Virus record (IMG/VR): IMGVR_UViG_3300042402_001208
Location: 1 to 29,502 of that record
Length of the DNA stretch: 29,502 bases
Source of the DNA: a virus
Reading direction: 5' to 3' (one strand)
The position numbers were made by a program, and so were the translations under genes. A model generated the notes under the pieces. The model worked only from the letters and a program-made list of their open reading frames with translations. It ran no database searches and was not told the origin of the DNA. Below are positions 1-29,502 of the stretch, one piece after another. Each line of letters begins with the position of its first letter. Position 1 is the first letter of the stretch.

Positions 1-1
1 A

Positions 2-2656
2 GTCAATCAAATAAATGCAGTTAATACTAATGTTAACTCTGCACTAAACAATGTTAACCTAGTTACAACTAGAGATAGTGCAGTCGGCCAAATAAATGCA
101 GTATCAGTTAGTTTAAATTCTGCTTTAGATAATGTTAATTTTGTAGTTACAACTAATTCAGTAGTAGAAAAAATTGCTGCATATAACGTAGCAGTTAATT
201 CAGCTCTTTCTAATGTTGATCTAGTAACAAATACTGACTCTCTAGTAACTAGAATTAATACCGTAAGTGTGTTAGTTAACACTGCACTATCTAATGTAGA
301 TTTTGAAGATACTACTGCTGATGTAGTAAAAATGGTTAATGCCTACAATACTGACGTAAACACTGCTCTAGGAAATGTAGAACTTAAAACAGAAACTGCT
401 AATGTTATAGCAGAAGTTAATTCACTAATTGGAATTAGTGATGCATTAACTAGTATAGCTATAACTTCTCTATCTGAGGAGGCTAAAAAGCAGATAAAAG
501 CTATTCAAACTGACTTAAGTACAGAACTAGGTAATATAGACTTATCTACAGTATTAGGCGAGGCCAATACTCAAATAGAAAATATTCAAACAGACTTAAA
601 TAGCAAATTAGATGGTATTGCTTTAGATGTAAAGCTTGGTGAAGCTAAAACTCAATTGCAAAATGTTCAAACTGATATTAATAAGAAACTAGATGACGTA
701 GCTTTTGGTACTAGCGTTACTAATTTAGTTACTCGTATAGGTGCTATACCAACAGCTATTAATGGTGCACTAGATGCTTCCACTTTAAACACAGTAAAAG
801 AAACATTTGATGCTTTAATAGGAGTATTTAATACTGATGCCAGTACTGCAGTAGGTAATTTTAAAACAGCTATTGATAAATTCAAAGATTTAACTACTCA
901 GATAAATAGTGTTAGCGGTTTAGCTACGCAAATTAGTGCTTTAGCTAATCCTACTACAGGAGCTACAGCCGCCCTAATAAGTAGATTTGCTGCATTACAA
1001 ACTGAAATAACAACGTTAACAGGCACTACTGGTGTGGCCGCTCTAAAAACTCAACTTGCATCTATTGCTACTGATTTAGGTGCCGCGTGGGAGAAAATTG
1101 ATTTAAAAGTAGATGCCTTACCTACTAAAATAGAAGTAAAGAACACTACTAATGTTACAGTAGAAGAAGGCTTTAAAAAAGCCGATAGCGATGCTCTGGG
1201 TAAGCTAGCCACAAAATTCCCAAAAATTGCTGGCGTTACGTATACTGGTACAGATAACACATGGGCAACTGGTGGTTATGTTGGTGGTCCTGGAACTAGT
1301 ACTAGTGATTCTATACCTGCTAGACTATCAGACGGTGAGTATGTTATTAAAGCTTCTGCAGTTGATAAACTAGGTATAGATGCACTAAATTATTTAAATA
1401 AAACCGGCGATGTTTCTAGTCTTGTAGCTAGTATGGGTAGACGTGGTGATACTGAATTAATTCATGCAACTAAAGAAGAAAAACAAATACTTAGAGGCGA
1501 CAGAAATAACGTAATAACTATTAACCCTAAAACAGGTTTAGAAGAATTCTTCCCTCTTTGGAGCGGTGCCGTAGGTAAAATGTTTGCTAAAGAAGAAAAA
1601 GCCTTACTTTGGAAAACTTATGGTGGTGATATATTAACTTCCAACGCTAGGAGTAACTATGCAGGTTGGAGTGGTTCTAACCAGAAATATAACAGACCAG
1701 AAAAGAGAACTTATAGCATAGCGGGAGGCAATACAGCTACTCCTTGGAAATCTCCAGCTTATAGCGAAGGAGCTATGACAGGTCAAACGGGAGGCTATAC
1801 AGGTACCGAACCATATACCAACACAATAGCCTTTAACGATTTATTTGCTTCTGATTATAGAACTAAATTAAAAGATTCTCAGCTATCAATGTTTAATATG
1901 ATGAATGAAATGTTAGTAGCTAGAAGACCAGGTACTGCGCTAAAAAGCTTAGAATGGCTTTATGCTCCTGACAAAGGTGATGATAATAAACGCTGGGCTA
2001 CTACATATAAGTTAAACAAGTCTACAACTGATAATAGCTCAGTACAAACTGGTTATGGGCAATTCCGCAGATTCAGCGGCACTAGTAATAAAAATTTTGG
2101 ACCTTATGACGGAGGCTGGGAACAAAAGTCAGCTGCAGCAATAAAACAGCACACAAAAGACTACTTTGGTAAAAATCTACCTCTCTCAGCAGATGCAGTT
2201 TCTCAATATGCTACTAAAGCTAATATTGAAAAAGCCATTGATCTAGCTAACGAAAACTACGGTAACTTTGGCGATCTTTACATGTTAGGAAATACTGGAA
2301 AGGGAAGACCTACTGCAGCTAACTTAGCTAATGGTGGTTTAATAACTAAGTCTATGAATAAGCTAAAAGGCCTAAGAGACTCCGTCTCTGCAATGTTAGA
2401 GCCTGGAGAGTTTGTACTTCGTAAGCCTATTGTAGATAAGCTTGGAGTAGATACTCTAAACAAAGTGAATGCTGGAAGTGGTAATATGGGCGGAGATACT
2501 AATGTTGAAGTTAATATTACCAACAACGGAACTCCAGTTAACGTAACTGCAACACCTGTAGTAAGACGTGAAAATGAAAAGATTATTGTTGATGTGATAC
2601 TTGAAGATATTAGAACTAACGGACCTATTCGTCAACAAATTAGGAGTATAAGATAA
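2..2656 (+). CDS. Tail tape measure protein, C-terminal part (5' end outside window)
   Basis: The frame is open from base 2 with no start needed, so this is the C-terminal 884 residues of a longer protein; an internal ATG at 269 only cuts a repeat and is not the start. The first ~245 residues are 27-residue repeats rich in Asn, Thr, Val and Ala, followed by helix-like sequence to about residue 400, as expected for the rod that sets tail length. Further on is a Gly/Pro segment (GGYVGGPGTSTSDSIPARLS, then GEYVIK) of the kind common near the C-terminus of phage tape measure proteins. A degenerate second copy (LEPGEFVLRKPIVDKLGVDT) sits about 70 residues from the end. The ~300 residues between the copies are unassigned. 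Its position just before gpM- and gpL-like genes supports the role. The stop overlaps the next start by one base (TAATG). Confidence 0.88.
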   Translation, partial: VNQINAVNTNVNSALNNVNLVTTRDSAVGQINAVSVSLNSALDNVNFVVTTNSVVEKIAAYNVAVNSALSNVDLVTNTDSLVTRINTVSVLVNTALSNVDFEDTTADVVKMVNAYNTDVNTALGNVELKTETANVIAEVNSLIGISDALTSIAITSLSEEAKKQIKAIQTDLSTELGNIDLSTVLGEANTQIENIQTDLNSKLDGIALDVKLGEAKTQLQNVQTDINKKLDDVAFGTSVTNLVTRIGAIPTAINGALDASTLNTVKETFDALIGVFNTDASTAVGNFKTAIDKFKDLTTQINSVSGLATQISALANPTTGATAALISRFAALQTEITTLTGTTGVAALKTQLASIATDLGAAWEKIDLKVDALPTKIEVKNTTNVTVEEGFKKADSDALGKLATKFPKIAGVTYTGTDNTWATGGYVGGPGTSTSDSIPARLSDGEYVIKASAVDKLGIDALNYLNKTGDVSSLVASMGRRGDTELIHATKEEKQILRGDRNNVITINPKTGLEEFFPLWSGAVGKMFAKEEKALLWKTYGGDILTSNARSNYAGWSGSNQKYNRPEKRTYSIAGGNTATPWKSPAYSEGAMTGQTGGYTGTEPYTNTIAFNDLFASDYRTKLKDSQLSMFNMMNEMLVARRPGTALKSLEWLYAPDKGDDNKRWATTYKLNKSTTDNSSVQTGYGQFRRFSGTSNKNFGPYDGGWEQKSAAAIKQHTKDYFGKNLPLSADAVSQYATKANIEKAIDLANENYGNFGDLYMLGNTGKGRPTAANLANGGLITKSMNKLKGLRDSVSAMLEPGEFVLRKPIVDKLGVDTLNKVNAGSGNMGGDTNVEVNITNNGTPVNVTATPVVRRENEKIIVDVILEDIRTNGPIRQQIRSIR
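11..736 (+). repeat. 81-bp (27-residue) tandem repeats inside tape measure gene
   Basis: Five consecutive in-frame units of exactly 27 codons occupy 11-415, each of the form (I/V)NxVxxxVNxALxNVxL. A diverged 26-codon unit follows (416-493), then three more 27-codon units with QTDLxxxL cores (494-736). The array is already in progress at the left edge, so more units probably lie upstream. Units are diverged at DNA level but keep hydrophobic residues at positions 1, 4, 8, 12 and 15, an 11-residue (hendecad-like) spacing typical of long helices. Confidence 0.85.
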
Positions 2657-3066
2657 TGACCGCCTTCCCTACAGATGCTACATATAGCTACGATTCTACT
2701 GTGTATTCTATGGTTAATAGACGCCCAGATAGAAACTATTCATATGTTCAGTCATTTGATAATGCTATTTTTACTTCTCAGGGTGGGTACGAGCGTAGAC
2801 GACAAATATCTCGTAGACGTAAGCGTACCTTTAACTTTGCATTTAACGGAATTAGAGGAGTCTACAAAGCGGCAATAGAAAATTTTTATAATTCTAGGGG
2901 AGGAACCTACGAATCTTTTGAATTTGATTTGTCATATGCAGGACAATCTGGTACAATGATATCAAGATTTAGTGGAGATTTAAACATAATTCAAGTGTTA
3001 ACAACAGATAATCCACTTACTGATATTTACAATATAACTTTTTCAATACAGGAAGTATTTTCATAA
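2656..3066 (+). CDS. Minor tail protein, lambda gpM-like / DUF2460-type
   Basis: This 136-residue protein sits exactly where lambda gpM lies, between tape measure and gpL. The sequence has the expected small beta-rich character: a basic patch (YERRRQISRRRKRTF, about residues 45-60), an aromatic-rich middle and a final beta-strand segment (DIYNITFSIQEVF). gpM-type proteins join the tail-tip complex that nucleates tube assembly. The ATG overlaps the tape measure stop (TAATG), with an AGGAG Shine-Dalgarno at 2642-2646. The stop overlaps the gpL start in the same way, implying coupled translation. The family call rests mainly on position and length; sequence similarity to lambda gpM itself is weak by eye, and distal-tail-type proteins are an alternative. 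Confidence 0.6.
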   Translation: MTAFPTDATYSYDSTVYSMVNRRPDRNYSYVQSFDNAIFTSQGGYERRRQISRRRKRTFNFAFNGIRGVYKAAIENFYNSRGGTYESFEFDLSYAGQSGTMISRFSGDLNIIQVLTTDNPLTDIYNITFSIQEVFS

Positions 3067-4799
3067 TGTCTACAAGAGCGTATGACTATATAGTACAGCT
3101 ATCAGATACTGCCAACTTTTCAGTTGGCAATATTGTTATAGGTCAGTCAAGCAACACTGTAGGCGAAATTATAGCTATAGAGTCATCTAATGTTAAGATT
3201 AGGCTTAGCAATGTATACTTAGAATTTATTTCAGGTGAGAGGTTAATTAGTAATTCTGCTATACTATACTCTCAGAATGTGTTTATAGATCATTCTGCTA
3301 GTATTAATGGGAGCACAAACGTATTTGCTACACCTGTATCTGTAGATTTACGAGATACTATAACAGTATATGTAGATGGTTTAGTAGCTCCAAGAGATAG
3401 TTACAGCAGTAATTCGTCAGCAATACAGTTTCTACCGTTAGAAGTTATAGCTAATACTCAAAGTGGGGTAACAGATTTTGTTACGTTTCCAACCACCGCA
3501 GTAAGCTCTCTGATTGTACAAGTAGTACGTGGGAATATTGAGTCTGCAAACTTTGTTGCATCTAACATAGTGTCTTATGTTGAAACAGCTAACTCAGCTA
3601 TAACAGGTATTTTTAACACACCTTATATTGCAGAAAAAAATTCTTTTGAACAAACCCCACTAGTGAAACTATATTCCATATATTATCCTGGAGAGTGGTA
3701 TCCTAAAAATGCTAACGGTAACCCGTCTAATTCAGGAGACAGCTTTCCTTGGCCTCATGGTTTTCCGTTGCGATATGCAGAAGTATTAGGCGAAACTTAT
3801 AGTGATTTTAATTATTCTGTTATTTTTGGCGGTAGCAGTTATAAAGCTACTGCGTTAGAAAGTGGAGACATTAGCACAGACAGTTCTGGTCAGATTAGCG
3901 AAATATCTTTATCTATTTCTAATTTTGATGGGTATATGGCTAGCTTAGTGGATAATGCTAACGTAGCTGGATTTAATTCTACTAATTCTACTGTTGCGTA
4001 TGTTAATGGAGAGCTAGTACAAAATATAGATCCTAGAACAGTACCGCCTAACGTACATTACAATTCTTCGGTTGCTGAATCTAGAGGAGTTAACGCTGCT
4101 CATAGCTATGAAACAACAGTTGCTACAGGTGCTACCTGGATACCTTTTAAGCGCGACTCTAGAGACTTATTAGGTGCTATAGTAGAAATTAAACTTACGT
4201 ATGCTAAGTTTTTAGACTACTGGCCCGAGTATTCTATAGTAAAATCTACTAACGTAATAGAAAATAGCATAACAGTGTATTCATCAGGTCCATATAGAGT
4301 TGGTGATGCTATTACTTCTAACTCTAGCCCCACTCAAACAACTATTATTTCTAGCATTGAAGGCAATAAGCTATTTTGTGATAACACAGATCTTAATGAT
4401 TCTGCTGGAGATAGAATTTATATTCGCAATCCAGAAGCAGATAAGAATGCTTATGTAGAACATGCGTTTATTATAAATAGACTAGACGAACTAGATGAAC
4501 TTAAAGCCAGTTTTAATATTAGCAATTGGTTACAGTACTTTAAGAACTCAGCGCCTAGAAAAAAGTTTTTTATTACTACATGCCCGTTTAGATACAAAGG
4601 TGAAGAATGTAAGTATCCAGCTAACGGTAGCGGTACTATAGTAGGATCTAATCCTCCATTATCTGCCAATGGGTATTTCACTATTAATAATGCTACTACA
4701 GCTAATTTATCTGAAGACATATGTGGAAAGACACTAACAGCCTGTTCTCTACGTAAGAACTTAATTAACTTTGGAGGATTTCCAGGTGCTTCAAATTAA
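3066..4799 (+). CDS. L: Tail-tip protein gpL-like with C-terminal four-cysteine (Fe-S) domain
   Basis: This 577-residue protein ends with the lambda gpL signature: CPFRYKGEECKY, then DICGKTLTACSLRKN, then NFGGFPG. The four cysteines match those that in lambda gpL bind an iron-sulfur cluster. The middle part contains the other gpL hallmarks, YAEVLGETYSDFNY and a central segment with SISNFDG. It is about two and a half times longer than lambda gpL (232 residues). The first ~190 residues are a separate beta-rich, Ser/Asn-rich extension with a VxVDGL-type segment, and a further insertion (about residues 395-460, GDAIT...GNKLF) interrupts the gpL core. gpL helps close the tail tip and initiate the tape measure/tube complex. 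The first base of ATG 3066 is the last base of the gpM stop. Confidence 0.8.
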   Translation: MSTRAYDYIVQLSDTANFSVGNIVIGQSSNTVGEIIAIESSNVKIRLSNVYLEFISGERLISNSAILYSQNVFIDHSASINGSTNVFATPVSVDLRDTITVYVDGLVAPRDSYSSNSSAIQFLPLEVIANTQSGVTDFVTFPTTAVSSLIVQVVRGNIESANFVASNIVSYVETANSAITGIFNTPYIAEKNSFEQTPLVKLYSIYYPGEWYPKNANGNPSNSGDSFPWPHGFPLRYAEVLGETYSDFNYSVIFGGSSYKATALESGDISTDSSGQISEISLSISNFDGYMASLVDNANVAGFNSTNSTVAYVNGELVQNIDPRTVPPNVHYNSSVAESRGVNAAHSYETTVATGATWIPFKRDSRDLLGAIVEIKLTYAKFLDYWPEYSIVKSTNVIENSITVYSSGPYRVGDAITSNSSPTQTTIISSIEGNKLFCDNTDLNDSAGDRIYIRNPEADKNAYVEHAFIINRLDELDELKASFNISNWLQYFKNSAPRKKFFITTCPFRYKGEECKYPANGSGTIVGSNPPLSANGYFTINNATTANLSEDICGKTLTACSLRKNLINFGGFPGASN

Positions 4800-5163
4800 C
4801 TTTGAAAAACTACAATCTGATATGCAATCTCACTCTGTTAGGGAATATCCTAAAGAAGCTTGTGGCATTATTACTAAGAATTTTGAGTACATTCCGTGTA
4901 CTAATATAAGTAGTAGACCTAAAACTAGCTTTGTGATAGATCCGCTATCAATATTAAAGCACGAAGATAACATATGGGGATTTTATCATTCTCATCCAGG
5001 AAGCGACGACCCTATACCAAGTAAAAAAGATGTTAGCAGTACTGTGTTTGCAGAATATAAATTTTTAGTGGGCTTTGCTAATAACACTTATATATACTGG
5101 CTAAACGATAGTTCTGACCTATCTTTTGAGAGATTTAATGAAAGTCACTGTAAACTTCAGTAA
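4786..5163 (+). CDS. K: Tail assembly protein gpK-like, JAB/JAMM peptidase domain only
   Basis: It carries a complete JAMM metalloprotease motif: Glu24 in KEACGI, then HSHPGSDDPIPSKKD giving His68, His70, Ser79 and Asp82 (HxH-x8-SxxD), the zinc ligands of JAB1/Mov34 proteins. Lambda gpK has this domain plus a C-terminal NlpC/P60 domain; here the protein is 125 residues and the NlpC/P60 half is absent. I chose GTG 4786 because GGAGGA at 4773-4778 sits 7 bases upstream; a TTG at 4771 would add five residues but destroys that spacing. The start lies inside the end of the L gene (14-base overlap), which fits translational coupling. The likely role is proteolytic or peptidoglycan-related processing at the tail tip during assembly or entry. 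Confidence 0.82.
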   Translation: MLQINFEKLQSDMQSHSVREYPKEACGIITKNFEYIPCTNISSRPKTSFVIDPLSILKHEDNIWGFYHSHPGSDDPIPSKKDVSSTVFAEYKFLVGFANNTYIYWLNDSSDLSFERFNESHCKLQ

Positions 5164-5758
5164 AACACTGCAGAAATATACTAACTGCAATGAAATAACT
5201 ATAGATGTTTTTTCATATAGAGATATATTATCTGCTTGTGTAAATTTACTACCACTATTCAAACAGCATTTATTTTCTTCTAATTTACATTCTCAATTAA
5301 CTCTAGTTGATTCTGATAGATATATTAGAGATTTTGAGTTAGACTTTAAACCTAGATCAGAAAACATATACCTAATACCTACTATTTCTGGTGGAGTTGC
5401 CACAGGATTTGATAGTTTAGGAAATTTGAATGTATTTTATGGATCTTCTAGTCCTGTTAGTAATCAAGCTATTGCTTTAAGAGGTATAGATAAGCGTATA
5501 AGAGACTCTGTTTTATTTGGTAAAGCTTCTACAGCGTTTGATGTAGCTCAGCGTAAGGTTAACAGAGAAAATGGTGTATTAGAAAATTCAGAAGATCCTT
5601 CTAAAGGTTTTGGTTCTTTGGCTACTATGGACGCCGCTGGTAAGGCTATACCCCTACATTTTGGAATGGTTAGAACTTCAGGAGTGCTAATAAGTCAGTA
5701 TATTAAACATATACAAAGAGGCGGTATAGATACTGTTAGAGTGGCTGATTATATATGA
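5138..5758 (+). CDS. I: Tail assembly protein gpI-like
   Basis: The 206 residues follow the gpI plan. The N-terminal ~85 residues form a ubiquitin-like segment (MKVTVNFSKTLQKY ... IYLIPTISGG). The C-terminal part (SLATMDAAGKAIPLHFGMVR, then SGVLISQYI) lines up with the lambda gpI C-terminus, which has the pattern of a small-residue stretch, PVLYG and VVSQ. The hydrophobic Gly/Ala segment usual in the middle of gpI is replaced by a more polar stretch (about residues 95-150). ATG 5138 is preferred, with GAGAGA just upstream; a TTG at 5126 would add four residues. It overlaps the end of K by 26 bases and its stop overlaps the J start as ATGA. gpI acts transiently in tail-tip assembly in lambda. 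Confidence 0.78.
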   Translation: MKVTVNFSKTLQKYTNCNEITIDVFSYRDILSACVNLLPLFKQHLFSSNLHSQLTLVDSDRYIRDFELDFKPRSENIYLIPTISGGVATGFDSLGNLNVFYGSSSPVSNQAIALRGIDKRIRDSVLFGKASTAFDVAQRKVNRENGVLENSEDPSKGFGSLATMDAAGKAIPLHFGMVRTSGVLISQYIKHIQRGGIDTVRVADYI

Positions 5759-8316
5759 ATAAAAAGTATTTCTACTTAAACAATAAGCTAATTCCTTTTA
5801 TTGCTGGCGGTATAGAATCAGTAGGTTCTACACTTACAGTAGATTTTCAAGGTAGTTTTAGCTATAACCCTAGTACCTCTAAAAGTACAGATATTCTTTA
5901 TATGCAATTAGCTCTTGGTGAAGGCCCTATTTATAGAATAAATCCTAATGGGCCACAAGATATAGAGATTGATGGAAAATATATAGATGATTTAGTAGAT
6001 TTCAGCACCAATAATACTAGACCAGAAATATTTGCTGCAAGATACGCTACTGGTACTGCTACACAAACAGCTATGCCGTCATTTTCTCAGGACATTGTAA
6101 CTCCTGTTAGATTTGTTAGCCCAGTCATATTAAAAAGTGGAATTTCTACTTTTACTAATACTCCAGCTCCCCCATCTACTAACATTTTATTCTATCCCTC
6201 TAATTCTTCAGAAGGCTTAACTCCTATAGATTCTATAAAAATAAAATTCAATGTATTAGGGTTAAGAACCGAATTTAATGGCGGTAATGAACCCGCACAG
6301 CTATCTGTTGTAGGTTTAGTTCATGACTTTGTAGAGACATCAAACTTAAATAACTATATAGCTGGCGGTGGTTTATTAATTAACAGTATAGTTAACGATA
6401 GCATGGCTGCTGAATTAGAACTTAAAATCCCAGAAGATAAAAGATCTAGTGAAGGCTATAATATATCCATATTAAAACTATCTGAGGATATTGCAGAAAC
6501 AGGTTATGTTTCTGAAGTAGAAGTAATAGGTTTTGATGAAATTAGAAAACAAACTCACTCGTATCCAAAAACTGCGCTAGCCGGATATGCAGTTAAGTCT
6601 TCAGACTTTAGAACAGAATCTTTGCCTACATATACTAGTTTAGTTAAAGGTATGATTGTAGATGTACCATCTAATTATAATCAACCTATTTTAGCAAGCG
6701 GAGAAGTAGACTGGAGACAAATTGAAGTTCCTAATACGGGTGCCTTGAGTGCTGCAGTGTCGGGGTATAGACTACAAAAAACAGGATCTCAAATATTAAA
6801 TTCTCCAGATATTAATATTTATGATGGTATATGGGACGGGACTTACAAAAAAGACTGGACTGAAAATAGAGTATGGATAATAAGACACCTACTAGTTAAC
6901 ATACTAGGAGTTCCAGAGTCTTCTATAGATAAGTATAACTTTTATAATGCGGCACAGTATGTAGATGCGGTTGATGCTAAAACAGGTAATTTTAACGGGG
7001 TAAATGGTTTTTCTGATGGCTCTTTTAGGTATAAACCTAATGGCTACCAAACTGAAATAGAGAATGTACTTTTAGGACTACCAGAAGGCACTCCAATAAA
7101 AGAGAGACGTTTTGTATGTGGTTTATCTATTACTGACGAAACACCTATTATAGAGATTATAACTTCCTTAGCATCTAGTATGCGTGCAGTTTTTAGTAAT
7201 GTAGGAAACAAGATTAGACTTATTGTAGATAAAGCAGAATCTATTCCTGTAGCTATATTCAATGAAACTAATATAGAAGCAGGATCTTTAAAAATATCTG
7301 GAGTAAGATCTGAAGAAGTACCTACAGGAGTAGAAGTTTCATATATAGACTTTTTAAACCATTTTGAAAAAACAACAGTAGTTATAGATAGCTCTGAGGT
7401 ATTAGACTTTGAAGAGCCTAATAGAATATCAATTGATTTAGCAGGGTGTACTAGAAAGAGTGAGGCTTTAAGATTTGGTCAATATGCTCTAGATTCAGCT
7501 AGAAAACTTAAAAGAAAAATGCAATTTAATGCTTTTGCAGATGCATCAGATCTAGAAGTAGGAGATATTATTGCAGTGTCTCATACTATATCTGGAGTTT
7601 CTTATGGTTATGGAGGATTGGTACTAGCTAACTCTACTGTATCGTCCTCTAATGCATATCTAGAGCATATTACTAGTCCCTCTATTTCCGAAAGTTTATT
7701 TACTGCAAATACTAATCCTTTAGTACTAAAAATATTTAAACAAGCTAGTAATAAATTAGACTACTATATCATAAATAACAGCTCTTATAACCTAGTAGAA
7801 ACAGGTAATACATCCTCTGGAATAGATTTAATAGATGTTAATATACTTAGTAAACTAAATATGTTAAATAAAACTTTTGAAGCTAACACAGCTTTTTCTA
7901 CTATAACAGCTCCTACAAGAGGAGATTTGTGGGCTTTAGGAGAAATAGATCCTTCTAATATTTATAAAGATAGTAGTTATAAACTATTTAGAGTGGAGTC
8001 TATTACAATAAATAATGATGGCAAAACTTCTTTAGTAGTTACAGAATATAACTCTTCTATTATAGCTGATTCTGATTTAGCTGCAAAAAATGTAATAGCA
8101 CAAAGAAAGAGTAATCTAAATTATGTTACTCCACCACCACCACTACTATCATTAAGATCTATACCTTCTAAAACTACAGAAGGTGTTATTAATTACAACT
8201 TACTTCTTAACGCTGTATCAGATACTACTAATTATAACGTACCAACAACAACAGTTGTAAATTATGGTACTATAGCTGTGGTTATAGAAATCGGCTCTTT
8301 TGAAGTTATAGGATAA
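5755..8316 (+). CDS. J: Tail-tip (central tail hub) protein gpJ-like, N-terminal/core part
   Basis: This 853-residue protein follows gpI as in lambda. It has recognisable J features: the LGEGPIYRI segment with DIEIDGKYIDD near the N-terminus, VPNTGALSAAVSGY-type and VWIIRHLLVNILGVPE segments in the middle, and the phage-tail-protein core ITSLASSMRAVFSNVGNKIR around residues 470-490. The region near RKSEALRFGQYALDSARKLK is the conserved helix before the VGDIIAVSH barrel of tail-hub proteins. A Pro-rich linker (TPPPPL) near residue 795 precedes the end. Lambda gpJ (1132 residues) continues into fibronectin-like domains; here the frame stops and the rest appears to be encoded by the next gene. 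It probably forms the hub at the tail tip through which DNA passes. The start overlaps the I stop by 4 bases. Confidence 0.85.
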   Translation: MNKKYFYLNNKLIPFIAGGIESVGSTLTVDFQGSFSYNPSTSKSTDILYMQLALGEGPIYRINPNGPQDIEIDGKYIDDLVDFSTNNTRPEIFAARYATGTATQTAMPSFSQDIVTPVRFVSPVILKSGISTFTNTPAPPSTNILFYPSNSSEGLTPIDSIKIKFNVLGLRTEFNGGNEPAQLSVVGLVHDFVETSNLNNYIAGGGLLINSIVNDSMAAELELKIPEDKRSSEGYNISILKLSEDIAETGYVSEVEVIGFDEIRKQTHSYPKTALAGYAVKSSDFRTESLPTYTSLVKGMIVDVPSNYNQPILASGEVDWRQIEVPNTGALSAAVSGYRLQKTGSQILNSPDINIYDGIWDGTYKKDWTENRVWIIRHLLVNILGVPESSIDKYNFYNAAQYVDAVDAKTGNFNGVNGFSDGSFRYKPNGYQTEIENVLLGLPEGTPIKERRFVCGLSITDETPIIEIITSLASSMRAVFSNVGNKIRLIVDKAESIPVAIFNETNIEAGSLKISGVRSEEVPTGVEVSYIDFLNHFEKTTVVIDSSEVLDFEEPNRISIDLAGCTRKSEALRFGQYALDSARKLKRKMQFNAFADASDLEVGDIIAVSHTISGVSYGYGGLVLANSTVSSSNAYLEHITSPSISESLFTANTNPLVLKIFKQASNKLDYYIINNSSYNLVETGNTSSGIDLIDVNILSKLNMLNKTFEANTAFSTITAPTRGDLWALGEIDPSNIYKDSSYKLFRVESITINNDGKTSLVVTEYNSSIIADSDLAAKNVIAQRKSNLNYVTPPPPLLSLRSIPSKTTEGVINYNLLLNAVSDTTNYNVPTTTVVNYGTIAVVIEIGSFEVIG

Positions 8317-8321
8317 TAAAT

Positions 8322-11300
8322 ATGGCTATATATAGAATCAATACAAGTAATACAAATTTTTTAACAGTTGGAGAAGAACTTGTATATGCAGGTAAAAATG
8401 GTTTTACCACCACACTAGGTTCTATACCAGTGTTTTGCAACTCTTACGTAGCCAATGCGTCTAGTATAGTATTTAATACTTATAACTTACACCTACTTCA
8501 AGATGATAATTATGCTACGCACGTATTGGATGTACCAGCTTTAGAAGGCATTGCTACTACCTATGTAAAAACTCCTATATTACAGTATACTGCAAGTACA
8601 ATTCAGGAAGGATCTGTAGGACATACAGAACAAGATTCTACTATAAGCTTAGATATTCAAACTTATGATATAACTGCTAATACTATTACAGTTTCTAATA
8701 AGCCTTATGGTGAGGCATCACTTATAAGTTCAATATTACCTACACCACCTTTTTATATTACAGCATACCAAACACTTACCTCTAATAACTTTTCTAATAG
8801 AACGGCGTATATATCTGGATCTACTAGATCTATAAAAAGAACTAATAACGTTGAAGGGGTAACTGGAACTTATACCTCTAATTTAGGAATACTACCAAGA
8901 AGTAGAAATACTATTAAAGTTTATTTAGACGATACACAAACAGATAGCTTTGATCTTATAAATGATAATGTGAACGTATCTTTGAATGGTACTACGAGTG
9001 AAGTAAAGACTGTAGTAGATCTTTATACAGTGCCGGCAATAGAAGCAAAAGATTTAGTATCATTAACTGTTTTTAATAATCTATACTCAGTTACTAATAC
9101 TAGTTACGTTACTAACGACTCTATGTATAGCGCTGATCTTACTAATAGTAATTTTTATAAGATTAAATTTAATAAAGAGTTTTCAGCTAACGTAGGCGGT
9201 GTTTATTTACTAAATGTCAGCCCAGATCTAACTGGTACTGTAGGTAATTTAACTTCAACTTCTTTTACTGTTGATACGTCTTCTTCCTATCCATACTCTT
9301 ATAACTTATCAAATAGTAATATTTATTATCTATATCAAAAAAGTAAAGTTAGATATACTACTGCTAGACTTGATGAGTTTGGTAGGCTACAAGGTACACA
9401 GCCAGCTACTTATATAGTGGAAGCAACCAATATAAACAGATACAATAGATCTAGTAATTCTATAAGAAAAGTTATAGAGGTAGAGCCTTTAAGCGTATCA
9501 AAAGTGCCTAGTGTAACTATAACCGAATCTATAATAATAGATACTGCTGGTGGTGCAGCTATTAATATAACAGCTACGTTCCCAACAATAGTTGGTAGAG
9601 ATGTAACCTCATATGAAATTAAGTATAGAGTAACGTCAGCAGAAGGGGAAGTACTTCCTGGAGGTATTGCATCAATACCTCATGATGAATCTTTAGAGAA
9701 TATATCTTATACAATTAATGGATTACCAAGAGGTAGAACTGCTGGGGGTAATACCTTAGAAATAACTATAACCCCAATGATAGGATTATTTAGAGGGTTT
9801 AATACTAGAATAACACATTTTATTATTGGTAAACAGGGGACTCCATCAGGAATTCAAAATTTAAACGTGGCACAACAAGGAGTTTTCCTATTATTTTCTT
9901 GGCAGTTCCAACTAACAACGGAAGGCTATATTCTAGACCTAGATACAAAAGAAGTTGAAATTAGGCAATATCCTGGATTAGTAGACATAACTTCTCCAGA
10001 ATCTATTGCTGCAGCATGGGGTTTTTCTATTGTAGTGGCAAGAGTGGCATTTCCTAATACTTCCTATACATTACCTATAAGTAGTTTTGGACCATACACC
10101 TATCTTTTAAGAGTTAGAGATACTAGCGATATAGAAAGTGCGGATATTGCGGCTTCGGCTATTAGTACTGTTAGACCATCTACTATTAGAGTTATTAAAT
10201 CTTATAATGAAAGTGATCCAACTACCTCATACATAACACAAGATAATACTCCATTCCCTACTTCTAATGATTACCCAGAATTATCATTTACTAGTTTTAG
10301 TGAGAGTATAAATGGTGGTTTGGTATTAAGTGATAGTTCTAATACTGATAATGCTAATGGTAGTGCTACTGGATTTTCACTTTATGGTAATACTAACTAT
10401 CTAACTACCTCTACTAATCCTTTTGCCGAGTATATAACTCCTATTAGAAACATGGGAGAAGTTGTAAGAGGTACAATTAGAATGTCTCCTATTATAGCAG
10501 CATCAACTCCTGGCATCACTTACGGAACATTTTTTACTACTGTAGTATCTGGAATTACTGATTTTCATGGTTCTGCAGGATTGTCTCCAAGCGCTAATGT
10601 GCTAGTTGATAATGCTTTTGGAGGTATAGGTTCTATATTAGGATTTAATAATGTTCAAGCCGCTCCAGTAACGTATAGTAGTGTACAAAAAACTCTTGTA
10701 AGTGGCGGTAATTTGGGAAACATTTATGCTATAAGAAATGTTGGTCAATTTACTGGTGATGCGTCTAACGCTAATAGTTTTGCGCTAATAGCCGGAGTTA
10801 TTAATGCTAATGCTATAGCATTGGGAGAAGTATATTTTGCAAACGGCAGACCTTCAGGATCTAATAGCTTTGGTAACGTTACAATATCTGGTAACTCTTA
10901 TGCCCTAATTAACTTACTACAATATGGAGATCCAGAATCTACTATCACATTTTTAGGTGAAGAGAGAAGCATATTACAAAACGTATTCGTTAGATATTCA
11001 ACTTCTAATGTGTATTATGCAGCCAACGCTAACGGCGTTGTAGGCTATCCAGGTCACGGTAACGTAAATGGTAATACTTTTACTGGTGCCGCTAATAATG
11101 TTGAATTTGGCTGGAAAAATTATGTACCTGGTGCTACTGATTTTCAATACTTCCAAGTAAAGATTCAGTTAATCAATCCAGATCCAGAACAAGCTGAACT
11201 TATACTTCAAGATTTAAAATATGAAGTAGACACAGAGCAAAAGACTATTAGACAAAAATTACAAATTACTTCAGTTGCCGGTGTAGTATTTGATTACTCT

Positions 11301-11477
11301 TACGCCAATTTCTACGAGATACCAGAAGTATCTGCTATAGTAGTTGATTCTGCTACGTCACAATTTGCGCAGATTTATGATGTAACTAAGACAAGCTGCA
11401 CTATTAAAGCTTTAAGCTCACAAACTGGAAACTTTAGTGATAACGCTACAATCAGTCTTATGGCTGTAGGAGGATAA
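8322..11477 (+). CDS. Tail-tip/fibre protein with fibronectin III-like domains (second half of a split J system)
   Basis: This 1051-residue beta-rich, Ser/Thr/Asn-rich protein begins 5 bases after J, with AGGA at 8310-8313 before ATG 8322. About residues 394-610 look like two fibronectin type III-like modules: VPSVTITESIIID ... ITATFP ... SYEIKYRV, and TPSGIQNLNV ... LFSWQF ... YTYLLRVRD. The C-terminal ~440 residues are low-similarity beta sequence with Gly/Asn-rich turns, ending in VVFDYSYANFYEIPEVSAIV, a motif type frequent in receptor-binding C-termini of J-like proteins. Position and architecture suggest it carries the host-recognition part that in lambda is fused to the J hub. I could not assign the N-terminal ~390 residues. 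The stop (TAA) is directly followed by the inner spanin ATG. Confidence 0.72.
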   Translation: MAIYRINTSNTNFLTVGEELVYAGKNGFTTTLGSIPVFCNSYVANASSIVFNTYNLHLLQDDNYATHVLDVPALEGIATTYVKTPILQYTASTIQEGSVGHTEQDSTISLDIQTYDITANTITVSNKPYGEASLISSILPTPPFYITAYQTLTSNNFSNRTAYISGSTRSIKRTNNVEGVTGTYTSNLGILPRSRNTIKVYLDDTQTDSFDLINDNVNVSLNGTTSEVKTVVDLYTVPAIEAKDLVSLTVFNNLYSVTNTSYVTNDSMYSADLTNSNFYKIKFNKEFSANVGGVYLLNVSPDLTGTVGNLTSTSFTVDTSSSYPYSYNLSNSNIYYLYQKSKVRYTTARLDEFGRLQGTQPATYIVEATNINRYNRSSNSIRKVIEVEPLSVSKVPSVTITESIIIDTAGGAAINITATFPTIVGRDVTSYEIKYRVTSAEGEVLPGGIASIPHDESLENISYTINGLPRGRTAGGNTLEITITPMIGLFRGFNTRITHFIIGKQGTPSGIQNLNVAQQGVFLLFSWQFQLTTEGYILDLDTKEVEIRQYPGLVDITSPESIAAAWGFSIVVARVAFPNTSYTLPISSFGPYTYLLRVRDTSDIESADIAASAISTVRPSTIRVIKSYNESDPTTSYITQDNTPFPTSNDYPELSFTSFSESINGGLVLSDSSNTDNANGSATGFSLYGNTNYLTTSTNPFAEYITPIRNMGEVVRGTIRMSPIIAASTPGITYGTFFTTVVSGITDFHGSAGLSPSANVLVDNAFGGIGSILGFNNVQAAPVTYSSVQKTLVSGGNLGNIYAIRNVGQFTGDASNANSFALIAGVINANAIALGEVYFANGRPSGSNSFGNVTISGNSYALINLLQYGDPESTITFLGEERSILQNVFVRYSTSNVYYAANANGVVGYPGHGNVNGNTFTGAANNVEFGWKNYVPGATDFQYFQVKIQLINPDPEQAELILQDLKYEVDTEQKTIRQKLQITSVAGVVFDYSYANFYEIPEVSAIVVDSATSQFAQIYDVTKTSCTIKALSSQTGNFSDNATISLMAVGG

Positions 11478-11837
11478 ATGAATAAGATTATATTATATGC
11501 TATAATTGTATCTGCTGCTATAGGCTATTTTATATATACTCAAACTCGTATGCAATCACTAGTAAAAACTAATGCTAATTTATCTACAAGCTTAGAAGCT
11601 AGTGAAAGCAATATGAACAATTATAAAGAAGCTATAGACAGACAACAAAAACTACTAGGAGAAGTAAGCACGGCTAAAGCTGCGGCTGAACAGCAAGCCA
11701 AAGATGCACTAAAAGCTATGGAAGAAAATAATTTAGGATACTTAAGCGAGCAAAAACCTGAATTAATAGAAAAAGCAATAAATAGAGGTACTAAGAATGT
11801 ATTTAAAGAAATTGAAACTATTACTGGCGGTCAGTAG
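11478..11837 (+). CDS. Inner-membrane spanin (i-spanin, Rz-like)
   Basis: The 119-residue protein has one N-terminal hydrophobic segment (IILYAIIVSAAIGYFIY, about residues 4-20) followed by a long charged, Ala/Glu/Lys-rich stretch with coiled-coil character (about 28-95). This is the type II membrane layout of Rz proteins, which sit in the inner membrane and reach through the periplasm. The identification is strengthened by the overlapping outer spanin gene. There is no sequence-level similarity to lambda Rz that I can point to, as is usual for spanins. ATG follows the fibre stop immediately (TAAATG), with GGAGG at 11469-11473 as ribosome binding site. It acts in the last lysis step, fusing inner and outer membranes. 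Holin and endolysin are not in the window. Confidence 0.75.
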   Translation: MNKIILYAIIVSAAIGYFIYTQTRMQSLVKTNANLSTSLEASESNMNNYKEAIDRQQKLLGEVSTAKAAAEQQAKDALKAMEENNLGYLSEQKPELIEKAINRGTKNVFKEIETITGGQ

Positions 11838-12132
11838 CGCTACATTGTTAGCTGGATGTGTTGGTGGATCAGAGCCTCCTAAGGTCTTACCCGTACCAGA
11901 CGCGCCACCAATAATAGCACCAGAAAAACCCAGAGCAGTAACTACTAAGCCTGTAAGCTTTTTAGTTATAACACAAAATAACTTAGATAAGCTAAAAAGT
12001 GAGCCAGTATGGTACGCTATTACACCAGGTAGTTATGAGAACTTAGCATTTAATACGCAAGAAATGTTAAGATTTATTAAACAGCAAAAAACTATCATAC
12101 AATATTACGAAGGTGCTACTGCACCAAAATAA
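11797..12132 (+). CDS. Outer-membrane spanin lipoprotein (o-spanin, Rz1-like)
   Basis: The 111-residue protein has a lipoprotein signal peptide: basic start (MYLKKLK), hydrophobic core (LLLAVSSATL) and lipobox LAGC with the lipid-modified cysteine at residue 21. The mature N-terminus is Pro-rich (PPKVLPVPDAPPIIAPEKP), typical of Rz1 proteins. The gene starts in another frame inside the last 41 bases of the i-spanin gene, the overlapping architecture known for many Rz/Rz1 pairs. At about 91 mature residues it is longer than lambda Rz1 (40 mature residues). It should be anchored in the outer membrane inner leaflet and bind the i-spanin. The presence of an o-spanin implies a Gram-negative host. 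Confidence 0.8.
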   Translation: MYLKKLKLLLAVSSATLLAGCVGGSEPPKVLPVPDAPPIIAPEKPRAVTTKPVSFLVITQNNLDKLKSEPVWYAITPGSYENLAFNTQEMLRFIKQQKTIIQYYEGATAPK

Positions 12133-12147
12133 TTGTAAAAAATAAAA

Positions 12148-12175
12148 TTGACTTACCTATTTGGTATGCTATAAT
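12148..12175 (+). promoter_or_regulatory. Sigma70-type promoter with extended -10
   Basis: TTGACT at 12148-12153 and a perfect TATAAT at 12170-12175 are separated by 16 bases, with TGC directly before the -10 (extended -10). An A/T-rich stretch (about 12134-12147) precedes the -35. A start near 12182 would put AAGGAG (12184-12189) almost at the 5' end of the transcript, 8 bases before ATG 12198. Confidence 0.8.
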
Positions 12176-12197
12176 GTATATATAAGGAGTAAATCCA

Positions 12198-12395
12198 ATG
12201 ATTAAAAAAGACAATCTTGTATTTCTGCCTAATACTGGAGATGAGCAATATTACCCTGTTGATAAACAAGATGTAGATGCTACTTTACTCCAGCTATCTC
12301 GCGGAGATCATCCTAATGTCAACTCTCTAAACTACACACCTGTAAATCACGAGAGTTCAGGCATGATACCTATAAAGAATAAACCAAAACGCTAA
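12198..12395 (+). CDS. Small protein of unknown function (65 aa)
   Basis: The product is a polar, non-membrane protein of 65 residues without Cys or Trp, starting MIKKDNLVFLP and ending IPIKNKPKR. I recognise no family. It is credible as a gene because ATG 12198 is preceded by a strong Shine-Dalgarno (AAGGAG, 12184-12189) and the promoter just upstream points at it. It is followed after 14 bases by another small gene, and both end in a basic Lys/Arg tail. Together they form a two-gene unit closed by the terminator at 12734-12760. Possible roles are a virion accessory, a host-takeover protein or an anti-defence protein; none is supported directly. Confidence 0.7.
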   Translation: MIKKDNLVFLPNTGDEQYYPVDKQDVDATLLQLSRGDHPNVNSLNYTPVNHESSGMIPIKNKPKR

Positions 12396-12409
12396 TTAGG
12401 AGATAACAT

Positions 12410-12730
12410 ATGGCAAAATTGCAAAGTATGGCTGGCGCAGATAATATTATTTCTGGAAACCCATCTGAGTATTTTACTCAAGCTTCCGGCGAGGGATTAG
12501 TTAATCCTATTATCGCACCAATGCCCACAGCTGGCGGAACAACTGCTATGCGCGGAGTTAAGGTAAATTACCCTAATTCTAACGAAGCAGGAATTCGCAA
12601 CTCTATCAATGATGGAGCAACAGTTTCAGGAGGAGTAAAAGGTAAAAAAGTAACTGCCGGCGCTCCAATGAGAAACCCTGTAAACGGTACAAACCCTGCA
12701 AAACCTGTGCAACGCAAAGGTAAAAGATAA
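12410..12730 (+). CDS. Small Gly/Ala/Asn-rich basic protein of unknown function (106 aa)
   Basis: The product is low in hydrophobic residues, rich in Gly, Ala, Asn, Pro and Lys, and ends KPAKPV-like then QRKGKR; it looks largely disordered, with repeated Pro-Met/Asn-Pro turns (APMPTAGG, GAPMRNPVNG). I recognise no family. AGGAG 7 bases before ATG 12410 supports the start. It is the second gene of the small promoter-to-terminator unit, and its stop lies just ahead of the terminator hairpin. A disordered basic protein could bind nucleic acid or be a minor virion component, but this is inference only. Confidence 0.65.
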   Translation: MAKLQSMAGADNIISGNPSEYFTQASGEGLVNPIIAPMPTAGGTTAMRGVKVNYPNSNEAGIRNSINDGATVSGGVKGKKVTAGAPMRNPVNGTNPAKPVQRKGKR

Positions 12731-12733
12731 GAG

Positions 12734-12760
12734 AAAACCCCGGAAATTCCGGGGTTTTTT
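12734..12760. terminator. Bidirectional rho-independent terminator between convergent operons
   Basis: CCCCGG (12738-12743) pairs with CCGGGG (12749-12754) around an AAATT loop. The stem is flanked by AAAA on the left and TTTTTT on the right, so each strand has a U-tract after the hairpin. It lies 3 bases after the last + strand gene and just beyond the last - strand gene (ending at 12762), and so serves both transcription units. Confidence 0.9.
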
Positions 12761-12761
12761 A

Positions 12762-13112
12762 TTAAAACTGTTCTCTTTCTGAAAAGAACCAACACTTATA
12801 GTAATTTTCTAGCTCGCCGTAACTACCAAAATAAGCTGCTCCTCTAAAAATAGCGGGGGATTTTTTAGTATTGTATTGAACAATAAGTCTACGCTGCCAC
12901 TCTGGATTCATTAGAACATGCTTAAAGTTTTCTTTATGCTCTTTAAATAGGCTTACAGCTTTTTCTGTCCAAGGACAACCTTCAATACCGATAATTGTCC
13001 ATAACGCATCATCATCTACGTTACGCAATCTTTCTTCTTTTATTTCTTGTTTTACTACAGGTTTAGCTGCTACAGTAGTTGTAGCAGCTTTTGTATTTGC
13101 ATTAGTTGTCAT
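12762..13112 (-). CDS. Glutaredoxin-like protein with monothiol-type CPWT site
   Basis: This 116-residue protein has a low-complexity Thr/Ala/Lys N-terminus (~1-35) followed by a thioredoxin fold of glutaredoxin type. The strand ALWTIIGIEGCPWTEKA carries a single cysteine active site (CPWT), and KKSPAIFRGAAYFGSYGEL supplies the cis-Pro loop and the Gly-containing glutathione-binding region. With only the first cysteine it resembles monothiol glutaredoxins, which act in deglutathionylation or Fe-S handling rather than as a simple dithiol reductant. It is the last gene of the - strand block, starts by a one-base TAATG overlap with thyX, and ends at the terminator. A second, dithiol glutaredoxin lies at 15248-15475, so the two are unlikely to be redundant. 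Confidence 0.75.
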   Translation of the reverse strand: MTTNANTKAATTTVAAKPVVKQEIKEERLRNVDDDALWTIIGIEGCPWTEKAVSLFKEHKENFKHVLMNPEWQRRLIVQYNTKKSPAIFRGAAYFGSYGELENYYKCWFFSEREQF

Positions 13113-13813
13113 TATTTATTTTCCTTTTTAGTATATTTATCTAGTAGTGGAAATATTTTTGAAATAGCTTTTCCAATTTCTTTAGCTACTAACATATGTT
13201 CTTTCTGAGTGCCGTTTGCTGAACGAAGTTCAACGTAGTGAATCCAAGAGCGAATAGTACCTTGCATGTATAAGCGTGATACAGTATTTCCTTCTGGGAG
13301 AACGCTTCTAGCTTGTTCCTTAGCAATACCAATTTCTTTACTTATAGCCCATTCATAAGCTTCTTTAGCGGCTTTAATTACTGTTTCTTGTTTTAGTCGC
13401 CACTCACGATCTATATTTCTATGATACTCTCGAGTTAGGTCTAGCTCAACTGAGTCTTGACGATTAGTTGGGTGTTGAAGACGGGCTTCTCGAATAACAA
13501 AAGATTCTCCTAACGCATCAATTTCTTTGTATCGCTGAGAAAACTCTTGAAAAGAAAATGAGCGATGTCGAAGCATTTGACGTGCAATATCACGAGTAGT
13601 TTCAATTTCCATAGTTGCTGACGCCATTTCAAAAGGCGACCAGTGTTGATGATTACTCAAATAGTTAAGCAGTCGTTCTGTGGTTTCAAAATTAGCTTGG
13701 AATTGTGGGTTAGATACTTTTGCACAATACGCAATTAGATCTTGAACATCTTCTAACCCTTCAATGCCTAGATCTTCAACAGGTTGGCTATACGCAAACA
13801 GTTTAACTTTCAT
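13112..13813 (-). CDS. thyX: Flavin-dependent thymidylate synthase ThyX
   Basis: This enzyme makes dTMP from dUMP using methylene-tetrahydrofolate, FAD and NADPH. The 233-residue length is normal. The ThyX signature RHRxxSxxxxSxRY is present exactly (RHRSFSFQEFSQRY, residues 82-95), preceded by the His-containing HQHWSPFEMASATMEIE segment. It is followed by LPEGNTVSRLYMQGTIRSW and the conserved Arg region (ELRSANGTQKEH). It lies in a dNTP-supply cluster with RNR and two glutaredoxins. The ATG follows the stop of the FEN gene by one base, and its own stop overlaps the glutaredoxin-like start. All motif positions look intact, so an ordinary thymidylate synthase is the best call. Confidence 0.96.
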   Translation of the reverse strand: MKVKLFAYSQPVEDLGIEGLEDVQDLIAYCAKVSNPQFQANFETTERLLNYLSNHQHWSPFEMASATMEIETTRDIARQMLRHRSFSFQEFSQRYKEIDALGESFVIREARLQHPTNRQDSVELDLTREYHRNIDREWRLKQETVIKAAKEAYEWAISKEIGIAKEQARSVLPEGNTVSRLYMQGTIRSWIHYVELRSANGTQKEHMLVAKEIGKAISKIFPLLDKYTKKENK

Positions 13814-13814
13814 T

Positions 13815-14672
13815 TTATACCTTTAGAGACTTACTTAACATATCAATTACTAAATCTTGTTTTTCTACTGAAGTTAAAACATCATCTATATAATCTAACA
13901 GATTAATAAGTTTTTCGTTTCTAGTTAGTACATCAATACTTTTATTTAGATTTTGAATATATTTAGCTTTACCAGTAATCGGTAAACTATTAATTAAGTT
14001 ATCAAGTGTTTTATATTCTTTTACCAATGCAATACTACGCTTAGGACCAATGCCTTCAACTCCGCTAATATTATCACCCGAGTCTCCTTCAATCATTCTG
14101 GCGAAGGCATACTCTTTAGGAGTTAGATCGAAGTTCTCTGTTAGATAGTTTAAATCAACTTCTTTTCTAGAATACATATTAAAAATACTTACATCTTCTT
14201 TTAGCAGCTGATACAAGTCTCTATCGCTTGATACAATCCAAGTATGGTTATATTTGCTACTAAGATGTTTAGAAAAGTATGCAATTATGTCGTCAGCTTC
14301 AATGCCTTTGAACTTAAAATGTTCAAAAGGTAATGCGTCAATAGTATCTGACAAACAGTTAAAGAACTCAGTAAAGCGTTCTTGCTCTTCTTCAGTACGT
14401 TCAACTTTTCTATTAGCTTTGTATTCTGGGAACATACTCTTTCTATATGCAGAAGCGCCAGAGTCAAAACAACAAATAATGCGTTTTGCTTCATAGCTCT
14501 TTCCCAGACTAGTAACTGTTCTAATATAATCTTCAGTAAAGTTATTATAATTTTTACGTTGTAAATATCTAAAAGCTAGATTTACTCCGTCAATAAGCAA
14601 TAGATTGTTTGCATTTTCTACTGCTTTTTTAGCTTGCGTTAATTCTGCAAGATCATCCCAATTTGTTACCAC
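13815..14672 (-). CDS. FEN-type 5'-3' exonuclease / flap endonuclease (phage RNase H-like)
   Basis: The 285-residue protein has the PIN/FEN acidic residues in order: Asp28 (LLLIDGVNLAFRY), Asp70 with the following helical arch (CCFDSGASAYRK ... FPEYKANRK), and Glu125/Asp127/Asp128 (GIEADDIIAYF). Asp150/Asp152 (VSSDRDLYQL) and Asp197/Asp200 (EGDSGDNI) follow. The helix-hairpin-helix GVEGIGPKRSIALVKEY comes last. It is comparable to T5 D15, T4 RNase H and the N-terminal domain of Pol I. The linked family A polymerase lacks such a 5' nuclease domain, so this protein probably removes RNA primers for it. The start is GTG 14672 with AGAGGA 5 bases upstream; a plausible promoter lies at 14704-14732. 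Confidence 0.93.
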   Translation of the reverse strand: MVTNWDDLAELTQAKKAVENANNLLLIDGVNLAFRYLQRKNYNNFTEDYIRTVTSLGKSYEAKRIICCFDSGASAYRKSMFPEYKANRKVERTEEEQERFTEFFNCLSDTIDALPFEHFKFKGIEADDIIAYFSKHLSSKYNHTWIVSSDRDLYQLLKEDVSIFNMYSRKEVDLNYLTENFDLTPKEYAFARMIEGDSGDNISGVEGIGPKRSIALVKEYKTLDNLINSLPITGKAKYIQNLNKSIDVLTRNEKLINLLDYIDDVLTSVEKQDLVIDMLSKSLKV

Positions 14673-14703
14673 GATATTCCTCTTATATTAATTATCATAT
14701 GTA

Positions 14704-14732
14704 ATATTACCATATAAACTAGTGAGTAGCAA
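14704..14732 (-). promoter_or_regulatory. Candidate promoter upstream of FEN exonuclease
   Basis: On the - strand TTGCTA (14732-14727) and TAATAT (14709-14704) are 17 bases apart, with TGG before the -10 (extended -10). Each hexamer matches consensus at four positions. It lies in the 66-base gap between the nuclease stop and the GTG at 14672, one of the few real gaps in this block. Confidence 0.4.
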
Positions 14733-14738
14733 GAACAA

Positions 14739-15191
14739 TTATGAATCAACTTTAACCTTTAATTGAGCTTTTGGTAACCAGTGTTCAAGTAAACCCATTT
14801 TAAACTCGCAGTCTGCACTCTTAATAACTACGTAATTTTGTATATTTATATCTTCATCTAGCCAACATACATAATTTTTGCTTCTATCCCACCTATAAAT
14901 TAGTAGTGGTAGCTTCTTCATTACTGCAGCTTCTCTAGTAGTTTGTCTCCAAAAGTCTAGCAGTAGCGCACTTTTAGCTGTTAGCACATTATTCCAAGGA
15001 ACTTCTTTGTGGTGTTTTGCTTCAATGCACCAAGGAAAATCAGGTTTCCAAGGAGCATAAACATCTCCCTTTAAATAAGAAAGAGCGCCCGATAAAGGCA
15101 CTCTTTCAAATTGTGTTTTAAAAGTATCAGTAAATATGTCTCTCACAACATATTCATAACTTCTACCTTTTGTCTTACTTAAATTTGTCAT
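14739..15191 (-). CDS. PD-(D/E)XK nuclease, Hjc-type Holliday junction resolvase-like
   Basis: The 150 residues follow the archaeal-Hjc-like pattern. KGRSYEYVVRDIF gives the N-terminal Glu13, RVPLSGALSYLKGDVY gives the Asp43 position after the Arg-Pro-Ser-Gly-type loop, and FPWCIEAKHHKEVPW gives the ExK (Glu57, Lys59). It would cleave branched DNA, either recombination intermediates before packaging or replication forks. It lies between glutaredoxin and the FEN nuclease and has its own good promoter (15210-15238), with GGAG 8 bases before ATG 15191. Without structural comparison, a general endonuclease of this fold cannot be told apart from a true resolvase. Confidence 0.75.
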   Translation of the reverse strand: MTNLSKTKGRSYEYVVRDIFTDTFKTQFERVPLSGALSYLKGDVYAPWKPDFPWCIEAKHHKEVPWNNVLTAKSALLLDFWRQTTREAAVMKKLPLLIYRWDRSKNYVCWLDEDINIQNYVVIKSADCEFKMGLLEHWLPKAQLKVKVDS

Positions 15192-15209
15192 AAATTACTC
15201 CTTGCATAA

Positions 15210-15238
15210 AACATAGCAATTTATAACCTAACAGTCAA
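15210..15238 (-). promoter_or_regulatory. Sigma70-type promoter before PD-(D/E)XK nuclease
   Basis: On the - strand TTGACT (15238-15233), a 17-base spacer ending in TGC, and TATGTT (15215-15210) form an extended -10 promoter. A T/A-rich tract precedes the -35. It lies in the 56-base gap before ATG 15191 and would drive the nuclease, FEN, thyX and glutaredoxin-like genes. Confidence 0.7.
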
Positions 15239-15247
15239 AAAAGTTTT

Positions 15248-15475
15248 TTAAAGAGTTTGCTCAAAATACCTTACCAAATCGTCATACCCGCCAAGATGTG
15301 CAGAGTATAAATATATTTGTGGTACGGTTTTAGCTTCTGGATATCTAGCAAATAGTTCTGCTTTTAAATCTGGATCTTCTATATTCTTTTCTAGATATTG
15401 TAGGCCTTTACTGCTTAGAAGCTGTTTTGCTTTTACGCAATATGAACAATTAGTCTTTGTGTAGATTGTATACAT
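15248..15475 (-). CDS. Dithiol glutaredoxin
   Basis: The 75-residue protein is a minimal class I glutaredoxin: YTKTNCSYCVKAKQLL with the dithiol CSYC active site at residues 9-12, TVPQIYLYSAHLGGYDDL with the cis-Pro and the GGYDD glutathione/substrate loop, and a C-terminal helix. It starts 34 bases after the RNR stop, with AGGAG before the ATG, and most likely reduces the RNR C-terminal cysteines. This supports a full dNTP-supply module within the operon. Confidence 0.92.
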   Translation of the reverse strand: MYTIYTKTNCSYCVKAKQLLSSKGLQYLEKNIEDPDLKAELFARYPEAKTVPQIYLYSAHLGGYDDLVRYFEQTL

Positions 15476-15509
15476 AATTTCTCCTAAAACAGTAAAGACC
15501 GTTTATCTA

Positions 15510-17633
15510 TTAGATAGCACAACCTGTGCTATCACAGAACTTGTTAGCGTTAGCATCTTCACCTTCAGTGGTCAAAGCGCTAAAATCTAGCGGTAAGAGT
15601 GTAGCTGCATAAGCTTCAATCTCTTCTCTAGGAGTAGAAATATATGGAGCTTGTGCATATCCATGATCGTCTAGCGGTAACAAGCTAACACCTTTTAATT
15701 GTTTATCGAAGCAGCTTAGCGCTCTAGCAATTTGAGACTTTTCATGGTCTCTAAAAGTTATTGTGATACTAACTTGGTTATCGCTCCACTCACGTTGCAA
15801 ATCAACAGCATTAGCAAACTGTTCCCAAATACTTACATCTTTATTACTAATAGTCCCTTTTTCATGTAAAACAGGGAAGTAAACTACAGATGTTCTAATC
15901 GGGTCGCTTACCGCAGGTTCTATTCTGTAGTTAGCTGCTCTCAGAACAGGAATTAGCTCACTGGTATTAGATACTCTAACAGTTCTGTAGTAGCTTTCAG
16001 CTTCTGCATGGTGAATACCTGGAAGAGCGCCTGCAACTAGAGAAACTGTTCCACTAGGCTTTACGCTAGTCTTTTTAACTGATAAAGGAATACCTAACCA
16101 CTCAGAATACTTATGATCTAAATAGTTAATATAGCTATAAGCTCTGTCACAGAATTCGTCTAGATACTTACGTCTTCCGACTTTTAGAATTGCTTCTTGA
16201 ATGCCGCTCTGAGAAGTACCGATTCTGCGATTACGCTTGATAACATCATTAGTTTCTCTCCAATGTGTAGGAACTAAGGTAACTGTTTTAGCGTATAGAT
16301 AAGCAAATTTCAGTGTGCGCTGGAAATCCCAATAATCATTATGCTTAGCTGGATATGTTTCTACCAAGCAGCATAGTTCATAAGGCTCAAGCGATTGTTC
16401 TAAGCAAGGGTTGCCACCACGAACTCTGCTATCTTTCCAATCTGCTGGATCTTTCATACGGCCATAAGCTTGCATATTCTCTAACCAAGCAAAACCTGGC
16501 TCACCGTTTATAGCAATACTTTCAGCAGCTTTGGTATAATCCATACCAATTCTAGCGAATAATGAGTTGTTAGATGCCCAGCGCCATCCTCCAAACTTGT
16601 AGGCCCACTCAGCATCTGAATACTTTTTAGCAATTAACGCTCTAGAGTTCCAATCGCTATTATAAGTGTTATAGTCTTCTTCGCTTAGATCTTTTAGCTC
16701 AATAGGAGCAACTGATCCAGTTTCTACTCCAAATTGTTGCCAATCTTTCATTGTCGTAAATTCTTCATCTTCTGGTTCACCAAAAGCAATTTCAGCAGTA
16801 CGACGAACGTTTCCAGCTACAACAATCTTACCAATAATATTCATTATGTCGGTAATATCTACAGAAGTTAGTAGCGTATTTTCACTACGAGCGCGATTGT
16901 CTAGAATATCTCTAATGCCATAAAATCCTTGAACTAGAGGCTCTGGTCCAGAAGCTACACCGCCAAATCCTTTAATTGGTTCTCCGTAAGCACGTACCAA
17001 GCTAACATCAGGTTGAACAGGATTAGAACCTTCTTCTAAATAAGAGTCGATCAAGCAAGAGATAAGTTCTACCCAACCTTCACGGCTATCTTCAACAGTA
17101 ATAACTTCAAGATCACCAGTGGGTACTGATGAAGCTATCTTGCCAGCTCCTTTAGTATCAAAACCTACACCAACTCCTACCATACTCATATCCATTAAGA
17201 ATGCGAACGGCTTTGATAGTTCTGCGTCAATATTTTCGGTGCTAACAAAAGCACAGTTATTTAAACAGGCTCCACCTTTTTCCCATACAAAGTCTGTACC
17301 CATCATCCAAAGTCCGCGACCTGGAGGAGTCCATTTAAAGCTGTATAGTCTGCCAGCTGCTTCTTCTGCTAGCTTGTGAGCACGCTTTTCGTCCCAAGTA
17401 TGTCCAGAAGTAATAGAATGAGTTTTTAGGATAGAAAACATTCCCTCAATAACTCTGACAACACATTCAGCCCATGTTTCCAGTTTTCCATTATCTTTTT
17501 TTCTGGCATATGTTCTGTAATAAGTGAAAGCAGATAAACCACCATATCCCCAAATTACAGGTGTAGCATTTAATTCGTCTTTAAAAGTTTGCTTTAGTTT
17601 AAAGTTAATTGGATTTTTTCCAATTGTAATCAT
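15510..17633 (-). CDS. nrdJ: Class II (adenosylcobalamin-dependent) ribonucleoside-triphosphate reductase
   Basis: The 707-residue protein closely follows the monomeric RTPR plan known from Lactobacillus leichmannii (739 residues). The N-terminus has WGYGGLSAFTYYRTYARKK. SLNNC-type Cys127 (GGACLNNCAFVS) is the first active-site cysteine. The radical-site loop GGNPCLEQSLEPYELC gives Cys410 and Glu412, and KPSGTVSLVAGALPGIHH is the phosphate-binding region. The C-terminal redox pair is Cys700/Cys705 (FCDSTGC). The enzyme makes dNTPs from NTPs without oxygen dependence but needs host cobalamin. No intein or frameshift is seen. The ATG has AAGGAG upstream, and a strong hairpin lies at 17661-17686. 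No cobalamin riboswitch precedes it: only 39 bases separate it from sbcC. Confidence 0.96.
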   Translation of the reverse strand: MITIGKNPINFKLKQTFKDELNATPVIWGYGGLSAFTYYRTYARKKDNGKLETWAECVVRVIEGMFSILKTHSITSGHTWDEKRAHKLAEEAAGRLYSFKWTPPGRGLWMMGTDFVWEKGGACLNNCAFVSTENIDAELSKPFAFLMDMSMVGVGVGFDTKGAGKIASSVPTGDLEVITVEDSREGWVELISCLIDSYLEEGSNPVQPDVSLVRAYGEPIKGFGGVASGPEPLVQGFYGIRDILDNRARSENTLLTSVDITDIMNIIGKIVVAGNVRRTAEIAFGEPEDEEFTTMKDWQQFGVETGSVAPIELKDLSEEDYNTYNSDWNSRALIAKKYSDAEWAYKFGGWRWASNNSLFARIGMDYTKAAESIAINGEPGFAWLENMQAYGRMKDPADWKDSRVRGGNPCLEQSLEPYELCCLVETYPAKHNDYWDFQRTLKFAYLYAKTVTLVPTHWRETNDVIKRNRRIGTSQSGIQEAILKVGRRKYLDEFCDRAYSYINYLDHKYSEWLGIPLSVKKTSVKPSGTVSLVAGALPGIHHAEAESYYRTVRVSNTSELIPVLRAANYRIEPAVSDPIRTSVVYFPVLHEKGTISNKDVSIWEQFANAVDLQREWSDNQVSITITFRDHEKSQIARALSCFDKQLKGVSLLPLDDHGYAQAPYISTPREEIEAYAATLLPLDFSALTTEGEDANANKFCDSTGCAI

Positions 17634-17660
17634 TTACGTTCTCCTTACGCATAAAAGAAT

Positions 17661-17686
17661 CTATCCGCTCTCTCAAGAGCGGATAG
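17661..17686 (-). terminator. Hairpin overlapping the end of sbcC, before nrdJ (terminator or processing signal)
   Basis: CTATCCGCTCT (17661-17671) and AGAGCGGATAG (17676-17686) form an 11-bp perfect stem with a 4-base loop. On the - strand it is followed by ATTCTTTTATG, an interrupted U-tract, so termination may be partial. The sbcC stop codon (17675-17673) falls in the loop and the nrdJ Shine-Dalgarno begins about 15 bases downstream. No promoter is visible between it and nrdJ, so some read-through, or a role in mRNA processing or stability, is needed. Confidence 0.6.
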
Positions 17687-19502
17687 TGCTTATATTATTC
17701 TTTTTCTCAATCTCTATTCGTGGAATTAGGGGGTGAGAGTAGTCATGTGATATTAAAAAGACATTTAAGTCTTTTTCTTCTTGAAGTACTTCAAACAAGC
17801 GTTCTTTACCTGTTTCATCTAATACTCCAGTTATTTCATCTAAAAATAGCAGGTTTATACTTTTACCGCCTATTTTAGATAAAGTTCCTCTAACCGCTAA
17901 TAAAACAGAAGTTTGTACTCTAGAAAATTCTCCGCCAGATAGAGAATCTATACTTACTTCTTCACCGTTATTAACTACAACGATATTTAGTTTATCACCA
18001 GTTAGTCTAAATAATACTTGGAATTGTCCATCGCTAAGTAACGCTAGATAATAGTTTATACTATCTTCTAGTTGCTTTGCTATATTCTCTAGTTTATAAG
18101 CTACAATTCCAGAAGTAGAAAAGGCTTTTCTTAAAACAGTTAAGCTACTTATCTCTTCTTGAATAATAACTATATCATCTTTTATCAGCTCTTGTCTAGC
18201 TTTAAAATCTCTAATTTGCTCTTTTAGGGCATCTATTTTAGCGTTTCTAATTTTAACACTTTCATTAAAGTTAAGAGCTTCGTCTCTACTTTTCTTTTGT
18301 GACTCATAAGTAGTTTTTAATGCTTTTAACTTATTAGATATATCATTAAAGTCCGGATACTCTTTAGGTATGCTATTATCTATAAGTTGAGATAATTGAG
18401 TAAATCTATCTATCGCTTTAGTATTATTATCATAAGCTTTTTTATCACTAGCGTTTTTAGCTATAATATTAGATAGTTCTTTTATATTAGCTTTTCTAGA
18501 CTCTATAGAAGCAGTTAGAGCTTCTACTTCCCTGCTTAATTCAGCACTTAGCTCTTTAGACCTAGAGTTATCTATTGATTGTTTACAAGCATAACAGTGA
18601 TCTGAAGTATCTAGTGCTTGTAAATCTTTTAACGCTTTGGATTTACTAGATTCTTCTTTATACGACACACTCTTTTCAATCTCTAATTGTTCTAGTATCT
18701 TAGGATCTAGATCTGCGTAAGACATTGCAACGTCAAACTTTATGCCTTGCTGCTCTTGAATGTGTAGATTATTTTTATCTATATTAGAACATATAGATTT
18801 TTGCTCATTTATTTCTGCTTGTAATCTATCTATTTCAGGAACTAGTAACTCGTCAACTGCTGGAACTTCTATAGGCTCTGCCTTTTCTGGTAACTGATTC
18901 TGAGACAGAAATTGCTGTACAGTTTTAAGTTCTCCATTTTTACCTGCTAGCTCTTTTTCTTTAGCGCTATTCAAAGTTTTTAATTCATCGCCTATTTCTA
19001 GATATTTAGAAAAGTTAAATAGATTTACTAAAAACTTCTTTCTGTTAGTGTCAGTAGCTTTTAAGAACTCTAGTAGATCCGTACTGCTTTGGTAAGTGAG
19101 TTGACTAAATGTTTCAAAATCTCTTCCTATAGAATTAGATAGTTCTTTATAAGTATCTAGTACTTTATGCTCACTAATATCTTCACCGTTTTTGACAATA
19201 GAAACTTTAGTAGATGCGCCTTGTCTTTTAGACGTTAATTCGTACTCATCGTCATCAATACTGAATACTAGCTTAGCTTCCCAGGTCTTTGCATTATTAT
19301 ACTTATTTAATATATCAGACTTCTTTAAGCCTTTAACATTTTTATTATATAACAGTTCTTGTATTATTAGAGCTAAAGAACTTTTACCGCTACCATTAGG
19401 AGCTGCTAGTTGTGTTATTTTATTTTGATTTAGTATTAGTTTATTATTCGGTCCATAGCTAAACATATTACTAAATTCTAATGTTTTTAATACTACTCCC
19501 AT
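17673..19502 (-). CDS. sbcC: SbcC / T4 gp46-like recombination nuclease ATPase subunit
   Basis: The 609-residue SMC/Rad50-family ATPase has Walker A AAPNGSGKSSL (about residues 33-42), two long coiled-coil arms, and a zinc hook CYAC near residue 302. The ABC signature LSGGEFSRV is near 517 and Walker B NLLFLDEITGVLD near 550. It is much shorter than E. coli SbcC (1048) and near T4 gp46 (560). With the SbcD-like product of the preceding, one-base-overlapping gene (TAATG) it should form the Mre11-Rad50-type complex that trims DNA ends for recombination-dependent replication. In T4, gp46/47 also degrades host DNA. A hairpin overlaps its stop codon. Confidence 0.94.
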   Translation of the reverse strand: MGVVLKTLEFSNMFSYGPNNKLILNQNKITQLAAPNGSGKSSLALIIQELLYNKNVKGLKKSDILNKYNNAKTWEAKLVFSIDDDEYELTSKRQGASTKVSIVKNGEDISEHKVLDTYKELSNSIGRDFETFSQLTYQSSTDLLEFLKATDTNRKKFLVNLFNFSKYLEIGDELKTLNSAKEKELAGKNGELKTVQQFLSQNQLPEKAEPIEVPAVDELLVPEIDRLQAEINEQKSICSNIDKNNLHIQEQQGIKFDVAMSYADLDPKILEQLEIEKSVSYKEESSKSKALKDLQALDTSDHCYACKQSIDNSRSKELSAELSREVEALTASIESRKANIKELSNIIAKNASDKKAYDNNTKAIDRFTQLSQLIDNSIPKEYPDFNDISNKLKALKTTYESQKKSRDEALNFNESVKIRNAKIDALKEQIRDFKARQELIKDDIVIIQEEISSLTVLRKAFSTSGIVAYKLENIAKQLEDSINYYLALLSDGQFQVLFRLTGDKLNIVVVNNGEEVSIDSLSGGEFSRVQTSVLLAVRGTLSKIGGKSINLLFLDEITGVLDETGKERLFEVLQEEKDLNVFLISHDYSHPLIPRIEIEKKNNISTIRS

Positions 19503-20461
19503 TATTTTATACCTAATTTAGAAAATAGCTGTAGTACGCTATTTTTATTTTCTACTTTAATAAAATCTAGATACAAGCTAAGCTCTTCTTCTAAGGTTTT
19601 ATCTGTTAAGTCTAGCACCGAGTTTTCTGTAGGCTTATCAGCTATCTTCTTATCTAAAAGCTCGTGATTCTTAATTTTGCTGAGATTATCAATAGTTCCA
19701 GTAACTTCATAAACAACGTGATGAAACTTGTCTGCTACTAGCTCTTTTGAAACATCTACTGTTTTTCTTATAAGCTTAGGAAGTTCTAAGTCAACAAATT
19801 CTACTGTATAATTGTTAGGCCCAGTATAGTTTATTACGTTAACACCGTACTCTCTACTAGCATCCCTATCAAAAGTTGTATTGATAGGGCTACCAGAATA
19901 ATATACATTATACTCTTTATATTTATGATTAAAATGTAAGTCTCCTAATAGTACTAATGGCCAAGGTTTTAGCTTATCGAAATCATATTCAGCTGTAATA
20001 TGCGGAGGAACTTCTCCTCTGATATGCGTAACAAGTATATCACCTTCTACGTATGAAGGAGTATTACCTATTTGCATTTCCCCATAAGGAAATAACTGAA
20101 ATCCTTGACCATTAATAACTTTTCTAGCATTTTTAGTATGAAGAATGAAATTAGGATTATTTATAGCATTCTCTGTTTGAAAATGCTCTAAAAATGTATT
20201 ACCTTTTGTAGAAGCTTCATGGTTTCCAGGTATAGCAAGTGTGGGCTTTGTAACAGAATTAGCATAGCTCAGAAATACACAAATCTCATCCGGCTCTGGC
20301 TTTTTATCAAATATATCTCCAGCTAATACAACAATATCACAGTCTTGTTCTAACTGTAATAATTTTTGAAATAAAGCGTTAAATCTATTTAATTGCCACT
20401 CATATGGAATCTTCTTTTTGTGAAGATTTATATGAATATCTGCTACATGTAAAATTTTCAT
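19502..20461 (-). CDS. sbcD: SbcD / T4 gp47-like recombination nuclease subunit (metallophosphoesterase)
   Basis: The 319 residues carry the Mre11/SbcD phosphoesterase motifs: VADIHINL (Asp8, His10), VVLAGDIFDKKPE (Asp49), IPGNHEAS (Asn80, His81), LVTHIRGE (His in motif IV) and LLGDLHFNHKY with YSGSP following. The last ~100 residues would form the cap/Rad50-binding region. It pairs with the SbcC-like ATPase encoded by the next gene, with the SbcD stop and SbcC start sharing a base. Its own start likewise overlaps the stop of the glycosyltransferase gene (TAATG), so translation is coupled across three genes. Confidence 0.94.
   Translation of the reverse strand: MKILHVADIHINLHKKKIPYEWQLNRFNALFQKLLQLEQDCDIVVLAGDIFDKKPEPDEICVFLSYANSVTKPTLAIPGNHEASTKGNTFLEHFQTENAINNPNFILHTKNARKVINGQGFQLFPYGEMQIGNTPSYVEGDILVTHIRGEVPPHITAEYDFDKLKPWPLVLLGDLHFNHKYKEYNVYYSGSPINTTFDRDASREYGVNVINYTGPNNYTVEFVDLELPKLIRKTVDVSKELVADKFHHVVYEVTGTIDNLSKIKNHELLDKKIADKPTENSVLDLTDKTLEEELSLYLDFIKVENKNSVLQLFSKLGIK
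19767..19794 (-). promoter_or_regulatory. Possible internal promoter in sbcD, toward sbcC
   Basis: On the - strand TTGACT (19794-19789) and TATAAG (19772-19767) have a 16-base spacer, each five of six to consensus and like the other TTGACT promoters here. It lies in coding sequence about 265 bases before sbcC, so it may be chance in AT-rich DNA. Confidence 0.25.
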
Positions 20462-21357
20462 TATGCCCTTTGTAGTATGTTTGCTAGATTACCTTCAAAA
20501 GTGTAACTTCCAACGTGATTTAGTTTAGTATTAGGATCAACCCAAATCTCACCGCCCATGCGTTGCCATCTACGACAGAAAGCATAATCTTCAGATAGAT
20601 AGCGTCTATCTACTGGATCAATTTCAGTATCCCAGAAAGCGTAGCAGTGTGGATTAAATTTTGGATCAATAGAAGAATCGTTTTTATAGTGTAGTTCTGG
20701 GAACTCTTGTACCATACGTTCGATAACTTCACGCTTTACAATAAAGAATCCGGTAGATGCGTCTAACACTTCTACTGCTCCCATATGAGTTCTTACTCTT
20801 CTAGTTTCTGGATCTGCTTTTAGATTAATAGCATAGTCAGCACCATAAGTAGCTATCTGCTCAGTTTTACCTGATTGAACAGCATTTTGTACCTGTCCCC
20901 AATTAATTGTTTTTTTAGGGTATGCACCTGCAATAATATCTTTATCCATAGCAAGCATTCTAATAACTGCATCGGGATCAAATTCAATATCCGCATCAAT
21001 AAACATAAGATGAGTGCAGCTTTTATCTTCTAAAAACATAGCTGTTAGAATATTTCTAGCACGAGTAACCAGACTTTCATTTCTTAATGTAGTAATCCTA
21101 AAACGGATTCCATGCTGCATAAGCACTTGAGACATTCTAAACATACTTAAAAAGTATTGGTCGGTTACAGCACCGCCGTAGCATGGAGTGGCAAAAAAGA
21201 TATTCATCTTCCTTAGAAAATTCATATCAATAGTTACTTTATCACCATCAATAGAACTAAACCCTGCTGGCAGATTATTAGTATTAGACACAGTAGAAGA
21301 CGGGGCTCTTTCAAGCCCAGAATTCGCTGCTAAATCTTTTAATGATTTTTTTTTCAT
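20461..21357 (-). CDS. GT-A fold glycosyltransferase (family 2-like), phage type
   Basis: The 298-residue protein has a GT-A core. MNIFFATPCYGG starts the nucleotide-binding fold at about residue 51, RNESLVTRARNILTAMFL follows, and HLMFIDADIEFD supplies the DxD metal/nucleotide-sugar motif (Asp121, Asp123). Later, STGFFIVKREVIERM and LSEDYAFCRRW resemble the acceptor-side ED motif. The first ~50 residues are a polar extension. Substrate and acceptor are not visible. Candidates are virion protein glycosylation, host surface glycan change, or modified DNA bases. It lies between SSB and SbcD with overlapping ends on both sides (ATGA with SSB, TAATG with sbcD), so it is made together with replication proteins. 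Confidence 0.8.
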   Translation of the reverse strand: MKKKSLKDLAANSGLERAPSSTVSNTNNLPAGFSSIDGDKVTIDMNFLRKMNIFFATPCYGGAVTDQYFLSMFRMSQVLMQHGIRFRITTLRNESLVTRARNILTAMFLEDKSCTHLMFIDADIEFDPDAVIRMLAMDKDIIAGAYPKKTINWGQVQNAVQSGKTEQIATYGADYAINLKADPETRRVRTHMGAVEVLDASTGFFIVKREVIERMVQEFPELHYKNDSSIDPKFNPHCYAFWDTEIDPVDRRYLSEDYAFCRRWQRMGGEIWVDPNTKLNHVGSYTFEGNLANILQRA

Positions 21358-22007
21358 AGATCTTCCATTCCCTCAGTGCTATTAAGATCTCCAGCAACTT
21401 CTTCGGTAAAGTAACTAGTATTTTTTAGCAACCATTCTTTTTGTTCTTCATATGTTTGGCGCTTGAAGATTGTGTCAAGGCTAAACAGTTCCATTTCTTT
21501 TTCAGCAGCAGTCAATGGAATAGTATTACGACTAGGCATAACTGTATACTTTACGTTTTGTGGTTGTGGGCCTGTCTTTTCTCTTTTAATAGTGATATCA
21601 TAACCATTATCAGAGTCTGCTGGGCTACCATAGTCAGGATTCATTGCATAATCTACCAATTGCTTATAAATAGTAGTTTTTAGATCTAGAAGTTTTGCTT
21701 TTCCATCTTTTCTGTCAATTACATTACAAATATATGCAAATTGAGGTTTTTCAGAATAGATGTAATCAGGCAGTTCTTTGATAGGATCTCTGCTAGAGTT
21801 GAATTGCTCAGTTTCTCTATCGAAGCTTAAGCACTCTAGAGGGTACTTTTTACCTTCATTAGTTACTACCCAGTAAACATAACGAGGCATAACAGGTCCT
21901 ACGAATCGCACTCTGGTTTCAGCTCCGTCAATGCGGATTCTTTCGATATCGCGTGAGTTGTTAGATTGTGCTTGTGGTTTTTTAAGTTGTGTCCAGTCTC
22001 TTCCCAT
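21354..22007 (-). CDS. Single-stranded DNA-binding protein, T4 gp32-like
   Basis: The 217-residue protein has a basic N-terminal segment (MGRDWTQLKKPQAQ...), an OB-fold-like core with RIRIDGAETRVRFVGPVMPR and YVYWVVTNEGKKYPLECLSF, and a Lys/Tyr-rich middle (LKTTIYKQLVDYAMNPDYG, ITIKREKTGPQPQNVKYTVMPSR). An acidic C-terminal tail (EEVAGDLNSTEGMEDL) is of the kind used by SSBs to recruit partners. This order is that of T4 gp32 relatives, though the gp32 zinc ligands (His and three Cys) are not present; only one Cys lies in that region. It would coat ssDNA for polymerase, helicase and SbcCD. GGAG precedes the ATG by 8 bases. The call rests on motif impression and neighbourhood rather than strong identity. 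Confidence 0.7.
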   Translation of the reverse strand: MGRDWTQLKKPQAQSNNSRDIERIRIDGAETRVRFVGPVMPRYVYWVVTNEGKKYPLECLSFDRETEQFNSSRDPIKELPDYIYSEKPQFAYICNVIDRKDGKAKLLDLKTTIYKQLVDYAMNPDYGSPADSDNGYDITIKREKTGPQPQNVKYTVMPSRNTIPLTAAEKEMELFSLDTIFKRQTYEEQKEWLLKNTSYFTEEVAGDLNSTEGMEDL

Positions 22008-22009
22008 TT

Positions 22010-22441
22010 TTAATTCTCCAGTGGAAATATAATTTTATCTTTGATCTTACGTATCAAAGGGTTTGTGTGGTATTGCGGTTCTACGTAGTGTTCAGGTATC
22101 CAGTTGTTTTCGTTAATAATAGATCTCTGACTTAATATGTAAAGATAGTCACTTTTGTGCTTTGCAGAAAATCTCATGTGTAAAAAAGAACAATCACGTA
22201 TATAGCTTTGTGGTTCGATAGTTTTGTAGTGAGAAAATATACCGGTTCTATGAATTCCTATATACCCATAATTCATAAGAGTGCTAGGAATGGTATCTAG
22301 AAATAGTTTTTTCTTTAATAAGTCTAAGCTGCCTGATAACGGCTTATTTAATCCTACACATAGAGCAAATATGAGGATAAGCTGTGATTCAGGTACTTTT
22401 GTTATTGATGTTATTTCACACCAGTTGTATCGTATTACCAT
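22010..22441 (-). CDS. Protein of unknown function (143 aa)
   Basis: I recognise no family. The predicted protein has a hydrophobic segment near the N-terminus (SQLILIFALCVGLN, about residues 19-32), then mixed sequence with many Tyr, His and Ile, ending IRKIKDKIIFPLEN. It lacks a clear Shine-Dalgarno, and the ATG at 22441-22439 overlaps the -10 of a good promoter, so this start would not be on a transcript from that promoter. The next in-frame ATG is about 55 codons on. Either the frame is translated from read-through mRNA or the true start differs. The stop lies two bases before the SSB start, and the SSB Shine-Dalgarno lies in its last codons, which supports it as an operon member. Confidence 0.6.
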   Translation of the reverse strand: MVIRYNWCEITSITKVPESQLILIFALCVGLNKPLSGSLDLLKKKLFLDTIPSTLMNYGYIGIHRTGIFSHYKTIEPQSYIRDCSFLHMRFSAKHKSDYLYILSQRSIINENNWIPEHYVEPQYHTNPLIRKIKDKIIFPLEN

Positions 22442-22468
22442 AATATAATTTTAAATAGCATTAGTCAA
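22440..22468 (-). promoter_or_regulatory. Sigma70-type promoter before SSB/GT/sbcDC segment
   Basis: On the - strand TTGACT (22468-22463), a 17-base A/T-rich spacer and TATTAT (22445-22440). The first bases after the -35 (AATGCT) and the -10 match the promoter before polA (28180-28208). The -35 shares a base with the stop of the TPR-glycosyltransferase gene, and the -10 overlaps the ATG of the 22441 gene. Confidence 0.7.
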
Positions 22469-24137
22469 TATTAATTTTACTATCAAATACTGATTTAATT
22501 TCTTGATCCAATTGATCAAACACTGAATGCCAATCTCTTAGTTGCTTTTGTCGTATATTAGTAATTGAAGGATACCAAGGACTATCTCTTCTGTCTATTA
22601 GCCATCTCCAATCAGGTGAATAGGCATGTAATATATATGTGGGTATATTAGCGCTTCCAGCTAAATGAGCTATCATAGAGTCTACAGTTATTACTATTTT
22701 ACATTTTTGTAATATTACTAGTGTATCATCTAGAGTTTTTATCTTGTCACTATGGCAGCTTATATTACTAATATCAGATAAGTCTTCATCGTTGTTTAGT
22801 TGTAAATTAATAAAGCTTAAATTACTATTGTTTTGCACAAATTGTTTTATATGTTTTATCGGAACGGATCTGTTTATATCATTGTTGTGAGATTTAGAAC
22901 CTTGCCATAATATTCCGATATCGTACATTGGTAACTCTTGCACATCGCTACTAACTTCAAAAGCTTTAAAATTAGGTATAGCAGGTATAGTATCAATACC
23001 TGTTCTAAATATTCTAGGTAAACTCATAAACGACACTTTATAAGCATACTTAGAATAGTCGTTTTTATGCCAACCTCTTACGAATGAGTCTGTTACAAAT
23101 TCACTATAGTTATTATGTAGAAAACTTCTAAAAGACTTAGGTTCAGCGGTAGCATCATCCCATTTAGCATATTGGTTAGCTATTATCTCTATATCAATAT
23201 TAGCAGCTCGTGTATGCACTAAAGGTATGTATCTAGAAAATTGTAATAAATCGCCTAATCCTTGTTCTTGATAGATAAGTAATTTTTTATCTTCAGGTAT
23301 AGGTTCACCATTCCAATTAGGTATATTGTAGTTTTTCAAACCTTGAAACTGTTGCGTATTTAATCTAAACTCACACAGTCTCCAACCTTTTTGAAAATCA
23401 CCTTTTAGTAACTGTAACATGCCTTCTTGATAAAGAGAATCCATTACAATTTCATATTCTTCAGATTTTTGAGCTTTTTGACAAGATTGTATAGCTTCGT
23501 CAATATTCATTAAGCTAGAATGTGCAGAAGCTAAATTCTTATTTATAAGAGGATCACCAGGACTAAAATCTTCTGCTGAATTTAGTAGAGCTACAGCTTC
23601 TGAGTAGTTGTGCGTAGAAAGTAGACTAGCTCCCCAACCTGTTAATATGTCTGTAAGCATTCGTACATGCTCACTAGAATTATCAAACTCAGCTCTAAGC
23701 ATGTGGAATGCTTTAGAGAAATTATCTGTAGCTTTTAGTTGTTTTTCTAGATTTCCTTTGTACTTTTTACTTAGTACTAGTGCGTATGTTAAATAGTTTT
23801 GAGGTCTTTTACTATTAAGCAGTAATAGCTGTTCAGCACATTCTTCTGCCTTAGAAAATTCTCCTAGCTCTAAATAGCTAGAAGCTAAACCAGTTATAGC
23901 ATCTTCATTGAGAGGATTCTTAATTAAAGATTGCTCAAAATAACTAATCGCTTTTATATGATTGTTAATAGATTGTTCCTTCCAACCTTTAATAAAGAAA
24001 GAAAAATAATGAACACTGCTAAGTTTTCTCTTTACTAAGCTAATAGCTTTGTCAAAGCAACCTGCACTAGCTAAATCAATGGCATTATTAATAACGACTA
24101 GTTCTCTATTGTCTCGTAGTTTTGTTTTCTGTACCAT
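22461..24137 (-). CDS. TPR-repeat protein with GT9/GT-B-like glycosyltransferase domain
   Basis: The 558-residue fusion has an N-terminal half (about residues 10-250) of tetratricopeptide repeats, with repeated helices such as AISYFEQSLIKNPLNEDAIT, ASSYLELGEFSKAEECAEQL, SEAVALLNSAEDFSPGDPL and NIDEAIQSCQKAQ. The C-terminal half resembles heptosyltransferase/O-GlcNAc-transferase-type GT-B domains: LLIYQEQGLGDLLQFSRYIP near 290, DIGILWQGSKSHNNDINRS, then ITVDSMIAHLAGSANIPTY near 483, the nucleotide-sugar binding end. It is thus probably a protein or glycan glycosyltransferase whose TPR part selects the acceptor. It starts inside the last 40 bases of the helicase gene, so it belongs to the early operon. 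Acceptor and sugar are unknown. Confidence 0.82.
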   Translation of the reverse strand: MVQKTKLRDNRELVVINNAIDLASAGCFDKAISLVKRKLSSVHYFSFFIKGWKEQSINNHIKAISYFEQSLIKNPLNEDAITGLASSYLELGEFSKAEECAEQLLLLNSKRPQNYLTYALVLSKKYKGNLEKQLKATDNFSKAFHMLRAEFDNSSEHVRMLTDILTGWGASLLSTHNYSEAVALLNSAEDFSPGDPLINKNLASAHSSLMNIDEAIQSCQKAQKSEEYEIVMDSLYQEGMLQLLKGDFQKGWRLCEFRLNTQQFQGLKNYNIPNWNGEPIPEDKKLLIYQEQGLGDLLQFSRYIPLVHTRAANIDIEIIANQYAKWDDATAEPKSFRSFLHNNYSEFVTDSFVRGWHKNDYSKYAYKVSFMSLPRIFRTGIDTIPAIPNFKAFEVSSDVQELPMYDIGILWQGSKSHNNDINRSVPIKHIKQFVQNNSNLSFINLQLNNDEDLSDISNISCHSDKIKTLDDTLVILQKCKIVITVDSMIAHLAGSANIPTYILHAYSPDWRWLIDRRDSPWYPSITNIRQKQLRDWHSVFDQLDQEIKSVFDSKINID

Positions 24138-25408
24138 TCTAATCTACCTTTTTGCTGGTTGTATACTATAGGACCTGTTAACCAAAAATCTATTATAAGA
24201 GGATCTTTTTTATCAGGGTGTTTTCTTAGTATTCGACCTATTCTTTGTTCTAGTTTTGCATAGTTATTGCCGGGACACGTAAACATAAGCGTATCTAATC
24301 TATGACAACTAATACCTTCATCAAAAATCTTGGTAGATAATATAGCCGAATATTTAGTACCTGCATTTTTTAATATATCTTCTCTCTGAGCATTTTTAGT
24401 ACTACCAACCAACAATACACTTCCTGGTATTCTGCTTTGAAGCTCTTCTAGCATTTCTATTCTCTCACTAACAATGAGAGGGCATCTTCCATGACTTATT
24501 TTATCTCTTGCAGTTTTAGCTATTAAATCTAAGTACGAGCTGTTTTTAGCTAATTTTGTTAGTTGCCTAGTCCAATCTCTGTTAGGATTAATAACTCTAA
24601 AAGGTATATCGGTCTGTATTACTTGTACGGTAGCGGATAACTTATCTACATTTTCAGCAATTATTCTATTAGGACCAAAGAAGTCTGGTAAAATTATGTG
24701 TAAGCCATCTTTTCTAATAGGAGTGGCACTAAGCGCTATTTTAACTCTAGCATTTACGCCATTAACAGCTCTACTAAACGTCTCAGCTGGGCATAAGTGT
24801 GCTTCGTCAACAAATAAAACTTCAAACTGATCCATAACCTTATCTAATCTAGTTAGTAGTGATTTGTATATGGCTATAGTTATTGGCTTTATACTTTCTT
24901 TTCCATCACCAATAAATCCTACTTCTTCTACGTCTATTAGTTCTTTTATAGAGTCTAACCACTGATAAGCTAACAGTTTAGTATGACATATAATAATAGT
25001 TGGTTTTTTATATGTACCAATTAAGTAAGTACCTAAATATGTTTTTCCCCAGCCGCAATCGGCTTTAACTAATCCACTGTAAAGCTTGTTATTCTGTAGT
25101 AGCTTATCAGCAACCGATTGCTGTTCTGTTTTTAGTTTACCTTTAAAAGCCCATTCTTGAACATCTGTATTAGCTCTTAGGTCTTCAAGTTCTAGTATGT
25201 CTAGCTTATGCCAAGATCCACTGGGAACGCTGCACATTCCAGTTTCTTCATCATACTCTAGAGTAGAAAAAAAGGTATCCCCTAAGTTATAGTTAAATAA
25301 TACGTATCTAAAGTCATGAAAAGGTATGTCTAATATGTCTTGCTTATTAAAGTATATCTTATCTGAAATAGTTGCTTTACGTATTTTATATTTTATTTTG
25401 CTATTCAT
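24098..25408 (-). CDS. SF2 DNA helicase, UvsW-like
   Basis: The 436 residues hold a complete SF2 motor: a Gln-motif-like EQQSVADKLL, Walker A ADCGWGKT (Lys122), motif Ia ICHTKLLAYQW, DEAH box VDEAHL (201-204), and SAT (227-229, ALSATPIRKDG). The second domain has TKIFDEGISCHRLDTLMF and motif VI QRIGRILRKHPD. An ~85-residue N-terminal part is unassigned. T4 UvsW and similar helicases migrate branched DNA and unwind R-loops and forks, helping the switch to recombination-dependent replication. That fits SbcCD and the resolvase-like nuclease nearby. The start shares a base with the preceding stop (TAATG). Confidence 0.9.
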   Translation of the reverse strand: MNSKIKYKIRKATISDKIYFNKQDILDIPFHDFRYVLFNYNLGDTFFSTLEYDEETGMCSVPSGSWHKLDILELEDLRANTDVQEWAFKGKLKTEQQSVADKLLQNNKLYSGLVKADCGWGKTYLGTYLIGTYKKPTIIICHTKLLAYQWLDSIKELIDVEEVGFIGDGKESIKPITIAIYKSLLTRLDKVMDQFEVLFVDEAHLCPAETFSRAVNGVNARVKIALSATPIRKDGLHIILPDFFGPNRIIAENVDKLSATVQVIQTDIPFRVINPNRDWTRQLTKLAKNSSYLDLIAKTARDKISHGRCPLIVSERIEMLEELQSRIPGSVLLVGSTKNAQREDILKNAGTKYSAILSTKIFDEGISCHRLDTLMFTCPGNNYAKLEQRIGRILRKHPDKKDPLIIDFWLTGPIVYNQQKGRLEWYRKQNYETIEN

Positions 25409-25914
25409 TACAAATTTATTGATTCAATGTTCACCTTAAAAGGAGTTACTTGATATATCACCCATAAATGATCTATTTTTACTATTGTTAAATATTGATT
25501 TTTTAGTTCTTTACTATCAATCATATTTTTAGGCAGCTTAAAAGGGTAACTAACGGAAGGTACCCAGATTGCATTTTTACTTGTTTTTATTATTGGTAAG
25601 CTTTTAGCTTCAAACTTTTGTTTTTTACTAATGTCATATATTCTAGCTTTTGAGTCTATAAGCCATTTAGCTTTACTTCTAATTAACTGTGTTAAATTTA
25701 GGCATGTAGCATCAAAATTAATATCACTAGACTTTACAGACAAATATCGTTCTAAAACTGTTTTATTTCTATCAAATCTGTCTATCATATGCCAATCATG
25801 GAATTCCCGCTTTTGTATTTCTATAGTTTCGATACCTATACTATAATCGAAAGGTACGGCATATAGAACAAAAGCGGGAAACTGTATTCCATAAAATTTA
25901 CTTCGGAAGCTCAT
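25408..25914 (-). CDS. Protein of unknown function between polymerase and helicase (168 aa)
   Basis: I recognise no family. The protein is basic, mixed alpha/beta in appearance, with many aromatic residues and a central helix-like Lys-rich region (IRSKAKWLIDSKARIYDISK). No membrane segment, cysteine cluster or nucleotide-binding motif is seen. The gene starts 17 bases before the polA stop in another frame and its stop overlaps the helicase ATG, so it is made in a coupled way with both. That placement makes a polymerase or helicase accessory role reasonable, but there is no direct evidence. Confidence 0.75.
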   Translation of the reverse strand: MSFRSKFYGIQFPAFVLYAVPFDYSIGIETIEIQKREFHDWHMIDRFDRNKTVLERYLSVKSSDINFDATCLNLTQLIRSKAKWLIDSKARIYDISKKQKFEAKSLPIIKTSKNAIWVPSVSYPFKLPKNMIDSKELKNQYLTIVKIDHLWVIYQVTPFKVNIESINL

Positions 25915-28144
25915 ATTTACTTAATTCACCCCAGGAAGGGCCTACTTCTACGTCAACTACAATAGGACATCCAGGAATAAATACTCCTCTATCTTTTTGT
26001 AGATTTGTAACTAGAGTTTTAGCGTATAAAGGTAATAGTTCATTTTTAACTTCTGCAACAACTGAGTCGTGAACAGTAGCAAATAATCTAATATCTTCTT
26101 GCAGATTATTATCTTTTACCCATTTTACAGTGTCAATCAATCCATAAATGTTGATATCACTAGCAACACTTTGAATTAGAAAGTTTAGTCCGCTACGAGC
26201 AGCGTGTGCCGCTACTCCTTTATTATCAGAACCTACTTCTGGAAGTCGACGCTTTCTACCGAAGGCACTATAGATGAAGTAGTTAGTTTCGATTGTAGAC
26301 AAGCATGCATCAATCCACTTACGTAGGCTGCTAGCTTCTCTAAAGTACTTTTTAATAAAGTCTTTAGCTTCTTCCATAGTAACATTAGCTGTTTCACTAA
26401 TTTTAGAAGGTCCAGCTCCATACAGAATACCGAAAGTAATAGCTTTGGCATATTGACGCTCATCTGGATAAGTATTTTTTACATCGTTAACTGCACAATC
26501 TAGCTTAAACATGTTTTTAGCTACATAAGAGTGGAAGTCTAGCTTTTCAATAAAAGCTTGCTGTAAAAACTTATCATTAGACAAAGCTGCCGCAACATAA
26601 ACTTCTGCAGTACCTAAGTCGGCCTGCACAATACTATAACCTTCTCTAGCTTTAAAGATCTTTTTAATACCTGCATCTTTGTCTCTAGGTAAGTTTTGAT
26701 AGTTAAGTACACCACTAGAACTTAATCTACCGGAAGTAGTACCAGTTAAGTTAAAACTAGAACGCAGACGAGAGTCTGAATCTACTCCATCTTTGATATT
26801 TTTTAGATAGGTTTGACTTAGTTTTACCTTTTTACGTAAGTCTAAGATTGCTTCGGTAATAGGATGCTTTAGTTGTTCCAACACTTCGGCATCGGTACTG
26901 AAGGCTCCAGTATCAGTTTTCTTAATTGGCTTTAGCTTTAGAATATCGAACAGCACTTGTCTTAGATGGTATACGCTATTAGGATTAAAGGTTTTACCAG
27001 TAACCTCTTCAAATTCTTGAATAGCGGGATCAAAAGCTAACTCATTCATAGTTTCTTCAATATCAATTCTATAGTCTTGAATAAGATCATCTAGAATATC
27101 GATATTAATAGGTCCGCCATTGGACTCTAAGTGAATAATAGACATGATCGCTGGTTTTAGTAAATCATTATAAAGACTACTAAAATGAGTATTTTTATCA
27201 ATAAGAGGCTTAAACTTTTTATAAAGCTGCATAGTAGCATCACCATCTTTACAGCCGTATGGAGCTAGAATTTCAGGAGGAAGCATTCCATAATTAAATT
27301 CTTCTAGCTTTATTTTGTGCTGTCTGCACCATGTCTTTTTATAGTCGTCAAGCTCTTTTTCATAGTCGCCAAGATCAGTAAATTTCATAGCAAGTTGCTT
27401 TAGACCATGACTACCAACACTTTCATCTAAGCAATAATGCATTAGCAGTGTATCTTCAAAGTCTGGAAACTCAAATCCATACTCATAGCTAATAAACTGA
27501 ATATCGAACTTAGCGTTATGAAATACGCACTTAGTTGTTCTAAAGATTTCTTCTATTTCATCATAGTAGTGTTCAATAATATCTGCATCTACATATACGC
27601 CCTCATGTGGTTCCGTACTAAATACGAAACCCAAAATATTACCTTTTCTAGGGGATAAGCTAGTGGTCTCAGTGTCGACAGAGATAACGTCTGCTTGTCG
27701 CAGTTTGTCTAAATACTTAAGAAAGTCTAGTTCGTCGGTATAGTGTGTATAGCTTTTATTATGTACTAAAGGTTGTTCGCCAGAAACGATGCTTGATATT
27801 TTAGCAAAAGCTTTTTTAATATCATCAGCATATTGAGGCTTGATGAACACCATATTAGGGTCTAATATGGGAATAAACTTGTCATTTAACACATGACCAT
27901 TATATTTAGTAATACCTGTGACACCACAAGTATATTTAAGAGACTCAGCTCCTACAGGACAAACAATATCATACTCATCGAAAATAGACATATCAAGATC
28001 CACATCTTTCTTGAGAATCTTATCTTTAGGCTCTGAGCTTAGATATGCAGTTTCAAATTTAATTTTAGCGTTATATTCTTTTAGCAGAGTTGGTACGGCA
28101 TTTTTCAGTGGGGAAGGTAAGACTAATAGAAATTTTTGTGTCAT
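25898..28144 (-). CDS. polA: Family A DNA polymerase with 3'-5' exonuclease and degenerate UDG-like N-terminal region
   Basis: The 748-residue replicative polymerase has a proofreading domain with Exo I VDTETTSL (about 155), Exo II VFHNAKFDIQF and Exo III YCLDESVGSHGLKQLA. The polymerase domain shows FNLTGTTSGRLSS (template/primer), motif A QADLGTAEVYVAA (about 508), motif B RQYAKAITFGILYG (about 562) and motif C TVHDSVVAEV (His692, Asp693). The catalytic Asp of A and C are kept, but motif A departs from the usual DYSQIE and motif C reads HDS instead of HDE. The O-helix position equivalent to E. coli F762 is Phe. No 5' nuclease domain is present; the FEN is separate. Residues ~50-110 (CPVGAESLKYTCGVTGITKY and following) look like the C-terminal half of a uracil-DNA glycosylase fold. 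It has its own promoter upstream. Confidence 0.96.
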   Translation of the reverse strand: MTQKFLLVLPSPLKNAVPTLLKEYNAKIKFETAYLSSEPKDKILKKDVDLDMSIFDEYDIVCPVGAESLKYTCGVTGITKYNGHVLNDKFIPILDPNMVFIKPQYADDIKKAFAKISSIVSGEQPLVHNKSYTHYTDELDFLKYLDKLRQADVISVDTETTSLSPRKGNILGFVFSTEPHEGVYVDADIIEHYYDEIEEIFRTTKCVFHNAKFDIQFISYEYGFEFPDFEDTLLMHYCLDESVGSHGLKQLAMKFTDLGDYEKELDDYKKTWCRQHKIKLEEFNYGMLPPEILAPYGCKDGDATMQLYKKFKPLIDKNTHFSSLYNDLLKPAIMSIIHLESNGGPINIDILDDLIQDYRIDIEETMNELAFDPAIQEFEEVTGKTFNPNSVYHLRQVLFDILKLKPIKKTDTGAFSTDAEVLEQLKHPITEAILDLRKKVKLSQTYLKNIKDGVDSDSRLRSSFNLTGTTSGRLSSSGVLNYQNLPRDKDAGIKKIFKAREGYSIVQADLGTAEVYVAAALSNDKFLQQAFIEKLDFHSYVAKNMFKLDCAVNDVKNTYPDERQYAKAITFGILYGAGPSKISETANVTMEEAKDFIKKYFREASSLRKWIDACLSTIETNYFIYSAFGRKRRLPEVGSDNKGVAAHAARSGLNFLIQSVASDINIYGLIDTVKWVKDNNLQEDIRLFATVHDSVVAEVKNELLPLYAKTLVTNLQKDRGVFIPGCPIVVDVEVGPSWGELSKYELPK
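26108..26136 (-). promoter_or_regulatory. Possible internal promoter near the end of polA
   Basis: On the - strand a perfect TTGACA (26136-26131) and GATAAT (26113-26108, five of six) are 17 bases apart. It lies within polA coding sequence about 190 bases before the unknown gene starting at 25914. Good by consensus, but chance matches are likely in AT-rich coding DNA. Confidence 0.3.
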
Positions 28145-28179
28145 GGATTCTCTTTACAGTTATAGATGGGATATTAGTT

Positions 28180-28208
28180 ATAATATTTTAATTTTAAGCA
28201 TTCGTCAA
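28180..28208 (-). promoter_or_regulatory. Sigma70-type promoter before polA
   Basis: On the - strand TTGACG (28208-28203), a 17-base A/T-rich spacer beginning AATGCT, and TATTAT (28185-28180). It begins immediately after the primase stop codon, within the 64-base gap before ATG 28144, and gives a leader of about 30 bases. Confidence 0.75.
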
Positions 28209-29096
28209 TTATAAATTGTCTTCAATATTGCCTAAAAAGTATTCTGCTGTTTCTTTATTAAAACTACCTGGATCAAGACCTTCAGACAATACTATGTTAT
28301 TAGTTTCTATATTACGCTGTTCTAACAGTTTTTCTATTTTAGCGGCTGCTTGTTTTCCCGCGGAATCACCATCCATAAGTATAGTAACCTTTCTACATCC
28401 GTATTCATCTAGTAGCTTAGCTTTTTGAGCTGTAAAATTTTGAGTTCCAAAAATACACAGACTATTGGTATAACCTAGATCGTGTAGTTTTAGCATATCA
28501 AACATTCCTTCTACTAATATTACATGTGAAAAGTCTGTAATCTTATCTAGCGGAAACAAAATATCGCTAACTGACGCACCAGCAGGCTTTCTTAAATACT
28601 TAGGAAAACTTCCTGAGTTACTGAGAACCTTATAACGACCTTCTATAAACTTTAATTTCTTATGTTGATATACTGGTATACAGGCATAGTCGCTTAATCC
28701 GCTAGCGTCGGTAAAAAATGCACCAAAATTCTTTAAAGTTTTTGCTGATATTCCTTTAAAATCATGATTAATAGCAATTGTTGGCTCAGGCAGTCTAACT
28801 TCTCCCTGATACTTAATATTATCTAGTTTGCTTTTAAGCTTTTTAATTTTAAAAGACATTTTAGAAGCAATTTGTACTGTAGACTTAATGCCTAAAGAGT
28901 CCAGAAATTGTTGAGTATTACCTCTATGACCGCATGCAAAACAATGGAAAGCGCCTTTCTCTAGATTTAGAGAAAGGCTAGGATTCGTATCAACATGTAA
29001 GCCACTAAAGCATCTTACAGTAAGTTCAGACGGCTTATTAGGATTAATAACATAATTAATGCCACTATCCTTAAGCACATCTTCAACGCTCTGCAT
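28209..29096 (-). CDS. dnaG: DnaG-type DNA primase (CHC2 zinc finger plus TOPRIM)
   Basis: The 295-residue protein has an N-terminal zinc-binding domain with Cys29, His34, Cys52 and Cys55 (VRCFSGLH ... FHCFACGHRG). A TOPRIM catalytic domain follows: Glu196 in HVILVEGMFDMLKL and Asp242/Asp244 in VTILMDGDSAGKQAA. It is shorter than E. coli DnaG (581) because it lacks the C-terminal helicase-binding domain, and it is not fused to a helicase as T7 gp4 is. The replicative helicase must therefore be elsewhere, outside the window. AGGAGA lies 8 bases before ATG 29096, inside the end of the cupin gene (14-base overlap). Confidence 0.94.
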   Translation of the reverse strand: MQSVEDVLKDSGINYVINPNKPSELTVRCFSGLHVDTNPSLSLNLEKGAFHCFACGHRGNTQQFLDSLGIKSTVQIASKMSFKIKKLKSKLDNIKYQGEVRLPEPTIAINHDFKGISAKTLKNFGAFFTDASGLSDYACIPVYQHKKLKFIEGRYKVLSNSGSFPKYLRKPAGASVSDILFPLDKITDFSHVILVEGMFDMLKLHDLGYTNSLCIFGTQNFTAQKAKLLDEYGCRKVTILMDGDSAGKQAAAKIEKLLEQRNIETNNIVLSEGLDPGSFNKETAEYFLGNIEDNL

Positions 29097-29466
29097 TCTG
29101 ATTATCTCCTGGCATTACTCTAAAGTTATCTTCTGCAGAATCAGCAGTGCTAACTTCAATAATTTCACTATCATCTTCTAAAGCAATTAGCTGATGTACT
29201 ACTAGAGGTAAAATTCTAATAGCGTCACCCTTATTCAGTGGCTGTTCGGTAATAGATCCATTTTCAGTGTTAATCAATCTTAGAGTAAAACTACCGTGCT
29301 GAACATACCAAGTTTCGTCTTTTTCTCTATGAAAGTGCATAGAGAACTTATTTCCTACTTTAGCAAAGTGCAATAACTTACCGCAGTATAATTCATTTGT
29401 TGCAAATATGTATTCATATCCCCAACCCTTTTTTACGTATCCACTAAATCTCGTTACGTTTGACAT
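29083..29466 (-). CDS. Cupin-fold protein, sugar isomerase-like
   Basis: The 127-residue single-domain cupin has motif 1 as KFSMHFHREKDETWYVQHGSF, with His/His/Glu metal ligands in HFHREKDE, and motif 2 as RILPLVVHQLIALED, with its His. A conserved start GWGYEYIFATNELYCGKLLHF resembles cupins annotated as mannose-6-phosphate isomerase-like or lyxose isomerase-like. A metal-dependent sugar isomerase or sugar-binding role is inferred, which could connect to the two glycosyltransferases downstream. The ATG has AAGG upstream and overlaps the end of a preceding partial frame. Confidence 0.82.
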   Translation of the reverse strand: MSNVTRFSGYVKKGWGYEYIFATNELYCGKLLHFAKVGNKFSMHFHREKDETWYVQHGSFTLRLINTENGSITEQPLNKGDAIRILPLVVHQLIALEDDSEIIEVSTADSAEDNFRVMPGDNQNAER

Positions 29467-29502
29467 ATGCTGTACCTTTCTTTGTTACGGCAATACCTGC
29501 AA
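29444..29502 (-). CDS. C-terminal end of an upstream gene (partial, uncertain)
   Basis: On the - strand a frame is open from the window edge for 19 codons (AGIAVTKKGTAYVKRNEI) to TAG at 29446-29444, overlapping the cupin start by 23 bases. Overlap of this kind is the rule in this block, so it is probably the end of a real gene whose body lies beyond the window. The visible part is too short for a function. Confidence 0.4.
   Translation of the reverse strand, partial: AGIAVTKKGTAYVKRNEI

Follow-up and report, generated by a model that had tools for sequence, protein, structure and literature searches.

The T4 alpha-GT co-purifies with gp45, with expression mattering more for alpha-GT dominance, and TAGT has been grouped with the phage DNA glycosyltransferases (PMC13216743). 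In T4 gp32, the N-domain carries the LAST motif (KRKST, residues 3-7), which mediates the SSB-SSB contact (PMC12424627). TibC-type heptosyltransferases carry out protein heptosylation (PMC4358343). The titles and abstracts that our literature search listed did not describe any SSB-linked phage glycosyltransferase. Our analysis of a viral contig revealed such a pairing: a GT-A glycosyltransferase that directly follows the SSB gene is a core gene of the replication module across a large group of aquatic phages.

The window, a 29,502-bp IMG/VR record analysed over its whole length, carries tail genes to the left, on the plus strand, and a replication block to the right, on the minus strand. Pfam and PHROGs searches identified a helicase (ResIII/Helicase_C), a gp32-like SSB, SbcD, SbcC and PolA in the block. 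The preliminary description had placed two glycosyltransferase ORFs with overlapping frames in this operon, and both are present on the minus strand. Downstream of the SF2 helicase (UvsW/ResIII type, 24098-25408; Pfam ResIII E 2.6e-18) lies a fusion of a TPR domain and a GT9-like GT-B domain (TPR-GT, 558 residues, 22461-24137). Its ATG is inside the helicase gene, and the overlap is exactly 40 nt in 8/8 loci. The TPR-GT is separated from the SSB by orf143 (22010-22441), a gene absent from that description; it encodes a basic protein of 143 residues (pI 9.1) with no family match in Pfam or PHROGs and is a constant neighbour upstream of SSB. The SSB (21354-22007) has an acidic C-terminus and matches Pfam gp32 (E 4.4e-7) and phrog_1607. 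The GT-A gene (298 residues, 20461-21357) overlaps both of its neighbours: at its start it shares 4 nt with the end of SSB (ATGA), and at its stop it shares 1 nt (TAATG) with the start of the gp47-like SbcD gene (19502-20461; phrog_100 E 6.7e-25). A promoter scan gave no signal above chance.

The GT-A catalytic domain (residues 45-298) belongs to PHROG_1574, a family of unknown function (E 1.3e-49, residues 43-289); Pfam gave weak Anp1 and GT2 matches below the cut-off. An AlphaFold2 model built from 29 phage sequences (pLDDT 79) has the GT-A fold, with LH3-GT, STIV A197, ColGalT1 and Fringe as Foldseek matches in the PDB. The LH3 match raised the idea of a collagen-like acceptor, which was dropped after the window proteins examined showed at most three G-X-Y triplets per run. 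Asp121 and Asp123 of the DxD motif, Glu256-Asp257 and His281 are invariant in 31 divergent GT-As, including relatives with ~30% identity. Compared with the related locus L006, dN/dS is 0.031 for GT-A and 0.022 for SSB, so GT-A is nearly as constrained as SSB. Prokaryotic relatives are mostly distant genes that have no common neighbourhood or lie in phage-like contigs.

In 79/80 relatives with 59-100% identity, the gene preceding GT-A encodes SSB, and the spacing between the two genes is -4 to +1 nt in 79/79 loci. Because these loci had been picked by GT-A, the search was repeated with two SSB queries. GT-A was found within 1.4 kb after SSB in all 96 SSB-picked loci, out of 99, that extend at least 400 nt there; a comparison of contig lists indicated that about 50 contigs of this set were new. 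The block formed by orf143, SSB and GT-A is free of insertions (0/69 between orf143 and SSB, 0/79 between SSB and GT-A), and insertions occur after GT-A in 19/70 loci and after SbcD in 19/51, counts that, like those of the loci, are not phylogenetically independent. The genes inserted after GT-A include c51, judged methyltransferase-like by eye, and genes for radical SAM, B12-radical SAM and Methyltransf_24 proteins; those after SbcD include a 2OG-oxygenase-like gene and a weakly PAPS-reductase-like gene. The preliminary description had suggested that both glycosyltransferases act early, with replication. For GT-A the gene context supports this, in the SSB-picked loci as well, and the linkage to replication is much stronger than could then be told; for the TPR-GT it is not established.

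Related branches provide further insight into this linkage. In a phylogenetic tree, the window branch is recovered with 98% SH-aLRT support, the Cr30-type and MW202825-type branches are joined with 99%, and the node that joins these two to the window branch has only 81%. The Cr30-type GT-A lies directly 5' of the gp45 clamp gene in 66/78 loci, and the next genes are gp44 (53 loci), gp62 (42) and RegA (37), where the names clamp, loader and RegA follow, by analogy, the annotation of Cr30 and phiM12; QueC is found upstream in 23 loci. Caulobacter phage Cr30 and Sinorhizobium phage phiM12 are cultured relatives with distant members of the family. The Cr30-type enzymes have a longer C-terminal tail, with a median of 54.5 residues past the HxG motif versus 19 in the window branch, and an LLxKF ending is specific to them (24/47 versus 0/659). 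This ending raised the idea of a clamp-binding motif in the GT-A tail; the polymerases of Cr30-type phages have other endings, in most cases of a TLDxF/W type. The HTVC023P-type branch is located among structural genes and adjoins a GT4-type gene in 79/79 loci. Replication linkage therefore belongs to some branches and not to the whole superfamily, and the GT-A fold is used elsewhere too.

The window-branch GT-As begin with a basic motif (MKKKSLKDLA in the window), and alignment shows that the linker after it varies in length. In the window protein, the motif and linker comprise residues 1-44 (21226-21357, minus strand), and residues 1-27 have pLDDT below 50, as expected of disorder. The motif pattern was found in 28/30 distinct GT-A N-termini, a circular figure given that the pattern was drawn from those proteins. 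Among the other ORFs in these loci it was found in 1/502, and among the GT-As from the three other branches in 0/113, two figures that are not circular. A stricter gp32-like pattern, chosen post hoc, was found in 11/30 GT-As and 0/502 other ORFs. The motif resembles the LAST motif of T4 gp32, a short likeness noticed after the fact. Its position and branch specificity are a lead, not proof, that the motif could tether GT-A to SSB.

The TPR-GT has a different history. It was found only in the closest clade (L002-L019), and in the other loci the helicase is followed directly by orf143. Its position in the operon is thus a clade-limited insertion and a later addition. Its dN/dS compared with L006 is 0.103, about three times that of GT-A. 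Pfam identified TPR_19 (E 1.8e-12), and the Glyco_transf_9 score of 16.8 bits is below the cut-off of 22. The sequences GLGDL at residue 293 and VDSMIAHLA from residue 485 are conserved in the clade; they contain GLGD and DSxxAHLA, which we take to be GT9-like motifs. The simplest reading is that the TPR-GT is a protein glycosyltransferase, perhaps a heptose-adding one.

Sugar genes accompany the TPR-GT. A weakly WbuC-like cupin (29083-29466, minus strand in the window) is present in 4/4 TPR-GT loci that reach upstream of the primase and in 0/26 TPR-negative loci. The same four loci contain a PfkB kinase that resembles heptose-7-P kinases; HldE domain I is its nearest match (E 5.7e-60), at a score under the equivalog cut-off. 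Further upstream, an eight-gene glycan cassette is found in G001, which is near-identical to the window, and in G003, a relative of G001. Five of its genes are glycosyltransferase-like, three of which lack family matches and were judged by eye, and the others encode two methyltransferases and an epimerase. Some TPR-negative contigs have the cassette's GT9-like gene as well. The association of the TPR-GT with sugar genes represents a single clade and may be a single event. The preliminary description had treated the two enzymes as a pair. The architecture of the TPR-GT and the sugar genes found with it suggest protein glycosylation and a separate glycan pathway, and the pairing is therefore not supported: GT-A is a core gene, whereas the TPR-GT is limited to one clade with sugar genes of its own.

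We propose that the two enzymes are separate devices: a GT-A held at the replication fork that glycosylates phage DNA, and a clade-specific TPR-GT that glycosylates protein. We give this explanation a probability of about 0.4. GT-A would be translated directly after SSB, probably by translational coupling. The N-terminal motif, short and basic and borne on a flexible linker, could hold it near the fork, most simply via the gp32-like SSB, and the enzyme could then add a sugar to newly made phage DNA, on a base modification that our searches did not recognise. We infer the fork location from the SSB pairing, the N-terminal motif and the related branch beside the gp45 clamp. In the other device, the TPR superhelix may capture a protein, and the GT9-like GT-B domain would add a sugar, plausibly heptose, within the larger pathway encoded upstream. 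The order of the genes, their frame overlaps, conservation and clade limits, the predicted folds and the conserved catalytic residues are shown by the data; the translational coupling, the tether with its partner, both acceptors and the heptose donor are inferred. We counted the T4 alpha-GT co-purification with gp45, as a precedent, and the Cr30-type GT-As beside the clamp in favour of this explanation, and the lack of a known base-modification gene, the GT-A pI of 6.6, the HTVC023P-type relatives among structural genes and the short post hoc motif likeness against it. A bolder extension, which we consider improbable, is that the family forms a new class in which the window branch would be recruited by a gp32-mimicking, SSB-binding peptide and the Cr30 branch by the sliding clamp, both glycosylating phage DNA on bases that as yet unrecognised enzymes have modified.

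Alternatively, GT-A and the TPR-GT may both serve a host-surface or virion glycan pathway, with the place in the replication operon setting only the timing. The eight-gene cassette in related contigs, the HldE-like kinase and the cupin that accompany the TPR-GT in its clade and the structural-gene setting of the HTVC023P-type relatives are consistent with such a pathway. However, GT-A stays with SSB in four contigs of 60-107 kb (L055, L057, L061, L074) in which the cassette's GT9-like gene was not found, and the SSB-GT-A junction lacks insertions. We regard this alternative as doubtful.

The acceptor of GT-A is harder to assign. DNA is our best single guess, unproven and chosen because of gene position, not chemistry. 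The preliminary description had noted no base-modification gene in the window. This holds, and the thymidylate synthase in the window is of the ThyX type, with a canonical RHRx7S motif. A search beyond the window found none of the searched families in 22 related contigs. The search for QueC, ThyA/hydroxymethylase and C5-methyltransferase genes, which also covered 5 Cr30-type contigs, found none in these 22 window-type contigs, where the controls worked and the contigs may be incomplete. Tet_JBP was found in 0/27 contigs (22 window-type and 5 Cr30-type), with a positive control that itself gave no match. TAGT (PF20691) was found in none of 14 window-type contigs and 0/18 contigs in all, with its control matching in one genome, and AGT (PF11440) in 0/14 contigs, with the T4 control matching. 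Published restriction data on DLP6 gave no further indication, as the paper's sentence on the digest states no outcome.

These negative results are consistent with GT-A being tethered to the replisome and acting on a protein, which could be SSB, a different replication protein or a DNA-bound protein of the host. The obligate SSB pairing also fits this possibility, as does the pI of GT-A, which is not basic and ill-suited to DNA alone, and the nearest solved folds, LH3 and ColGalT1, modify protein side chains. However, the fold match is a general one for GT-A enzymes (TM about 0.4). In addition, the Cr30-type branch is paired with the clamp rather than SSB, and SSB as the sole substrate would thus not account for the two branches. 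A protein acceptor seems rather unlikely. It is very improbable that GT-A serves SSB mainly as a structural partner and that its sugar transfer is vestigial, as its strict co-occurrence with SSB might suggest, considering the invariant DxD, ED and late His residues in the 31 divergent members and the strong purifying selection on its gene.

No function has been assigned to the phage family PHROG_1574, which has hundreds of relatives in IMG/VR. With one branch always after SSB and another usually beside the sliding clamp, a role at the replication fork becomes testable for this family. If GT-A acts on DNA, it would represent a further means of glycosylating DNA and could account for resistance to restriction among many uncultured aquatic phages. 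That the two enzymes are separate is also a warning that early-operon glycosyltransferases are not all DNA enzymes.

The comparison with known systems places the two enzymes differently. The TPR-GT model shares the TPR superhelix and GT-B domain of OGT and SPINDLY, its top Foldseek matches, although with TM values of only 0.2-0.4; it matches no GT41 Pfam family at E 0.1 and by sequence is nearer to GT9. With the TibC-type heptosyltransferases, a possible likeness is suggested by a distant phage relative (H62) annotated as tibC and by the HldE-like kinase in the clade, and the TPR domain sets the TPR-GT apart. For GT-A, the closest folds are those of STIV A197 and the LH3/ColGalT1 GT domains (E about 1e-7 to 1e-8), and STIV A197 also matches by profile (E 0.0007); TM is about 0.4, and hosts and contexts differ. 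TAGT (the TET/JBP-associated DNA glycosyltransferase), which we presume to be of the GT-A type, is a lead only; its profile is not among the GT-A matches at E 0.1. Compared with PHROG_1574 as a whole, the window branch has an extra N-terminal motif and linker and the SSB linkage. T4 AGT differs in being a GT-B enzyme of a hydroxymethylcytosine pathway, whereas the window enzyme has a GT-A fold model, no PF11440 match and no such pathway found. Nevertheless, AGT is a replisome-linked phage glycosyltransferase, and GT-A is likewise tied to replication.

Upstream of the replication block, and on the same strand, a contig near-identical to the window (G001) carries an eight-gene glycan cassette (L092 9239-15860), which consists of five glycosyltransferase-like genes, two methyltransferases and one epimerase. 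The eight-gene cassette is also found upstream of the replication block, again on the block's strand, in the relative L094. Another L092 gene (1876-2448, minus strand) was judged by eye to be 2OG-Fe(II) prolyl-hydroxylase-like; the PHROG it matches is labelled ferrochelatase, and this label looks doubtful.

Insertions directly after the GT-A glycosyltransferase gene, before SbcD, in the relatives L040, L043 and L045 encode a methyltransferase and radical SAM proteins of the SPASM and B12-binding types. In some relatives (L028 5457-6350; L067 408-1274), orf168 is separated from the helicase by a gene that resembles aspartate carbamoyltransferase (PyrB) by eye. In the window, a basic 143-residue orf (22010-22441, minus strand) adjoins SSB, which is always its neighbour within the window's group. 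Pfam and PHROGs searches with this orf gave no matches; it is perhaps a helicase loader or mediator. Elsewhere in the window, a 1051-residue protein (8322-11477, plus strand), encoded immediately after the lambda-J-like gene and with no PHROG match, is a probable fibre or tail protein.

In the related Cr30-type branch, the GT-A C-termini have a conserved tail that combines a SATAD motif with repeated LLKKF-like endings, connected by variable P/A/T-rich linkers. In 23 Cr30-type loci (e.g. L161 and L172), the GT-A and clamp genes are preceded, a few genes upstream, by QueC, which hints at 7-deazaguanine DNA in these phages.
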